The notes under the pieces were generated by a model. That model was given only the letters and a program-made list of their open reading frames with translations, was not told where the DNA came from and did no database searches. A DNA stretch of 64,000 nt, from NCBI GenBank assembly GCA_947168445.1, contig CAMVLW010000004.1:1-64000 (forward strand), in the 5' to 3' direction. Below are positions 1 through 64,000 of the stretch, one piece after another (position 1 is the stretch's first letter; each line of letters starts with the position of its first letter). The stretch is from an uncultured Clostridia bacterium (GTDB lineage: Bacteria > Bacillota > Clostridia > Oscillospirales > Acutalibacteraceae). The position numbers were made by a program, and so were the translations under genes.

Positions 1-40
1 GTCCGTCGCAATTCGGACACTTGTAGTTCATAGTAGCCAT
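1..40 (-). CDS. N-terminus of a zinc-ribbon protein (partial, runs off the window edge)
   Basis: Reverse strand from ATG at 40 reads MATMNYKCPNCDG..., a CxxC zinc-ribbon start. Confidence 0.55.
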   Translation of the reverse strand, partial: MATMNYKCPNCDG

Positions 41-164
41 AAAGCTGCTCCTATTTTTAAAAATGGGCGACCGCTCAGAATGACAGAATAAGGTTAAAAT
101 TCTGCCTCTGTCTGTTTAGCTTGTTGACATTGACCGCAAGGGTCGCCCCTACGAATTTGTTAAT

Positions 165-1421
165 TTATTGCTTAGTGCCGCACTCGGGGCAGAATTTCTG
201 TCCTTCGGTCAGCTGTGCGCCGCAGTTGCCGCAGAAGCGCTTTTTGGGTGCGTCGGGCTTTTTGCCGCCGCATTCGGAGCAGAAGTTGCCGTTGTTGGTT
301 GCGCCGCAGCTCGGACAAGTCCAGCCGCCTGCGGGAGCCGCCTGCTGCTGAGGAGCCTGCTGCTGTTGCTGCATGGGCTGCTGCTGATAGCCGCCGTTTT
401 GAGGCGTGTACTGGGGATTCTGCATGTAGGTTCCCATTACGCCGCCGCCCATGTTCTGCGCCATGCCCATGCCGAGGAACGCGTTCATTGCGCCGCCCTC
501 GTTGTGGCCTGCCGCGTTGATGCCTTCAGCGATGTTCTGCGCCATGTAAGCCTGCTGGTTGGCGCCGTCGCGCAGATAGCTGACGGTAGAACCCATTGCG
601 GCACGCTTGTCGATGATTTCCTGGCTCTTGTCGGAATACTTGGGCGGCATCATGGAAACGTGCGAAATCGCAAAGCCGCGGTTTTCGTTCCAGTCGTCGT
701 CGAGCGCGTCGCGCATGTACTTCGCCATTTCCTTTGACTTGGAGGTGATGAAGCTGATGCGGTTGCCGTCGGCGGAATACTGGTTGAACGCGGTGCCGAG
801 CTCGGTCACAAACTCCTCGTTATACATACGGATAAATTCGCCCTCAAACTCAAGGCTCCTGTTCTCGGTGATGATCTCGTTGGGAATCACCTGCTGATAG
901 AACTTGAAGGGATCGGTAATCTCGATGGAATAGGAACCGTGAAGTCCCATAAAGAGCTCCGCGTCATAGAATGCGTCATAATACTGAACCGGCGAGGTGG
1001 TGCCGAATTTCAGGTTTTTGATTTCCTTTAAGTTGATATAGAAAACGTGCTGGGACTGTGAGGAAACGCCGCCGTATTTGATACGCGAGAAGCTTTCTTT
1101 GATGGCGTCGCCGAACTGTCCGTTAAACAGAGAGGGCATAGAACTGTTGTCAACCTTAAAGTAGCCCGGCTCTGCGGTGTAGTCAACAATTTTGCCGCCG
1201 TCAACGAGAATCATCATCTGCTTGTCGTAAACATGGATGATGGAGCCGTTGGAAACGATATTGGAAGAACCCTTTTTATTCTGGTTTTTGCCGTTCTGCG
1301 TTACGAGCTGACCCGGAGCGATAACGGTATGTTCGCCCATAGGAGAGGGCTCGATGACTTCAAGCCATGTGTCGGCAAGACCGCCTGTTACGGCGTTAAT
1401 CGCCGCTCTGATAATACCCAT
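165..1421 (-). CDS. SPFH domain / virion core-like (YdjI-type) protein with C-terminal double zinc ribbon
   Basis: 418 aa; N-term MGIIRAAINAVTGGLADTWLEVIEP and SPFH-like core; C-term WTCPSCGATNNGNFCSECGG...RFCGNCGAQLTEGQKFCPECG. Confidence 0.8.
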   Translation of the reverse strand: MGIIRAAINAVTGGLADTWLEVIEPSPMGEHTVIAPGQLVTQNGKNQNKKGSSNIVSNGSIIHVYDKQMMILVDGGKIVDYTAEPGYFKVDNSSMPSLFNGQFGDAIKESFSRIKYGGVSSQSQHVFYINLKEIKNLKFGTTSPVQYYDAFYDAELFMGLHGSYSIEITDPFKFYQQVIPNEIITENRSLEFEGEFIRMYNEEFVTELGTAFNQYSADGNRISFITSKSKEMAKYMRDALDDDWNENRGFAISHVSMMPPKYSDKSQEIIDKRAAMGSTVSYLRDGANQQAYMAQNIAEGINAAGHNEGGAMNAFLGMGMAQNMGGGVMGTYMQNPQYTPQNGGYQQQPMQQQQQAPQQQAAPAGGWTCPSCGATNNGNFCSECGGKKPDAPKKRFCGNCGAQLTEGQKFCPECGTKQ

Positions 1422-1554
1422 AGTAATATTCTCCTTTTCAAAAAGAATTTAACGGCGCTGCAAAGGGCAGACTTACCGTATTGTAAATATCATAATATGT
1501 TTTTGCTAAAAAAGCAAGTGTTTTTTCGTTTTTTCTGTGCCAAGTTATCCATTG

Positions 1555-2148
1555 TCAATTGAAATGCACCATCTGCGTTTCAAACGAAGCGCTGCCGTTT
1601 TTTACGCAGACGGAAACGGAATAGTCCGCAAAATTCTGTGTTTTGATGTTGTAAACGCCGCCGTTTTCGCAAAAGACGCCGCCGCTGACGTCAACGGTTT
1701 TTGCCGCGCGGTGAAAGCCCTCGCCCATGCATTTGAGCAGCGCTTCTTTTTTTGTCCACAAATCGAAAAACACACCAAGGCGGTCGGGGTTCTGTCGAAT
1801 CAAGGCAAGCTCGCGCCCGGTAAAAACGGTTTTTCCCAGCCGCAGCGGGTCAACCTGACGGATTTTCTCAATGTCGCAGCCGATTTCACATTCGCTGAGC
1901 GCAAGGATTGCCCAGTCGCCGCTGTGAGAAAGATTAAAGCACCTGCCGTCCGTTGTGCGCGGCTTGCCGAACTCATCGGTAAAAATTTCCGCGTCACCCA
2001 AAAATTCGCGCAGCAGCAAACCGCCGGCAATGCTTCGCTTGCGGTCGTCGGAGAACCTGTAGCGCATTGCCTTTGCCGCGCGTTCGGGTGAAATCAGGCG
2101 CAGGTGCTCCTCTTGAATTTCATGGATATTCGCAAGAAAAAGCTTCAT
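1555..2148 (-). CDS. 4'-phosphopantetheinyl transferase superfamily (Sfp-like)
   Basis: Motifs FNLSHSGDWAILALS, IGCDIEKI, FFDLWTKKEALLKCMGEG. Confidence 0.88.
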   Translation of the reverse strand: MKLFLANIHEIQEEHLRLISPERAAKAMRYRFSDDRKRSIAGGLLLREFLGDAEIFTDEFGKPRTTDGRCFNLSHSGDWAILALSECEIGCDIEKIRQVDPLRLGKTVFTGRELALIRQNPDRLGVFFDLWTKKEALLKCMGEGFHRAAKTVDVSGGVFCENGGVYNIKTQNFADYSVSVCVKNGSASFETQMVHFN

Positions 2149-2182
2149 AAATTCACTCGCTTCACCGTATATTTTGATAAGG

Positions 2183-2422
2183 TCACTCGCCGCGCAGCTT
2201 CTGCAGGCAGCCGGCGCAGATGTGCTTGCCCGAAAATTCCGTCAGATTTTCCGGCGTGTTGCAGAAAACGCATTTTGGCTCGGCTTTTTTGATGATGATT
2301 TGCCCGTCGTCGGCGTTGATTTGCAGGACGTCGCCCGCGTTAATGTTGAGGTGACGGCGAATATCTTTTGAAATGACGATACGCCCCGCCTTGTCGATTT
2401 CCCTGAAATTGGTGTAAATCAT
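2183..2422 (-). CDS. AbrB/SpoVT-like DNA-binding protein with C-terminal zinc finger
   Basis: FREIDKAGRIVISKDIRRHLNINAGDVLQI plus CVFCNTPENLTEFSGKHICAGC. Confidence 0.85.
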   Translation of the reverse strand: MIYTNFREIDKAGRIVISKDIRRHLNINAGDVLQINADDGQIIIKKAEPKCVFCNTPENLTEFSGKHICAGCLQKLRGE

Positions 2423-2538
2423 ATGGTCGCCTCCGTTCTACATTTTACGCCTATATTTTACCATTTTATGGCTCATTTGTCAATTCTTTCCACGATAATT
2501 TGATTTTTAGTACCGGAAGCGAGGAGGTTTGGGACAAA

Positions 2539-3135
2539 TTGAATGTCATTTGGAGCGTTTTTGTCCTTTTAAGCGTGATTTGCGCGGTTGCGCTCGGAAA
2601 CACGGAAAATTTGTCGAAGGCGTTTGTCGACAGCGCGGCGGACGCGGTGCAGCTTTTGCTGACGCTGGCCGGCGTGATGTGCCTGTGGTCGGGGCTGATG
2701 AAAATCGCTGAACGCAGCGGGCTTAACGCGCTGGTGGCAAGGCTGTTTTCACCCGCGCTGCGGCGGCTGTTTCCGCGACTCGAGCGGGACAGCGCGGCGT
2801 TTGAGGCAATTTCCATGAACATCAGCGCGAATTTGCTCGGGCTGGGCAACACTGCAACGCCGCTCGGACTGCGGGCAATGAAGGAGCTGCACCGGCTTGA
2901 CGGCGGCGATACGGCGAGCGACGAAATGGTGATTTTTGTCGTGATGAACACCGCCTCGCTGCAATTAATGCCGACAACACTGGGTATGCTGCGCGGAACC
3001 TACGGCAGCGCGGCGCCGTTTGAAATTTTGGCACCGGTGTGGATCAGCTCCGCCTGCGCGCTGACGGTTGCGCTGGTGATTGCGGTGACAGGCAATCGTA
3101 TTGCGGCACACAGGAGAGAAAGAATATGCAGATGA
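2539..3135 (+). CDS. spmA: Spore maturation protein A
   Basis: Nucleoside-recognition type membrane protein (NISANLLGLGNTATPLGLRAM); TTG start downstream of GAGGAGG at 2521. Confidence 0.88.
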   Translation: MNVIWSVFVLLSVICAVALGNTENLSKAFVDSAADAVQLLLTLAGVMCLWSGLMKIAERSGLNALVARLFSPALRRLFPRLERDSAAFEAISMNISANLLGLGNTATPLGLRAMKELHRLDGGDTASDEMVIFVVMNTASLQLMPTTLGMLRGTYGSAAPFEILAPVWISSACALTVALVIAVTGNRIAAHRRERICR

Positions 3136-3635
3136 TAATGCCCGCATTTGCGGCGGTGATTGTGATTTTCGCGCTGGTGCGGCGTGTGCCGGTGTTTGAC
3201 AGCTTTGTTTTGGGCGCACGCGACGGACTCAGAACCCTGTATCAAATCGCTCCGGCAATTTTGGGGCTGATGTTCGCGGTCAGCCTGCTGCGCTCCAGCG
3301 GTGCGATTGAGGTGCTGTGCGGTTTTTTGGCGCCTGCGGCAAAGGCAGTCGGATTCCCGGTGGAAGTGGTGCCGATGGCAATGCTCCGTCCGGTGTCGGG
3401 CGGCGGGTCAACAGCACTGCTGATTTCGGTGTTTGAGGACTGCGGACCCGACAGCTTTGCGGGCAGGGTCGCCTCGATTTTAGCGGGCTCCAGCGAAACA
3501 ACCTTTTACGCAACGGCAATGTATTTCGGCTGTGTAGGCGTCAAAAAAACGCGGCACACGCTGGTTGCCGCGGTTGCCGCCGACCTGACGGCAATGGTGC
3601 TCAGCGCGGTGCTGACAAGGATTTTCTTCGGCTGA
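3126..3635 (+). CDS. spmB: Spore maturation protein B
   Basis: MLRPVSGGGSTALL...ILAGSSETTFYATAMYFGCVGVKKTRHTL; overlaps spmA. Confidence 0.88.
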   Translation: MQMIMPAFAAVIVIFALVRRVPVFDSFVLGARDGLRTLYQIAPAILGLMFAVSLLRSSGAIEVLCGFLAPAAKAVGFPVEVVPMAMLRPVSGGGSTALLISVFEDCGPDSFAGRVASILAGSSETTFYATAMYFGCVGVKKTRHTLVAAVAADLTAMVLSAVLTRIFFG

Positions 3636-3945
3636 AAGCGAATTCACAAGAATTGACTTGACACCGTTTTTATACAATCAGTTGAGTTGAATGTGGAAAA
3701 TTTCAAAAGAGAAATTTGTGTGGAAAGAACAAAAATTCGCTTCATTTTTGACGAAGGCGTAAAAATCAAGGCGCGGTCTTGTGAATCTCAACACTGCTTT
3801 TAACACTTTCCACAGAGTTTTCCACATTTTAATGATAGAAACGAATTTTACAGTTTGTATAATTGTGAAATCCGAATGATGTTTTTCTCCGTTTAATTCC
3901 GCTCAAAAATAATACAATTTTGTAACGAGAAAAAGAGGGTTAAAC

Positions 3946-4488
3946 TTGACCAGAAAGATTCTTCCTTTAGAATTCGGCGGCATTGCTTTTGTGTTGGCTT
4001 GCTCCGCCTTTATGCGCCGCTTTTACGAATGGAACAACCACGAGCTGCTTGGAATCCTGTTCGGCGCTGTCAACGGCAGCATTTGGGAGAGCGCAAAAAC
4101 CTTGCTTCTCCCCTATCTGCTGTGGGGACTGATTGAGGTGCTGGCGGTGCGGGTGTCGCTGTACCGTTTTGCCGTCGCCAAAACCGCAGGACTCTATCTG
4201 CTGGGCGGCTTGTACCTCGGTCTGAGGCTCTGCGGTATGCACGCGGGCGTTTCGGCGGCGCTCAGCCTTGCGGCGGCGTTTGCGGTATCGGCGGCGCTTT
4301 ACTGCTCCGATTTGTATCTGCGCGAACTGTTCGCGCCCGCAGTGGCGCTGCTGTTTTTATTCGTCGCGCTGTATTTCAGCCTCACGCCCTTCCCGCCCAT
4401 GCACGCGCTGTTTGTTGACCCGGAAACAGGCATGTACGGCATTATTCCCGACTATCTGGACTACGGAGCAGTGGTGATGAGTGGTTAG
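3946..4488 (+). CDS. DUF6512-like integral membrane protein
   Basis: 180 aa, several TM segments, NHELLGILFGAVNGSIWESAKTLLLPYLLWG. Confidence 0.65.
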   Translation: MTRKILPLEFGGIAFVLACSAFMRRFYEWNNHELLGILFGAVNGSIWESAKTLLLPYLLWGLIEVLAVRVSLYRFAVAKTAGLYLLGGLYLGLRLCGMHAGVSAALSLAAAFAVSAALYCSDLYLRELFAPAVALLFLFVALYFSLTPFPPMHALFVDPETGMYGIIPDYLDYGAVVMSG

Positions 4489-4599
4489 CGGCAGGGCACT
4501 TACCACAGAAAAACGATTATAATTCCCAAAAAGAAAATCAAATCCTGTATACTTATGTTATAATATAAAGGAATGTAACGAAATTTGCGAGGAATGGTT

Positions 4600-5352
4600 A
4601 TGAAAGAGAAAGCGACCGAACCCAAGCCCGATGTGATTGCGGGCAGAAATCCTGTGAGCGAGGCGATTCGCAGCGGCAGACCGATTGACAAAATTTTGGT
4701 GGCGCGCGGCGAAAAAAGCGGCGCAGTGGTGGGAATTCTCGCCAAGGCGCGCGATAAGCAGATCCCCGTTAAAGAGGTTGACCGCGTAAAACTCGATTTT
4801 CTCAGCGGCAACGCGACCCATCAGGGAATTGTCGCTCTTGCCGCCGCCAAGGAATACGCGACGGTGGAGGAAATTTTTGCATATGCCGAAAGCAGAAACG
4901 AGCCGCCGTTTGTGGTGGTGCTTGACGAGTTGGAGGATCCGCACAACCTCGGCGCGATTATCCGCACCGCCGAGTGTGTGGGCGCGCACGGCGTGATTAT
5001 TCCCAAGCGCCGCAGCGCAACGCTCAGCTACACCGTCGGAAAGGCGAGCGCAGGCGCGGTGGAATTTATGCGCGTGGCGCGTGTGACGAACATCGCTAAG
5101 CTGCTCGACGACCTCAAAGCCCACGGCGTGTGGGTGTATGGAGCCGATATGAACGGCGAGGACTATGAAAAATGCGACATGTCGGGCGCCTGCGCGATTG
5201 TAATCGGCAACGAAGGCAAGGGAATTTCGCGTTTGGTGCGCGAAAAGTGCGACGTGATTGTGTCGCTGCCGATGAAGGGAAAAATCAATTCACTGAACGC
5301 TTCTGTCGCGGCGGGCGTGCTGCTCTATCACGCCCTGAAGGGCAGAGAATAA
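4600..5352 (+). CDS. rlmB: 23S rRNA 2'-O-methyltransferase, TrmH/SpoU family (RlmB type)
   Basis: VIAGRNPVSEAIRSGRPIDKILVARG; DELEDPHNLGAIIRTAECVGAHGVII; IVIGNEGKGISRLV; SLPMKGKINSLNASVAAGVLLY. Confidence 0.92.
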   Translation: MKEKATEPKPDVIAGRNPVSEAIRSGRPIDKILVARGEKSGAVVGILAKARDKQIPVKEVDRVKLDFLSGNATHQGIVALAAAKEYATVEEIFAYAESRNEPPFVVVLDELEDPHNLGAIIRTAECVGAHGVIIPKRRSATLSYTVGKASAGAVEFMRVARVTNIAKLLDDLKAHGVWVYGADMNGEDYEKCDMSGACAIVIGNEGKGISRLVREKCDVIVSLPMKGKINSLNASVAAGVLLYHALKGRE

Positions 5353-5373
5353 GCGGAAAGGAAGTGGACAGAA

Positions 5374-8058
5374 TTGTCTGATTACGATAAAAAGAACGAT
5401 TTGCTCAAGGAACTTGAAATCCAGAGTATCCTTGACGAGCGCCAGCAGCAGGCAGACCGCGAGCAGATGAAAAAGACCGCGCAGCGGTATCGCGCCAAGC
5501 CAAAGGTGCAGGAGATTTTCAGCAACGCGGACAAAAAGCCACGGCTGAAAAACGAGAACCCGCTGGATTTGGATAAGAAAGAAAAGGAAGCGGACGGCTC
5601 GAACGCGATTGTCGGGGAAAAGACCGCCGCCACCATGAAAACCGAACTGCTGATGGACGGCAGCCAAAGCGGCGAGGACGTTAAAACACCCGAGGAGCTT
5701 GCCGAGGAAGCCCGCCTTGCCGCCGAAAAAGCCGCTGCCGAAGCGGAGCAAAAGGCGCGGGAGGAAGCCGAGCGCGAGCGGCTGCGCGAGGAAAGCAAAA
5801 TCATCACCCTGCGCCCCGAATACGCCGAAGAAACGCAGTTTGCGGGCGAGGTGCTCGGAGAGTTGGAGCAGTTCCGCGAAAATCCGTCGATTGAAAGCTT
5901 CAACGGCATTGACATTGAAATTGAGGACGCGCCGCAGCAAGCGGATAAAGCGGAGAATGCGGAGAACGGCGGACAAGCCGGAGCAGCCGAAACAGCCGCA
6001 CCGCCGCAGGAGCCGCAGCCCGAAATTGAGCCGGAGCATGTGGTGGCAAAGGTGCCGGTTTACCGCCCCGAGGAGCCGCGCAACATTCTGAACGTCAAGG
6101 CGGGCAGATTCTCCGAGGTAGTGGCGCGGGAATATGACGAATATATTCACTCCAAGAATCCGTCCGTGATTGCTCACGTGATTCGCCCGGAGCCGAAAAT
6201 TGAGGAGCCGAAGGAAGAAAAGGCGGAAAAGCCGCCGCTGCAAGAGCGCGTTTTGACCGCTGTGGTGGGCTTTTTCTCCAAGGACGAGTCCGACGACGAG
6301 GACACGCCCAAGGAAAAAGCAAAGCCGGTGGAGGACTACACCGGCGAGGAGGACGAAAACAGCATTAAATTTGAGCTGAATGAGAATATTCGAAAGCTGT
6401 TTTTCCGCACACTGCTGTCGGGCGTTATCGCCGCTGTTGCGATTGTGCTGACCTTTGTTACGCGCGTGTTCCCGGAGGCGATTATCTCCGCGATTCCCGT
6501 TGCTCCCGCCGCCTATGCGGTGTTCAACTTTCTGCTGATTGGCGCGTCGGTGGTGCTCAACCGCGTGGCAATGCTCAGCGGACTGACTCCGCTGCTCCGT
6601 TTTAAGGGCAATTCCGACACCGGCGTTGCCGTTGCGGGCGTGGCGGCTGTGATTCAAACGATTGTGTCGTTCTTCTGTCTGGGCGACATGTCGGGCTTTA
6701 ACATCAACTACTACTGTGTGATTGTGCTGCTCGCGTTCTTTGCGAACAACCTCGGCAAGCTGCTGCTGGTGCTGCGCGTCAAGGACAACTTCCGCTTTGT
6801 GACCGCAAAGGGACAGAAATACGCGGCGAAAATCTATAATAATGAAAGCGTGGCAAACAAAATGCTGAGCGGCACCGCGTCGGAAAAGAATCTGATTGCG
6901 TATCAGCACAAAACAAAATTTGCCTCTAATTTCCTGAAAATTTCCTACGCGCCCGACCCCAGCGAGGATTTGGCTTCAAAGCTTGCGCCTGTTACCACGG
7001 TGGCGGCGCTGGTGATTACGCTGCTGTACGGCGTTGTCAAGCTGTCGTTTTCGGACGCGGTGAACACGCTGGCGCTGATTACGGCGCTGTCGGTTCCGAT
7101 TTCAACACTGCTGGCGGTCAACTTTCCTGTGCGCAAGCTGTGCAAGACTCTGACGGGCTACGGCGCCATGCTGACGGGCTATCCGTCCATCAAGCAGTTC
7201 TGTGACAGCACCGCGATTATGCTTGACGCCAACGAACTTTTCCCCGCTGACGCGATTGAGTTGGAGGGTATCAAAACCTTTGAGGAATACAACGTGGACG
7301 AGTCGCTGCTGTGCGGCATTGCCGTGCTGAAGGAAGCGCAAAACCCGATTGCCAACGCCTTTGACTCTGTGGTTTCCGAAACAAAGGAAACGCTGCCGGA
7401 GGTAGAGAGCGTGCTCTATGAGGACAGCCTCGGCTTGGTTGGCTGGATTAACGGCGAGCGTATTTTGGTCGGCTCGCGCGCGCTGATGGAAAAATACCGT
7501 GTAGAAACGCCGCCCGACGAATATGAGGAGAGCTTCTCCAAGAACGGCAGACAGATCACCTATCTTGCCCGCGCAGGCAGGCTGGTTGGTATGCTGGTGA
7601 CCCGCTATCACGCCGACCCGGAGTTGAAAAGCGAAATGCAGCGCGCCGAGGCAAACGGAATCAGCTTCTTAATCCGAACCACCGACTACAACATCACCGA
7701 TGATTTGGTGGCGCAGCTTTACAACCTGTTTTACCGCAGCATTAAGGTGCTGCCGACAGGCTTGGGCAATGTACTCAAGGAAGCGCAGGGCGTGACCGAG
7801 GAAAGTTCCCGCGCTTATCTGGTGACGCACGGCAAGGCTGCCGCGCTGTCGCGTGCGGTTTCGGGCTGCGTAAAAATCAAGGGCAACATTTCACTTGCCA
7901 TTGTATTGCAGCTAATTGCCGTGGTTTTGGGTATTTTGATCGCATCGCCGCTGGTGCTCTACGCCGGCGTCGGCGTCATGGGCACGCTGGAGGTTCTGAT
8001 TTACGCCCTCTTCTGGGCAGCCGCCGCCATCATCGCCCCGGCAATCCAAAAGCCATAG
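5374..8058 (+). CDS. Large membrane protein: charged N-terminal region plus degenerate P-type ATPase-like C-terminal region
   Basis: About 330 charged/Ala-Glu-rich residues, then about 8 hydrophobic helices; VKQ-type region FCDSTAIMLDANELFP and INGERILVGSRALMEKY align by eye to P1-type ATPase P- and N-domains. Confidence 0.65.
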   Translation: MSDYDKKNDLLKELEIQSILDERQQQADREQMKKTAQRYRAKPKVQEIFSNADKKPRLKNENPLDLDKKEKEADGSNAIVGEKTAATMKTELLMDGSQSGEDVKTPEELAEEARLAAEKAAAEAEQKAREEAERERLREESKIITLRPEYAEETQFAGEVLGELEQFRENPSIESFNGIDIEIEDAPQQADKAENAENGGQAGAAETAAPPQEPQPEIEPEHVVAKVPVYRPEEPRNILNVKAGRFSEVVAREYDEYIHSKNPSVIAHVIRPEPKIEEPKEEKAEKPPLQERVLTAVVGFFSKDESDDEDTPKEKAKPVEDYTGEEDENSIKFELNENIRKLFFRTLLSGVIAAVAIVLTFVTRVFPEAIISAIPVAPAAYAVFNFLLIGASVVLNRVAMLSGLTPLLRFKGNSDTGVAVAGVAAVIQTIVSFFCLGDMSGFNINYYCVIVLLAFFANNLGKLLLVLRVKDNFRFVTAKGQKYAAKIYNNESVANKMLSGTASEKNLIAYQHKTKFASNFLKISYAPDPSEDLASKLAPVTTVAALVITLLYGVVKLSFSDAVNTLALITALSVPISTLLAVNFPVRKLCKTLTGYGAMLTGYPSIKQFCDSTAIMLDANELFPADAIELEGIKTFEEYNVDESLLCGIAVLKEAQNPIANAFDSVVSETKETLPEVESVLYEDSLGLVGWINGERILVGSRALMEKYRVETPPDEYEESFSKNGRQITYLARAGRLVGMLVTRYHADPELKSEMQRAEANGISFLIRTTDYNITDDLVAQLYNLFYRSIKVLPTGLGNVLKEAQGVTEESSRAYLVTHGKAAALSRAVSGCVKIKGNISLAIVLQLIAVVLGILIASPLVLYAGVGVMGTLEVLIYALFWAAAAIIAPAIQKP

Positions 8059-8277
8059 CTACGGCTGTAGCTCTACGGCTGTAGCAGCAGCGCGCCTTTT
8101 GAAAAGTCGGTTTAACTCAAAGGTCGGCATAACGGCGCGTCGAAATGCAGATTTAGCGGCTGTTATTTACTTAGCAACACACACCGAGTTGCCGAGCCAT
8201 GGCTTGCCCGCTACAGCATTATAAATCGGGTGCGGGCAGCGCCCGCCCTTAATTTCCACATTTCACAAAAGAAAGGC

Positions 8278-8931
8278 ATGAAATATATGAAAATAGCTCC
8301 TTCCCTCCTGTCCTGCGACTTTTCGGTGATGGGAGAAGAAATCAGACGCATGGACAAGGCAGGCGCGGACTGGATGCACCTTGACGTGATGGACGGTCAC
8401 TTTGTGCCGAACCTCACCTTTGGCGCGCCGGTTATCAAGTGGGTGCGGAAATATTCGGACAAGCCCTTTGACGTGCACCTGATGATTTCCGAACCGCTGC
8501 GCTATATTGACGATTTTGCCGACGCGGGCGCGGATATTATCACCTTCCATGTGGAATGTGATTCCGACATTGACGCAACGATTGACAAAATCCGTGAGCG
8601 CGGCATTTTGCCCGGTCTGGTGATTAAGCCCAACACGCCCGCAAGCGCGGTGTTTCCTTATCTGGACAAGCTGGCGCTGGTGCTGGTGATGACGGTGGAA
8701 CCGGGCTTCGGCGGTCAGTCCTTCATGGCGGACATGCTGCCCAAGGTAAAGGAAATCAAGGCGGAAGCCCAAAAACGCGGCATTGACCTTTTGATTGAAG
8801 CCGACGGCGGCATCGGCGCGGCGACTATCGCACAGGCAGCCGAGGCAGGCGTTGACGTTTGCGTGGCAGGCACGGCAGTGTTCAAGGCAGAGGACGCGGC
8901 AAAGGCAATCGCACAATTGCAGGCGTATTAA
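8278..8931 (+). CDS. rpe: Ribulose-phosphate 3-epimerase
   Basis: KIAPSLLSCDF...WMHLDVMDGHFVPNLTFG...MTVEPGFGGQSFM...EADGGI. Confidence 0.95.
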   Translation: MKYMKIAPSLLSCDFSVMGEEIRRMDKAGADWMHLDVMDGHFVPNLTFGAPVIKWVRKYSDKPFDVHLMISEPLRYIDDFADAGADIITFHVECDSDIDATIDKIRERGILPGLVIKPNTPASAVFPYLDKLALVLVMTVEPGFGGQSFMADMLPKVKEIKAEAQKRGIDLLIEADGGIGAATIAQAAEAGVDVCVAGTAVFKAEDAAKAIAQLQAY

Positions 8932-8970
8932 TTACGGAAGCGTTTTTGTAAGCGCGATAATTTAAAATAT

Positions 8971-9001
8971 AAAAGGCACAGCTGTTCCGGCTGTGCCTTT
9001 T
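8971..9001. terminator. Bidirectional terminator between rpe and the convergent lipoprotein gene
   Basis: AAAAGGCACAGC-TGTTCCG-GCTGTGCCTTTT hairpin. Confidence 0.85.
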
Positions 9002-9008
9002 CGTTTTG

Positions 9009-9668
9009 TTATTCAGCTGTTTCTTCGCCGTTGCCCGCGTTTTCCGAGTTTTCGGCGTTTTCAGCGTTTTCCGCATTATCTTGATTATCTTGATTTTCCT
9101 GATTGTCCGCTTCGGTAGCGGGCTGGGTGGTTTCCTGCGGCGCGGTGGCAGCGGCGGTTTCCTGCGCGGTGTCGCTGAGAGCGCTTGCGAGAACCGTGTT
9201 ATCCCTGCCGACAAAGGCAATCACGACAACCATGTCGCTGACGCCGGAGTCGGTTCTGCCCTTGGCGAGCGAATAGTCCGCGTTCTGCTTGATGGCTTCG
9301 GCTGTGCCGGAAAGCGACTGCTTTTGCGCGTCGGTCAAGTCGGCGGTGACGTCCATTTCAAGGACAACCGCGTTGCCTTTGGCGAACACCTTTGCGGTGT
9401 AATAATCGCTGCTGAGATTTGCCGCAGCCGCCGAAAGCGCGTTGTGCGCCTGCAAATACTGCTCCAGCTTTTCCTGGGCGGCAGAATCTCCCGCGTGAAT
9501 GGCGGGATTCTCCATCAGCACCACGCCGTTTTCATTGGTCAGCGCGGTGGCGGCGGGCTGGGTTTCTTCTGTTTTGGCGCTTTCGCTCTTGCCGCCGCAG
9601 GCGCAAAACACCACACAGCCGAGCGCAAGCACGCATACAAGCGCGAGCGCTTTGATTGCTTGTTTCAT
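9009..9668 (-). CDS. Lipoprotein with DUF4854-like domain
   Basis: Signal peptide and CACGG lipobox; LEMDVTADLTDAQKQSLSG...SGVSDMVVVIAFVG. Confidence 0.72.
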   Translation of the reverse strand: MKQAIKALALVCVLALGCVVFCACGGKSESAKTEETQPAATALTNENGVVLMENPAIHAGDSAAQEKLEQYLQAHNALSAAAANLSSDYYTAKVFAKGNAVVLEMDVTADLTDAQKQSLSGTAEAIKQNADYSLAKGRTDSGVSDMVVVIAFVGRDNTVLASALSDTAQETAAATAPQETTQPATEADNQENQDNQDNAENAENAENSENAGNGEETAE

Positions 9669-9679
9669 GCAAAAACTCC

Positions 9680-10813
9680 TTATTTGTCGCAAACGCCGCC
9701 GGCAATTAACGAACCGTCCTTGGCGAGATAGGCGCAGACAATCACCATGTCCGCAACGCCGGATTCCTCTCTGCCGTCCTTGAGCGACGAGGACATATCC
9801 GACATATTGTCGTCAATATAGGTTTTCAGCGATTGCTTTTGCGTATCGGTCAAATCCGTCCGGAAGGTCATTTGATAAACAACAGCGTTGCCCTGAATGA
9901 AAATATCGGTGGCGTAGGTGTCGTTGGAGAGCGATTTTTCAAGCCCTGCCTCGTCGTTCTCCGCCAGATATTTATTCAGCTTTTCCTCGGCTTCCTTATC
10001 GTCGGCGTGAATGGAATCCGCCTCCACAAGCGTCAGACCCACGGCGTTCTTCACAGCGTGGCTGCCGCTGTAGGGTGCGGCGCTTGACTGCTGCGCCTGT
10101 GAACTTTCCGCCGCGCTTGACTGCTGTGCCTGCGAGCTTTCCTCGCGGGAGCTTTGGGCGGAGGTCTGCTCCTGCGCGCTTGTCTGCTCCTGCGCGCTTG
10201 TCTGCTGCTGCGCGGAGGTTTGTGCCTGCGAAGAACTTCCGGCTGTTGTTGTCACCGCCGCCGTGGGAGCGGTTGCGGGCTGATTGCCGCTGTTCTTCGC
10301 GCCGTTAACCAGCATGACGATTCCAAAAATCGCGCCGCCGACCAACAGCACGGCGAGCACAATGATGACGATAATCAGCGGCATGTTGTTCTTTTTGGAC
10401 ATGTCGGGCTTGCCGTTGGGCTGAGAGGCATGGGAAGCGCCGTACTGCGACGGCTGCTGATACTGACGGAACTGCGCGTCATAGCCGTTTTGCTGCTGCG
10501 GCTGCGGATACTCCTGCTTCTGCGGCTGATAATCATACGCGTCGGGAGCAGCGGGCGGCTGATAGCCTGCGGGCTGCTGAAACGGGTCGCCGTATTGCTG
10601 CGGCGAAGCGCCGCCGGCGGGAGCAGGGTTGCCGGGCTGAACGTCATAGCCGGACGGTTCGGGCTGCGGCGGAATATACTCCTGCGTGGGCGGCACTTCC
10701 TCCATCACCTGCGTTTTCGCGGTGCTGAAAGCGTCGGACACAACGGGTGTGCCGCAAATGGGACAAAACTTAACATTGGGCGCTAAGGGATGATTACAAT
10801 TGGGACAATTCAT
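9680..10813 (-). CDS. Zinc-ribbon, TM, DUF4854-like extracellular domain protein
   Basis: MNCPNCNHPLAPNVKFCPICG; TM PLIIVIIVLAVLLVGGAIFGIVMLV; YQMTFRTDLTDTQKQSLKTYI...SGVADMVIVCAYL. Confidence 0.78.
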   Translation of the reverse strand: MNCPNCNHPLAPNVKFCPICGTPVVSDAFSTAKTQVMEEVPPTQEYIPPQPEPSGYDVQPGNPAPAGGASPQQYGDPFQQPAGYQPPAAPDAYDYQPQKQEYPQPQQQNGYDAQFRQYQQPSQYGASHASQPNGKPDMSKKNNMPLIIVIIVLAVLLVGGAIFGIVMLVNGAKNSGNQPATAPTAAVTTTAGSSSQAQTSAQQQTSAQEQTSAQEQTSAQSSREESSQAQQSSAAESSQAQQSSAAPYSGSHAVKNAVGLTLVEADSIHADDKEAEEKLNKYLAENDEAGLEKSLSNDTYATDIFIQGNAVVYQMTFRTDLTDTQKQSLKTYIDDNMSDMSSSLKDGREESGVADMVIVCAYLAKDGSLIAGGVCDK

Positions 10814-10873
10814 ACGGTTCCTCCTTTATACTAATTCCTGATAGAAAGCAGATTTTTTTATTAGGTATTAGTA

Positions 10874-11599
10874 TTAATCCACTATCTGTGAAAAGATAAC
10901 CCTACCGTTTTGGTCAACTGCGGTAATTTGGATTTCAGCGTTGGAAACGCCGCTTTTCTCTTTCATTTCATACACATAACCGTCAAGGCGGGCGCAAACC
11001 TCGTCAAAGCTGCTCTCAAGCGAATTGAGATACTCCTCGGTTTCCTCGCCCTCACCCTCCGCCTGCACGCGGTAGGTTGCCAGCACCATGTTGTCCTCAA
11101 CCACAAGATTGAGCTTGGTGTCGCCGTCCACGGCGGAAACAAGCGTATTATACAGCGCGGTTTTGCCGATATACTTTGCAAGCTTTTCCTCCTCGTCGGT
11201 GGAATCCTCCGGAACCGTTACAGCGGGAACCGTCGTTGCAGGCACCGTAGTCGCGGCAACGGTGGTTGCGGGAACGGTGGTTGCGGGCGGCGCGGCGGTC
11301 GCGGCAACGGTCGTTTCGGGAGCGGTGGTTGTAACAGCGGGCGTCGCGGGTGTACTGCCGCGGCGCATAAACCACATTACGCCGAGCACGGCGGCGCAAA
11401 CCACCAGCGCGGCGAGCAGCACAATAAACACATTGCGCGGGACATTTCTTCTTTTTCGTGACGTGTCTCTATGGGAAAAGACAAAATCCTCGTCAAGGGT
11501 AAACCGCTGCTTTTCACTGTCAGGCAAAAGGCTTTTGCCGCAGTGCTCGCACACGGTTTGGTTTTCCCCGACGGGACGGTTGCAGTTGGGACAATTCAT
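10874..11599 (-). CDS. Zinc-ribbon, TM, DUF4854-like domain protein
   Basis: MNCPNCNRPVGENQTVCEHCG; TM; Thr/Pro linker; diverged C-terminal domain EKSGVSNAEIQITAV. Confidence 0.72.
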   Translation of the reverse strand: MNCPNCNRPVGENQTVCEHCGKSLLPDSEKQRFTLDEDFVFSHRDTSRKRRNVPRNVFIVLLAALVVCAAVLGVMWFMRRGSTPATPAVTTTAPETTVAATAAPPATTVPATTVAATTVPATTVPAVTVPEDSTDEEEKLAKYIGKTALYNTLVSAVDGDTKLNLVVEDNMVLATYRVQAEGEGEETEEYLNSLESSFDEVCARLDGYVYEMKEKSGVSNAEIQITAVDQNGRVIFSQIVD

Positions 11600-11699
11600 G
11601 ATGCGTCCTCCTAGACCTTGATATTTGCATTATACCCCATTTGCCTCAAGATTTCAACAGAAATTAAAAAGAAAAAACGCGCGGAAGGCTCTGCGCGTT

Positions 11700-12275
11700 T
11701 TATTCCTCAGCTTTCGACGCTTTCCGTCTGCATCTGCCGACGGCAATTTCGGTGGTTCCCTCAAACAACTCGCACAGGCGCTGCACCTGAATACTCAAAT
11801 CGTACTTCATGCCGCTGCTGAGCCATTCAATGACAAAGCCGACCAAAAGGCTTTTGTAATACATGATAATCGCCTGCTTGTCGCCGTCGTCAAGATTTTC
11901 TTCCGAAAAAGCGGCGTCAAAATATTCGGTGACAGTGCGGTTGGCAACGCGGTTGAGATAGCGCTCAAACATGTCGCGGTTGGCTGACTGGAACAGGTGC
12001 ATCATCGCGGTTTTGTTTTGCAGCGCAAAGTCCATCGCCTGCAAAATAGATTCGTAAATGCTGTTCTTCCCCTCGTTTTCCTGCATCAGCGCGTCTGCCT
12101 GCTCGTTGAGAATCTCCTCAATCAGCGAGGGAATATCGTCAAAATGGTAATAAAAGGAATTGCGGTTAATGCCGCAGTCCTCCACAATTTCTTTAACGGT
12201 AATCTTGTTGACCTGCTTGGTATTCAGCAGCTTCATAAAGGATTTTTTTATCGCGTCCTTGGTGAGAGTAGTCAT
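11700..12275 (-). CDS. TetR/AcrR family transcriptional regulator
   Basis: TKDAIKKSFMKLLNTKQVNKITVKEIVEDCGINRNSFYYHFDDIPSLIEEIL. Confidence 0.88.
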   Translation of the reverse strand: MTTLTKDAIKKSFMKLLNTKQVNKITVKEIVEDCGINRNSFYYHFDDIPSLIEEILNEQADALMQENEGKNSIYESILQAMDFALQNKTAMMHLFQSANRDMFERYLNRVANRTVTEYFDAAFSEENLDDGDKQAIIMYYKSLLVGFVIEWLSSGMKYDLSIQVQRLCELFEGTTEIAVGRCRRKASKAEE

Positions 12276-12415
12276 TCCGGGCTCCTTGCGGCTTTTGTTG
12301 GTTTCTATATATAAAGTATAGCACAAGTTTTTGGCGATTGCAAGAGAAGGAGAACAGAGTTAGCGTTTAGTGAAGCCTGCCGGTTTTTCTCTCAACGCTC
12401 AACTCAAAAAAAGAA

Positions 12416-12435
12416 CAGAGCCCCGAAAGGCTCTG
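12416..12435 (-). terminator. Rho-independent terminator of acpP
   Basis: CAGAGCC-TTTCGG-GGCTCTG on the minus strand followed by a T-tract. Confidence 0.8.
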
Positions 12436-12458
12436 CTATCGTTTGGTTGTAAATTCAA

Positions 12459-12686
12459 TTAAGAATTTGCCTCGATGTAAGCAACGAGAGCGCCAACGGT
12501 CTTGATGTTTTCGATTTCCTCGTCGGGAACCTCAACCGAGAACTCGTCCTCAATGGACATCAGCAAATCTACAACGTCCAGGGAATCCGCGCCGAGATCT
12601 TCCTGCAGATCGGTTTCCTCTGTAATCTTATCCTCGTCTACGTCAAACTGCTCGGCAAGAATTGCTTTGACTTTCTCCAATACCAT
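12459..12686 (-). CDS. acpP: Acyl carrier protein
   Basis: DLGADSLDVVDLLMSIEDEFSVEVPDEE with DSL phosphopantetheine site. Confidence 0.95.
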   Translation of the reverse strand: MVLEKVKAILAEQFDVDEDKITEETDLQEDLGADSLDVVDLLMSIEDEFSVEVPDEEIENIKTVGALVAYIEANS

Positions 12687-12936
12687 GATAATTTCCTCCT
12701 GTAAAAGATTATGCGCGCCGCTTATTTACAAACGCACATATTTTGTGCTACAATGATTAACGGATTTAACCATCGCAAAACAAACCCTGTGTTTGTTACT
12801 CTTCCATATTATTTGACTTTGCCGTCTTTGTCAATATGTAAATTGAAATTTTTTGAAATTTCTTGGTTTTGCATAAATAATTGACATTCTATCGAAGCAA
12901 ATCATCACTTATTAAGAAATTTTACGGAGGCTACTT

Positions 12937-13773
12937 ATGAGCACAAAGCATTACGCGGTTATCGGACACCCTATCGGTCATACCATGTCACCCTTTATCC
13001 ACAAAAGACTGTTTGATTTGGCGGGAATCGACGCCGATTACACAAAATTTGACATTGCGCCCGAAAATCTCGCGGCGGAATACGACAAGACCCTGAAGCA
13101 CCTCGACGGCTACAATATCACCATTCCGCACAAGCAAAGCATTATTCCGCTGCTCGACGGCTTGGACGACAAGGCGAAGATGTACGGCAGCGTGAACACC
13201 GTCGCCAACCTTGACGGAAAGGCAACAGGCTACACCACCGACCCCGACGGCTTTATCAAGGCAATTGAGGCGGCGGGGATTTCGCTCGACGGCAGAATTA
13301 TGATTCTCGGCTGCGGCGGCGTGGCACGCACAATGGCATACGAAATTGCTCTGCGCGGCAAGCCCTTTGAGTTTGCGGTACGCCGCGAGGATGTAGGCAA
13401 AGCAGGGCTTTTGTGTCTTGACATCACCCGCAAACTGCCCGAAACCAAGGTCAGCTTCGGCTTAATCGACCAGATTATCGGCACCGTGGACGTGCTGATT
13501 AACGCAACGCCCGTGGGCATGTATCCCAACACGGACGCCCAGCCGATTCACAACTGCGCCATCGGCCGCTGCGGCGCGGTGTTTGACGCGATTTACAATC
13601 CCCTCGAAACAACCCTTGTCAAACGCGCCAAGGCAAACGGCAGCAAAGCCGAGGGCGGCATGTCCATGCTCGTCTGGCAGGCAGTCGTCGCGCACCAAAT
13701 CTGGGACGGCTCGGAATATGATAAAAAGGACATCGACAAGCTCGTTCTCGACGCGGCAGAGCAGCTTTTGTAA
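12937..13773 (+). CDS. aroE: Shikimate dehydrogenase
   Basis: YAVIGHPIGHTMSPFIHKRLF; YNITIPHKQSI; INATPVGMYPN; DAIYNPLETTLVKRA. Confidence 0.94.
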   Translation: MSTKHYAVIGHPIGHTMSPFIHKRLFDLAGIDADYTKFDIAPENLAAEYDKTLKHLDGYNITIPHKQSIIPLLDGLDDKAKMYGSVNTVANLDGKATGYTTDPDGFIKAIEAAGISLDGRIMILGCGGVARTMAYEIALRGKPFEFAVRREDVGKAGLLCLDITRKLPETKVSFGLIDQIIGTVDVLINATPVGMYPNTDAQPIHNCAIGRCGAVFDAIYNPLETTLVKRAKANGSKAEGGMSMLVWQAVVAHQIWDGSEYDKKDIDKLVLDAAEQLL

Positions 13774-13825
13774 GTGGTTAGTGAGTTGCAGCTTACTGTT
13801 TATCACCAATCAAAGAGGAAAAAAC

Positions 13826-14332
13826 ATGAACAACATTATTCTCTGCGGCTTTATGGGCTGCGGAAAATCCACAGTGGGCAAAACGCTTGCCCGCAAAACC
13901 GGCAGACGGTTTGTGGATATGGACAAATATATTGAACAGAAGGCGGGCATGACCGTGTCGGAAATTTTCGCCGCCTTTGGCGAGGACGGCTTTCGCGACA
14001 GAGAGCATGAAGCCTGTCTTGAGCTGAGCGAAATGAGCAATCTGATTGTCGCCGCCGGCGGCGGCGCGCTGACCTTTGAACGCAACGTGCAGGCGTTTCG
14101 CGGCAAGGACAAAATTGTATTGCTCGACGTGCCGCTCAGCGTCATTCAGTACCGCCTGCGCAACGACACCGTGCGCCCGCTTTTGCAGCGTCCGGATAAA
14201 AACGAGGTGATGGCGCGGCTGTATGAGCAGCGCATGCCGCTGTACCTTTCGGCTGCTGATGTTGTTGTAAAGGGCGCCGCAACGCCGCTTAAAACCACCT
14301 CGCGCGTGATTGAGGTTTTAAGGCTAAAGTAG
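13826..14332 (+). CDS. aroK: Shikimate kinase
   Basis: ILCGFMGCGKSTVGKTLARKTGRRFVDMDKYIE; VAAGGGAL. Confidence 0.93.
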   Translation: MNNIILCGFMGCGKSTVGKTLARKTGRRFVDMDKYIEQKAGMTVSEIFAAFGEDGFRDREHEACLELSEMSNLIVAAGGGALTFERNVQAFRGKDKIVLLDVPLSVIQYRLRNDTVRPLLQRPDKNEVMARLYEQRMPLYLSAADVVVKGAATPLKTTSRVIEVLRLK

Positions 14333-14369
14333 CCTTACCTTTAGGGTCGCGCATTGGCATTTCGTTGCC

Positions 14370-14399
14370 TTGACAATCCTCTGTCTAAATTGCTATAAT
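14370..14399 (+). promoter_or_regulatory. SigA-type promoter upstream of the lipoprotein gene
   Basis: TTGACA, 18 bp spacer, TATAAT. Confidence 0.75.
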
Positions 14400-14436
14400 A
14401 AGGCAACTGATTTTAATATAATCAAAGGAGGATATC

Positions 14437-15120
14437 ATGATCAAAAAACTGATTGCATTTTCACTGGTCGCGCTGCTCGCGCTCGGCGCTGCGGCATGCG
14501 GTCAAAAGAGTGAGAGCAAAACCGAAGCCAAAACCGAAGCCAAAACCGAAAGCAAAACCGAAAGTCAGGCGGTTACACAGGCTGCCACCGAAGCGGCGGC
14601 TTCAAAAACCGAAAGCGAAGCGGCAACGCAGGCAAGCGCTTCCGCAGTCGTCACCGACGGCAGCTTGGTCGGCACGCTGCAAGCCGTTAAGCCGCAGGAG
14701 GATTTCGTCATCAAAGGTATGGTGCTCCTTTCGGATTCCGGCCATCACGAATACAGCACGGCCAATCAGCTCACTGACAAGGATTTTGTCACCGAGGGAC
14801 TGCACGCGGACTTCTACCTTAACGAGTGGATTGGCATTTACACCGACACCGACGCCTCGCTGTTCAATGTGTATGTTGTCGAAAACGACGCGCAAAAGGA
14901 TTATGCCGAAGTGACCGAGCAGGAGCTCCGCACAATCTGCGACGAAAAGAGCTTCCCGTTTTTGGAAGGCGCAACGCCCGACAAGGCGCAGCATAACTAT
15001 GCAGGCGCGCTTTACGTCAATCCCGATTACGGCAAGCCCGGCTTGTATAACATGTTCTTTGCCAAGGACGGCAACGTGGCGTACATGGTGCAGATCAATC
15101 TGGAAACCATGCCGCAGTAA
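14437..15120 (+). CDS. Secreted lipoprotein with KTEAKTES low-complexity linker
   Basis: Signal peptide and AAACGQ lipobox; unknown C-terminal domain. Confidence 0.65.
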   Translation: MIKKLIAFSLVALLALGAAACGQKSESKTEAKTEAKTESKTESQAVTQAATEAAASKTESEAATQASASAVVTDGSLVGTLQAVKPQEDFVIKGMVLLSDSGHHEYSTANQLTDKDFVTEGLHADFYLNEWIGIYTDTDASLFNVYVVENDAQKDYAEVTEQELRTICDEKSFPFLEGATPDKAQHNYAGALYVNPDYGKPGLYNMFFAKDGNVAYMVQINLETMPQ

Positions 15121-15153
15121 ACATCAGCGCCGAAATTTAACAGCGACCATTCA

Positions 15154-15189
15154 CAGGGGCAAACAAGCGCGTTTGTCCCTGCATTTTTT
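15154..15189 (+). terminator. Hairpin and T-tract after the lipoprotein gene
   Basis: AGGGGCAAACAAGCGCGTTTGTCCCTGCATTTTTT. Confidence 0.65.
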
Positions 15190-15225
15190 CATGAAAACGC
15201 CCTGCAAAAATGTTCTTTTCGGCTA

Positions 15226-15254
15226 TTGACTGTTGCGCTTTAAAGTGGTAAAAT
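15226..15254 (+). promoter_or_regulatory. SigA-type promoter for aroF
   Basis: TTGACT, 17 bp spacer, TAAAAT. Confidence 0.7.
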
Positions 15255-15291
15255 AACTGTGGGTAAATTGAGCAGAAAGAAGGAAACTCCC

Positions 15292-16299
15292 ATGATTATT
15301 GTTTTAAAGCCAACAACCACACCCGAACAGCTTTTGAGCTTCACCGAAAAGCTCAAAACCGACTATGACGTAAAAATCAACCGCTGGGACGGCGTGCACT
15401 CCACGGTGCTCGGACTCATCGGCGACACCACGCAGGTGGACATTGAGTACATTGAGGCGCAGGACATTGTTGAGAGCGTCAAGCGCGTGCAGGAGCCTTA
15501 CAAAAAGGCAAACCGCAAGTTCCACCCGGAGAACACGACCATCAAAATCAACGACAGCGTGACGATTGGCGACGGCAGCCTGCACATTATGGCGGGTCCG
15601 TGCTCGGTGGAGAGTGAGGAGCAGATTGTCGGCATCGCCAAGAGCGTGCAGCAATCGGGCGCAACCCTTTTGCGCGGCGGCGCGTTTAAGCCCCGCACCT
15701 CTCCCTATGCGTTCCAGGGCTTGAAATCCGAGGGACTTGACCTGCTGAAAACCGCCCGCAAGGAAACCGGGCTGCCGATTGTCACCGAAATCATGCGCGT
15801 GTCGCATATTGACATGTTTGAGAACGTCGATATTATTCAGGTCGGCGCGAGAAACATGCAGAATTTTGAACTTCTGAAGGAACTCGGCAAAACCAACAAG
15901 CCGATTTTGCTCAAGCGCGGACTTTCGGCGACGATTGAGGAATGGCTGATGAGCGCCGAGTACATCATGGCGGGCGGCAATGACAAGGTTATGCTCTGCG
16001 AGCGCGGCATCCGCACCTATGAAACCTTCACCCGCAACACACTGGACATCTCCGCGATTCCGGTGATTAAAAAGCTTTCCCACCTGCCGGTCATTGTCGA
16101 CCCGAGCCACGCGGCAGGCAAAAGCTGGCTGGTGGAGCCGCTGGCAATGGCGGCGGTCGCGGCAGGCGCCGACGGACTGATTATCGAGGTACACAACGAC
16201 CCGCCGCACGCGCTTTCGGACGGCGCGCAGTCGCTGACCCCCAAGCAATTTGACGGCGTGGCGAAAAAATTATTTGCGTTAAAGAAGGCATTAGACTGA
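15292..16299 (+). CDS. aroF: 3-deoxy-7-phosphoheptulonate synthase (AroF/AroG type with N-terminal regulatory domain)
   Basis: [52 protein letters not shown]. Confidence 0.94.
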
Positions 16300-17129
16300 T
16301 GAACATTGCAATTGTCGGGCTGGGCATTATCGGCGGCAGCTATTGCAAGGCGCTGAAAGCCCACACCCCGCATTACGTTATCGGCATTAACCGCACCCCG
16401 GAGGTAGCGGAACAAGCGCTTGCACAGGGCGCGATTGATGAAATCGGCACGCCCGAAGCGCTGGGCAAGGCAGACGTGATTTTTCTCTGCATGTACCCGC
16501 AGGCGTGCGCGGATTTTTTAAAGGAAAACGGACAATATATCCGCAAGGACGCGATTGTCACCGACGCCGCGGGCATTAAGCGCGCGCTTTGTCCGCAGCT
16601 AAAGGAAATCGCGGACGGCTTCGGCTTTACCTATGTCGGCAGCCACCCGATGGCAGGCAAGGAGAAAAACGGCTTTTCGGCAAGCGACGAAAACCTGTTT
16701 ATGGGCGCGAGTTTTATCATCACGCCCTGCGGCGCGCCGCACACGGCGGTGAACGCGCTCTCCGGGCTGGCGCTTGAAATCGGCTTCGGCACCATTAAAA
16801 TCACCACGCCCGAAGAACATGACCGCATGATTGCGTTCACCTCTCAATTACCGCACATTTTAGCCTGTGCCTATGTGCTCAGTCCGTGCTGCCCCAAGCA
16901 CAAGGGATTTTCGGCGGGCAGCTACCGCGATGTATCCCGTGTGGCAAACATCAACGCCAAGCTGTGGACAGAACTGTTTTTGGAAAACCAAGAACCGCTT
17001 GTGGCGGAGCTGGAAGTGCTCAACGAGAATTTGACGAATATTTTTCAGGCGGTTAAAAATGAGGATAAAGAAGCGCTGTTTGCTTTATTAGAGCGCGGAC
17101 ATCAGGTGAAGCAAGCCTTAGGAGAATGA
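16299..17129 (+). CDS. tyrA: Prephenate dehydrogenase
   Basis: NIAIVGLGIIGGSYCKALK; GSHPMAGKEKNGF; SQLPHILACAYV. Confidence 0.92.
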   Translation: MNIAIVGLGIIGGSYCKALKAHTPHYVIGINRTPEVAEQALAQGAIDEIGTPEALGKADVIFLCMYPQACADFLKENGQYIRKDAIVTDAAGIKRALCPQLKEIADGFGFTYVGSHPMAGKEKNGFSASDENLFMGASFIITPCGAPHTAVNALSGLALEIGFGTIKITTPEEHDRMIAFTSQLPHILACAYVLSPCCPKHKGFSAGSYRDVSRVANINAKLWTELFLENQEPLVAELEVLNENLTNIFQAVKNEDKEALFALLERGHQVKQALGE

Positions 17130-17130
17130 T

Positions 17131-17395
17131 TTGCAGTGCAAATCAATTCATGTTGCGTCAGCGACAATTCATGTTGCGGCGCAACAATTCATGAAACGAA
17201 GTTTCAATTCATTTTTGGCAGATGTTAGGATAGAAACGGTTTTTCTCCTGACGCTGTCTTTTTGACCGGTTTCCGGCAAACGTTTCCTTTTATACTGACA
17301 TTGCGGGTCAGCGGAAACGTTTCTGCCGGGAATGAATTGACCTTCGGTCATGAATTGGCGTTGCCATGAATTGACCGTTGGTCATGAATTGCGCC
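17131..17395. repeat. Two opposing arrays of mini-hairpins with ATTCA/TGAAT spacers around a central stem-loop
   Basis: Left stems TTTGC/GCAAA, TGTTGC/GCGACA, TGTTGC/GCAACA, TGAAAC/GTTTCA; right stems TGACC/GGTCA, TGGC/GCCA, TGACC/GGTCA, TGCGCC/GGCGCA; spacers ATTCA on the left and TGAAT on the right. Confidence 0.85.
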
Positions 17396-17419
17396 GTTGG
17401 CGCATTGAGGAGGAAGGAT

Positions 17420-18469
17420 ATGAAAACAGTACACGTCGACACAGGCAAGCCCTACGACATTCTAATTGAGCGCGGCATACTCGACCGCTGCGGCGAATAT
17501 GTGAAAAACCTCACAAGCGCCGAAAAGGCACTGGTTGTCACGGATTCAAACGTGGCGCCGCACTATCAGTGGCGGATTCTCAACTCGCTGGAGCGCGAGG
17601 GAATTCAGACAAAGGCGTTCATCTTTTCCGCAGGAGAGGAGAGCAAGCACCTCGGCACCATTGCGGATATTTACAAAACTCTCGCGGACTTTCGCATGAC
17701 CCGCAAGGACATCATTGTCGCGCTGGGCGGCGGCGTTTGCGGCGACATGGCGGGCTTTGCGGCGGCAACCTATCTGCGCGGCATTGACTTTGTGCAGGTG
17801 CCGACCTCACTTTTGGCGCAGGTGGATTCCTCCGTCGGCGGAAAAACCGGCGTTGACTTGCCGCAGGGCAAAAACCTTGTCGGCGCGTTTCACCAGCCTG
17901 CCGCGGTTCTGATTGACCCCGACACCCTCAACACCCTGCCCGACCGCTTTATTGCGGACGGCATGGCGGAGGTCATCAAGTACGGCTGCATTAAGGACGC
18001 GGCGTTTTTTGAAAATCTTGAAAAAGAGGACGCGCTTTCGCACATTGACGAGGTGATTGAAACCTGCGTGTCGATTAAGCGCGACGTGGTGAGCCGCGAC
18101 GAGCGCGAGGCGGGCGAGCGTATGCTGCTCAATTTCGGTCACACGCTCGGTCACGCGATTGAAAAAATCTATCACTTCACAGGCATTACCCACGGCATGG
18201 CGGTGGCAATCGGCATGGTGCTGATTGCGCGCGCAGGCGAAGCGCACGGCGTGACCGCCGCAGGAACCGCCGACCGCATTGTGCGCCTGTGCGAAAAATA
18301 TCAGCTGCCCACCGCCGACCGCGCCGGTTTTTCCGAAATGGCGCAGGCGGCGCAGGGCGACAAAAAGACAGCGGGCAGCCGCATTAATCTGGTGCTGCTC
18401 AAAACCATCGGCGAGAGTTTTATTTTGCAGCTCCCGCTTGAAGAATTGGAAGCGTTTATTTCGGTTTGA
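17420..18469 (+). CDS. aroB: 3-dehydroquinate synthase
   Basis: VALGGGVCGDMAGFAAATYLRGIDFVQVPTSLLAQVDSSVGGKTGV; LNFGHTLGHAIE. Confidence 0.95.
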   Translation: MKTVHVDTGKPYDILIERGILDRCGEYVKNLTSAEKALVVTDSNVAPHYQWRILNSLEREGIQTKAFIFSAGEESKHLGTIADIYKTLADFRMTRKDIIVALGGGVCGDMAGFAAATYLRGIDFVQVPTSLLAQVDSSVGGKTGVDLPQGKNLVGAFHQPAAVLIDPDTLNTLPDRFIADGMAEVIKYGCIKDAAFFENLEKEDALSHIDEVIETCVSIKRDVVSRDEREAGERMLLNFGHTLGHAIEKIYHFTGITHGMAVAIGMVLIARAGEAHGVTAAGTADRIVRLCEKYQLPTADRAGFSEMAQAAQGDKKTAGSRINLVLLKTIGESFILQLPLEELEAFISV

Positions 18470-18471
18470 TT

Positions 18472-19740
18472 ATGAGCAATGTAACCTTTCAGCCGTTTGT
18501 ACCAAACGGCACCGTATTTGCACCGCCCTCAAAAAGCGATGTGCACCGCGCCATTATCTGCGCGGCTTTGTCAAAGGGCGTGTGCACCATCTCCCCTGTC
18601 GCGCTGTCGGACGACATCCGGGCGACTATTCGCTGTGTGGAGGCGCTCGGCGCGGCAACCGCAATTGAAAACAACACCTTAACCGTGGACGGCAGCGGCA
18701 TGTTCCGCGAAAAGCGCGCGGAACTCGATTGCCGCGAGAGCGGCAGCACACTGCGGTTTTTGATTCCCGTTGCCGCGGCGGGCGGCGTGAGCGCGACCTT
18801 CACCGGTCAGGGCAGGCTGCCCGAAAGACCGATTGGCATTTACACCGAGGCGCTGCCCGAAAAAGGCGTTTCCTGCGACACAGCGGGCGGGCTTCCGCTG
18901 ACAATCAGCGGAAATTTAAAAAGCGGCGTTTTCCGCTTGCCCGGCAATGTCAGCTCGCAGTTTTTTTCGGGCTTGCTGTTCGCGCTGCCGCTGCTCGACG
19001 GCGACAGCGACATTGTGCTGACCTCGCCCATTCAAAGCGCGGGCTATGTCAACATGACGATTCGCACCATGTCGAAATTCGGCATTGAGGTGGACATGAC
19101 CGACAAGGGCTGGCATGTACGCGGCAAGCAGCACTATATTCCCACCGATTACACCACCGACGGCGACTGGTCGCAGGCGGCGTTTTTCCTTGTGGCGGGC
19201 GCTGTGGGCGGCGAAGTGACGGTGAAAAACGCAAACATTGACTCCTCACAGGGCGACCGTAAAATCGCGGCGCTTCTGCGCGAATTCGGCGCGGAGGTGA
19301 ACCAGGACGGCGGCAGCATTACCGTCAAAAAAGCGCCCATGCGCGCAATCACGATTGACGCGTCACAGATTCCCGACTTGGTACCGGTGCTGGCGGTGTG
19401 CGCCTGCTTTGCCGAGGGTACAACCGAAATCATCAACGCAGGGCGGCTGCGTATCAAGGAAAGCGACCGCCTGAAAACCACGGCGGCGCTGCTGAATTCC
19501 CTCGGCGGCAAGGTAAAGGAACTGCCGGAGGGCTTGGAAATCACCGGCGTTCCCGCACTCCGGGGCGCAGCGGTTGACGGCTGCAACGACCACCGCATTG
19601 TCATGGCGGCGGCAACCTGCGCGGCGAATCTGCAAGGCGAAATCACCTGCTCCGACGCATGGAGCGTAAACAAAAGCTTTCCGGACTTCTACGAAGTCTA
19701 CGGTAAGATTAACGGAAAATGGATAATGGATAATTTGTAA
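18472..19740 (+). CDS. aroA: 3-phosphoshikimate 1-carboxyvinyltransferase (EPSP synthase)
   Basis: PPSKSDVHRAIICAAL; CRESGSTLRFLIPVA; RLRIKESDRL; DHRIVMAAA. Confidence 0.93.
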   Translation: MSNVTFQPFVPNGTVFAPPSKSDVHRAIICAALSKGVCTISPVALSDDIRATIRCVEALGAATAIENNTLTVDGSGMFREKRAELDCRESGSTLRFLIPVAAAGGVSATFTGQGRLPERPIGIYTEALPEKGVSCDTAGGLPLTISGNLKSGVFRLPGNVSSQFFSGLLFALPLLDGDSDIVLTSPIQSAGYVNMTIRTMSKFGIEVDMTDKGWHVRGKQHYIPTDYTTDGDWSQAAFFLVAGAVGGEVTVKNANIDSSQGDRKIAALLREFGAEVNQDGGSITVKKAPMRAITIDASQIPDLVPVLAVCACFAEGTTEIINAGRLRIKESDRLKTTAALLNSLGGKVKELPEGLEITGVPALRGAAVDGCNDHRIVMAAATCAANLQGEITCSDAWSVNKSFPDFYEVYGKINGKWIMDNL

Positions 19741-19807
19741 TGCAAAATTCGTAATTCTACTACTTTCCACTTTCCACTTTCAATTTTCAACTTTCAGGAG
19801 GCACACT

Positions 19808-20884
19808 ATGTCCTCAACCTATGGTGAAAAAATAAAAATCTCGGTGTTCGGCGAGAGCCACGGCGGAGGAATCGGCGTGGTGATTGACGGATTGCCGGCG
19901 GGCAAAACGATTGACATGGACGCGGTGCTGCTGCAAATGGCGCGGCGTGCGCCCGGCAAGGACAAAACCGCCACCCCCCGCAAGGAGAGCGATTTGCCGA
20001 AAATCCTCTCCGGCATACTCGGTGACACGCTGACAGGCGCGCCGCTGTGCGCGGTGATTGAAAACACCAACACCCGCTCACAGGACTACGGCAATCTGCT
20101 TTCGAAGCCGCGACCCGGTCACAGCGACTACACGGCATATGTCAAATATCACGCCGCCAACGACATTCGCGGCGGCGGACACTTTTCCGGCAGACTAACC
20201 GCGCCGCTGGTGTTCGCAGGAGCCGTTTGCCGCCAGCTTTTGGCGCAAAAAGGAATTCAAATTGCGGCGCATATCGCCGGTATCGGCAGCGTGCTTGACG
20301 AGCCGTTCGACCCGGTGCGGATTGAACCCGCGCTTATTGAGCGGCTGAACCGTTCGTCCTTTGCGCTGATTAACGAAGAAACAGAAGCCGCCATGCGCGA
20401 TGAAGTGGAAGTCGCGCGGCTGGAACAGGACAGCGTGGGCGGCACGATTGAATGTGCCGTGACAGGGCTGCCCGCAGGCGTGGGAGGTCCCATGTTCGGC
20501 GGTGTAGAAGGCGCGATTGCCAAGGCGGTGTTCGGCGTTCCCGCTGTAAAGGGCATTGAATTCGGCGCGGGCTTTTCGCTCGCTTCCATGCGCGGCTCAC
20601 AGGCAAACGACCCGTTTTGTGTTGAAAACGGCAAAATCGTGACCGAAACCAACAACTGCGGCGGCATTTTGGGCGGCATTACCGACGGCATGCCGGTGAT
20701 TTTCCGCGCGGCGATAAAACCGACGCCCTCTGTCTCACAGCCGCAGAAAACCGTCGATTTGCAGACCATGACAAACACCACTCTTGAAATTCACGGCAGA
20801 CACGACCCCTGCATTGTTCCGCGCGCCGTGCCGGTGATAGAGGCAGTCGCGGCAATTGCCGTTATTAACTTATTAGGGGACTGA
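19808..20884 (+). CDS. aroC: Chorismate synthase
   Basis: SVFGESHGGGIGVVIDGLPAG; RPGHSDY; GRHDPCIVPRAVPVIEA. Confidence 0.95.
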   Translation: MSSTYGEKIKISVFGESHGGGIGVVIDGLPAGKTIDMDAVLLQMARRAPGKDKTATPRKESDLPKILSGILGDTLTGAPLCAVIENTNTRSQDYGNLLSKPRPGHSDYTAYVKYHAANDIRGGGHFSGRLTAPLVFAGAVCRQLLAQKGIQIAAHIAGIGSVLDEPFDPVRIEPALIERLNRSSFALINEETEAAMRDEVEVARLEQDSVGGTIECAVTGLPAGVGGPMFGGVEGAIAKAVFGVPAVKGIEFGAGFSLASMRGSQANDPFCVENGKIVTETNNCGGILGGITDGMPVIFRAAIKPTPSVSQPQKTVDLQTMTNTTLEIHGRHDPCIVPRAVPVIEAVAAIAVINLLGD

Positions 20885-20886
20885 AA

Positions 20887-22014
20887 ATGAGAGATTTAAG
20901 CGAAATCCGCGTTGAAATCGACGCGATTGACAACGAACTGATTGACCTGTTCCGCCGCAGAATGGACTGCGCGAAGGAGGTCGGCTACTATAAAAAAGCG
21001 AACAATATCCCTGTCCTCAACCAAAAGCGCGAGGAGGAAATTCTTGCGGAAGTGCAGGAAAAGGGCGGAGAATACGGCAGCGCGGCGCGGCTTTTGTTCG
21101 CGAACATGATGGAGCTTTCGCGCGCTCTGCAGCACAACATTGTGTGCAGCGGTCAGGAGTTGCGCGAAAGAATCACCGGGGCGAAGGAGCAAATTGAAAC
21201 GGAAAACATCACCGTCGCCTATCAGGGCATTAAGGGCGCGAACAGCTTTGAGGCAATGTGCGCCCTCTATCCCAACGCCGCGCAGTTGAGCTGCAAGACC
21301 TTTGAGGACGTGTTTGACGCGGTGGACGACGGCAAGGCGGATTTCGGAATTCTCCCGGTGGAAAATTCCACGGCGGGCTCGGTGTCGTCGGTATATGATT
21401 TGATTTTGAAGCACCGCTTTTACATTGTCGGCGCGCTGGACATGCGCATTGAGCACTGTCTGGCGGGATTGCGGCAGTCGTCCTTTGAGGATATTGAAAT
21501 TGTCTGGTCGCATCCTCAGGCGCTCTCGCAGTGCGAGGGATATATCGGCAAGCACAATCTCGCGCCTGTCCCCAAGGCAAACACAGCGGTTGCGGCGCGT
21601 GATGTTTCGCTTGAAAAGCGGCTGAACGTGGCGGCAATCTGCTCCCGCGCCGCGGCAAAGGAATACGGCTTGCAGATTCTTGACGAAGGCTTGCAGGACA
21701 ACCCCTACAACACCACACGGTTTATCGTGATTTCCAAGCAGCTTTACATTTCGCCCGGCGCGAACAAAATCAGTCTTTGCTTTTCGCTGCCGCATGTGAA
21801 GGGCTCGCTTTACAACCTGCTCTGCCGCTTCAATTCGCTGGGACTGAACCTCACAAAAATCGAATCACGCCCGGCAAAAGGAAAAGACTTTGAATACCTC
21901 TTTTACCTGGATTTCACCGGCAGCGTACACAGCGAAAACGTGACCGACCTGCTCTGCCAGCTCAGCGAGGAAATGCCTGAATTCAGCTTTTTAGGGAACT
22001 ATCAGGAGCAGTAA
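20887..22014 (+). CDS. pheA: Bifunctional chorismate mutase / prephenate dehydratase
   Basis: N-term chorismate mutase helix RVEIDAIDNELIDLFRRRMDCAKEV; PDT motifs GILPVENSTAGSVSSVYDL and ACT-like ESRPAKGKDFEYLFYLDF. Confidence 0.93.
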   Translation: MRDLSEIRVEIDAIDNELIDLFRRRMDCAKEVGYYKKANNIPVLNQKREEEILAEVQEKGGEYGSAARLLFANMMELSRALQHNIVCSGQELRERITGAKEQIETENITVAYQGIKGANSFEAMCALYPNAAQLSCKTFEDVFDAVDDGKADFGILPVENSTAGSVSSVYDLILKHRFYIVGALDMRIEHCLAGLRQSSFEDIEIVWSHPQALSQCEGYIGKHNLAPVPKANTAVAARDVSLEKRLNVAAICSRAAAKEYGLQILDEGLQDNPYNTTRFIVISKQLYISPGANKISLCFSLPHVKGSLYNLLCRFNSLGLNLTKIESRPAKGKDFEYLFYLDFTGSVHSENVTDLLCQLSEEMPEFSFLGNYQEQ

Positions 22015-22135
22015 TGTAATCACATAAAAACATATCTCAACTTTCCCACTTCAATTTCGCAGATACTTACAAGAACAAATTGTAGGGACATTTTCTGCGA
22101 AAACGGCAACCCTTTTGTCGCTGGCGCAACATTTC

Positions 22136-22207
22136 CCCTACGGCTGTAGCAGCAGCGCGCCTTTGGATAACTCGGCTTGGGTCATGGGTTGGCATAACGG
22201 CGCATCG
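22136..22207. repeat. Dispersed intergenic repeat (second copy near 8060-8142)
   Basis: CTACGGCTGTAGCAGCAGCGCGCCTTT...GGCATAACGGCGC(A/G)TCG shared by both loci. Confidence 0.8.
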
Positions 22208-22860
22208 GAGCGGGGATTTTAATTCGGAATTCGTAATGCGTAATTAATTGAATTTGACGCCGTTTGTTTTCGGGCAAGCGGCGTTTTTGTTGTAGTAGCG
22301 TGTTTCATTTAAAACTTTATATTACTCGTAATTCTTTGTTTGCAATCCACTGTTCTGTAGGGGTTGGTCTTGACCAAACCGCAGGCGGTGAACTAAACGA
22401 ATGAGGCTCAACCCGCGGGTCGGGTACGGCTTTGCCCAGACCCCCTCAGTCCCCCTATTAGGGGGCAGAAACAAGACCGACCCCTACAGAATGTTTTATA
22501 TTGTTTTAAGAGTAACACGCACCTACACCGAAAGGCAAAATTTGCGTTGTTACAAAGTAGTAGGGGCGAACCCATGTGTTCGCCCGATACTATCCGCTAG
22601 CTGTCATTCTGAGCGGTCGGCGACCGCTGCCGCGGTGGGCAGTTCGCGAAACAGACGTTTATTGAATTTAACCGTTCGTTCCCGCGCCTATCCTCTCGCT
22701 GTCATTCTGAGCGGTGGGTGGCGGCATAACTGTCTATTGTGAATTTTCCACAAAAATTTTGCTGTATTTTATGATTGCATTTAACTATCCCTTATGGCAT
22801 AATAGAATTGTACAATAGTATATATAAACCTTGCTATAAACCACAGAAAGGAGAATTATT

Positions 22861-25167
22861 ATGAGGCTGAAAAAAATCCTTGCCGTTATTTGCAGCGCGG
22901 CGGTTCTGATGTGTGCAACAACCGCTGTTTTGCCTGTCTCTGCCGCAGAAGGAGCGTCGTCTGTCAGTGCTGCGGGCGAAGGGCTTACCTATTCGGTTCT
23001 GGCTGACGGCACCGCAAAAATAACGCGCTACTACAAAAAAGATATTGAAAGCTACACAGCGCCCGAAACGATTGCAGGACGCGTTGTCACCGCTGTGGGT
23101 CAATATGCGTTCAGCGAATGTACGCGGCTAAAAAGCGTGACGCTGCCCGACAGCGTAAAAATCATTGACGCCGAAGCCTTTGAATATACTCCGTTCTATG
23201 AAAACAGCGCTAATTATGTTGGCGGTGCGCTTTATGCCGGCAATCATCTTATCAAGGTAAAAACCTATGTTGAGGGTACCCTGACTGTGCGTGAGGGAAC
23301 AACCTCTATCGCAGAGGAAGCCCTGCTCAGGTGCAAAAAGCTGACCGGTGTTTCGCTGCCGGATTCTCTGAAGGCAATTGACCGCCGTGCTTTTTCGGGA
23401 TGTACAAATATCACCGCATTTGATATCCCCTCTGCTGTTGATTACATCGGTGAGGCTGCTTTTTATGATTGTACCTCTATTACATCTATCGCGCTTCCCG
23501 AAGCGATAACAGAAATCGCTTTTTCGATGTTTAACGGGTGCACTTCTCTGGAAGAAATCAATTATTCTTCGCAGCTGAAAAGCATCGAAGCTTACGCGTT
23601 TATGAAAACAGCAATAAAATCGACAATCATTCCCGAAGGCATGACAACTGTTCCTATGTGTGCTTTCTCCGGATGCAAGTCGCTGGAAACCGTCGATATT
23701 CCGGACTCTGTTAAGGAAATAGGCGAAAGGGCTTTCGAATCCTGCCCCGCGCTGCAAGAGATAGTGATGCCGGACAGCGTTGAAAAAATCAAATATTCCG
23801 CTTTTCAATTTTGCTCAGCTTTAAAGTCAGTTACTTTTTCAAAGAATTTAAAGCAAATTGATTATAAGGCCTTTAACAGCAGCGGAATTGAAGAAGCGAT
23901 TTTACCTGACAGCGTAACGCTGATCGGTTGGAACGCTTTTTCCGGTTGTTCGAACCTGAAAAACGTTCGTCTGCCCGACGGCTGCACCGAAATTTCCGGT
24001 ACCGGAGTTTTTGCGAATGACAACGCTTTAAAAAACATTGATTTTATGCGCGGCGTTAAAGTCATAAACTATGAAATGTTCACCGGATGCCGTAGCCTCG
24101 ATTACCTCACCATTCCCGAGGGCACAGAGGTCATTCAAGAAGCAGCGTTTTCTAATTGCGACAAGCTGAGAACCGTCATGATACCGGAGGGTGTGAAAGA
24201 ACTCGCCGACAGAGCGTTTTGCAACTATCATATGGAAGCTATATTTGTACCGCGCAGCGTCACCTCAATTGGAGTAAACTCTATTTACGGAGGTTCCGGA
24301 TGCACGGTGTACGGTTATTCTGATTCTTATGTACAGCGCTATGCGGAGGAAAACGGCTGTAAATTTGTTGCGATCGACGCTGTTACCCCCGAAGAGCTGC
24401 AAAAACAGGTTGAGGAATTTCGTGCGGAGGCAGAAGAAGTTGACAATTACTTCAACCCGGAAAACGATGAAACCGCACCGCATCCCCGCTATACGCAAGC
24501 CACCAAAAACGCTTCCGCCGCGCTGATCGACAGCTTGGCAGGCAAAACCTATCAAACGATATTTGAGCTCGCCGTTGACCGCGCAAAGCTTCATTTTCTG
24601 ATTGATTACTCAATGGTTGACAAATCCGAGCTGGCAAAGATAATTCGGATCTGGAACGCCGAAACCAACGACGACAATTACTACGACGAAGATACATGGA
24701 AGGAGCTTAAGAATTATCGCTCGTGTCTCCAAGCCGCATACGACGAAACCACCACCGAAGAAGAAATAATTCACAATGACTTTATCGGAGGAATCAATAA
24801 GCTCAACAAATGGTGTGCCTACACCAAGGTTTACGGAGATTTGGATCACAACGGTAAATTGACCATCAGCGATGTAACGGTATTGCAGCGCGCGCTCGCC
24901 GAAAACGGCACTCCGCTCCACATCCCGCAAATTGCCGCACTGAACGCCGGAAACGGAACGCCCTCTAAGATAAGCATTAAAGACGCAACCGCCATGCAGC
25001 GAGTTTTGGCGGAATACGATGACAATACGGTTCCTGCCTTTGAAAAAGAGCTTGCCCTCGCCGAAAATGCGAGAGTTTTGCCGACCCAAATCTACGTGCC
25101 GAAGCACGAAAGGATTTATCAGGAGGACATGGTGTTTCTTCGTTTTCTCGGCGCATATTATGGCTGA
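22861..25167 (+). CDS. Secreted BspA-type leucine-rich repeat protein with dockerin domain
   Basis: Signal peptide; repeated LPDSVKxIxxxAFxxCxxL units; GDLDHNGKLTISDVTVLQRALAE dockerin-type repeat and a degenerate second repeat. Confidence 0.88.
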   Translation: MRLKKILAVICSAAVLMCATTAVLPVSAAEGASSVSAAGEGLTYSVLADGTAKITRYYKKDIESYTAPETIAGRVVTAVGQYAFSECTRLKSVTLPDSVKIIDAEAFEYTPFYENSANYVGGALYAGNHLIKVKTYVEGTLTVREGTTSIAEEALLRCKKLTGVSLPDSLKAIDRRAFSGCTNITAFDIPSAVDYIGEAAFYDCTSITSIALPEAITEIAFSMFNGCTSLEEINYSSQLKSIEAYAFMKTAIKSTIIPEGMTTVPMCAFSGCKSLETVDIPDSVKEIGERAFESCPALQEIVMPDSVEKIKYSAFQFCSALKSVTFSKNLKQIDYKAFNSSGIEEAILPDSVTLIGWNAFSGCSNLKNVRLPDGCTEISGTGVFANDNALKNIDFMRGVKVINYEMFTGCRSLDYLTIPEGTEVIQEAAFSNCDKLRTVMIPEGVKELADRAFCNYHMEAIFVPRSVTSIGVNSIYGGSGCTVYGYSDSYVQRYAEENGCKFVAIDAVTPEELQKQVEEFRAEAEEVDNYFNPENDETAPHPRYTQATKNASAALIDSLAGKTYQTIFELAVDRAKLHFLIDYSMVDKSELAKIIRIWNAETNDDNYYDEDTWKELKNYRSCLQAAYDETTTEEEIIHNDFIGGINKLNKWCAYTKVYGDLDHNGKLTISDVTVLQRALAENGTPLHIPQIAALNAGNGTPSKISIKDATAMQRVLAEYDDNTVPAFEKELALAENARVLPTQIYVPKHERIYQEDMVFLRFLGAYYG

Positions 25168-25289
25168 CGCTCCAAACGCGGCGGCAAAAAACCTCCTGCA
25201 AGACATGATAGCGGAAATCACTCAATAAAAACAATGAATAAAAACCTCCCGTTCGGCGCATAATAACTGTACCGAAAGGGAGGTTTTTT

Positions 25290-25463
25290 ATGACAGAAAA
25301 AGAATTGCTTTATGTAGAGGACGCGCTGGGTCATGAGGAGCATTTTCAGACCGCGTGCCAAAGCACAGCCAACCAATTGCAGGACAATGACCTGAAAAAC
25401 TTTTCGCGCGAGCTCGAACAGAAGCACCACGCGATTTTTCAGAGCTTTTATGACTTGCTGTAA
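25290..25463 (+). CDS. Small protein paired with CotF-like gene (57 aa)
   Basis: MTEKELLYVEDALGHEEHFQTACQSTANQLQDNDLKNFSRELEQKHHAIFQSFYDLL, start preceded by GGGAGG. Confidence 0.65.
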   Translation: MTEKELLYVEDALGHEEHFQTACQSTANQLQDNDLKNFSRELEQKHHAIFQSFYDLL

Positions 25464-25475
25464 GGAGGGCGCAAC

Positions 25476-25718
25476 ATGGACGACAGACAACTGATGGAAA
25501 ATATGCTTATGCTGGAAAAGGGCGCCTGCGATTTGCTGATGCACGGCACCATTGAAAGCTCCAGCCCCGACGTGCACCACGCATTTACCTGCTCGCTGAA
25601 TTCGTCGCTGCAAATGCAGGAGCAGATTTATGAAAAAATGCAGCAAAAGGGCTGGTACCCGGTACAGCAGGTGGAGCGTCAGAAGGTTGACCGGGTAAGG
25701 CAGAAGTTTTCCTGCTAA
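25476..25718 (+). CDS. Spore coat CotF-like small protein
   Basis: MLMLEKGACDLLMHGTIESSSPDVHHAFTCSLNSSLQMQEQIYEKMQQKGWYP. Confidence 0.75.
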   Translation: MDDRQLMENMLMLEKGACDLLMHGTIESSSPDVHHAFTCSLNSSLQMQEQIYEKMQQKGWYPVQQVERQKVDRVRQKFSC

Positions 25719-25768
25719 CCGCTGCCACGGTAGGCAGAATCAGCATTAGGCAATAAGACAAACGTTTC

Positions 25769-25849
25769 GGAGCGACGGGGACGTCGCTCCCTACAATTTC
25801 TAACTGACGTTGGGATAAAAAATGTAGGGAGCGGTGCCCTCACCGCTCC
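25769..25849. repeat. Nested palindromic repeat pair
   Basis: GGAGCGAC-GGGGAC-GTCGCTCC and GGAGCGGTG-CCCT-CACCGCTCC, with facing CTCCCTACA/TGTAGGGAG. Confidence 0.85.
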
Positions 25850-25939
25850 GAACTGCGTTGTCCTATCCAGCCGTAATATCGGCTATTTTCAACCAATCGT
25901 CATCGCCGCATTACGACGCGCCGTTAGTCCGTTTTTGTA

Positions 25940-26800
25940 TCAATCCGATTTCTCCGAAGGCGCAGTGGATTCAGCGTCACGCTGACAGACGACAAAATAT
26001 CTGCCCCAGCTTTCGGAATCGTAGGGGGCGCAGGTGAACATGGTGAACAAATCCCTGCCCTTGTCAATATAGATATGCTGTGATTCATTGGGACGGACAA
26101 CGTCGGTGGCAACCACCCGATAGGTCAGGGTTTCCCAAAAGTTTTTCACATACACCTTGTCGCCGGGGCTGAGATACTGAATGTTGTCAAAGAAAACCCT
26201 GCCGATATAGCCGGTGTGACCCGCCACGGAGCAGTTGGTGTCCGTGCCGCCGAGAGGCAGAGAGGTGTAGGTCATGTGCGCGCAGCCGTAACTCATGTTC
26301 GCGTCGCTCGCGCCGAGATAAATCGGCAGTTCCATGTCGATTGACGGCGCGGAAACATAGCCGTAAATTCCGTCGAACACGCCGTAGTTCTCAAGGTTGA
26401 GCACGGGAAAGTCGCGGCTTTCTCCCTCAACAAATTTGCTTCTTTGGTGCTCCTTTAAATCCTCGTTATAGGCAATGCTGTCGCGGCGCAGACGGTCTAA
26501 GTCCGCCTGAAAGAGTACGCGGGTGTTGCTTGTGCGCGCGCCGCTTTCGTCAATCGGATAACCCTCGGAATCAATCTGCTTTTTTTCGAGCGCGGCGGCA
26601 AAGGTTTTTTCGGTCACGCCGTTCTCAACAGGCGTGGTTTCGTCCGCGGGAATGATGTTATTGAGCACGCGGTCAAAGGTTTCCGCCTGACCGTGGGCAA
26701 CCTGCTTGCCGTACCAGTTGGAAACGGGCGGAAACAACAGAAATCCCAAGCCTGTCACCAGTAAAATTATCGCAATGATAAAGACAACCTTTTTCCACAT
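25940..26800 (-). CDS. Sortase (class C-like, pilus locus)
   Basis: N-terminal TM; SVAGHTGYIGRVFFDNI; MFTCAPYDSESWGRYFVVCQR. Confidence 0.85.
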   Translation of the reverse strand: MWKKVVFIIAIILLVTGLGFLLFPPVSNWYGKQVAHGQAETFDRVLNNIIPADETTPVENGVTEKTFAAALEKKQIDSEGYPIDESGARTSNTRVLFQADLDRLRRDSIAYNEDLKEHQRSKFVEGESRDFPVLNLENYGVFDGIYGYVSAPSIDMELPIYLGASDANMSYGCAHMTYTSLPLGGTDTNCSVAGHTGYIGRVFFDNIQYLSPGDKVYVKNFWETLTYRVVATDVVRPNESQHIYIDKGRDLFTMFTCAPYDSESWGRYFVVCQRDAESTAPSEKSD

Positions 26801-26801
26801 A

Positions 26802-27692
26802 TCAGCCGTCCTCCTCGCGTTTCTTGTTCTTTCTTCTGATATGGCGCACGACTAAAAAGACAATCAGCCCAACCGCCGCAACAAAGGCAAAAATTGCAAG
26901 ACCCGCATACCAGTAATTAATGCGGTAGCCGAGCAGGAAAACGCTTCCTTCCTCGGTGCTGACGATTTTTTTGACGGTTTCAATGCTGTCCACGTCGTTC
27001 GGCACGCGGGTGCCGCGCACCAAAAGACGGTGGGTGTTAATCGAATAAGGCGTGCAAGTGAGCAGCGTGACATAATCCTTGCCGTCCTCAACATACAAAT
27101 CCTCTGTTTGGTCGGGCAAAACGGTTTTGATTTGGTCAACCTGATAAGTGAGCAGCTCGTCGAGCACGTGAATGAGGAACTTGTCGCCCTTTTTTAAATC
27201 GGGCAGATAGTCAAAAAAGGTGCGCGTCGGAAACGCCGAATGTGCCGAGATAACGCTGTGGGTGTTTTTGCCGCCGACAGGAAAGGACGTGTTTTCCAAA
27301 TGACCCGCGCCCTTTTCGAGCACTTCCTTAGAGGTGCCGTGGTAAATGGGCAGGAACACGTCGATTTTCGGAATTTCGATATAGCCGATCAAGCCGTCCT
27401 CGTTGACGTTGAAGGTCTCGCGGTAATAATCCTCGATTTTCTCATAGGTCGCTTCGTCAAACGGGTCGGTCAGCAGCACGGTGGAAATCAGCTTGCGGTT
27501 GTAGTCCTCCGCTTCGTTAAAGAGAGCGTTGCGCTCCTTTTTGTCCATATTTTCAATTTTTATCAGCTCGTCCTGCGCGTGCTGACGGTCGGCAATGTTG
27601 TTGACCACCGAACTGATCAGCGGGTAGGACATCACGCCCACGCCGATTAAAAAAATCAGCGCAATGGCGATAATGGGAAGGGATTTTTTCAT
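26802..27692 (-). CDS. Class C sortase
   Basis: IPKIDVFLPIYHGTSKEVLEKGAGHLENTSFPVGG; VISAHSAFP; VTLLTCTPYSINTHRLLVRGTR; C-terminal TM. Confidence 0.92.
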   Translation of the reverse strand: MKKSLPIIAIALIFLIGVGVMSYPLISSVVNNIADRQHAQDELIKIENMDKKERNALFNEAEDYNRKLISTVLLTDPFDEATYEKIEDYYRETFNVNEDGLIGYIEIPKIDVFLPIYHGTSKEVLEKGAGHLENTSFPVGGKNTHSVISAHSAFPTRTFFDYLPDLKKGDKFLIHVLDELLTYQVDQIKTVLPDQTEDLYVEDGKDYVTLLTCTPYSINTHRLLVRGTRVPNDVDSIETVKKIVSTEEGSVFLLGYRINYWYAGLAIFAFVAAVGLIVFLVVRHIRRKNKKREEDG

Positions 27693-27722
27693 GTGGTTAA
27701 GTTCCTTGTTTTGAGAAATAAA

Positions 27723-27781
27723 GTAGTAGGGGCGAGCATTGCTCGCCCGTGACAGGCAGCCAATGACCGCCCCTACTATTT
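27723..27781. repeat. Palindromic GTAGGGGCG-type repeat
   Basis: AGTAGGGGCG...CGCCCCTACT inverted ends. Confidence 0.75.
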
Positions 27782-27796
27782 TACCGAAATCTTCGG

Positions 27797-27820
27797 GGAC
27801 GTGAGAACACGTCCCCGAAA
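27797..27820 (-). terminator. Strong hairpin downstream of the major pilin gene
   Basis: TTCGGGGACGTG-AGAA-CACGTCCCCGAA. Confidence 0.65.
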
Positions 27821-27847
27821 GTTTGTTTATTCAGTTATAAAACCAAA

Positions 27848-29239
27848 TTATTTCGCGGATCTCTTCTTCAGAACGATAACGAGGAGAACGCCCGCAGCGG
27901 CTACCAGAGCGCCGCCGATGATGGTGAAGGCAAGGGTGCCAGCGCCGCCGGTGTTGGGAAGCTTGGGCTTGGTATCGGTAATGGTAACACCGTGGTGGAT
28001 ACCATCTGTGATATTCTGACCGTCTTTTACAATCTTAACCTCGAATACGTTGTTGTTAACGGTGTAGCCTCTGGGAGCTTCGATTTCCTTTACATAATAG
28101 GTGCCCTCGGCAAACTTGTGGGTGAAAGCAGCAATACCGTCGCTGTTGGTAGTAGCTGCTTCAATCAGGGTTGTGCAAGCCTGCTCCTTATAAATACCAA
28201 TCTTTGCGTCTTTGAGCTTGATGTTGGTATCGTCAGCGTCAACCTTGGTTACGGATACTTTGTAGGTATATACGTTAACGGTGTCGCCCTTTTCTTCGTT
28301 GGTGTTGCCGGATTTGTTGGTGTACTTCAAGCCATCGGTGTTGGGGATGGGAGAACCGATTTTGGTAGCGGTTTCAGCCAGCTTGGTGGTGAAGATAACC
28401 TCAACATAATTGCCCTCTGCATAGAAAGCGTTGTCGTCCAGAGTTGTTTGGGGAATGGAGATACCGAAATCATAGGTAACGCCGTCAAACTTGGATGTGT
28501 CGGCACCAACCTTGCCGTAGCCGTTGATAGGGGTCTTGGTTGTGCCGCTTACGAGAGAAACAGAGGTGATTTTAACATCAGCCAAGCTGAGGTTTTCGGT
28601 GTCCATATCATCATAGATGATGAAGCTGGAGAGCTTGTTTTCGGTGGTACCGGTAACGTCTGCGGTCAGCTTGTACTTGATGGTGTCGTTCTGGTCAACA
28701 GACAGCTCAGTAACCTGCTCATCGGAGGAATTCAACAGATACTTGTGAACGGACGGAACGCCCTTCTCGGTAATCTTGCCGGTAACGTCAACGGTGTAGG
28801 ATTCGGTTTTGTTGGGCAGGGGAACGATGGAATCCTGAGTGATTTCCTTGTTGTTGAGCGCACGACCGGTGCACTTTACATAATACATACCTGCGGGAAG
28901 ATTGAAGGTATGAGTATTCTCGGTTGCAGTGAAAGTAAAGGAATCAACTGCATCGCCAATCTGAGCGTTGGTAGCAGCAGCAGCCGTCAGAACATCAGCG
29001 GTACTCTCGTCGCTCTGGTTGATTGCGGTTTGGATGGCGTCGTCTTGGGTGCGTTCAAAATGACCGGTGGTTTCATCAAAGTCCGCAAGCTTATATACGG
29101 AATAGGTATAGTCGGGCTTATAGCACTTAATGGTAAGGTCATACGTGGTTGGTTCTGCAGCGGAAGCCGCAAACGGAATTGCAAGCGCGAGCATCAAAAC
29201 TGCGAGCGCAATTGCAAGAACTCTTTTGGTTGTTTTCAT
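27848..29239 (-). CDS. SpaH/EbpB-type major pilin with LPNTG sorting signal
   Basis: Signal peptide; isopeptide/E-box YYVKEIEAPRGYT; LPNTGGAGTLAFTIIGGALVAAAGVLLVIVLKKRSAK. Confidence 0.92.
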   Translation of the reverse strand: MKTTKRVLAIALAVLMLALAIPFAASAAEPTTYDLTIKCYKPDYTYSVYKLADFDETTGHFERTQDDAIQTAINQSDESTADVLTAAAATNAQIGDAVDSFTFTATENTHTFNLPAGMYYVKCTGRALNNKEITQDSIVPLPNKTESYTVDVTGKITEKGVPSVHKYLLNSSDEQVTELSVDQNDTIKYKLTADVTGTTENKLSSFIIYDDMDTENLSLADVKITSVSLVSGTTKTPINGYGKVGADTSKFDGVTYDFGISIPQTTLDDNAFYAEGNYVEVIFTTKLAETATKIGSPIPNTDGLKYTNKSGNTNEEKGDTVNVYTYKVSVTKVDADDTNIKLKDAKIGIYKEQACTTLIEAATTNSDGIAAFTHKFAEGTYYVKEIEAPRGYTVNNNVFEVKIVKDGQNITDGIHHGVTITDTKPKLPNTGGAGTLAFTIIGGALVAAAGVLLVIVLKKRSAK

Positions 29240-29258
29240 TTGCTAAAATCTCCTTTGC

Positions 29259-32200
29259 TTATTTCTTGACTCTGTAGCGAGCCTTTTTGTTTCTCTTTGT
29301 ATAAAGCAGATATGCCGCGCCAAACAGGGTTGCGAGCGTAATGGCATAAACGCCTGCCATCTGCCAGCCGAACATGCCGCCGAAGCCGGAGTTGGGGCTG
29401 AGGATATGACCGTTTACATAGTCAAACTGCGGCGCGTAGGAACCGCTCAGGGGCAGTGTGAAGTAGTAGACAGTGTTGTTTTTGAAGTAGCCTGTGGTGG
29501 GATCGGTTTCCGCAATGGCATACCACTGGTAGGTTCTCTGCGACTCGTCCGCGTAGTACTTGTTGTCCGCGTACAGGGGCAGGTCGGTAAAGTGAACCGC
29601 CGTTTTGTTCTTTTTGCTGCCGTCGGAATTGGTAATCTCCATCGACTTGGTTGTGGCAGTCTTGAACGGCGATTTTCCGTCCAGCGATTCGCCGCCGACG
29701 CTTACCTTATAGATGGCAAACTCAACGCCGGAAACGTCTCTTTTGGCGGTGTCGCTCTTGATGACATACACTTCGCCCAGCTTAACGGTGTTGGTAAACT
29801 CAGCGGAATCAACGGTGTTGTTATTCAGCGAATAGGTCACGGTGGGCGTAAGGGTAATGCCGCTCTTGGTTACGCTCTTGGTTACGTTCACAACCACCTT
29901 GTATTCCTTGTCGTCATAGGACTTCACATCGGAATCAGCCTCAGCGGGAGCCTTCTCTCTGATGTAGAAGGTGTTGGTTGCCGCGTCGGTGTAGGTGCGG
30001 GTGGAGAAGGTCACTTTGCCGGTGGCGGTGCAGGGCTTGGTTTCGATTACCTGCTTTGAACTGTCGAGCAGCTCAAATTCAAACGCGCCGTCGGTGAGGT
30101 CGGCGTTTTGCAGCGTTTTGTGCGCGGTGAGGGTCACGGTGACCTGACTGGGCTTGAGCTTTTTGTTGGTAACGGTGATTGCGTTGTCGCTTGTGCGCAC
30201 GGTGATACCGCTGTCGCCGCCGGTCACGCTATCAAAGCTGTGCTCACCGTCGATGGCGTCCTTGTCCTCTTCAAATTTAACCTTGGCGCCCTGCGGAATA
30301 CCCGTAAAAGTCAGGGTTCTGCCGTTTTTAAGCTTGCCGTTATCCGCAAGCTTACCGTCGCTTGTCAGCGCGGTGGCGGTGTTGGTGTCGCTGGTGGTGT
30401 AAGCGAGGTTGTAGGTTTTCCAGCCGTCGCCCAAATCCACATAAACAGTGCCGCCGAACTCGGTGTTATCGGTTTCGCCGTTGGCAAGACCTGTCACTTC
30501 TTTGGTGATGGTGACGGGAGCAACTTTCGGGGTATTGACGAAGTCCGCCTGCAATTCCGCAAACTCAAAGGTATCGGGGTTTGTGGTGCTGTTAATCAGC
30601 TGCTTCACGCCGGTATAGGAAGTGATGCCGCTGCTCGTACCCTGATTACCCACTTTGTCGGTGTATGTCCAGTTTGTGTCATAAATCAGATAGCTGTTTG
30701 ACGCCTTGCTTTGCGTCACGTTAATCTTATCACCCGTGGTGAAGAAGGTATTAAAGTGTGCCGCTCCGCCCGACTTCAAATCGAAATAGGAATTTGAGGT
30801 CGTTTGAGTGCTGCCGCTTTCGGTGAGATAGGACAGATTGGAAACGGAATCTGTGCCGTTTGTACCTGCCGTGGGGGTAAAACGGAAGGAATCAAGCGCC
30901 TTAACAGCGTCTGTCAAGCCGCTGTTAATATCGGCTGTGTTAATGGTTTCGGTAACAGTGACCGCATTGCCAAGAGGAACCATAGTAAACGACATTTTAC
31001 AGTTACTCTCAAGCATACCGCGCTCCATATAGAAGATGCTCATTTTGTATGACTTGGTGTAATCAAAAGTAAATGTCTTTTTCTGTTCGTTCTTGCCGTA
31101 GACGTCGTTAGCAATCGCCTGTTTGTCCTTGAAGTTAATGGTACCCTTTGCCTGCTTATGGTTACCGCCGAGGTCGAGAACCAGTTGTGAGTTAGTGGTT
31201 CCGGTTTCGGTAATATAAACCCAAAGATCGTCGTCACCCGAATACTCAAAGGTGATGGGGTTGCCTGCGTTGTCAACGCCTCCCGCGGGAACGCGGAAGT
31301 TCATTTCTGTTTTAATGCCGAAGCCGTAGTCGAGGTTTTCGCTTGAACCGGAGCTTGACAGGCCCGCGTCAGCGGGTTTTTCCGCCCAATTCTTCACATC
31401 GGTGTTATCTCTCCAATAAGCGCCGAACGACAAATCCTCTACATCTTTTGTCTTGTTGCTGCCTCCGTCGTTAAAGACGCATTTGGTTGCGCCCACGGGA
31501 ATCGCGATTCTGACATTGGTGCCGCCGCCGGTGTAGGTGGACATTTTTGTGCCCGGCCAATCCGCTCCGACAGTTTGATTGCTGTTGTTGAAGAAATAGC
31601 AGTAGGTATTTGCCCAACCCTTGCTGTCAAAATATACATAGCGTGTTCCTGTGGTTTGGCTGCTGCGGTTGTTAAACGGGAAAATACCGTAGCCTGACTT
31701 ATACTTTTGACCTGTTGATGAATCGGTATCGTTCGGATTCATAAAGTACTGAATACCGTCGAGAACGCCGTAGGTTGTGCCCGAGCCGTAGTTTACTGCG
31801 GTGGGCGTTGTTCCGTTCCAGTTGAAATAGACGTTGTCCTTAGCGTTTGTTGAGTCAAACTCATACTTGGTAACGCCGTTTTCAACCGAAGTTCTGAACG
31901 GGAACTTACTGTTGATGACCGTGGCATAGCTGCCAAGCTGGTCGGGGTCAAAGTAAGGCGCCTTAAGCGTACCGGTCGCCATCAGATTGCCGTTTGCGTC
32001 GAGCGTATTCTGCATCAAACCCTGATAGCTCTGATACATATTGCTCAGACCGTTTGAGTTGTTTGCTGCATAGTTGAAGCGCGTCACGTTATAGCTGTTG
32101 GTCGCGTCCTTAAAGCTCTTTGCTCCGTCGCTGTCATAGCCTGCCGCTGCACCCTTGTGGTGACCGGAAGTGTTAAACGCGCCGTTTGTATTACAAAAGT

Positions 32201-32609
32201 TACCGAAATACAAAGGCGTTGCCCAGTCGCTGTGCGAATCGGCAGCAGCTTTAACAACATCACGGTTAAATTTGTAATACGGGAACCATTCGTCCTCGGA
32301 GCCGTTAAAGCCTGTACCGTACTTTCCGATACTGGTAATCCAACTGCCGTCCACTTCATCATCTGTCAAATAGTCATAATAAGTGGCATTTGTCCAGAAA
32401 ATATTGTTCTTGTTATCTGCGTTGTTCGCGTTAACAGGAGCAGTATAAGTGGTGGAAGCACCGATTTCGCCGTCCACACTCGCCGCAGATGCCGAATTAA
32501 TTCCCGCTGTTACCGCAGGAACAACGCCGGAAGCGACCAAAACCGCCGCCAGCACAGGCGCAACAACCTTTGCCTTCAGGCTTCTGCTTTTGCTGTGTTT
32601 GCTTTGCAA
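29259..32609 (-). CDS. Large pilus adhesin/tip-like protein: fibro-slime domain with CBM26-like insertion, Cna-B-like repeats
   Basis: FEYSGDDDLWVYI...LVLDLGGNHKQAKGTINF...MERGMLESNCKMSF; YVYFDSKGWANTYCYFF...WPGTKMS...FNDGGSNKTKD; C-term LSPNSGFGG plus TM and basic tail. Confidence 0.85.
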   Translation of the reverse strand: MQSKHSKSRSLKAKVVAPVLAAVLVASGVVPAVTAGINSASAASVDGEIGASTTYTAPVNANNADNKNNIFWTNATYYDYLTDDEVDGSWITSIGKYGTGFNGSEDEWFPYYKFNRDVVKAAADSHSDWATPLYFGNFCNTNGAFNTSGHHKGAAAGYDSDGAKSFKDATNSYNVTRFNYAANNSNGLSNMYQSYQGLMQNTLDANGNLMATGTLKAPYFDPDQLGSYATVINSKFPFRTSVENGVTKYEFDSTNAKDNVYFNWNGTTPTAVNYGSGTTYGVLDGIQYFMNPNDTDSSTGQKYKSGYGIFPFNNRSSQTTGTRYVYFDSKGWANTYCYFFNNSNQTVGADWPGTKMSTYTGGGTNVRIAIPVGATKCVFNDGGSNKTKDVEDLSFGAYWRDNTDVKNWAEKPADAGLSSSGSSENLDYGFGIKTEMNFRVPAGGVDNAGNPITFEYSGDDDLWVYITETGTTNSQLVLDLGGNHKQAKGTINFKDKQAIANDVYGKNEQKKTFTFDYTKSYKMSIFYMERGMLESNCKMSFTMVPLGNAVTVTETINTADINSGLTDAVKALDSFRFTPTAGTNGTDSVSNLSYLTESGSTQTTSNSYFDLKSGGAAHFNTFFTTGDKINVTQSKASNSYLIYDTNWTYTDKVGNQGTSSGITSYTGVKQLINSTTNPDTFEFAELQADFVNTPKVAPVTITKEVTGLANGETDNTEFGGTVYVDLGDGWKTYNLAYTTSDTNTATALTSDGKLADNGKLKNGRTLTFTGIPQGAKVKFEEDKDAIDGEHSFDSVTGGDSGITVRTSDNAITVTNKKLKPSQVTVTLTAHKTLQNADLTDGAFEFELLDSSKQVIETKPCTATGKVTFSTRTYTDAATNTFYIREKAPAEADSDVKSYDDKEYKVVVNVTKSVTKSGITLTPTVTYSLNNNTVDSAEFTNTVKLGEVYVIKSDTAKRDVSGVEFAIYKVSVGGESLDGKSPFKTATTKSMEITNSDGSKKNKTAVHFTDLPLYADNKYYADESQRTYQWYAIAETDPTTGYFKNNTVYYFTLPLSGSYAPQFDYVNGHILSPNSGFGGMFGWQMAGVYAITLATLFGAAYLLYTKRNKKARYRVKK

Positions 32610-32910
32610 ATTTTTTCCTCCTTTTCCATAAAATTACTTAGTATTTGCGCAGATTATTTTCAAAAAGGCAAGCAACTTTTATGAATAATCTACGAATACC
32701 CGATAACATTATAGTATCATTCTACTTGTTTATAATTCTCTGTAAGAATTTTATTAAAGAAAAATAAAAAATTTTTCTATGTTTATCCCACATTTCGCCA
32801 TATTTGTGAAATTGCCTAAATTGCATGTCGTTTTTTCAAAAAATTATACAAATTGCGCCGCTTTCCAAAATAGTTGCTGTTTTTCCGCAGTATTTTGTTC
32901 ATTGCTCAAA

Positions 32911-32939
32911 TTGACTTTGCGCGACAAATTCCGTACAAT
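32911..32939 (+). promoter_or_regulatory. SigA-type promoter for the zinc-ribbon gene at 33008
   Basis: TTGACT, 17 bp spacer, TACAAT. Confidence 0.75.
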
Positions 32940-33007
32940 AAATTGGTACGCTATATATAATGAAAAGGAACATCTTACGTACAAGCACAAAAAGGAGAGT
33001 AGAAAAC

Positions 33008-34639
33008 ATGTTTTGTGAAAATTGCGGACATCAGGTAAGAGAGGGCGAGCGCTTTTGCGAGGCGTGCGGCGCTCCGCTGCAGCCGGTTGCGCCGGTTCAG
33101 CCCGCGCAGCAGCAGGCCGAACAGCCTGCACAGCCGTTTGAGCAGCCCGCTCAGCAACCAATTGAGCAGCCGTTTGAGCAGCCCGCTCAGCCCAATCCGT
33201 TTGACGCACCCACACAGCAATATACCCCCACACCGGCACAGCCCGCTCCCAAAAAGCCCATGTCGAAGAAAACCAAGATGATTCTCTTGATTTGCGGCAT
33301 CGGCGCTGCGGTTTTGACAGCGTTTTTGATTGTGCTGTTCACCGCGATTATTCCTGCGGCAAAGAATGCCGGCAAACTCGACCTCAAGGACTACATCATT
33401 GCCAAGTTCGACAATGTTTATGACAGCGACGAGGTCAAGCAGCTTTCCGACGGCAAAATTAACGGTGAGTTTACCGTTGACGTTGAAAAGTTCATCAAGG
33501 AGCAAAAGCTGCCTGAGGACACCGACCCCTATGACACCGCGCTGATGGAGTTTTACAACATTGCCGACATCCGCTTGGAGAAAAAGACAGGCGAGGTAAA
33601 TCCCGAAGATTACAGCAACTATTTCTACGGCGCCAAGCAGGACGACGTGTTCACCGTAATCATCAGCTGGCCGACAGAAGGCGGCGCGCTTGCCGAATCC
33701 TACAAGCGTCAGCTTGCGGGAATTGAAAGCCGCTACGGCGTAGGCTTCAAGACCGAAAACGTCAGCTTTGACGTGAAGCTTGCCGACGAGCTGAGCCGCG
33801 AGGGAATCACCGTTTTGGTTCCGCAGGAAACCGACCTGCTGGGTTATATCAAGAAAAACAACCTGATTGAAACCCAGGGCGACACCGACGGCAGACTTTC
33901 GGTGTCCATTAAGAAATTTGAAACCACCATCGGAGATTTTGTGTTCAAGCACGACAGCGACAGCACTTCGGTGGAGATTTACGACAAGAACAACAAGTAT
34001 ATCGACAGCTTCTATCTTGAATTCTCCGACACCTACCGCCTGAAAAACGGTGATACCGTCACCCTGGGCTATGATAACTACTATGTGGACTATCTGGTGA
34101 ACAAGGGCATTGCACTGACCGGAGAGAAGATTACTTACACCGTCAGCGGCAACGTAACCGCCACAACCGCTCCGGCAACCACCGCACCCGCAGGCAGCAC
34201 ACCCGCTGCGACCACACCCGCAACCACGGCGCCTGCCGCGAGCACTCCGAACACCCAGCCCAAGGAGGAAGGCATGACCGCCGCCGAAGCGAAGGCAAAC
34301 GCGGAATTGCTCAAGGGATATTTGATGGAGCATGTCTACGAAAATGACAGCAAGGCGAAAAAGGGCGACAAGATTGACATTAAGAACATCTACTACTGCC
34401 ACAGCACGGATTCCAGCTACCGCCGCATTGTGTTCATTTATGAGAACACCACCGGAAAATATTTCAGAGCGTTGGAAACCGCTCCCGAATATCTGACCGT
34501 CAAGAACGGCAAGCTGGACGCTTCAATGGCATATTTCAGCGAGAGCGACCCCGGCAAAACCTTGGCGGAGGCAACCGAAAACAACTGGTATCTCAGCGAA
34601 ACCTACAGCAAGTTTTACGATATTACCAAGGTTTTGTAA
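33008..34639 (+). CDS. Zinc-ribbon, Gln/Pro-rich linker, TM, large extracellular domain protein
   Basis: MFCENCGHQVREGERFCEACGAPL; TM MILLICGIGAAVLTAFLIVLFTAII; Thr/Pro/Ala linker. Confidence 0.75.
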   Translation: MFCENCGHQVREGERFCEACGAPLQPVAPVQPAQQQAEQPAQPFEQPAQQPIEQPFEQPAQPNPFDAPTQQYTPTPAQPAPKKPMSKKTKMILLICGIGAAVLTAFLIVLFTAIIPAAKNAGKLDLKDYIIAKFDNVYDSDEVKQLSDGKINGEFTVDVEKFIKEQKLPEDTDPYDTALMEFYNIADIRLEKKTGEVNPEDYSNYFYGAKQDDVFTVIISWPTEGGALAESYKRQLAGIESRYGVGFKTENVSFDVKLADELSREGITVLVPQETDLLGYIKKNNLIETQGDTDGRLSVSIKKFETTIGDFVFKHDSDSTSVEIYDKNNKYIDSFYLEFSDTYRLKNGDTVTLGYDNYYVDYLVNKGIALTGEKITYTVSGNVTATTAPATTAPAGSTPAATTPATTAPAASTPNTQPKEEGMTAAEAKANAELLKGYLMEHVYENDSKAKKGDKIDIKNIYYCHSTDSSYRRIVFIYENTTGKYFRALETAPEYLTVKNGKLDASMAYFSESDPGKTLAEATENNWYLSETYSKFYDITKVL

Positions 34640-34667
34640 GCGGTAAGTAAGTTACAGGTAATAAAGA

Positions 34668-34700
34668 AATCAGTCAGGAGTTATTGTTCCTGACTGATTT
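34668..34700. terminator. Bidirectional terminator between convergent genes
   Basis: AATCAGTCAGGAG-TTATTGTT-CCTGACTGATT. Confidence 0.85.
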
Positions 34701-34712
34701 TGTTTTTGCCGT

Positions 34713-35753
34713 TCAGTTTTCCTGTTTCAACATCTTTTGAAACGCCGTGGGCAGGGCGTAGCTTTTCTTCATGTCCTCTGCCGTTGCCCAGATAAAGCCG
34801 CCGCTTTTTTCAATAACGGCAACGCGCCAGCCCTTCATCAGCCAGTCTACATGCGTGAATACGTGCTTGGCTTCCTTTATATAGGAAACGTCCGTGATTT
34901 TCAGTCCCCGGTCCGCAAGGAGAGAACGGATTTCAGCTTCGCTGAGAAAGCCTTCCACATTCGGCAGCTCGTACATACCCGCGAGCAAGCCTGACGCGCC
35001 GCGTTTTCTCAGCGCGGTCTCCCCCGACGGCGCAACAATGTGCAGCACGGTCTTTTGCTCCTGACGGCGCTTTTGCCGCTTGATACGCACAGGCAGCTCG
35101 GCGGTTAAGTTTTCCCTGAACGCCGCACACTGCGCCCGCAGCGGACATTCGGCGCAGTTTGGCTCGCCGTTGGGCAGGCAGACCACCTCGCCCAACTCCA
35201 TCAGCGCTTCGTTAAAGTCGCCCGCCTGCTCCGGCATAACAGCAAAAAGCCGCTGTGTGACCGCCTTCTTGGTTTCGGGCAAAAGCACGTTTTCGCGGCT
35301 TGCGGTCACGCGGGAAATCACGCGCAGCACATTGCCGTCCACGGCGGGCACTTTTTCGTTAAAGCAGATGGAGGCGATTGCGCCGGAGGTGTAGTCTCCG
35401 ATTCCCGCAAGCTTCACAATCTCCGCATAGCGCCGCGGAAAAGCACCGCCGAAATCGTTCATCACGGTCTGTGCCGCCTTTTTGAGATTGCGGGCACGGC
35501 TGTAATAGCCCAAGCCCTCCCACAGCTTGAGCAGACGGTCGTCGCTGACTTCGCTCAGACTCTTTATATCAGGCAATTCGCGCATAAAACGCGCATAATA
35601 CCGCATGACCGCCTCAATCCGCGTTTGCTGCAGCATGATTTCAGACACCCAAACGTGGTACGGCTCCCTGTCCTGCCGCCACGGCAATTCCCGTTTGTTT
35701 TGCGCATACCACGCCAAAAGCGGTGCGGCGATTGCGCCAAGCTTGTTTGACAT
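34713..35753 (-). CDS. mutY: A/G-specific adenine glycosylase
   Basis: LPWRQDREPYHVWVSEIMLQQTRIEAV; LPGIGDYT-like LAGIGDYTSGAIASI; CxxxxxxCxxCPLxxxC Fe-S loop. Confidence 0.94.
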   Translation of the reverse strand: MSNKLGAIAAPLLAWYAQNKRELPWRQDREPYHVWVSEIMLQQTRIEAVMRYYARFMRELPDIKSLSEVSDDRLLKLWEGLGYYSRARNLKKAAQTVMNDFGGAFPRRYAEIVKLAGIGDYTSGAIASICFNEKVPAVDGNVLRVISRVTASRENVLLPETKKAVTQRLFAVMPEQAGDFNEALMELGEVVCLPNGEPNCAECPLRAQCAAFRENLTAELPVRIKRQKRRQEQKTVLHIVAPSGETALRKRGASGLLAGMYELPNVEGFLSEAEIRSLLADRGLKITDVSYIKEAKHVFTHVDWLMKGWRVAVIEKSGGFIWATAEDMKKSYALPTAFQKMLKQEN

Positions 35754-35859
35754 AACATCGCTCCTTCAACAGCATTATAAAAATTGCGGCGCGGTTTGTC
35801 AAGACACTGTCGACTTTTGCGGAGATTCATGCTATAATGGGCAAAAAGGAGGCGACGGC

Positions 35860-36246
35860 ATGAGCACGCTCAGATTTGAAATTTTTGACTACGCACGCGA
35901 AAAATACGCCGCCGAGCCCGAATTTCCGTGGCTGCGGCTTCCCGATTACGCGGTGCTGCGCCACAGCGACAACCGCAAGTGGTTTGGCATTGTCATGGAC
36001 GTGCCGCGAAACAGGCTTGGACTTTCGGGCGAGGAGCGCGTGGATATTCTCAACGTCAAGCTGCCTGGCGCGGAGGACGTGCTGTTTTACACCTCTCAAC
36101 CGGGGATTTTGCGCGGCTACCACATCAGCCGGGGCAACTGGATTTCGATTCTCCTTGACGGCACCGTACCTCTCGGCGAGGTGAAACGGCTGCTCGATTT
36201 GGGCTTCCGCGTGACCGAAACGCAAAAGAAAAAGAAAAATTTTTAA
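35860..36246 (+). CDS. MmcQ/YjbR family protein
   Basis: YAVLRHSDNRKWFGIVMDVPRNRLGL; GYHISRGNWISILLDGTV. Confidence 0.85.
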   Translation: MSTLRFEIFDYAREKYAAEPEFPWLRLPDYAVLRHSDNRKWFGIVMDVPRNRLGLSGEERVDILNVKLPGAEDVLFYTSQPGILRGYHISRGNWISILLDGTVPLGEVKRLLDLGFRVTETQKKKKNF

Positions 36247-36279
36247 AATTTTCAAATTTCGTCCTTTTTTGTAAGAGTG

Positions 36280-36308
36280 TTGTCATAGTCGGTGTGCTAC
36301 TATATAGT
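36280..36308 (+). promoter_or_regulatory. SigA-type promoter for the small ORF at 36360
   Basis: TTGTCA, 17 bp spacer, TATAGT. Confidence 0.7.
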
Positions 36309-36359
36309 CACAACAGAAAAACAAAACAACAAAGAAATTTACAAAAAGGAGCGATTCAA

Positions 36360-36554
36360 ATGTTGAAACTCATGCTTTTAGCCACCGCCGCTGCAGCCGC
36401 AGTCTTTACCGCCGCACAGGCAACCAAATCCACTACCGCACCGAAATGCGGAAACGCCGAGTTTATGCCGCCTTCCGAGACCCCGCATTGGAACCGTCCC
36501 GACCTTGACGAGCCGACAGCCGCGCATTACGGAATGGACTATATGTATGTGTGA
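36360..36554 (+). CDS. Small protein with N-terminal hydrophobic segment
   Basis: MLKLMLLATAAAAAVFTAAQATKSTTAPKC...; preceded by AAAAGGAG and a good promoter. Confidence 0.6.
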   Translation: MLKLMLLATAAAAAVFTAAQATKSTTAPKCGNAEFMPPSETPHWNRPDLDEPTAAHYGMDYMYV

Positions 36555-36576
36555 TTCTATGGATAACAAGCAATAT

Positions 36577-36654
36577 AAAGAGCCGCTTGGCTTCGGTTGA
36601 CAACGCCATGTGCTGTTTAGGCAACGCATGACAAACCGGAACAAGCGGCTCTTT
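36577..36654. terminator. Long (about 78 nt) hairpin downstream of the small ORF
   Basis: AAAGAGCCGCTTG...CAAGCGGCTCTTT with an inner CTTCGGTTG/CAAACCGGAA pairing. Confidence 0.7.
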
Positions 36655-36657
36655 TGC

Positions 36658-36960
36658 TTATAGGTAGGATTTTTTGCGGTTCATATCGGTAATCAGCGAG
36701 GTGATGGCGGAATCGGTTCCTGCATGCAGCGGCTCGCCGCCGCCAAACATGGTGCGCGACTCAATGATGGTGGCGTAATGCGCCGGCTCTTGTCCGGGAT
36801 ACAAGCCGTCAAACCCGGCGTCAAGCGCTTCATCAAAACAGGGCTGGAAATCAGCGCCGTTCTGTGCTATGATAGAGAAGAAATCAAAATCCCCGGAGGT
36901 AAAAAGCATGTTAATCAATTTTAATGAAATACAGGAGCTCACCATGCCGTGCATGAGCAA
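36658..36960 (-). pseudogene. Possible fragment of a suppressor-of-fused-like protein
   Basis: FDEALDAGFDGLYPGQEPAHYATIIESRTMFGGGEPL resembles the SUFU family start, then diverges and stops. Confidence 0.35.
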
Positions 36961-37006
36961 CGGCGAGGACGACTTTGTTATGCTGACAATCGTTGTCGCA
37001 AAATGA
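36908..37006 (+). pseudogene. Possible N-terminal remnant of a cupin protein
   Basis: MLINFNEIQELTMPCMSNGEDDFVMLTIVVAK after a strong RBS GGAGGTAAAAAGC. Confidence 0.4.
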
Positions 37007-37025
37007 GCCCGGCAAGGAGCGCAAA

Positions 37026-37700
37026 ATGGAAATCAGCGGAAAAACAATTGAAATTTTTAAAGCAACCGTCCCCGGCGCGCCGCTGGTGATTCTCAACAGC
37101 TATCAAAAAAGCGGCGTCGAAATCCTGCGCCATTGCCGTAATTTGGGCTGTCCCGACTTCACGCTGGCGGAAATCACCGGGCTGAACTGGAACGACGACC
37201 TGTCGCCGTGGAAGCTTTCACAGGCGGGCGGCGAAGCCTTCGGCGGCAAGGCAGAGGGCTACCTTGCTGTTTTGCTGCGCGACCTTCTCCCTGCCATAAA
37301 ATCGGCATTGAGCGCTCCGCCAAGCCGGGTTCTGCTCGCAGGCTATTCCCTTGCGGGCTTGTTTGCCCTTTACGCGGCGGCGGGCTGCGGAGAATTTCAG
37401 GCTGTCGCCTCCTGCTCCGGCTCGCTGTGGTACCCCGGCTTTACGGACTATCTCAAAGCCCGCGACCCCGCGCTGCTGCCGCAGACCGTTTATCTCTCAC
37501 TCGGAGACAGAGAAGCCCGCACCAAAAACGAAACGCTGCGCACCGTTGAGGACAACACAAGAGAACTGGCGCAATATCGCGCGCAACACGGAATTGACGC
37601 CGTGTTTGAGCTGAACAAGGGCAACCATTTTCACCAAGCCGCCCTCAGAACCGCCAAGGGCATTTGTTGGATGCTCGGCAGGCTTAATACTATTCTCTGA
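37026..37700 (+). CDS. Alpha/beta hydrolase (putative esterase)
   Basis: VLLAGYSLAGLFALYAAAGCGEFQAVASCSGSLWYPGF; His near C-term GNHFH. Confidence 0.82.
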   Translation: MEISGKTIEIFKATVPGAPLVILNSYQKSGVEILRHCRNLGCPDFTLAEITGLNWNDDLSPWKLSQAGGEAFGGKAEGYLAVLLRDLLPAIKSALSAPPSRVLLAGYSLAGLFALYAAAGCGEFQAVASCSGSLWYPGFTDYLKARDPALLPQTVYLSLGDREARTKNETLRTVEDNTRELAQYRAQHGIDAVFELNKGNHFHQAALRTAKGICWMLGRLNTIL

Positions 37701-37710
37701 TAGCAAAAAC

Positions 37711-37745
37711 TGCACCCGCGCAAATGACGGGTGCAGTTTAATTTT
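37711..37745. terminator. Bidirectional terminator
   Basis: AAACTGCACCCG...CGGGTGCAGTTTAATTTT. Confidence 0.8.
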
Positions 37746-37748
37746 CTG

Positions 37749-38681
37749 TTAAACTGTATGCAGATATATCGTATCTCCGGGTTTATACGGCGTTTTTACC
37801 TCTTCGCTGTCAAAGGCTTTTACCTCAAGCACCAGCTTGTCGGCACTGCTGCGATAATAGCTGCCGCTGAACAGCTGGCGATACGCCGAATTGCTCTCGC
37901 TGCTGCGGTAATAAACGCGGAAATCTCCGCGGTTGTAATACCCTCCTGTGTCGGCAACCCAATCGTTAAAGCTGATGGTGAAGGTCTTGTCCGAAGCCGA
38001 AGCGCTGTCAAAGCGACAGTTCAACAATCCGCCCTCGGCATCGGCTGCTCTGAAACGGTGAAAGCGCTCAACGGTGTTGAACGAAAGAATTCCGTCGTCG
38101 CTCTCCCACGACCTTTGTTCCTCGTGCGCCTTTTCATCAACATATTTCGAATAGCGGTTGTAATCGACATAAACCGCCTGCTCATAGGGAATAAACAGCA
38201 GATACGGCGCGTTGAGCAAGGTTAAAAGCACGGCGATGATCACCCTTGACCGCATTCTGTGCTTGACGCCGCCGAAAAACTGCTTTGCCGTATAAAGAAA
38301 GCTCACGGCAAAAATCGCGCCGGTTCCAACCACAAACCAAATCACCTCAATGGCGGTTTCAACCACATGGGGATAAACCATGCCGTCATAGGTTTCCTGA
38401 ACACCGAAAACGGAAGCAAACACCAAAAATCCGAGCCACCAAACAGCCACCACGCCGGAAAGGAGCACTGAAAGCGAGGTGATATAAGACACGCCCGCGG
38501 TTTTGAGAACGGTTTTCAGCCGGAACCGCTTTTGAATCATCAAAACGGCAACAGCGGAGAAAAGCAGATTGACCGCCAGCCCGCCAATCAGCGGCAAAAA
38601 ACCGATGGGAGACAACAGCAGCACCATCACCGCAGGGTCAAAATCATACAGCCTGAAACTTCTTTTTTTCCGGTTCTTCAT
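37749..38681 (-). CDS. Multi-pass membrane protein of unknown function
   Basis: 310 aa, 4-5 hydrophobic helices then a soluble C-terminal domain. Confidence 0.65.
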   Translation of the reverse strand: MKNRKKRSFRLYDFDPAVMVLLLSPIGFLPLIGGLAVNLLFSAVAVLMIQKRFRLKTVLKTAGVSYITSLSVLLSGVVAVWWLGFLVFASVFGVQETYDGMVYPHVVETAIEVIWFVVGTGAIFAVSFLYTAKQFFGGVKHRMRSRVIIAVLLTLLNAPYLLFIPYEQAVYVDYNRYSKYVDEKAHEEQRSWESDDGILSFNTVERFHRFRAADAEGGLLNCRFDSASASDKTFTISFNDWVADTGGYYNRGDFRVYYRSSESNSAYRQLFSGSYYRSSADKLVLEVKAFDSEEVKTPYKPGDTIYLHTV

Positions 38682-38791
38682 GCGCTCACCTTCTTTTTTT
38701 CATTATACACTTGAATGACGAAAAAATCAATTGCTTTTATTATTTTGCTATGCTACAATAAACCTATCGTACAAACAAATGAGGTGTTTTT

Positions 38792-38917
38792 ATGAAAAAA
38801 ACCCTTTGCGCCCTGCTTGCCGTTCTTCTGTGCGGTTCGCTGATTGGCTGTCAGTCCGCCGCCGAGCAAAGCAGCAGCGAAAAAACTGCTGCAAAGCATG
38901 TTCGCGGAAACCAATGA
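38792..38917 (+). CDS. Very small lipoprotein (41 aa)
   Basis: MKKTLCALLAVLLCGSLIGCQSAAEQSSSEKTAAKHVRGNQ; lipobox LIGC, RBS GAGGTG, downstream terminator. Confidence 0.5.
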   Translation: MKKTLCALLAVLLCGSLIGCQSAAEQSSSEKTAAKHVRGNQ

Positions 38918-38926
38918 GAATTAAAC

Positions 38927-38965
38927 AGAACCCCCGAAGGAACACGCCTTCGGGGTGATTTTTTG
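38927..38965. terminator. Terminator hairpin
   Basis: ACCCCCGAAGG...CCTTCGGGGTGATTTTTT. Confidence 0.75.
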
Positions 38966-38975
38966 AAATGAAACG

Positions 38976-40604
38976 TCAGAACGGACTTTCCTCTGTCCGC
39001 TCCTCCCAAATGACGCCGGGACCGCTGACAACGCGCAGCCCGCTGTCCTGATACCAGTCAAAGCGGAGAACCCCGCCGCCGCTTTTCCATTCCTGCGGAA
39101 AAATGGTTTTTTGCCAATCGAGCGGCTCGGCGATGTGCTCCTGTGCGGCGGCGTCCTTCAAAAAGCCCGCCAACTCGCGGTTTTGCTCCGCGCTCAGCAA
39201 GCCGGGCGTTACCGAAAAGAAGAACGGCGTGCCGCTTTTCGCCAACAGCTTGCCCCAGCGCCTGTTGAAATTCCACGGAATCGGACCCGCCGCGCCAAAG
39301 CAGTCGGCGTCGCAGTCAAAGAAGGTGCGGTGCTGCGGCATACGGAACGCAAGCGCGTTGACGCCCATGCGCATTGTGCGCTCCCACAAAAGCCCGGAGG
39401 TGTCGTCGCCTGTGCGCTGCAAATGCTCCAAGCCCGCCGCAAGGTGTCCCACGGTGTTGCAGCCCAAAATCAGCGTGCCGTAAGGCGCAGCCGCCTCCAA
39501 AATCGTGCGGTAAAGCTGCACCAAAATCTCCGCGGAGGTTTTTCCCCTGTCGCTGAAATGCCAGCCGTTTTCCGTGACGAGCGGCTGCATTTGAAAGCCC
39601 CATTTTCCGAAGCTGTCAAAGGTGGAAAAGTCGTGCTTTATCAGCTGAAAGCCCCACTCGCAGAGCCGCGTCACATCCTCGCGCACCCTGTTGAGCACTC
39701 CGGGGTGCGAAGGGTCAAGCGCGCCGGAGGGCAGCCGCCATGCAGCGGGAATTTCCTCGCTGTTGTCGAGCAGCGGACGGAACCACACGCCCGCCTTTAC
39801 GCCCTTGCTCCTGATTTTTTGCACCAAGCCGGGCATATCCGGAAACGCCGCGTTGCCGCCGTTCCACGGACCGCCGTTATAGGTGCTGTTGTGCGCGGGC
39901 TGCCAGCAATCGTCAATCACCATATAAGGACGGTTTTCAAGCCCTTCGGTCAGCCTTGCCAGATAATCGGTGTCGGCTAAAATCTCCTGCTCCGAGCTGT
40001 TTCCGTATGCGTAATACCAGTTGTTGCTGCCGTAAACAGGCGAAGCGGGAAGCAGTGGGTCGGTGCACATCACGCCGCAAAACCGGCGTGCCGCCTCATA
40101 TGCCGAAAGCCCGGTGTAGGTTTCGTTCACAAGCTCTGCCGCTTTCAAGGTTCTGCCGTTCAAAATCACGCCCTCGCCGCCGCAGCGCACGTCGAGCCAC
40201 AAGGTCACGCCCGCCGGGTCAACCTGCCAAAAGCACATTGCGCCTGCACGCACCTTGACGCCGCAGCCGGTCACTTCATCCCCCGACTGCAGCAAAAAAT
40301 ACCACGGCATGGCACGGTACGGCACCATTTTGCGCCATTCCGCGTCGCCGTAGGTGCGCTCCCATGCGTCGCCTAAAATTGAAACGTCAGCGGGCAGCGC
40401 CGCCTTCCATCTCAGCTTAATCAGCCGCACCGGGGTAGTCCCGGCGGTTACGCTGACGGCAAGCACGCCGTCGCTCAGCTGTGCTTCGATTTGAATATCC
40501 TCTTTTTCGACCCTTCCGTTTTGCGTGTATTCCGCGAATTCGCCGCCCTCATAAGACAACATCACCAAATCAGGTGTTCTGCGAACCAAATCCATCTTTC
40601 TCAC
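38976..40604 (-). CDS. GH36-like glycosidase (alpha-galactosidase family)
   Basis: MVIDDCWQ; KGVKAGVWFRPLL; GFQLIKHDFSTFDSFGKWGFQM; TGDDTSG. Confidence 0.82.
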   Translation of the reverse strand: MRKMDLVRRTPDLVMLSYEGGEFAEYTQNGRVEKEDIQIEAQLSDGVLAVSVTAGTTPVRLIKLRWKAALPADVSILGDAWERTYGDAEWRKMVPYRAMPWYFLLQSGDEVTGCGVKVRAGAMCFWQVDPAGVTLWLDVRCGGEGVILNGRTLKAAELVNETYTGLSAYEAARRFCGVMCTDPLLPASPVYGSNNWYYAYGNSSEQEILADTDYLARLTEGLENRPYMVIDDCWQPAHNSTYNGGPWNGGNAAFPDMPGLVQKIRSKGVKAGVWFRPLLDNSEEIPAAWRLPSGALDPSHPGVLNRVREDVTRLCEWGFQLIKHDFSTFDSFGKWGFQMQPLVTENGWHFSDRGKTSAEILVQLYRTILEAAAPYGTLILGCNTVGHLAAGLEHLQRTGDDTSGLLWERTMRMGVNALAFRMPQHRTFFDCDADCFGAAGPIPWNFNRRWGKLLAKSGTPFFFSVTPGLLSAEQNRELAGFLKDAAAQEHIAEPLDWQKTIFPQEWKSGGGVLRFDWYQDSGLRVVSGPGVIWEERTEESPF

Positions 40605-40737
40605 ACTCCTTTTTGATTATTGTAACGCTTTTTACAAAATATTGAATGACTAATCCTCAGCCGTTTATGGCTTTATGTAACAAAAACAGGGCTTGGCTCT
40701 TACCCGCAAAACCGGGTTAGAACCAGCCCCTTTGAAT

Positions 40738-41124
40738 TTACTGTGAATTTTCGTGCGCGGTCCTTCCCTCTTGAACCGCCGCACGCTCGGCGGACAACTC
40801 GCGGTAAAGCTCATAAGAGGTGAACTGCACGTTGGTTTCCGTTTTGACCGCCTTCAAGGCAACGGTCAGCTTTTTTCGCCGCAGCTGGTCGAGCAAAATA
40901 CTCAGAAAACCGCCGTTAATATCGGCAAAGTAGAGCATTTCCTCGTCAAAATCAGCACCGTCGGCGGGAGCTTGTGTCTCCGCGTTTTCACCGAGCAACG
41001 CGGCAACCGGCTTGCCGAAATCCGCCTTGTCAACCTCCTGCGCTTCGATGAAGAAATTGCGGCAGAGCATTTTCAGCTTTGCCGCCTTGGTGGGATTGCA
41101 GTTGTATATCAAAATCTTAGCCAT
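40738..41124 (-). CDS. DUF3783-like protein
   Basis: KILIYNCNPTKAAKLKMLCRNFFIEAQEV... Confidence 0.65.
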   Translation of the reverse strand: MAKILIYNCNPTKAAKLKMLCRNFFIEAQEVDKADFGKPVAALLGENAETQAPADGADFDEEMLYFADINGGFLSILLDQLRRKKLTVALKAVKTETNVQFTSYELYRELSAERAAVQEGRTAHENSQ

Positions 41125-41125
41125 A

Positions 41126-41821
41126 TCAATTTCTCATTAAGTGGATGGTGGTTTCCGCCTTTTCGATAATACGTAAATCGTTGTCATAAGTGCACATTTT
41201 CCGCGCTTGCTGGAGGTCAACCCAGATGTAGCTGTCGATTTCCTCCTCCTGAATCTTCACGTTATCGGTAAAGGCGCGCGCAAGGAAAAACACCACGCGC
41301 TTGCGGATTTTGCCGAACGGACAATACTCGCTGATTTCGCGGAAGTTGTTCACCAGCGTAACGTCAAGCCCGGTTTCTTCCTTGATTTCGCGGATTGCGG
41401 TTTCCTGTTCGGTTTCGCCGTCCTCAATATGCCCCTTCGGGAAGCTCCAATATCTGCCGTTGTTGTTCTTCACTAATAAGATTTTGGTGTTTTGCTTGGT
41501 CTTATAGAAGATAATGCCGCCGCAGGATTTTTCGTACAAACAGCGAATACTCTTGATTTTAACATTGGTCAGCTTGCCGATAAAGCGCCGCAGCTCAGGC
41601 TCATAAAAGACCTCGCCGGGCTGGGCGACAATCAGACGCTCGCCCTTCATGCCCTCAAACTCCGTGACGGCAACGACAACGCCGTCAAAGTATTCCTTTA
41701 TCGGTTTTCTCGTCACGACATATGCGCTGCGGTTGCTGATACCCGACGAACTGACATATGCCGAATAAAGCCCCTCGGCAATGCTGCCGAACAAGGTTCC
41801 TCTCACATTTTCCGCTATCAT
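41126..41821 (-). CDS. Nudix hydrolase with N-terminal pyrophosphatase-like extension
   Basis: Nudix box GHIEDGETEQETAIREIKEETGLDV; N-term EGLYSAYVSSSGISNRSAYVVTRKPIKEYFDGVVVAVTEFEG. Confidence 0.85.
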   Translation of the reverse strand: MIAENVRGTLFGSIAEGLYSAYVSSSGISNRSAYVVTRKPIKEYFDGVVVAVTEFEGMKGERLIVAQPGEVFYEPELRRFIGKLTNVKIKSIRCLYEKSCGGIIFYKTKQNTKILLVKNNNGRYWSFPKGHIEDGETEQETAIREIKEETGLDVTLVNNFREISEYCPFGKIRKRVVFFLARAFTDNVKIQEEEIDSYIWVDLQQARKMCTYDNDLRIIEKAETTIHLMRN

Positions 41822-41977
41822 CTACCATCACCTCCTCCGCTGCCGCGGCGGGCAGTTCGCGCATCATACATTGATTGGCGGCTGTCCGTTTTGTCCCGCG
41901 TTAAGTGTTGTGTTTTTTACCTGTAACTTATTACTTATAACTTCACCAAGGGTGCGCTGCTGCTACAGCCGCAGCGG

Positions 41978-43282
41978 TCAGTCAAACAATGCTGCCATGC
42001 TGTCAAGCTGAATTTGGGTGTTGGCGCTCATCACGCCGTTGAGGAACAGCACGTCGGTGATACCGTTCTGGCGGCAGTAAGAGGTCAAATCCAAGGTGGA
42101 CGCCTCGCGGAAGGTGCGCAAATCCATGATGTGCACTTCCTCGTAGTTATAGGAGAGATACGGAACAAAGGCGTTGCCGTAGCTTTCCTTGACAACCGCG
42201 ATTTTCTTGCCGCTTGTCGCCGCGGGCGAACTGGAATGAAGCACGGTCAGCGGGTTGTCGCCGTAGATAAACACGCCGTAGCTTAAAGTGCCGCTTTCTT
42301 CATTTTCAAAGTAGGGGCTGTCGTAGTTGATGGTTTCGCCCGGAGAACTGGTAATATCCATGGTAACCGTGTAGGGGAACTGCCAGTAGGAAACGGTGTC
42401 GGTTTCCAAATCATTTGCCAGGCTGTAGAAGGTGCCGGTAAAGCCGGTAATCTGCTGCTCGGTGCAATCCTCCAGCTTCAGCGGCGTCATGCCGAGCGTA
42501 TCGGCAAAGGCGGTGTAGGCGTAATAAGCGCCCAAGCCTGTCCAGTGGTGGTCGGATTTAAAGTAAATGTACTCGTTGCAGTGCTCTGAGAGGTAGTTGT
42601 AGGCGTTAATCGGGGTGACATTGCTCTTCATTGCCGCGTAGCCCGCCTTGATGTTATCCGCCTGTGAGGTGGTATTGGTCTGCTCCTTCACACGTGCGGG
42701 CAAGCCCATTTCGGTGTGGTTGGGAACCATCATGCTGTAAACATTAAAGCCGCTGAGCTTGTCGGCAAGCGCGTTAATGCTTTCGCCGTAGTTCTGACCC
42801 ATAGATTCGCTGCCGCCGAACAACTCATAGCCGGTGTTGTTCCACACATAAATCGCGCCCGCGTCATAGCCTGTCGCGTTGTTGTCAGTGGGATTTGCGG
42901 GAATAAAGACCGTCGGCGAGAGCTTGTCGCCGGTGTTGCCTGTCTGCTGTGCGGCAGACGCGCCGGGAACCGATTCGGCAACCGTTGTTTCAACCGCCTT
43001 TGTCTCGGTGGAAACACCGGAAGGCGTTTTCTTTGCGCCGCAGCCCTTGAACATCAGCACAATCAACGTCACCAGCAGCACGATTACCAGCACAAACGCG
43101 GTTACAATGATAATGCGGTTGCGGATTCTGGTGCGGTTGCGTCTGCGGCGTGAATTGTAAGAAGGCCTGCCGCCGTAAGAGTGCTGGCGGCGGTTCGGCT
43201 GACGGCGGCGGTACTCGCGGCTGTCAACGCTGTCATCAAAATTATCCAAATCAAAATAATCGTCACGATTACGATCGCTCAT
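41978..43282 (-). CDS. DHHW family (AlgJ/AlgX-like) membrane-anchored protein
   Basis: Basic Arg-rich N-term, TM, YIYFKSDHHWTGLGAYYAYTAFADTLG. Confidence 0.85.
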   Translation of the reverse strand: MSDRNRDDYFDLDNFDDSVDSREYRRRQPNRRQHSYGGRPSYNSRRRRNRTRIRNRIIIVTAFVLVIVLLVTLIVLMFKGCGAKKTPSGVSTETKAVETTVAESVPGASAAQQTGNTGDKLSPTVFIPANPTDNNATGYDAGAIYVWNNTGYELFGGSESMGQNYGESINALADKLSGFNVYSMMVPNHTEMGLPARVKEQTNTTSQADNIKAGYAAMKSNVTPINAYNYLSEHCNEYIYFKSDHHWTGLGAYYAYTAFADTLGMTPLKLEDCTEQQITGFTGTFYSLANDLETDTVSYWQFPYTVTMDITSSPGETINYDSPYFENEESGTLSYGVFIYGDNPLTVLHSSSPAATSGKKIAVVKESYGNAFVPYLSYNYEEVHIMDLRTFREASTLDLTSYCRQNGITDVLFLNGVMSANTQIQLDSMAALFD

Positions 43283-43448
43283 AAAATTTTATCAGTCCTT
43301 CCTGTCGATAAAGGTACATATATATTTATTATACAACATAATCCCTCTAAAAACAATACAATTCAACAAAAAAATTGCACGAATCCGCAAGCCGAACCGG
43401 ACTTGATTTTTTCGCGCAAACTGCTATAATATAGGCGGAGATGATAGA

Positions 43449-43982
43449 ATGAACACAGAAATTTTTAATCAGGCAAAGCAGGCGGCACAGGAAATTGTTG
43501 CCGCGGCGAATTTGAAAAAAGGCGACATTTTGGTTGTCGGCTGCTCCTCCAGCGAGGTTGCGGGCGGCGTAATCGGTCACAATTCCAGCTTGGAAACCGC
43601 TGAGGCGGTGTTTGGCGGCATTTATGAGGTATTGCGGGAAAAGGGTATTTTTCTTGCCGCGCAGTGCTGTGAGCACCTCAACCGCGCTATCTGTGTTGAA
43701 CGCGCGGCGGTGCCGGACGCGGAGATTGTCTGCGTGGTTCCGCAGCCAAAGGCGGGCGGCTCGTTTGCCACCACCGCCTACCGCACCTTTAAGGAGCCGG
43801 TCATGCTGGAAGAAATCAAGGCGGACGCCGGACTTGACATCGGCGGCACCTTAATCGGCATGCACCTCAAGCGCGTCGCGGTTCCGGTCAGACTCAGCCT
43901 TGACCACATCGGCAGCGCTATCCTTCTCGCCGCAAGAACCCGCCCCAAATACATCGGCGGAGAAAGAGCGGTATATGAATAA
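43449..43982 (+). CDS. UPF0340 / TIGR01440 family protein
   Basis: GCSSSEVAGGVIGHNSS; QCCEHLNRA; DIGGTLIGMHLKRVAVPVR. Confidence 0.9.
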   Translation: MNTEIFNQAKQAAQEIVAAANLKKGDILVVGCSSSEVAGGVIGHNSSLETAEAVFGGIYEVLREKGIFLAAQCCEHLNRAICVERAAVPDAEIVCVVPQPKAGGSFATTAYRTFKEPVMLEEIKADAGLDIGGTLIGMHLKRVAVPVRLSLDHIGSAILLAARTRPKYIGGERAVYE

Positions 43983-44129
43983 TGCGGAATTCGGAATTCG
44001 AAATTCGGAATTATCGCTTTATGAAACCTTTATAAAAAATTCAGGGACGTGTATGTAACTTACACGTCCCTGTTTTATACCTTTTTCGTCCTAATTAATT
44101 CCGAATTTCGCAATCCGAATTCCGAATTA
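43983..44129. repeat. Inverted-repeat (MITE-like) element filling a convergent intergenic region
   Basis: About 30 bp terminal inverted repeats CGGAATTCGGAATTCGAAATTCGGAATTA / TAATTCCGAATTTCGCAATCCGAATTCCGAATTA around hairpin AGGGACGTGTATGTAACTTACACGTCCCT. Confidence 0.8.
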
Positions 44130-45038
44130 CCACGGTACCACCGTGCCTGTCAGCTCGGTGACGCTTTTGATGTTATTCTCGTCGAGGAATTTGTTTAAGC
44201 CCTCGTTGATTTTGACGGGCGCATAGGGGTCGGAGAACAGGACGGTGCCGATTTGCAGGGCGGTTGCGCCTGCCATCAGCATTTCAACAGCGTCCTCCCA
44301 GGTGGAAATGCCGCCCATGCCGATAATCGGGATTTTGACCGCGTTCGCGACCTGCCACACCATTCTTACCGCCACCGGGAACACCGCGGCGCCGCTGAGT
44401 CCGCCGGTGTTGTTGCGGATAATCGGGCGGCGGGTGTGAATGTCAATGCGCATGCCGGTGAGGGTGTTAATCATAGAAACCGCGTCCGCACCCGCTGCCT
44501 CGGCGGATTTTGCGATGGAAGCAATGTCGGTGACGTTCGGGCTGAGTTTAACGACCAGCGGCTTTTTGCAGTGCTTGCGCACCTCGCTTGTGATATGCGC
44601 CACGCTCTCGCAGCTTGTGCCGAACTGCACGCCGCCGGACTTGACATTCGGGCAAGAGATGTTCAGTTCAATCATATCCACATCGGTGTCGCTGAGTTTT
44701 TCCGCCATTTCGCAGTATTCCTCAACGGTGTTGCCCGCGATATTCGCGATAATCACCGTGCCCTGCTGCTTCAGCCACGGCAAGTCCTCGTTGATGAACA
44801 CATCAACACCCGGATTCTGCAAGCCAACGGCGTTGAGAATACCCGAAGGTGTTTCCGCAATGCGCGGCGGCGGGTTTCCGTCGCGGCGTTTGAGGGTGAT
44901 TCCCTTGCAGGAAATGCCGCCCAGCGTGGAGAGCGGATAAAACTCGCCGTATTCCCTGCCGAAGCCAAAGGTGCCGGAAGCGGCAATCAGCGGGTTGTTA
45001 AACTGAACGCCCGCCACGTTAACAGATAAATCAGCCAT
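44127..45038 (-). CDS. pyrD: Dihydroorotate dehydrogenase, catalytic subunit
   Basis: NPLIAASGTFGFGREY; NISCPNVKSGG; GMGGISTWEDAVEMLMAGATALQIGT. Confidence 0.94.
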   Translation of the reverse strand: MADLSVNVAGVQFNNPLIAASGTFGFGREYGEFYPLSTLGGISCKGITLKRRDGNPPPRIAETPSGILNAVGLQNPGVDVFINEDLPWLKQQGTVIIANIAGNTVEEYCEMAEKLSDTDVDMIELNISCPNVKSGGVQFGTSCESVAHITSEVRKHCKKPLVVKLSPNVTDIASIAKSAEAAGADAVSMINTLTGMRIDIHTRRPIIRNNTGGLSGAAVFPVAVRMVWQVANAVKIPIIGMGGISTWEDAVEMLMAGATALQIGTVLFSDPYAPVKINEGLNKFLDENNIKSVTELTGTVVPW

Positions 45039-45784
45039 TAAAACACTACCTCCTCCGCGTTGAATACAGGACCGTTTTTGCAGACATGCTGCATGATTTC
45101 TTCGCCGTTTTTGCGCACCTTCACGGCGCACACCAGGCACGCGCCCACGCCGCAGCCCATGCGCTCCTCAAGCGAAATCTGACAAGGCTTGCCGAGCTCT
45201 TTGCACACAGCGGCAACCGCCTTGAGCATGGGCGTGGGACCGCAGGCGCAGACCTCGTCGATTTCGTCAATGTGCGCGCGCAGCAAATCGGTGACAAAGC
45301 CCTTTTGTCCGGCGCTGCCGTCGTCGGTGCAGAGCAGGGTTTCACCCGCCTGCTTTAAGTCGTCCTGCAAAATCACCAGCGACTCGCTGCGGAAGCCGGT
45401 GATAATCAGGGGATTGTCGCACTGCTTGGCGGTGTAGAGCATTGGCGGAACGCCGATACCGCCGCCGATTAAGCAGTAGCGCTTGCCCTTTTCAATGGAA
45501 AAGCCGTTGCCGAGCGGTACCAACACATCTACCGTGCCGCTCTTCATCTGCGACATGATTTTGGTGCCCTCGCCCTTGACCTGATAGACAAGGCGCAGCA
45601 CGCCGCCGCTTGCGTCGCAGACCGAAATCGGGCGGCGCAGCGACTTGCCCGGCACATACACATGCGCAAACTGTCCGCACTGCACCGGCAAATCCGTCTG
45701 CTTGTATTCCAAACGCATGTCAAAGATTCCCTGCGCGATTTCCTCATTGGAAAGCAGAGGAAGCTCTCTAACGTCATATTTCAT
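45038..45784 (-). CDS. pyrK: Dihydroorotate dehydrogenase electron transfer subunit
   Basis: GQFAHVYVPGKSLRRPISVCD; LIGGGIGVPPMLY; RMGCGVGACLVCAVKV. Confidence 0.94.
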   Translation of the reverse strand: MKYDVRELPLLSNEEIAQGIFDMRLEYKQTDLPVQCGQFAHVYVPGKSLRRPISVCDASGGVLRLVYQVKGEGTKIMSQMKSGTVDVLVPLGNGFSIEKGKRYCLIGGGIGVPPMLYTAKQCDNPLIITGFRSESLVILQDDLKQAGETLLCTDDGSAGQKGFVTDLLRAHIDEIDEVCACGPTPMLKAVAAVCKELGKPCQISLEERMGCGVGACLVCAVKVRKNGEEIMQHVCKNGPVFNAEEVVF

Positions 45785-45801
45785 AATTCCACTCCTCAGT
45801 A

Positions 45802-47040
45802 TTACTCATAATCCAAAACCAGCACGATTACGCGCCGCATTTCCAAGCCTGTCACGGTACATTCCTCGGTCAGCACCGGAGAATAGCCGTTTTCTTCGTT
45901 CGCCTGTGTAATCCAATCGTAGGCAAAGCTTTGCACAATTTGGTCAAAGGTGTCGTTAAAATCAAGCGACTCCCCTACCAATAGCACGCAGTTTTTCTCG
46001 TTCCGCGCGGCGGTTTTTGCCAGATATTCCGGCAGAGCGCTGTCGTCGAGGCTGTCGATTGTCACGGAATTGCGTTGAAGATAGCAGTATTCCGTGCTGT
46101 CGCACTGCGGCACAAAGCCGTTGTACCACACGGTATCGCCGCTGTATTCGCTGTAGAGCGGCGAGATAGTGTGATCCTTTGTCATTTCGGCGGTGGTGAG
46201 ATTAAAGTAAAGGTAACGCTCGCAAGCCACATCCTCGTCCTCGGTGTCGTCCCATGTCACGTCCACCTGATACCACGCGCCGTCAAGCTCCACACAATTC
46301 CAAATGTGGTTGGTCAGCTCCGCGTTTTCCTCAAAGCCTTCCGCCTGTCCCTGAATGACCCAGCAGTTAACGCCCATCCGCTGACAAAGCAGCTGAAACG
46401 CCCGCGCGTAGCCCTCGCACACCGCCTCGCCTTCGACCAAAGCGCCATAGGCGTTTTGCTCATTGGCGCGCACCTGTTCGGATTTGTGCAGTTCCACCGC
46501 TTCATCATAATACACGCAGTGCGCCATCAGGTAGTCGTGCGCGTACTTTTCTTTTTCGTAGTCCGAGCCCTGCGGCGCGTCTGCCACAGCAGCCTGCACC
46601 GCCGCCTCCAGCTCCTCCTTTGCGGAGGAAAGCTCGCTGCCGCTCAGCTTGCAGCGCAATTCCAGCTCCAAGCCGTCCGCCGTGTTGGAATAAAGATAAG
46701 GCTCGGTTTCTTCAATCCAGAAAACATCCGGGTGGTCGTCCTTGTAGAACTCCAGCACGTCGCTGATACGCGCCGCGTCATCAAACGGAAGCGTAGAAAA
46801 CGCCTTTGGCTCCGTGCTCTGCAGCGCTGTGTCCAGCTTGGCGTAAAGCTGCTTTTCCGCTTCGGTTTGCAGCGCACGGAAGCCGTAGCCGCTGTATTGC
46901 TCCTCCAACCGCTGCACAGACGGCAGCGCTTCGGCAGGCGCCGTTCGAAAGGGAAGCGCATCCAAAAAATCCGCCGGAGAACACCCGCACGGCAACAGCG
47001 CAAGCGCCGCAGCCGCAATTGTGAACAGAATCCGTTTCAT
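45802..47040 (-). CDS. Transglutaminase-like domain lipoprotein
   Basis: Lipobox LPCGC; GEAVCEGYARAFQLLCQRMGVNCWVIQG...NHIWNCVELDGAWYQVDVTWDD. Confidence 0.88.
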   Translation of the reverse strand: MKRILFTIAAAALALLPCGCSPADFLDALPFRTAPAEALPSVQRLEEQYSGYGFRALQTEAEKQLYAKLDTALQSTEPKAFSTLPFDDAARISDVLEFYKDDHPDVFWIEETEPYLYSNTADGLELELRCKLSGSELSSAKEELEAAVQAAVADAPQGSDYEKEKYAHDYLMAHCVYYDEAVELHKSEQVRANEQNAYGALVEGEAVCEGYARAFQLLCQRMGVNCWVIQGQAEGFEENAELTNHIWNCVELDGAWYQVDVTWDDTEDEDVACERYLYFNLTTAEMTKDHTISPLYSEYSGDTVWYNGFVPQCDSTEYCYLQRNSVTIDSLDDSALPEYLAKTAARNEKNCVLLVGESLDFNDTFDQIVQSFAYDWITQANEENGYSPVLTEECTVTGLEMRRVIVLVLDYE

Positions 47041-48545
47041 CAGCCCTGAGTGACTTCCGCAGCCGCCTTTACCGCGCGGTTCACGTCGGCTTTGTAGGCA
47101 TGACCCGCCGGTTCGCCGTTGACAACCGCCGCGAAGGTGTCGCCGCCGTTATCGACATAACGCACGGTGTCGGTGCTGCCGTCGGCAAAGGTGTATTCCA
47201 CACGCAGCGCGTCGCTGCCGCTTGCGGAACCTGTTTTGACGTCGCTCGGCACAATCAGCGTCAAATCGTCATAAAACACCGAGAAGTCGCCAAGCTGAAT
47301 TTCGTCGCCCTTATAATACACCGCGGTTTTAGTCGAGGTGGTTTCGCTGCCCTGATCGTCGGTGGTGGTGGACTCGCGCGTATCGAGCGTAAAGTCATAG
47401 GTCTTGCCGCCGGCGGTCAGGCTGACGCCTGTCAGCGCGGTCATTTTGGGATAGAGCACATATTCGGAGCACAGCTTTTCGTAGCTTGTGTTCACCCACG
47501 CCACCTTGTCGGCGGAAATCGTATAGACCACATTTTTGCCGTCCAACATCAAATTGACCTTGCCGTCGCTGTCGGGCTTGGAGGCGGAGAGCGACACGGT
47601 AGTGTCGGGATATTCCGCCTTCAGCTTTGCGTAAGGCGCGGCAAGTCCCGCCTCGCTCAGCTGACTGCCGGAGGGATTGACAAATTTCACCGAAAGCGCG
47701 TACAAATCGCGGATACCCGACGCCACAAGGCTGCTCTCGTTCTCGCCCGCCAAGCGGCTGACCGGAGCGGTCATGCGGTAGGAAGCGGAGTAGTTTTCGT
47801 CGGTGTTCGGCTCCAAGGTAATGCTCTGCGGGAACGCGCTGCCGGAGAGGACAATCGAGCCCGGTTTGTTGTTTTCGGTGTTCTCCGCCGCGTTGTTAAT
47901 CGTCAGGCTGATTAAGTCGGTCAGCCCGAAGTCAAACGCCGAGATCACCTCGGTGTCCACCACATACACCGCGTCGCCTGTGCCGAACTTGACATAGGTG
48001 CCCGCGTTCTGCGGCGCGTCGCTGCCGATGGTGATAATCGACTTTGTGTTGTCGGTGTAGGTGACGGTCACAACCGAGCGCGGGCTGTCAAAGCCAAACT
48101 CGCCGCTCTTTTCCTTGTCGAGCGTCGCCACCTGTGAGAATTCAAGCTTAGCCGCGGCGCTGGCAATCAAATCGGGATTACCGCTCTGCAAATCAAAACC
48201 CTCGTAGCCCTTGATGGTGTAGACCGTCGCCTCGCCCTCCGGGGTATCGGAAATCACGTCCAGCGTACCCTTGCTGTTTTCAATGTGAATGGTCTTGATG
48301 TCGGCGGGATAATACTCCATCAGTGTACCGTAGCTGTTGTTCTCAATCTTGCCGTTTTTGGTGCCGACAATCGCCTGGTGCACGCCGTTTTTGTCGGTGG
48401 ATACAGTCAGCGCAACGCCTTCGTCAATGGTTGCGGCTTGATTATCGCTGCTGCCGCCCTTCGGCAGAAAAATCAGAATCAACACCACCGCAGCCAGCAC
48501 CACCGCAGCCGCGGCGGCGATAATAATACCCTTTTTCTTGTTCAT
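47040..48545 (-). CDS. DUF4340 domain protein associated with Gld-type ABC system
   Basis: MNKKKGIIIAAAAAVVLAAVVLI; repeated ELEFSQVATLDKEKSGEFGFDSPRSVVTVTY. Confidence 0.82.
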   Translation of the reverse strand: MNKKKGIIIAAAAAVVLAAVVLILIFLPKGGSSDNQAATIDEGVALTVSTDKNGVHQAIVGTKNGKIENNSYGTLMEYYPADIKTIHIENSKGTLDVISDTPEGEATVYTIKGYEGFDLQSGNPDLIASAAAKLEFSQVATLDKEKSGEFGFDSPRSVVTVTYTDNTKSIITIGSDAPQNAGTYVKFGTGDAVYVVDTEVISAFDFGLTDLISLTINNAAENTENNKPGSIVLSGSAFPQSITLEPNTDENYSASYRMTAPVSRLAGENESSLVASGIRDLYALSVKFVNPSGSQLSEAGLAAPYAKLKAEYPDTTVSLSASKPDSDGKVNLMLDGKNVVYTISADKVAWVNTSYEKLCSEYVLYPKMTALTGVSLTAGGKTYDFTLDTRESTTTDDQGSETTSTKTAVYYKGDEIQLGDFSVFYDDLTLIVPSDVKTGSASGSDALRVEYTFADGSTDTVRYVDNGGDTFAAVVNGEPAGHAYKADVNRAVKAAAEVTQG

Positions 48546-50056
48546 CAGCGGTTCCTCCTGCGAATCCAAAGAATGATACCCACTACCAGCATTGCCGCGG
48601 GAAGGAGAATGACAAAGATAATCAAAATCACATTGGTGGTCGAAGCGGTCGGAGCGCCCAGCGTATCCGCCTGCAGGCTCTTGCTCTCAATCACAACGGT
48701 TTCGTCGTCCTTGTCGGCAATGGTGTTGACCGCGTTCATGAAGTACGCGCCGTTGTTAAAGCTGTAGTAATTCATGATTTCCTCGGAGAACATGGTGCTG
48801 GAACTGAATACCAGCACGCGGGAATAGGTGTCGGTGCCGGCTTTTTGCGCTTCGGCGGCAATTGCCAGCGGCTCGCCCTTTACATTTGCCTTCACGTCAA
48901 AGCTTTCGTCCGCGTCATACGGATAGATACCGGCGCCGTCGGAGGTCTGTAAAATCGCGTGAGCGGTGTTGGAATCCTTGATTGTGATACCGCAGGCATA
49001 GTTTGTCACCACGGGAACATTCGGGTTTTTCAGATTTTCCTTGTAATAATCGGTATAGTCCACCAGATAAGTGAAAATCGAGTTGGGGTTCCAGCGGTAG
49101 TCGTCGCTTGTTTCGTAGATATAGCCCTTGTTCAGCTCCATGCCCCAGTCGTTGAGGAGCGCGTCGAGATTCGGAGTTTTCAGTTCGCCGACGCCGGGAT
49201 TGACGGTGGGAATGTAAATCAGGTTTTTGCCGTACTTTCCGCCGTTTTCAAGCCATGTGCGCAGGGTTTCCGCCGCCGCTTCGCTGAGGTCGGTCTGCGG
49301 CGCGTAAATCAACGCAAAATCGGCGTTTTCGTCGAGTTTTCCGGTCAAAAGCGAAACCTCGTTGACCTGATAGGCGTTGTCGGTCAGCAGAGCGGTCAAG
49401 CCCTCATAGCCGCTTTCGCCCTCGCCTGTGAGCACATCAACCACAATTCTCTCGTCGCTGGTGACATACAGCGCGCCCTTGACAACCGCCTCTTCAATTT
49501 TGGTTCCCGTCCACTGATAGGACTGGTAGTAGTTGTAGTAATCCTGGTCGTAGGTAAAGCAATCGTCAAGCGAAAGTCCCTTGTACTGGTCGCCGCAGGT
49601 GATGACGCCGACGTTTGTTTTGGTTGTCCAGTTGATATTGGGATAATTTTTTGTAAAGTTGGGATTCTCGGTTGTGTTGACAAATTCATAGGTGAATTTG
49701 CCGCCTGACTTGCTCTCCATTTTGTCGAGCAGGGTTTTTGCCTGCACAAAATAGGTGCCCGCGCTTGTGAAGGTGTTTTCGTCAGACACAATATAGAGCT
49801 TCACGTCCTTTTTCAGATGACCGATATATTCCTCGGTGTCGCTGCTCAGTCCAAAGGCGTTGTTTCCTGTTAAGTCCGCCTTTAAATCGGGAAAGCGGTC
49901 AACCAGCAGTCCGGCAATCACGTTAATCAAAATAACAACCGCCACCGCAAGAGCGGTGATGCCCGCAGCCAGCGAGCCGTGGCGCATTTTGCGGGATTGC
50001 AAAAGCCTTTTCAAGCCTCCCTTTTTGGAGGAATTTGTTTCTTTGTTGTCAGCCAT
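48545..50056 (-). CDS. GldG-like ABC transporter auxiliary protein
   Basis: N-terminal TM, substrate domain LYIVSDENTF...YAPQTDLSEAAAETLRTWLENGGK, C-terminal TM. Confidence 0.85.
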   Translation of the reverse strand: MADNKETNSSKKGGLKRLLQSRKMRHGSLAAGITALAVAVVILINVIAGLLVDRFPDLKADLTGNNAFGLSSDTEEYIGHLKKDVKLYIVSDENTFTSAGTYFVQAKTLLDKMESKSGGKFTYEFVNTTENPNFTKNYPNINWTTKTNVGVITCGDQYKGLSLDDCFTYDQDYYNYYQSYQWTGTKIEEAVVKGALYVTSDERIVVDVLTGEGESGYEGLTALLTDNAYQVNEVSLLTGKLDENADFALIYAPQTDLSEAAAETLRTWLENGGKYGKNLIYIPTVNPGVGELKTPNLDALLNDWGMELNKGYIYETSDDYRWNPNSIFTYLVDYTDYYKENLKNPNVPVVTNYACGITIKDSNTAHAILQTSDGAGIYPYDADESFDVKANVKGEPLAIAAEAQKAGTDTYSRVLVFSSSTMFSEEIMNYYSFNNGAYFMNAVNTIADKDDETVVIESKSLQADTLGAPTASTTNVILIIFVILLPAAMLVVGIILWIRRRNR

Positions 50057-50068
50057 GTCAATCCCTCC

Positions 50069-50773
50069 TTAGTTCCAGCGGCGGCGTTCAAGCACACGGA
50101 CAGTGAAGAACAAAAACAGTCCCGTCACGCTCAGGAAGAACACCACGTCAACAAGCGACAAAATGCCGTAGGTAAAGTTTGTGTAATAGTTGAGGAAGTT
50201 GATTTTTTGCAGGATGTTTGCAATCCAATCAATCGAAATGCTGCTGATAAAATAACTCATCATATCAATCACAAGACCTGCCGCCATGCCGATTACAGCC
50301 GCGACAACCATGCTTTCGGTCAGTGAGGAAATGAAGATGTTAATCGCAATCATTGAAGCGCCCAGCAGGAAAATGCCGAGGAAGGTGCACAGCACCACCG
50401 ACCACTGCGGCTGCGCGAAGAACGAAATCACAACGGCATACACCAAGAAAATCAGGCAGCACATGCCGTAGAGCGTCAGCGCGCCGAAGAATTTACCCAG
50501 TACAATTTCCGTCAGGCTTGTCGGAGAGGTCAGCAGCGCCTGGTCGGTTTTCTGCCGCCGCTCCTCCGCAAAGCTTTTCATCGTGATGATGGGAATAATG
50601 AACATGATGATGTAAAACATGTTGGCGTAAACGTATGCAAGGCTTGCGGTATCTCCCAAAAAACAGTAGTTATAGAAGAACAAGCCCGAAAAGAAGAAAA
50701 ACACCGCCAACACCACATAGCCGACCGCCGAGCTGAAAAAGCCCGACAGCTCGCGCTTATAAATTGCCGACAT
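50069..50773 (-). CDS. ABC transporter permease (GldF-like)
   Basis: KRELSGFFSSAVGYVVLAVFFFFSGLFF; ERRQKTDQALLTSPTSLTEIVLGKF. Confidence 0.88.
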   Translation of the reverse strand: MSAIYKRELSGFFSSAVGYVVLAVFFFFSGLFFYNYCFLGDTASLAYVYANMFYIIMFIIPIITMKSFAEERRQKTDQALLTSPTSLTEIVLGKFFGALTLYGMCCLIFLVYAVVISFFAQPQWSVVLCTFLGIFLLGASMIAINIFISSLTESMVVAAVIGMAAGLVIDMMSYFISSISIDWIANILQKINFLNYYTNFTYGILSLVDVVFFLSVTGLFLFFTVRVLERRRWN

Positions 50774-51705
50774 TACTCTTTTCCTCCCTTCGCCTGCTCG
50801 GTTAATCTGAGATAGATTTCCTCCAAGCTTTCGTCGCCCGACTTCATTTCAAGAATCGAAGCGCCGACGCGCACCATTGCGCTGAACACGTCGCGGCGAA
50901 CGTCCGCGCCCTTTTGATATTCCACCGAATAGGTCTCCGCGCCGGTTTTCTTCACCTGCTGCACACCGGGAATTTTTTGGATTTCGCTGATAATTTCGGT
51001 GCTGCCGCCCTCGGCGGTGAGCGTCAGCTTTTGCTCGCCCGACAAAACGGAATACAGCTCGTCAGCCTTTGCGTCGGCAACGATTTTGCCGTCGGAAATA
51101 ATAATCACGCGGTCGCAGGTCGCGGAAATCTCACTGAGCACATGCGAGGAAAAAATCACCGTATGCTTTTTGCCGAGGCTCTTAATCAGCTTGCGGATTT
51201 CGATAATCTGCTTGGGGTCGAGTCCGACGGTGGGCTCGTCGAGAATAATCACCGGCGGGTTGCCCAGCAGCGCCTGCGCAAAGCCCACGCGCTGACGGAA
51301 GCCCTTTGACAAATTCTTAATCAGGCGCTTGCCGTGCTTGTCAAGGCTGACAAGGCGCATGATTTCGTCGATATGCTCCTTTTTCGGCAGCTTGACGCGC
51401 TTTAAATCAAACATGAATTCCAGATATTTGCGCACCGTCATGTCGGTGTAAAGCGGCGGAATTTCGGGCAGATAGCCGATTTTTTGCTTGGTTTTTTTCG
51501 GCTCGCTCAAAATCTCGGAGCCGTCCACCGTCACGGTTCCCGACGTTGACGAAATGTAGCCCGTAATGATGTTCATGGTGGTGGATTTGCCCGCGCCGTT
51601 CGGACCGAGAAAACCAAGAACCTCGCCGGTATCAACGGTAAAGCTGATACCGTCCACGGCGGTGATCTCGCCGTAGCGCTTGGTCAGGTTTTTTACCTCT
51701 ATCAT
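50773..51705 (-). CDS. ABC transporter ATP-binding protein
   Basis: Walker A GPNGAGKST; LSKGFRQRVGFAQAL signature; VIILDEPTVGLDP. Confidence 0.94.
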   Translation of the reverse strand: MIEVKNLTKRYGEITAVDGISFTVDTGEVLGFLGPNGAGKSTTMNIITGYISSTSGTVTVDGSEILSEPKKTKQKIGYLPEIPPLYTDMTVRKYLEFMFDLKRVKLPKKEHIDEIMRLVSLDKHGKRLIKNLSKGFRQRVGFAQALLGNPPVIILDEPTVGLDPKQIIEIRKLIKSLGKKHTVIFSSHVLSEISATCDRVIIISDGKIVADAKADELYSVLSGEQKLTLTAEGGSTEIISEIQKIPGVQQVKKTGAETYSVEYQKGADVRRDVFSAMVRVGASILEMKSGDESLEEIYLRLTEQAKGGKE

Positions 51706-51928
51706 CTATATCACTCCTCCGCGGGCAGTGCCCGCGTTTTTTACCATTTTATATTGTAGCACAAAACCTTTTGTTTGGGTAGTCAATTTTGTAAAATTTC
51801 AATCAAACATCACAATGGGAGCGGTTAGTGAGTGATTGAATCAGCGTGCGTTCTCCTAAATAAAAGCAGTCAGGAACACAAGCTTTCCTGACTGCTATAC
51901 TTATAACTTATTCACTTACCACTTATCA

Positions 51929-54900
51929 TCACTTAAAATACTTCACGCCGCTCTCAAAGATTTTCTGGTCTTTTTCAAACGGAACATTCTGATACAGGTT
52001 TTCGCCCTTTCTTTCGCTGTGACCCATCTTGCCGAGCACTCTGCCGTCGGGAGAGGTAATGCCTTCAATAGCGCAGACGGAGCCGTTGACGTTAAACGCA
52101 ATGTCCGCCGAGGGTGCGCCGCTGAGATCGACGTACTGGGTAGCGATTTGTCCGTTTGCCGCCAGCGCCTTGACGGTTTCCTCGTCCGCCATGAATCTGC
52201 CTTCGCCGTGCGAAACGGGAATCGCGAACACGTCGCCGGCATTTACGCCCGAGAACCACGGAGACTTGACAGAGGTAACGCGGGTGTACGCCATGTGCGA
52301 AATGTGTCTGCCGATGGTGTTGAAGGTCAGGGTCGGGTCGGTGGGCTTCAGCTCACGGATTTCACCGTAGGGCACCAAGCCCAGCTTAATCAGCGCCTGG
52401 AAGCCGTTGCAGATACCGAGCATTAAGCCGTCGCGGTTTTTGAGCAGGTCGTTGACCGCCTCGGCAACGCGCGGGTTGCGGAAGGTGGTGGCGATAAACT
52501 TGCCGGAGCCGTCCGGCTCGTCGCCGCCGGAGAAGCCGCCGGGCAGCATAATCATCTGAGAGGTCTTGATAATCTGCTCCATGCGGTCAATGGTTTCCTC
52601 AATGCCCTGCTGGGTGAGGTTCTTGACAATGAGCATTTCCACCTCAGCGCCCGCCTTTTCAAAGGCTCTGGCGGTGTCAACCTCGCAGTTGGTGCCGGGG
52701 AACACCGGGATAAACACCTTCGGCTTGGCAGGCTTGGCAACCTTAATCGCGGGAGAAGCCGCGCTGCGCTGTGTGTAAAGCGGCGCGTCAACGGTAATTG
52801 CCGGACATTCCGCCTGTGTGGGGAACACCTTTTCAAGCGGCGCTGTCCAGCTTTCAGCCAAAGCGGAAACAGAAACGGACTTGCCGCCCATTGTCACCAT
52901 GCCGTCGTCGGTGACGGTACCCAAATCATAGTATAATACGCTGTCATCAAGCGCCGCACCATCCGCAAGTTCAAGCACCAGCGAGCCGGAGAGCGGAGCG
53001 AACAGCTCTTTGTTTGTCAATTCCTTTGCGAAGCTAAAGCCGAACATGTTGCCGAAGCACGCCTTGCAGACGCTTGCCGCCGCGCCGCCTTCCTTGACAA
53101 CGGAGGCGGAGAGCACCTTGCCGCTGTCCATAAGGGCGTAAACCGCCTGATACATGGCAACCAGCTTGTCCCATTCAGGCATCAGGGTGTCCTTGTTTTC
53201 GGGAACCGGCACATAAACAACCTTGGAGCCCGCCTTTTTGAACTCGGCGGAAACGGTCTTGCTCGCCTTTGTCATGGCGACCGCAAAGCTCACAAGGGTC
53301 GGCGGAACGTCAATGTCCTCGAAGGAGCCGGACATGCTGTCCTTGCCGCCGATGGAAGGAAGTCCCAGACGAAGCTGCGCCTGCATTGCGCCGAGCAGCG
53401 CCGCGGCGGGCTTACCCCAGCGGGAAGGAACGTCCTTTAATCTTTCAAAATACTCCTGGAAGGTCAGACGGGCGGTCAGCGGATTCGCACCGATGGCAAG
53501 CAGCTTTGAAGTGGATTCCACCACCGCGTAAGCCGAGCCGTGGAAGGGGCTCCAGCGGGAAACGCCGGGAATGTAGCCGTAGCTCATGGCAGTCGCGTCG
53601 TCGGTTTCGCCCTTTTCAAGCGGAATTTTCGCCGCCATTGCCTCCTGCGGAGTCAGCTGGGTTTTGCCGCCGAAGGGCATGATAACCGTCGCCGCGCCGA
53701 TGGAAGCGTCAAAGCGCTCGGACAAGCCAATCTGTGAGCACACGTTGAGTCTGCCCATGTTTTTCACAATCGCTTCCTCAAACGGCAGGCTTTCCAACTC
53801 CGCGGGGCAAGCCTCGCGGTAGCAGTCCTCCGCCTTGGGAGCGGCGATATACGCTTTGGCAACCTGCGTTACGCCGTTGGTGTTGAGGAACGCGCGGCTG
53901 AGGTCAACAATCGTGTCGCCGCGCCAGTTCATGGTTAAACGCGGGGTTTCGGTGACAACCGCAACCGCTGTTGCTTCGAGGTTCTCCGCCGCCGCGTATT
54001 CAACAAATGTATCCACATCGTTCTTGTCGAGCACAACCGCCATTCTCTCCTGCGATTCGGAGATAGCCAGTTCAGTGCCGTCAAGACCGTCGTATTTCTT
54101 TGTTACCTTGTCGAGGTCAACCGTAAGACCGTCGGCAAGCTCGCCGATTGCCACGCACACGCCGCCCGCGCCGAAGTCGTTGCAGCGCTTGATTAATTTT
54201 GCCACAGCGGGGTTGCGGAACAAGCGCTGAATTTTGCGCTCTGTGGGCGGGTTGCCCTTTTGCACCTCTGCGCCGCAGGTTTCAATGGAGCTTTCGGTGT
54301 GTGCTTTCGAAGAACCTGTTGCGCCGCCGCAGCCGTCGCGTCCGGTTCTGCCGCCGAGCAGCACAATCACGTCGTCGGGCATGGGTGTTTCGCGTATGAC
54401 GTTCTCCTTGGGAGAAGCGCCGATGACCGCGCCGATTTCCATGCGCTTTGCCACATAGCCGGGATCGTAAAGTTCCACAACCTGACCGGTCGCCAGACCG
54501 ATTTGGTTGCCGTAGGAACTGTAGCCGTTTGCCGCGCCGGTGGTGATTTTGCGCGAGGGCAGCTTGCCGTGCAGGGTTTTGTCAAAGGGAGTGGTCGGGT
54601 CGCCGGAGCCGGTCACACGCATTGCCTGATAGACATACGCGCGTCCCGAAAGCGGATCGCGGATGGCGCCGCCCAAACAGGTTGCCGCACCGCCGAAGGG
54701 CTCGATTTCCGTGGGGTGGTTGTGGGTTTCGTTCTTAAACTGCACCAGCCACTTTTCGGTTTTGCCGTCGATGGTCACGGGCACCTCGATGGAGCAGGCG
54801 TTAATCTCCTCGCTCTCGTCCAAATCGGGAATCATGCCCTTTTTCTTGAGCGACTTCATGCCCATGAGCGCCATATCCATCAGCGACACAATGCGGTCGG

Positions 54901-55705
54901 TGTTCTTGCCGTACACCTCGTCACGGGTCGCGTAGTATTCCTTTAAAGCGTCCTCAATCACGCTGCCGAGGGCTGCCTTTTCAATCTCCACCTCGCTCAG
55001 ACGGGTGAGGAAGGTGGTGTGGCGGCAGTGGTCTGACCAGTAAGTGTCAATTACGCGCAGCTCGGTGACGCTGGGGTCGCGATGCTCGGTGTCGCGGAAA
55101 TAATCGCGGCAGAATTTCAAATCGTCAAGCGTCATTGCAAAGCCCATAGAGCCGTAATACTGCGCCATTTCCTCGTCGTTCCAAGCGATAAAGCCCTCAA
55201 CACGCTTTACATTTTCGGGAACAGGGGTTTCCATATCGAGGGTTTCGGGCTTTTCAAGGGAGGCAAGGCGGCTTTCCACCGGGTTAATCAGGTAATCCTC
55301 CACCTTCTTCAAATCCTCGTCGGTGATGTCACCCTTCAGGGCAATGACACGCGCGGTCAGCACCTTGCAGCGCTCGCCTTGGGTGAGAAGCTGCACGCAC
55401 TGCTCGGCGGAGTCGCCGCGCTGGTCGTACTGACCGGGGAGATATTCCATAGCGAACACGCGCCAGCCGTCCTCAACCGGCAGCGTTTCCTCATAGATAA
55501 CGTCCGCGTTCGGTTCGGAGAGCACAATGCCCTTTGCGCGGTCGTATTCCTCCTTAGTCAGCCCCTCAATATCATAGCGGACAATATATCTAAGGTCGGT
55601 GACGGACATCATGCGCAAATTGTGGCGAATATCCCAAAGGGTCTGCTTCGCCACGACATTGAAGCCGTCGCGTTTTTCAACAAAAATTCTGATGACGTTT
55701 GACAT
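51929..55705 (-). CDS. purL: Phosphoribosylformylglycinamidine synthase (large fused form)
   Basis: 1258 aa; ETHNHPTEIEPFGGAATCLGGAIRD; C-term GATase domain FPGTNCEVDTARAFEKAG...ICNGFQALIKLGL. Confidence 0.95.
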   Translation of the reverse strand: MSNVIRIFVEKRDGFNVVAKQTLWDIRHNLRMMSVTDLRYIVRYDIEGLTKEEYDRAKGIVLSEPNADVIYEETLPVEDGWRVFAMEYLPGQYDQRGDSAEQCVQLLTQGERCKVLTARVIALKGDITDEDLKKVEDYLINPVESRLASLEKPETLDMETPVPENVKRVEGFIAWNDEEMAQYYGSMGFAMTLDDLKFCRDYFRDTEHRDPSVTELRVIDTYWSDHCRHTTFLTRLSEVEIEKAALGSVIEDALKEYYATRDEVYGKNTDRIVSLMDMALMGMKSLKKKGMIPDLDESEEINACSIEVPVTIDGKTEKWLVQFKNETHNHPTEIEPFGGAATCLGGAIRDPLSGRAYVYQAMRVTGSGDPTTPFDKTLHGKLPSRKITTGAANGYSSYGNQIGLATGQVVELYDPGYVAKRMEIGAVIGASPKENVIRETPMPDDVIVLLGGRTGRDGCGGATGSSKAHTESSIETCGAEVQKGNPPTERKIQRLFRNPAVAKLIKRCNDFGAGGVCVAIGELADGLTVDLDKVTKKYDGLDGTELAISESQERMAVVLDKNDVDTFVEYAAAENLEATAVAVVTETPRLTMNWRGDTIVDLSRAFLNTNGVTQVAKAYIAAPKAEDCYREACPAELESLPFEEAIVKNMGRLNVCSQIGLSERFDASIGAATVIMPFGGKTQLTPQEAMAAKIPLEKGETDDATAMSYGYIPGVSRWSPFHGSAYAVVESTSKLLAIGANPLTARLTFQEYFERLKDVPSRWGKPAAALLGAMQAQLRLGLPSIGGKDSMSGSFEDIDVPPTLVSFAVAMTKASKTVSAEFKKAGSKVVYVPVPENKDTLMPEWDKLVAMYQAVYALMDSGKVLSASVVKEGGAAASVCKACFGNMFGFSFAKELTNKELFAPLSGSLVLELADGAALDDSVLYYDLGTVTDDGMVTMGGKSVSVSALAESWTAPLEKVFPTQAECPAITVDAPLYTQRSAASPAIKVAKPAKPKVFIPVFPGTNCEVDTARAFEKAGAEVEMLIVKNLTQQGIEETIDRMEQIIKTSQMIMLPGGFSGGDEPDGSGKFIATTFRNPRVAEAVNDLLKNRDGLMLGICNGFQALIKLGLVPYGEIRELKPTDPTLTFNTIGRHISHMAYTRVTSVKSPWFSGVNAGDVFAIPVSHGEGRFMADEETVKALAANGQIATQYVDLSGAPSADIAFNVNGSVCAIEGITSPDGRVLGKMGHSERKGENLYQNVPFEKDQKIFESGVKYFK

Positions 55706-55886
55706 TCTATCAGCCTCCGTGAAAATTTCAATTTATCAGTTTATTTTATCACAGAAATCGTCGCTTTTATTTCACTATAAGCAATATCCCGAAAAAGTGG
55801 TTCGTGATTCGCGGCAATCCGCAAGCGGCTTGTAAGATAAAACAAATAAAAATCAGGCAGAGGGTTTGTACTCTGCCTGAGACCTC

Positions 55887-56480
55887 TCACTTATTTGCGT
55901 CCAGCTCACGAATGACCCTGCACGGATTTCCGGCGGCGAACACACGCGGCGGAATGTCCTTTGTCACCACGCTGCCGGCGCCGATTACGCTGCCGTCACC
56001 GATTGTCACGCCCGCACAGACAACCACGTCGGCGGCTATCCAGCAGTTGTTGCCGACGGTAATCGGCTTGGCGTATTCGTTCATCTTCCAGTTGCCTTCT
56101 TCGTCCAAATACGGCAGGCGTTCCTCCGGGTTCACCGGGTGAACCGCCGCGGCAAAGGTGCAGTTGGGACCGACCAGTACATTGTCGCCGAACTTCACCG
56201 GGCAGCAGTCAAGCACCGTGAGGTTGAAGTTGGCGTAAAAATCCTCTCCGAAGGTGGTAAACACACCGTAGTCAAACCAGACAGGACCCTGAATGTACGC
56301 CTTTTCCGCGTTTTCCTCGCCGATAAGCTTACGCATAATCGCAACCCGCTGCTCCTCGTCGGTTTCGTGCAGTTGGTTAAAGTCAACGCACAGGTTGTGC
56401 GCGGTTTGGCGCAGCTTCACCAGCTCACTGTCACCCGCGTCGTAGTACTGCCCTGAGAGCATTTTTTCTTTTTCTGTCAT
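55887..56480 (-). CDS. Sugar O-acetyltransferase (maltose O-acetyltransferase type)
   Basis: MTEKEKMLSGQYYDAGDSELVKLR; left-handed beta-helix hexapeptides GNNCWIAADVVVCAGVTIGDGSVIGAGSVVTKD. Confidence 0.93.
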   Translation of the reverse strand: MTEKEKMLSGQYYDAGDSELVKLRQTAHNLCVDFNQLHETDEEQRVAIMRKLIGEENAEKAYIQGPVWFDYGVFTTFGEDFYANFNLTVLDCCPVKFGDNVLVGPNCTFAAAVHPVNPEERLPYLDEEGNWKMNEYAKPITVGNNCWIAADVVVCAGVTIGDGSVIGAGSVVTKDIPPRVFAAGNPCRVIRELDANK

Positions 56481-57688
56481 TTTGCTTCCTCCACGGTCAC
56501 GGTAATATCCTCCCGCGCCGAGCGATGGAGCGCGTCGGTCACGGTGTAAGTCACGCGGTAAACGCCCGCACGGTTGGGGTTGACGTTGCCGGTAGTTTCG
56601 ATTTTGCTTGTGACGTCGTTGCCGCAGGTGTCAACAGCGGTGATTCCGTCGGTCATGTTGTATTCAACGCCCTTTTGCAGCGTCAGATTGTATGCGCCGG
56701 AAATCACCGGTGTTTTGGTGCGGTAAGGGTTATCGGGATGGCGGTCGGTGGGATCCCAGCCGATGGTGGTATCCGCTATTTTTATGGTTTCGGGTCTGCC
56801 GAGCGGCAGCGCTTCGTCGCTGTCAAAGATTTTCACCACGGTGTCGTCGGGGCAGTAGTCGCAAATCCACTTGCAGTCCTCCACCGCCATGCGCACACAG
56901 CCGCGGGAGGCAAAATCACCCAGCTTGTTGAACTCGTCGGCTTTGAGCGTGTCCTCCGTTAAATCGGTATAGGGTACGCTGTGGAACAGCAAATCACCGT
57001 GGAAGGAACTGGCGTACATGCCGAACACGTCGTTGACAAGCCCCTGCCATTTGGTGTGGTAATAAATGGTGAACTCGCCGAGTTCGGTTTTGTTCTCCAC
57101 GCCGCAGGAGCACACCATTGCCCGCACAGGAACGGTGTAGTCGCCCTTATCGTCATAGGTAAAGACGGTCACGCAGTTTTGCTTGCGGTTCACCTGAATT
57201 TCAAACGGCAGCTTTTTCGCTTTGTTGTGATAATTCTTCTCCGCAAGCTCGCGGTTTGCCGTAATCGCGGTGGTAAAGCGCTCAATCCTCGACTGCGGCT
57301 GCGGAGCGGTGACGGTTACATGATAGGTAACTGCCTTGCCGTTGGAAAAGCTTGCGGTCACATCTGTTTCTCCCTGTCCGAGCGCGTCAATTCTGCCGCC
57401 GCTGTCCACAAAAGCAACGGCATTGTCCGCGCTCTGCCAGTGAACAAGGTCTTTTTCCTCCTGCTCGGAAAGAGTCAGCAGCGCAGATTTGCCCTGTTCA
57501 ACAACAACCTTGTCCGCCTCATTCCCGCCGGACGCGGAATCCGCGGTTGCGGCAGAGGGGTTGGGAAAGAAAGCGTCCTTGACAAAAAGCGTGCCGAACA
57601 CGCCCAGCATCATTGCGGACAGCGCAATCAGGGCGATATACACTTTTTTCACAGGCGTTCCTCCTTTCCGCCGGCGGAGCGTTGACAA
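56477..57688 (-). CDS. L,D-transpeptidase with Ig-like domains
   Basis: YkuD-type HSVPY...FASRGCVRMAVEDCKWI; Big2-like N-terminal and DUF5011-like C-terminal domain. Confidence 0.87.
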   Translation of the reverse strand: MSTLRRRKGGTPVKKVYIALIALSAMMLGVFGTLFVKDAFFPNPSAATADSASGGNEADKVVVEQGKSALLTLSEQEEKDLVHWQSADNAVAFVDSGGRIDALGQGETDVTASFSNGKAVTYHVTVTAPQPQSRIERFTTAITANRELAEKNYHNKAKKLPFEIQVNRKQNCVTVFTYDDKGDYTVPVRAMVCSCGVENKTELGEFTIYYHTKWQGLVNDVFGMYASSFHGDLLFHSVPYTDLTEDTLKADEFNKLGDFASRGCVRMAVEDCKWICDYCPDDTVVKIFDSDEALPLGRPETIKIADTTIGWDPTDRHPDNPYRTKTPVISGAYNLTLQKGVEYNMTDGITAVDTCGNDVTSKIETTGNVNPNRAGVYRVTYTVTDALHRSAREDITVTVEEAK

Positions 57689-57785
57689 AAGCCGACCAAA
57701 AATTACAAAATTTTAACCATTTCTTTTATTATAACGGTTTCGCGGAAAATTAGCAAGAGATTTATCAAAAAATTTTGTGAATAAA

Positions 57786-57814
57786 TTGTCACGGAAACGA
57801 AAATATGCTATACT
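57786..57814 (+). promoter_or_regulatory. SigA-type promoter for the gene at 57831
   Basis: TTGTCA, 17 bp spacer, TATACT. Confidence 0.8.
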
Positions 57815-57830
57815 GAAACCGGTGATTCGA

Positions 57831-58361
57831 ATGGCACATCCGCTCAAACATTTCAGGACAATTACACACCACCGCCATCAGGTGATTGCGCACTGCGCCA
57901 AGGCGGGAATTCTCTGGCAGGGCTTGCGGCATGATTTATCAAAATACAGCCCCACCGAGTTTATTCCGGGCGCAAAGTATTATCAGGGAGACCGCAGCCC
58001 CAACGAAAAGGAGCGCGAGCTCTTCGGCTGCTCCCGCGCATGGCTGCACCACAAGGGGCGCAACCGCCACCACTACGAATACTGGACGGACTACAACCCC
58101 AAAACCAAGCAGATTGAGCCGGTGGAAATGCCGCTCAAATATGTAAAAGAGATGTTTTGCGACCGCGTTGCCGCCAGCAAAACCTACAACGGCAAGGCAT
58201 ACACGGATGCCGACCCCTACATTTATTTTCTGCGCATTAAGGGCAAGCACCGTATGCACGAAAACACCGAGGCGCTGCTCGATTCGCTGCTGACCATGCT
58301 GCGCGACGAAGGCGAGGAAAAAACCTTTGCCTATATCCGCACGCTTTCAAAGGAGAGATAG
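57831..58361 (+). CDS. DUF5662-like protein
   Basis: MAHPLKHFRTITHHRHQVIAHCAKAGILWQGLRHDLSKYSPTEF; His-rich; start placed downstream of the promoter. Confidence 0.8.
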   Translation: MAHPLKHFRTITHHRHQVIAHCAKAGILWQGLRHDLSKYSPTEFIPGAKYYQGDRSPNEKERELFGCSRAWLHHKGRNRHHYEYWTDYNPKTKQIEPVEMPLKYVKEMFCDRVAASKTYNGKAYTDADPYIYFLRIKGKHRMHENTEALLDSLLTMLRDEGEEKTFAYIRTLSKER

Positions 58362-58363
58362 TC

Positions 58364-58852
58364 ATGGCAGACGCCGCACATATCGTTCACCCTATTCCGC
58401 CGTTGTTTGACGAAAACTCCGAAACGCTGATTTTAGGCAGCTTTCCGTCGGTAAAGTCGCGGGAGGCGATGTTCTTTTACGGACACCCGCAAAACCGCTT
58501 TTGGCGGCTGCTTGCGCTGCTGTTCGGTGAAGCGCCGCCGCGGACAATTGAGGAAAAGAAGGCGCTTGCGCTCTCGCACCGTTTGGCGCTGTGGGATTCG
58601 ATTCACTCCTGCACCGTCACCGGGTCGTCGGACAGTTCAATTAAGGACGTTGTGCCCAATGATTTGAGCGTGATTTTGCGCGGCAGCCGCGTTAACAGAA
58701 TTTTCTGCAACGGCGCGCTGTCTCATCAGCTTTATCAAAAATACATCTATCCGCAAACAGGAATAAAAGCGCAAAAGCTGCCCTCCACCAGTCCGGCAAA
58801 CGCCGCGTTTTCAATGGAGCGCCTTGCGGAGCAATGGAAAATTATTTTATAA
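58364..58852 (+). CDS. DNA-deoxyinosine glycosylase / uracil-DNA glycosylase family
   Basis: ETLILGSFPSVKSREAMFFYGHPQNRFW; ALWDSIHSC; LPSTSPANAAF. Confidence 0.9.
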   Translation: MADAAHIVHPIPPLFDENSETLILGSFPSVKSREAMFFYGHPQNRFWRLLALLFGEAPPRTIEEKKALALSHRLALWDSIHSCTVTGSSDSSIKDVVPNDLSVILRGSRVNRIFCNGALSHQLYQKYIYPQTGIKAQKLPSTSPANAAFSMERLAEQWKIIL

Positions 58853-58872
58853 ACAACGCAAATTCCTATAAA

Positions 58873-58916
58873 AATGCTGCGGCACAGTATCACACTATGC
58901 CGCAGCTTATTTTTTT
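58873..58916 (+). terminator. Rho-independent terminator
   Basis: GCTGCGGCACAGTATCACACTATGCCGCAGCTTATTTTTTT. Confidence 0.85.
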
Positions 58917-58994
58917 GATATTAATACTTCGGAAAACTTCGGAAAAGCAGCCGTTTTGACGCGCCGTTCAACCGATTTCAAAATCAACACCGCG

Positions 58995-59037
58995 CTGCCC
59001 ACCGCGGCAGCGGTCGCGCTGCCCACCGTGGCAACGG
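58995..59037. repeat. Two direct copies of a dispersed 19-bp motif
   Basis: CTGCCCACCGCGGCAGCGG and CTGCCCACCGTGGCAACGG. Confidence 0.75.
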
Positions 59038-59044
59038 GCAACGG

Positions 59045-60349
59045 TCACGATGCTTTCTTGGCATTAGAGAGGAACAGCGCCTTCAGCGTCGCGTTGTCGG
59101 CGGTGCCGGTATCCTTGATGCCGTTCTTCTTTTGAAAGTCCTTAACCGCCTGCGCCGTCATTTCGCCGTAGTAGCCTGTGACGTTTTCATCTTCCTTTTT
59201 GAGATAGCCCAAATCCTCCAAGCGCTGCTGCATTTGCAGAACGTCGTCGTTTTCGTCCTCCGCCTTGAGCGAAAGACCGTCAAGGTTGATGTTGCCGTAA
59301 TCACCGGTGACACTCTTTGCCTCTTGCGCCTTGGTTGCAGGCTGAGTCGCGGGCTGAGTCGCGGGCTGAGTTGCGTTTTGCGCCTTAGTTGCAGGCTGGG
59401 TCGCGGGCTGTGAAGCCGCTGTTGCGGAAACCGCAGCCGCCTCGTCCGGCGTTGCTTTCTTGCCGTTATAGATAAAGGCAATCATGGCTTTCAGTGTTTC
59501 AACCGCTGTCGCGCCCGGAAGCGACATTTTTTCAAGAGAGAGCTGCATGGTTTTGCTACTTTTCAGCGCCGTCATTTTCGCCAGCGAAGCGTCCGCCTTT
59601 ACCGCGTCCATTGTCGCCGCGTCGTTATAGAATACAAAGGTGGGGTTTGCGCTTGACAGCGTAGCGGGGTCAACGGTGTTTTGGTCGATGTTGACCGCGA
59701 TATTCACGCAGTTGGTGTAGCCCATCAGGATGTTGCCGAAGCTGCCGTTGGTGAGTTGTTTTAGCTTGCCGTCCTCCATATAGAGGTAGCAAATCGTGTT
59801 CAGCGCGCCGGTGCCGCTGAGTCCCTCAATCTCGCGCTTTTGCTTTTCAAGTTCGCCGACAAGCTTGTCATAGGCGTCCTTGCCCTCTTTCTGCCCCGTC
59901 ACCTTGCCGCCGAGAATCTTTCCCACGGTTTCGTAATTGGTTTTGACCTCTGTGGTGCTCTGGGGCTGCTGCATTTTGATGACCTTAATGCCCTTTTCCT
60001 CCAGCTTTTCCTGCGCGCCCTTGGTCAGGTTGTCGTTGGAGAAAACGACGTCGGTTTTCAAATTCACAATTTCGTTGACGTCGGGGTTGCTCATGGAGCC
60101 GACATTGGGAGCCGCCGCGAGATTTTCCTGCTTGACCGCCTCGCTTCTGCCGACGAATTTGCGGTCATAGCCGATATAGGACATAATATCCGCTGTCGCG
60201 GCGTCCAGCACCACGACGTTTTGCGGTTCCTTGTCAATTGTATAATTGGCGACCTCAACGGGATAGTCCTTGTTGTTGCAGCCCGCGAGCAGCGCCGCCG
60301 AAGACACGGCAACTGTCGCCGCCAGCAAAACAGACACTAATTTTTTCAT
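59045..60349 (-). CDS. BtuF-like solute-binding lipoprotein with C-terminal peptidoglycan-binding domain
   Basis: Lipobox LLAGC; NVVVLDAATADIMSYIGYDRKFVGRSE; LQMQQRLEDLGYLKKEDENVTGYYGEMTAQAVKDFQKKNG. Confidence 0.88.
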   Translation of the reverse strand: MKKLVSVLLAATVAVSSAALLAGCNNKDYPVEVANYTIDKEPQNVVVLDAATADIMSYIGYDRKFVGRSEAVKQENLAAAPNVGSMSNPDVNEIVNLKTDVVFSNDNLTKGAQEKLEEKGIKVIKMQQPQSTTEVKTNYETVGKILGGKVTGQKEGKDAYDKLVGELEKQKREIEGLSGTGALNTICYLYMEDGKLKQLTNGSFGNILMGYTNCVNIAVNIDQNTVDPATLSSANPTFVFYNDAATMDAVKADASLAKMTALKSSKTMQLSLEKMSLPGATAVETLKAMIAFIYNGKKATPDEAAAVSATAASQPATQPATKAQNATQPATQPATQPATKAQEAKSVTGDYGNINLDGLSLKAEDENDDVLQMQQRLEDLGYLKKEDENVTGYYGEMTAQAVKDFQKKNGIKDTGTADNATLKALFLSNAKKAS

Positions 60350-60368
60350 ATAATTCCTCCGTGTTCTC

Positions 60369-61604
60369 TCAACAGAATAATGATTCCACATATTGCTTCG
60401 CGCAGCGCGGAGAACGTCCGCCTCTCGCCAGCGCGAAACGCTCGGCTCCGGCGCAAATTTCTTCGTCGCTCAGCGCGATTCCCTTTTCGTGCGCCATTGC
60501 GAGCACAATCTCCAAAAATTCCTTTTTTCCCGGCACCGAATAGCCGACGCGCAAGCCGAAGCGGTCGGACAAGGACAGGGTTTCCTGCATGTTGTCGCGG
60601 GTGTTAACGTCGTCAACCTCCATTGCGCGGTCGGAAAGCCGTTCCTTGACAATGTGACGGCGGTTGGAGGTGGCGTAAATCAGCGCGTTAGCGGGACGCG
60701 CCGCGATTCCGCCTTCAAGCACCGCCTTGAGCGCGGTATAGCTCTGATCCTGGTGCTGAAAGGACAGGTCGTCGATAAAAATAATGAACTTCATGGGCAG
60801 GCGGGCGATTTTGTCCACCAGCAGCGGGAACTCCGCCAGCCGCTCCTTCGGCATTTCCACAAGCCGCAAGCCGCGCGAGCGGAATTCATTTGCCATTGCC
60901 TTGACAGTGGAGCTTTTTCCGGTACCCATATCACCGTAAAGCAGGCAATTGTTGCAGCTTTTGCCGTCCAAAAAGGCAAGCGTGTTGTCGAGCACCTTTT
61001 GGCGCTGCCGCTCGTAGCCCGTGAAATCGTCCAAATCAATTGTATCGTAATTGAGCACCGGGCGAATGTCGCCGTCGCGCCAAATGAACGCCTTGTAACG
61101 GGCGAACATGCCGCAGCCGTTTTCGCGGTAATACCGCGCAATGGATTCAAGCGAGCCGTCAAACGCGCGGAAGCTGCCCGCACATTCGCCGCTTTCCCAA
61201 CAGGGAAGCTCCCCGGCGATTTCGCGGATTTCCTCATAGCGGGAATACGCCCGCAAAACCTCTCCGCTTTGCAGCGCGGCGGCTTCCAAAATCGCTTCGC
61301 AATCGCGCTTTGCCGCAAGCAGCACGCCCCCGGGCAGGTTCTTTTCAACGCCGCCCGCGGCGCTGCGGGCAAAGATGTTTTCATCAAAAAGCGCCGCCTC
61401 TGTCATGGCGTAAGCCAAACGGTCGCTGCAGCCGCGCTCGCAAATCAGCGCGTAAAAATCTCCGTAACGGCGCAAAAACTCCTCAGGACATTCGTCCAGA
61501 GAGCACAACAGGCGGTAAAACGCCCGCGGCACGCTTCTGCCCATAATCCCGCGGAAAACGCTCAGTGCGGAAAGCTTTAATTTTGCCTTGTAAACCTTGT
61601 CCAT
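60369..61604 (-). CDS. DUF815 family ATP-binding protein
   Basis: NCLLYGDMGTGKSSTVKAMANEF; KFIIFIDDLSF; ATSNRRHIV. Confidence 0.9.
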   Translation of the reverse strand: MDKVYKAKLKLSALSVFRGIMGRSVPRAFYRLLCSLDECPEEFLRRYGDFYALICERGCSDRLAYAMTEAALFDENIFARSAAGGVEKNLPGGVLLAAKRDCEAILEAAALQSGEVLRAYSRYEEIREIAGELPCWESGECAGSFRAFDGSLESIARYYRENGCGMFARYKAFIWRDGDIRPVLNYDTIDLDDFTGYERQRQKVLDNTLAFLDGKSCNNCLLYGDMGTGKSSTVKAMANEFRSRGLRLVEMPKERLAEFPLLVDKIARLPMKFIIFIDDLSFQHQDQSYTALKAVLEGGIAARPANALIYATSNRRHIVKERLSDRAMEVDDVNTRDNMQETLSLSDRFGLRVGYSVPGKKEFLEIVLAMAHEKGIALSDEEICAGAERFALARGGRSPRCAKQYVESLFC

Positions 61605-61766
61605 CTAAATCATTCCAATCATCACTTATTTTACGCTATTTTACGCCAATAGTCAACAATTGTTTTCAACAAACCGCGCTTATTTTCCGCAGGCGAAATA
61701 TGCCATTATCAACATAATTCTCCGCTATACAGAAAGGGCAGCCGTGAAGCCGCCCTTTTTACTGTT

Positions 61767-62825
61767 TTACTTTTCCGCTTTTTTATACATGTTTTCGTAA
61801 TAATTCATGTAATCGCCGGAGGTGATTTTGTTCATCCACTCCTCGTTGGCGAGGTACCACTCGATGGTTTCGGCAATGCCCTGCTCAAAGGTGTAGGCAG
61901 GCGCCCAGCCGAGCTCGGTGGTGATTTTGGTGTTGTCAATCGCGTAGCGTCTGTCGTGACCCGGACGGTCCTTGACGTACTTAATCAGACTTTCGTCCTT
62001 GCCGAGCGTCTTGATAATCAGCTTGACAATCTCGATATTCGCCTTTTCGTTGTTGCCGCCGACGTTATAGACCTCGCCAATCACACCCTTATGCAAAACG
62101 GTGTCAATCGCCGCGCAGTGGTCGGACACGTGCAGCCAGTCGCGGATTTGCATACCGTCGCCGTAAACAGGCAGCTGCTTGCCGCTCTTACAGTTGTTAA
62201 TCATCAGCGGAATCAGCTTTTCGGGGAACTGATAAGGACCGTAGTTGTTGGAGCAGCGGGTGATGTTCACCGGCAGACCGAAGGTTTCGTGATACGCTCT
62301 CACCACCATATCCGCGCTCGCCTTTGAAGCGGAGTAGGGGCTGTTGGGAGAAAGCGGCGTGGTTTCCTTGAACATTCCGGTTTTTCCCAGCGCGCCGTAA
62401 ACCTCGTCGGTGGAAACCTGCAAATACTTTACGCCGTCCTTGTACTCGCGGGAATACTTGTCGTCGGGAGCGACCTTCCAGAACTGCTTGGCAACGTCAA
62501 GCAGGGTTTGAGTGCCGATGACGTTGGTGGTGAGGAAGATTTCCGGCTCGGTAATGGAGCGGTCAACATGGCTTTCCGCCGCAAAGTTGACAACGGTGTC
62601 GATGTCGTATTTCTCAAAAATCTCAACAAGCGCCGCTCTGTCGCGAATATCGGTTTTCAAAAAGGTGTAGCGGGAATCGTTCTCAATATCTCTGAGGTTG
62701 TCAAGATTGCCCGCATAGGTGAGCGCGTCGATGTTGATGATATTGTAATCGTGGTTTTTCAGCATATGGTGGACGAAGTTGGAGCCGATAAAGCCCGCGC
62801 CGCCTGTTACAAGAATATTTTTCAT
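61767..62825 (-). CDS. rfbB: dTDP-glucose 4,6-dehydratase
   Basis: ILVTGGAGFIGSNFVHHML; STDEVYGALG; YSASKASADM. Confidence 0.95.
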   Translation of the reverse strand: MKNILVTGGAGFIGSNFVHHMLKNHDYNIINIDALTYAGNLDNLRDIENDSRYTFLKTDIRDRAALVEIFEKYDIDTVVNFAAESHVDRSITEPEIFLTTNVIGTQTLLDVAKQFWKVAPDDKYSREYKDGVKYLQVSTDEVYGALGKTGMFKETTPLSPNSPYSASKASADMVVRAYHETFGLPVNITRCSNNYGPYQFPEKLIPLMINNCKSGKQLPVYGDGMQIRDWLHVSDHCAAIDTVLHKGVIGEVYNVGGNNEKANIEIVKLIIKTLGKDESLIKYVKDRPGHDRRYAIDNTKITTELGWAPAYTFEQGIAETIEWYLANEEWMNKITSGDYMNYYENMYKKAEK

Positions 62826-62837
62826 GATAAATTCTCC

Positions 62838-63713
62838 TTACTCCTTCTGCGCGTCAGCCAGCGCAATTAAATACTGACCGTAATCGGTCATTTTCAGTTC
62901 CTCGCCGAGCGCGCGAAGCTGTTCGGTGGTGATAAAGCCCTTTCGCCATGCGATTTCCTCGATACAGCTGATGTAGAGTCCCTGCATGGACTGCACGGTC
63001 TGCACATATTCCGCCGCCTTTAACAGTCCGGTGGGTGTGCCGGTGTCAAGCCAAGCCATTCCTCTGCCGAGCAGCATGACGTCCAACTCGCCCTTTTCGA
63101 GATAAAGGCTGTTGATGGAGGAAATTTCCAGTTCGCCGCGCGCCGAGGGCTTAATGCTCTTGGCGTATTCAATCACCTTGTTGTCGTAGAAGTACAACCC
63201 TGGAACCGCGTAGTTGCTCTTGGGCTTTTCGGGCTTTTCCTCAATGGAAATCACCTTGCCGTTTTTGTCGAACTCCACCACGCCGAAATCCTTCGGGTTC
63301 ATCACGGGATAGCCGAACACGGTCGCTCCGTGGGTTTTCTCGCGCACCTTGAGCAGCATGTTCGGGAAGTTCATGCCATAGAACACGTTGTCGCCGAGAA
63401 TCAGGCAAACACTGTCGTCGCCGATGAATTCCTCACCGATGATGAACGCCTGCGCCAGTCCCTTTGGCTCCTCCTGCACGGCATACTGAATCGAAATACC
63501 AATGCGTGAGCCGTCGCCGAGCAGCTCACGGTACATGGGCGTGTCCTCGGGAGTGGAAATCACAAGCACCTCGGTGATTTTTGCCAGCATTAAAATGGAA
63601 AGCGGATAATAGATAAGCGGCTTGTCATACACAGGCAAAAGCTGCTTGGAAACTGTTTTTGTCATCGGATAAAGCCGTGTGCCGCGGCCGCCCGCGAGAA
63701 TAATGCCCTTCAT
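62838..63713 (-). CDS. rfbA: Glucose-1-phosphate thymidylyltransferase
   Basis: [54 protein letters not shown]. Confidence 0.95.
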
Positions 63714-63731
63714 AGCCAAATCTCCTTGTTG

Positions 63732-64000
63732 TTAATAATAAACCCGGTTTGCGGTCTTGGCGAACAAATACACCGTCAGCGCCGCAAACGGAATAATCAG
63801 CAAAATGCGCGCCCACGCCAGCGCGCGGACGTGGCGGTCTCCGCTGACCTTCAGTTTGATTTTTTCTTCGGGGTGATTGAGCACCAGCAGCATTACCGCG
63901 CTGACAACCGAAATACCCGCGAAAAACTTTTGATATTTTTCAAACAAATCGTTCTTTGCGTACAAGTACTTGTCAATGCTCGCAAAGTTGTCGTTTTCCT
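63732..64000 (-). CDS. Membrane protein (partial, 5' end outside the window)
   Basis: The frame stays open to the window edge (...ENDNFASIDKYLYAKNDLFEKYQKFF); two hydrophobic segments. Confidence 0.55.
   Translation of the reverse strand, partial: ENDNFASIDKYLYAKNDLFEKYQKFFAGISVVSAVMLLVLNHPEEKIKLKVSGDRHVRALAWARILLIIPFAALTVYLFAKTANRVYY

What the first reader, a model, noticed from the sequence alone, without database searches (positions are those of the whole stretch)
17131..17395. Opposing arrays of mini-hairpins with variable stems and constant spacers between tyrA and aroB
Left array: stems of 5-6 bp with 3-4 nt loops separated by ATTCA. Right array: TGACC-TTC-GGTCA, TGGC-GTT-GCCA, TGACC-GTT-GGTCA, TGCGCC-GTT-GGCGCA separated by TGAAT, the reverse complement of the left spacer. 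Stem sequence differs in each unit but both arms covary, and right-hand loops are mostly GTT. The last hairpin abuts the aroB RBS (GAGGAGGAAGG), so it could affect aroB translation or transcript processing.
Basis: seen in the sequence. Interest (0 to 1): 0.7.

Follow-up and report, generated by a model that had tools for sequence, protein, structure and literature searches.

The report
Gene-less hairpin-array mobile element
Between two amino-acid synthesis genes of a gut bacterium sits a short inserted element made of two mirror-image rows of tiny DNA hairpins, a gene-less copy of an apparently mobile element family whose only gene encodes a protein known for decades from inside ribosomal RNA genes but never given a function.

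Summary
The element spans 17127-17404: four hairpins spaced by ATTCA, a gene-less core, four hairpins spaced by TGAAT. The assembly holds about 15 such places, diverged but alike in build; 131 of 166 segments between exact spacers are perfect hairpins (3-11% expected). The site is empty in all 21 relatives scanned, and the insertion sits exactly on the tyrA stop codon. Copies with the same spacer and inner ends in other species carry one gene, PF05635 (23S rRNA intervening-sequence protein, IVP), of unknown function in the literature I could search. Across the order, many IVP genes are flanked by opposed mini-hairpin arrays with other spacers; hairpin-array IVPs form one clade (99/99), and the spacer word tracks the IVP tree (0 of 500 shuffles as good). 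Elsewhere IVP genes, including ones inside 23S rRNA and RNase P RNA genes, have opposed short-repeat arrays instead. I read the window element as a non-autonomous (MITE-like) derivative of IVP elements, mobilised, by inference, through IVP binding to hairpin-plus-spacer units. No Y1 transposase or reverse transcriptase was found in this assembly. A regulatory role at aroB is possible but is not the general function. Mobility chemistry is not shown.

The parts
17127..17404 (.). whole element, inserted at A|T exactly at the tyrA stop codon (its first three bases TGA serve as the stop)
   Evidence: empty sites; flanks A on the left 13 of 13, T on the right 12 of 12 of scored ends of own copies
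17127..17145 (.). outer left hairpin, 8-bp stem TGATTTGC/GCAAATCA
   Evidence: the same stem is an outer hairpin of many own copies
17146..17150 (.). spacer ATTCA
17151..17166 (.). left hairpin 2, TGTTGC-GTCA-GCGACA, one T-G mismatch
17172..17186 (.). left hairpin 3, TGTTGC-GGC-GCAACA
17192..17206 (.). left hairpin 4, TGAAAC-GAA-GTTTCA, followed by ATTCA 17207-17211
17212..17332 (.). core without a gene; longer than the usual core (131 nt between and including the ATTCAT and ATGAAT bounds, against 70-75 in 9 of 13 own copies), with its own inverted repeat AAACGTTTCC/GGAAACGTTT
17333..17337 (.). spacer TGAAT opening the right array
17338..17350 (.). right hairpin 5, TGACC-TTC-GGTCA
17356..17366 (.). 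right hairpin 6, TGGC-GTT-GCCA
17372..17384 (.). right hairpin 7, TGACC-GTT-GGTCA
17390..17404 (.). outer right hairpin 8, TGCGCC-GTT-GGCGCA, next to the aroB ribosome-binding site
   Evidence: ORF
   Evidence: ORF; homologues in 56 of 59 genomes

Best explanation
The feature is a gene-less, non-autonomous (MITE-like) copy of a dispersed element family. [quoted passage not shown] Most likely mechanism: the IVP oligomer recognises the repeated unit, a short hairpin of any stem sequence plus a family-specific foot of five to eight bases (here TGAAT), on both ends, brings the ends together, and the element is copied into A|T sites in intergenic DNA; gene-less copies with the same ends are served in trans. 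Because the hairpin shape and the foot are read, not the stem letters, stems drift freely as long as both arms match. Shown here: multi-copy dispersal, empty orthologous sites, shared inner ends between gene-carrying and gene-less copies, the IVP gene inside the arrays, and agreement between the IVP tree and the foot. Inferred: binding by IVP, synapsis, the copying step, and help in trans.
For: Copies: about 15 places in the own assembly. Empty sites: tyrA-aroB has no array in 21 of 21 relatives' loci scanned; in G006 the junction reads GAATGAGGAGG where the window has GAA[element]TTGAGGAGG; a second site (purH by eye) is filled in G000 and G013 but has no hairpin array in G024, G027, G029, G030. 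IVP inside TGAAT arrays: G013 (L103/L436) and G055 (L420) and two named Clostridia MAG contigs, L261 and L278, the only two IVP frames found in 237 pattern-fetched loci. L103 protein: PF05635 1.5e-23, TIGR02436, PDB 2rld 3e-22. Shared ends: 8 of 8 G055 elements, seven gene-less and one with IVP, have CATTAAGG...CCT[TA]AATG around the core; most own copies and the G013 IVP copy share ATTCATTCCTGC-like inner ends. At one locus (V-ATPase B/D genes by eye) G013 has the IVP element, G000 a three-hairpin remnant, G006 a single hairpin, and four relatives no element. General association: hairpins near IVP genes 546 against 277 in shuffles, 700 bp or more away 335 against 258 (90 loci); two or more identical spacers in 19 of 89 IVP flanks, 0 of 90 distant flanks, 0 of 90 shuffles, 0 of 29 aroB flanks, 2 of 12 Y1-transposase flanks. 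Co-descent: all 29 hairpin-array IVPs lie in one 43-row clade (99/99), 17 of 17 short-repeat IVPs outside, 1 change against 9 at least in 500 shuffles; six TGAAT IVPs from several bacterial families form one clade (97/94), 1 change against 3 at least; ten foot classes need 10 changes against 16 at least. With the objective hairpin-excess flag instead of my labels: 27 of 41 rows inside the clade, 3 of 38 outside.
Against: The window copy has no IVP gene and the own assembly (85% complete) has no IVP of the TGAAT clade: its two IVPs, L362 and L395, lie elsewhere in the tree, so a helper is missing, lost or unassembled. No near-identical own copies were seen, so there is no sign of very recent movement. 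The tree-foot agreement could come from linkage within one element rather than from recognition. The IVP fold is a four-helix bundle without a known catalytic site. No clear target duplication beyond A|T; the window junction has one T more than the A|T model predicts. Only 19 of 89 IVP flanks pass the strict identical-spacer test, and there is also a smaller hairpin excess further away from IVP genes (335 against 258).
Confidence: 0.72

Rival explanations
1. REP/BIME/REPIN-type element: palindromes with a short foot moved by a resident Y1 (HUH) tyrosine transposase acting on single-stranded DNA.
For: Hairpin plus short unpaired foot, opposed orientation and intergenic dispersal resemble REPs as described in PMC3733652 (abstract seen). 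On the ATTCA strand loops favour GNA (20 of 53 three-base loops in the own genome, 68 of 186 in all sets, binomial), a loop type recalled as very stable in single-stranded DNA.
Against: No PF01797 match in the own assembly, only a sub-threshold one in G013 and a fragment in G055, while 32 of 59 genomes have matches, most without these arrays. Foot is TGAAT, not GTAG or CGTC. The gene found inside the arrays is IVP.
Confidence: 0.08
2. RNA-level device: the hairpins shape the tyrA-aroB transcript (translation of aroB, RNase processing, mRNA stability) and are kept for that.
For: Last hairpin abuts the aroB ribosome-binding site; strong RNA folding; pairing largely kept at a shared insertion site in G000 and G013.
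Against: Absent at tyrA-aroB in 21 of 21 relatives; copies lie beside other genes; no Rfam match at gathering score in the window; unit polarity flips between the two arrays, so no single transcript carries all units in one sense.
Confidence: 0.1
3. Arrays arise and stay paired by mutation alone: template switching between arms of quasi-palindromes corrects one arm by the other and units expand by slippage, without any mobile function.
For: Perfect pairing with free stem sequence is what such correction would give; unit number varies between copies.
Against: Does not explain dispersal with identical spacers, empty sites with clean edges, the A|T bounds, shared inner ends, or an IVP gene inside. 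It may still explain how arms stay matched within a mobile element.
Confidence: 0.05
4. IVP is a passive passenger or regulator and mobility comes from a partner, for example a reverse transcriptase, in the way Avd serves a diversity-generating retroelement.
For: The IVP model resembles Avd structures (8ube_D, 4dwl_D, TM 0.70 by query length, but Foldseek E only about 0.1); PMC10053308 (passages seen) states the resemblance of PF05635 to Avd.
Against: No RVT_1 match in G000 (85% complete) or G013 (94% complete), the two same-genus genomes with the element; 21 of 59 genomes have one.
Confidence: 0.12

Closest known systems
23S rRNA intervening sequences (IVS) with S23/IVP gene, e.g. Coxiella burnetii IVS
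   Same: Same protein family; inverted flanking repeats; called a selfish element and suggested since 1993 to be mobile with the ORF as mobility component (PMC4990558, passages seen). IVP genes in 23S rRNA in the phylum set have opposed repeat arrays.
   Different: The window copy is intergenic, gene-less, and ends in arrays of mini-hairpins with variable stems rather than direct short repeats.
REP / BIME / REPIN with RAYT transposase
   Same: Hairpin plus foot unit, opposed orientation, intergenic, non-autonomous.
   Different: Stem sequence free, eight hairpins around a core, foot TGAAT, no Y1 transposase found; IVP is the linked gene.
MITEs (gene-less transposon derivatives)
   Same: Short, multi-copy, intergenic, ends shared with gene-carrying relatives, empty sites.
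   Different: Ends are hairpin arrays, not one terminal inverted repeat; the gene-carrying relative has no known transposase.
Diversity-generating retroelement accessory protein Avd
   Same: Fold of the linked protein (TM about 0.70).
   Different: No reverse transcriptase found in the own assembly or G013.

Membership tests
IVP (S23) element | carries a PF05635 gene | tested here: not met
   window core has no such ORF; same-spacer copies in G013, G055, L261, L278 do carry it
IVP (S23) element | opposed repeat arrays at both ends | tested here: met
IVP (S23) element | insertion inside 23S rRNA (the classical IVS) | tested here: not met
   window copy lies between tyrA and aroB
IVP (S23) element | excision of the RNA by RNase III | not testable with these tools
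   needs an experiment
MITE-type derivative of IVP elements | multi-copy, gene-less, same ends as gene-carrying copies | tested here: met
MITE-type derivative of IVP elements | empty orthologous sites | tested here: met
MITE-type derivative of IVP elements | target-site duplication | tested here: inconclusive
   A|T bounds at all scored ends fit an AT duplication or none; window junction has an extra T
REP / REPIN | GTAG or CGTC foot | tested here: not met
   foot is TGAAT; definition from abstract of PMC3733652
REP / REPIN | resident RAYT (Y1) transposase | tested here: not met
   0 PF01797 matches in own assembly, which is 85% complete
Diversity-generating retroelement | reverse transcriptase | tested here: not met
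   0 RVT_1 matches in G000 and G013
known structured RNA | Rfam match at gathering score | tested here: not met
   0 matches in the window

The most novel reading that the evidence does not exclude
IVP proteins are the mobility proteins of a large, unrecognised class of bacterial transposable elements that spans intergenic copies, rRNA intervening sequences and insertions in RNase P RNA genes. They need no DDE, HUH or serine/tyrosine recombinase and no reverse transcriptase of their own; they read hairpin-plus-foot (or short tandem repeat) arrays, and in one clade of IVPs the short repeats were replaced by mini-hairpins whose foot co-evolves with the protein. New stems may arise during copying by snap-back synthesis on the hairpin, which would make both arms change together in one step.
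Probability: 0.35. Interest if true: 0.93.

Novelty: new variant of a known kind. Interest (0 to 1): 0.8.

Why it matters
rRNA intervening sequences have been known since about 1990 and their S23/IVP proteins are described as of no known function (PMC4990558, passages). The link between IVP genes and opposed repeat or hairpin arrays, with the array word following the protein tree, gives that function a testable form: array recognition and mobility. It would also explain a class of intergenic repeats in gut Clostridia, and possibly short tandem repeats near IVP genes elsewhere.

Tried and rejected
Y1 transposase (PF01797) as helper: not found in the own assembly. Reverse transcriptase (PF00078) as helper: not found in G000 or G013. 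Rfam match in the window: none. Singleton CATGAATTG hits on C25, C41, C85 and C90 (L083-L085, L087) looked like chance, without arrays. The G049 match (L091) looks like a chance hit. Most pattern hits in viral contigs are chance: 2 of 120 held loci have three or more units. The first listing of hairpin bins around IVP genes was too coarse and was replaced. Loop preference as proof of a DNA (not RNA) hairpin: rejected, since GNA loops do not separate the two. Independent insertion against divergence for the two sites shared by G000 and G013 could not be decided.

Rows dropped: one search lists 101 IVP matches, 90 were examined (11 weaker ones not fetched); L388 was dropped because its score came from runs of N; 85 of 90 IVP frames were extracted and 82 passed the motif check; L371, L439 and L441 were left out of the careful tree as long or unsure rows, and L385 and L423, both flagged for hairpins, are not in it. 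A first quick tree of 91 rows that also held the phylum loci gave the same two single-change results. The foot labels were assigned by me before the trees were made; similar feet were merged into ten classes.

Literature: nine searches in an open-access library without preprints found no paper that links PF05635 genes to hairpin or repeat arrays as mobile elements; subscription papers were not searched. I saw passages of PMC4990558, PMC10053308, PMC5524665 and PMC10910872, the abstract and outline of PMC3733652, and otherwise search listings only. The statement on very stable GNA mini-hairpins, details of REPIN/RAYT beyond the abstract, and the gene names purH and V-ATPase are recalled or by eye and come from no call.

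Full report
WHAT IS THERE. The window holds one element at 17127-17404. From left to right: an 8-bp hairpin, three hairpins of about 6 bp, each followed by ATTCA; a core of about 120 bases without a gene; then four units of TGAAT plus hairpin with stems of 5, 4, 5 and 6 bp. The first three bases of the element, TGA, are the stop codon of the upstream gene (ORF 16299-17129), and the last hairpin ends 15 bases before the aroB start codon. The unit is TGAAT followed by TG...C-loop-G...CA; the two arrays carry it in opposite orientation, pointing away from the core.

IS IT MORE THAN CHANCE. Yes. Fixed-length units occur 21 times in the own assembly against 0 for the reversed pattern. Segments between exact spacers, taken without asking for a stem, are perfect hairpins in 63 of 72 cases in the own genome and 131 of 166 over four genomes, against 3-11% after shuffling. 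Closing C-G pairs are nearly fixed; the three positions between TG and the closing pair vary with their partners. The folded element stands nine to ten standard deviations from shuffles.

A DISPERSED FAMILY. BLAST and pattern searches give about 15 places in the own assembly, read out. Full copies are about 180-280 bases, mostly with four plus four hairpins; some are truncated (L070, L071, L077). All scored ends lie at A|T: left neighbour A in 13 of 13, right neighbour T in 12 of 12. Copies are diverged; spacers, hairpin layout and inner ends are what they share. Among 59 genomes searched with the same pattern 5 have a match; the arrays are real in G000, G013, G045 and G055, and G049 looks like a chance hit. 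In G055 the arrays point towards the core instead of away from it.

INSERTION. At tyrA-aroB 21 of 21 relatives' loci scanned have no array, with coding ends often close together. G006 reads GAATGAGGAGG where the window has GAA[element]TTGAGGAGG. At a second site (purH by eye) G000 and G013 are filled, G024, G027, G029 and G030 have no hairpin array, and G006 has a different element of opposed short repeats at the same place. At a third site (V-ATPase B/D by eye) G013 has a full element with a gene, G000 a remnant of three hairpins, G006 one hairpin, and four relatives no element.

THE GENE INSIDE. The G013 copy (L103) holds a 118-aa ORF that is PF05635, 23S_rRNA_IVP, TIGR02436, with a solved relative 2rld. 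PF05635 is present in 40 of 59 relatives, 101 matches. The G055 match at C36:49859-50158 lies between TGAAT arrays, and so do the only two IVP frames found among 237 pattern-fetched loci, L261 and L278. In G055 seven gene-less elements and the IVP element share CATTAAGG...CCT[TA]AATG around the core; in G000/G013 the IVP copy and most gene-less copies share ATTCATTCCTGC-like inner ends. This is the relation expected of deletion derivatives to a full element.

IVP GENES AND ARRAYS IN GENERAL. Reading flanks of IVP genes showed opposed mini-hairpin arrays with other constant spacers: ATATCAC, ATATCG, CTTCAC/CTTCAT, ATCAT, TTTACC, TTTAGC, ATTTC and others. Counts: 546 hairpins near against 277 in shuffles, and 335 against 258 further away, over 90 loci; the smaller excess further away is unexplained. 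Two or more identical spacers: 19 of 89 near, 0 of 90 far, 0 of 90 shuffles, 0 of 29 aroB, 2 of 12 Y1. Other IVP genes have opposed arrays of 7-9-base direct repeats: inverted flank similarity of 36 or more in 23 of 83 near, 0 of 77 far, 1 of 83 mismatched pairs, 0 of 29 aroB. In 28 loci fetched from a phylum-wide sample plus 6 plasmid loci, a score of 30 or more is reached by 27 of 34 near, 0 of 34 far and 4 of 102 mismatched pairs. Five of these lie in 23S rRNA genes and two in RNase P RNA genes. Coxiella's IVS has heptamer repeats before its S23 gene (PMC4990558, passages), which fits.

CO-DESCENT. In a tree of 81 IVPs the 29 rows that I had labelled as hairpin-array type fall in one clade of 43 (99/99); the 17 short-repeat rows are outside. 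The change count is 1, the lowest of 500 shuffles 9. The six TGAAT rows, from G013, G054, G055, G057 and two MAG contigs, form one clade (97/94), 1 change against 3 at least. Ten foot classes need 10 changes against 16 at least. Using the blind hairpin-excess flag, 27 of 41 rows inside and 3 of 38 outside the clade are flagged. So arrays and IVP are inherited as one unit. Linkage alone would give this too; that IVP reads the foot is an inference.

THE PROTEIN. Across 82 frames some polar residues are almost fixed: Q 0.99, S 0.99, N 1.0, E 1.0, E 1.0, with R, D, K, K, E at 0.89-0.94. An AlphaFold2 model of the L278 protein (pLDDT 85) matches S23 structures 2rld and 2gsc, and, with weak E-values but TM 0.70, Avd of diversity-generating retroelements. 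No Y1 transposase was found in G000 and none over the cut-off in G013, and no reverse transcriptase in either. These assemblies are 85% and 94% complete.

HOW IT MOST LIKELY WORKS. IVP oligomers bind hairpin-plus-foot units at both ends of the element, in single-stranded or cruciform DNA or in RNA, pair the ends, and the element is copied into A|T sites in intergenic DNA by steps not identified. Gene-less copies like the one in the window are served in trans. On the ATTCA strand three-base loops prefer purine first and A last (GNA 68 of 186), so each unit has a polarity, which points to a reader of single units. Stems differ between neighbouring units, which would prevent cross-pairing; arm matching may be kept by selection or by copying one arm from the other. 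All of this paragraph is inference.

LIMITS. The own assembly has no IVP of the TGAAT clade. No near-identical copies were seen. Target duplication is undecided. Effects on aroB were not tested. The paper library holds open-access papers only.

Noticed in passing
   Followed up: partly
L528, L529 (Nostoc and Anabaena plasmids): A four helix bundle (IVP) gene lies between cas2 and cas1, flanked by short AAAAGTA-type repeats.
   Followed up: no
L482/L487, second insertion site in G006: A different opposed short-repeat element (GAGAGTGGAG / CTAAACTC type) occupies the same intergenic site as the hairpin element in G000 and G013.
   Followed up: partly
L154 (IMG/VR contig of 5128 bases): Three TGAAT hairpin elements within 5.1 kb of one contig called viral.
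   Followed up: no
L402, 3' of the IVP gene in G051: About 100 bases of hairpin array repeated three times in tandem.
   Followed up: no
window 17212-17332: The core of the window copy is about 60 bases longer than the usual core and holds its own inverted repeat; it may carry a second insertion.
   Followed up: no

Follow-up and report, generated by a model that had tools for sequence, protein, structure and literature searches.

The 64,000-nucleotide window analyzed here (the whole stretch of DNA under study) carries a pilus operon on its minus strand, in which the gene for a large adhesin comes first and is followed by those for a major pilin and two sortases (Table 1). The adhesin frame begins at TTG, preceded by the strong ribosome-binding site AAAAGGAGG. 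Its C-terminal sorting signal, LSPNSG, differs from the LPNTG of the pilin and would thus suit a subunit that is handled separately, e.g., by the second sortase; the adhesins of relatives carry NPxTAG, APNTAG, or MPNSSG instead. The sortase-pilus setting proposed in the original prediction was borne out, with a SpaH/EbpB-type pilin and a class C sortase scoring above their cut-offs. The same gene order recurs in most relatives with enough contig, where the pilin gene lies at most 100 bp after the adhesin gene and class C sortases come next.

Table 1. Features of the adhesin and its operon, with coordinates in the window; loop A is the FPFN-to-YGFG loop of the adhesin head.
Feature	Coordinates	Strand	Evidence
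Pilus-associated adhesin, 1116 aa	29259..32609	-	Signal peptide, conserved head, DUF5979/CnaB-like stalk, C-terminal sorting signal
FPFNN motif, upstream edge of loop A	31668..31682	-	Alignment; FFPID equivalent in distant fibro-slime proteins
Inserted segment in head loop A, residues 324-419: CBM26 plus WAEKPADAG linker	31353..31640	-	Relatives join at 323/420; alignment; loop lengths
CBM26 starch-binding module, residues 325-391	31437..31637	-	PF16738, 41.6 bits (cut-off 28.1); 48.2 bits in second search
Expected sugar-stacking aromatics Y336, Y338, W351 (residues 336-351)	31557..31604	-	Conserved in CBM26s of the genome and relatives and in solved Sas6/Amy13K chains
DYGFG motif, downstream edge of loop A	31317..31331	-	Alignment; equivalent in distant fibro-slime proteins
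Fibro-slime domain core (TIGR02148, residues 452-542) with GDDDLWVYI and LDLGG	30984..31256	-	Profile match
Cell-wall sorting signal LSPNSGFGG, non-canonical	29376..29402	-	Sequence and relatives
Major pilin, SpaH/EbpB family, signal LPNTG	27848..29239	-	NF033902, 119.5 bits (cut-off 95); SpaA domain, Gram_pos_anchor
Sortase 1, class C (pilin-polymerizing type)	26802..27692	-	NF033745, 277 bits (cut-off 160)
Second sortase, class C-like	25940..26800	-	NF033745, 147.4 bits (below cut-off 160); Pfam Sortase, 78.2 bits

A starch-binding CBM26-like module had been read from the letters at 31436-31690 on the minus strand, and the PF16738 profile finds it over the whole of its length (profile positions 1-69 of 70; E = 1.4e-10), with a score so far above the cut-off that the match is well beyond chance. 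The place of the module stood, and its span was refined to a longer insert that includes a linker. The module keeps W332, Y336, Y338, W351, the PG pair, M356, and T387, and has a Lys at position 386, where most CBM26s have Gln. Y336, Y338, and W351 align with the Sas6, Amy13K, and Amy16 chains; among 54 CBM26s, position 338 is Tyr in 44 and position 351 is Trp in 41. A phmmer search of the PDB with the single module gave a weak match (E = 0.08), and a profile of the adhesin CBM26s matched the solved Amy16 of Ruminococcus bromii at 1e-34, followed by Amy10 and Amy4, by Amy13K of Eubacterium rectale, and by Sas6 of R. bromii. Judged by this profile, the adhesin modules are closest to the CBM26s of R. 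bromii amylases. In the CBM26-like domain Sas20d1 of R. bromii, a Tyr/Trp platform binds maltotriose, with W72A abolishing and Y60A weakening the interaction (PMC9112005); Y338 and W351 would be the counterparts of these platform residues. AlphaFold2 models built from one or two sequences were too poor for use (pLDDT 34 for the head plus one relative and 45 for the module alone).

Relatives of the adhesin were sought in 198 genomes, mostly of the same genus and order, and were present in 105, nearly all of the same genus; plasmid and phage collections held no relative of the adhesin head. Sixty loci were taken from these relatives, their adhesin frames were extracted, and head loops were measured in 58 adhesins. 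Loop A spans 7-23 aa in 46 of them and 99-230 aa in the other 12, with no intermediates. The empty form reads FPFNNASNNNKGTKTNANENLNYGFG in one relative (L064), and the filled form of the window adhesin reads FPFNNRSSQTTG-CBM26-SSENLDYGFG. In five genomes of the same genus (G012, G017, G044, G102, and G114), residues 324-419 have no counterpart and the flanks adjoin at residues 323/420 with zero bases between them. The exactly joined flanks and the two-peaked distribution of loop lengths therefore show that the CBM26 segment is an insertion.

The original prediction had placed this module between the FPFNN element and the GDDDLWVYI/LDLGG core of a fibro-slime domain, as an insertion within that fold. 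The order is confirmed, with FPFNN at residues 310-314, the module at 325-391, DYGFG at 427-431, GDDDLWVYI at 458-466, and LDLGG at 478-482, and so is the fibro-slime assignment (TIGR02148, 47.3 bits against a cut-off of 45, E = 2.2e-12, model positions 20-87 of 90). Throughout the adhesin family, TIGR02148 matches from model position 18-21 on, whether the insert is present or not, and loop A consequently lies just before the matched part. Fibro-slime proteins of Fibrobacter succinogenes and Clostridia share with the adhesin the series FFPID...HNYHF...GDDDxWV...DLGG. Two distant members of the same class illustrate it, one with FFPIDDQLWGNEGRTHNYHFTTEI...GDDDLWVFI in the same element order (L114) and the other with FFPLD...HNYYFGMRYDIKF...GDDDLWVLL (L117). 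Since the distant proteins share this order, FFPID/FPFN and HNYHF/YGFG would be conserved neighbors in the fold that are separated by a loop of variable length; in the distant members examined this loop lacks a CBM26, whereas the window adhesin has a 96-residue module there. The notion of nesting thus holds for the extended fold, given the exact flanks and the CBM26-less loop of the distant proteins, but not for the TIGR02148 boundaries: as far as alignments tell, the CBM26 is inside the extended fibro-slime fold, in the FPFN-YGFG loop, and outside the part that the model matches. The fibro-slime head is probably PA14-like. Its DDD motif recalls PA14 adhesins, and by analogy this part of the protein may have a calcium-dependent glycan site of its own.

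Loop A is one of three loops of the head that accept modules, together with loop C (YGFG to GDDD) and loop B (LDLGG to FYMERG). Each of the three holds a CBM26 in one adhesin or another; tandem pairs occur as well, as do CBM26s at either terminus of the relatives. The window adhesin and L050 have one CBM26 in loop A, L051 a decayed one, L053-L055 divergent ones with a weak Pfam match or none, L056-L059 a tandem pair, and L061 and L069 other, non-CBM26 modules. L083 has a CBM26 in loop C (Pfam, 55.1 bits), where L096 has a different module, and loop B is enlarged in more than 20 adhesins, with a CBM26 in L089 (Pfam, 37.6 bits). Elsewhere, many relatives have an N-terminal CBM26, L078 has one in the following domain, and L063 and L066 have one close to the C terminus. 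The prediction that a glucan-binding pilus adhesin would be an unusual device must therefore be toned down, since roughly half of the family members examined within the genus have a CBM26 at some position.

A quick tree of the heads with inserts removed requires four changes in loop A occupancy, at least three of them supported by well-supported branches, and rejects a single clade of loop-A-occupied heads. In a CBM26 tree of 75 columns and weak support, the modules of loop A, loop B, and the downstream domain cluster, with that of L089 (loop B) falling among those of loop A. L061 carries one and the same kind of Pfam-less, non-CBM26 module in loops A and B (residues 435-525 and 601-690), and the 86% identity between the two copies suggests that the module was recently copied between the loops. 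We give about an even chance to the proposal that the head evolved as a plug-in scaffold, in which CBM26s and several undescribed modules have been inserted, duplicated, and moved among three surface loops, and by which one genus redirects its pili to different glycans, with starch as the first target. Given that relatives of the adhesin have either this module or others, in loop A and in adjacent loops, its pili may act as swappable grappling hooks that catch starch granules.

The host genome is an assembly of 118 contigs that is 85% complete. Profile counts give 19 GH13, 40 dockerin, 4 cohesin, and 17 CBM26 matches, several of them on shared frames (C23, C32, C13, and C27). By these counts, the genome is amylosome-like, with an R. 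bromii-type make-up (compare PMC5814915), and the host is a Ruminococcus-type, starch-digesting gut bacterium. Pfam profiles find no dockerin, cohesin, or enzyme in the adhesin, which would thus work beside the amylosome.

The CBM26 profile, the intact Y336/Y338/W351, the loop insertion, the conserved operon, and the starch-type genome together make a starch-targeted pilus adhesin the most likely identity of the protein. We consider it probable that this adhesin is a subunit of a sortase-assembled pilus in a starch degrader of the Ruminococcus type and that its loop A CBM26 holds the cell to starch granules. The fibro-slime head would serve as a holder whose loops accept binding modules, here one CBM26 in loop A. 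Class C sortases would use the adhesin's own sorting signal to attach it to a polymerized shaft of SpaH/EbpB-type pilin, so that the head would be displayed at the end of the pilus or along it. The CBM26 would stack alpha-glucan chains on Y336, Y338, and W351 and keep the cell on the granules, which the separate amylosome would degrade. We infer that the module binds starch, that the adhesin sits at the pilus tip, and that labor is split between it and the amylosome.

The module might be a CBM26 by descent that no longer serves dietary starch and instead binds another alpha-glucan (bacterial or host glycogen or exopolysaccharide) or acts as a structural spacer. The presence of other modules in the same loop (L061 and L069) would fit this idea, as would the fate of the platform in some relatives: WPG and the second Tyr are gone from the L051 module (G073), platform residues are also lost from that of L053, and the first tandem copies of L056, L058, and, in part, L059 lack WPG, the Trp, or the second Tyr next to an intact second copy. 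Functional upkeep is therefore not universal among copies. However, the platform is intact in the module of the window, at least one copy with both Y338 and W351 is present in seven of the nine adhesins with a CBM26 in loop A, and the genome is built for starch, all of which makes a role away from starch unlikely.

The protein could also be a single cell-wall-anchored adhesin that stands beside a pilin operon and is no part of the pilus, with its CBM26 holding starch at short range. Its non-canonical signal would be compatible with this arrangement, and in one clade (L072, L073, L076, L084, and L088) the adhesins mostly have LPxTG-like ends and are followed by one sortase, with no separate major pilin. 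Nevertheless, the close spacing of adhesin, pilin, and class C sortase genes in most relatives speaks for a pilus subunit, and a sorting signal of their own is normal for tip pilins of sortase pili (PMC11389406). We regard the anchored, non-pilus alternative as doubtful. It is highly improbable that the segment belongs to the regular fibro-slime fold and merely looks like a CBM26: TIGR02148 matches only downstream of loop A and cannot by itself show nesting, but relatives without the insert refute the idea, 46 of 58 adhesins lacking it in an otherwise intact head. In addition, the flanks join exactly in the five genomes named above, and modules of the same kind occur in tandem and in other loops.

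Each part of the proposed starch-targeted pilus adhesin is already known, the interchangeable loops being the more novel element. The CBM26s of the R. bromii amylosome (Amy16, Amy10, Amy4, and Sas6) and of E. rectale Amy13K belong to the same family by profile, share the aromatic platform, and come from starch-degrading relatives; they are borne by amylases or by other dockerin-bearing or secreted starch proteins, whereas the module described here is seated in a pilus-adhesin loop, and the adhesin has neither enzyme nor dockerin. R. bromii Sca5 and RBR_09240 likewise present starch-binding modules on a sortase-anchored surface protein (PMC5814915, PMC9112005), but the former is an X25-bearing scaffoldin and the latter a single anchored protein, and for neither has a pilus operon or an insertion into a fibro-slime head been described. 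Operons for SpaH/EbpB-type sortase pili that have tip adhesins similarly combine a large adhesin with a major pilin and class C sortases. The well-studied tip adhesins of such pili, however, target host proteins, mucus, or partner bacteria, with no starch-binding CBM found in the literature searched. Within the open-access literature, no publication was found that describes a CBM26 as part of a pilus adhesin or together with a fibro-slime domain.

The first capture of resistant-starch granules by R. bromii and its relatives is usually explained by the amylosome alone. If the proposed function is correct, a starch-binding pilus adhesin would be a second attachment device of longer range. Module swaps among defined loops of one head would also offer a natural system for learning how adhesins change target, and the head might serve as a scaffold for the display of binding domains.

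Further inserts were noted in the heads of relatives. Modules akin to the Pfam-less one of L061 also occur in L069, L077, and L099. Loop B inserts of about 100-250 aa with WG..(V/I)xaW patterns were seen in L001, L072, L080, L081, L086-L088, L094, L100, and L106; the two that were scanned (L001 and L094) had no Pfam match. From their patterns, these inserts are possibly undescribed carbohydrate-binding modules.

Elsewhere in the host genome, a dockerin match (G000:C3:1753-1914, minus strand) lies in an open frame of 8381 aa, which may be a giant dockerin protein or an artifact of frame counting. Within the operon, the gap between the pilin and sortase 1 genes (27693-27847, minus strand) folds into a pair of strong hairpins (z = -9.4), of which the first, a GC-rich stem with at least 12 pairs, possibly limits transcription of the sortases relative to that of the pilin. 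The second (27719-27783) includes GGGCGAGCATTGCTCGCCC, which belongs to a small palindromic repeat; some dozen partial copies of this repeat occur in other parts of the genome. About 770 bp past the end of the pilus operon, the plus strand encodes a BspA-type leucine-rich repeat protein (22861-25167).
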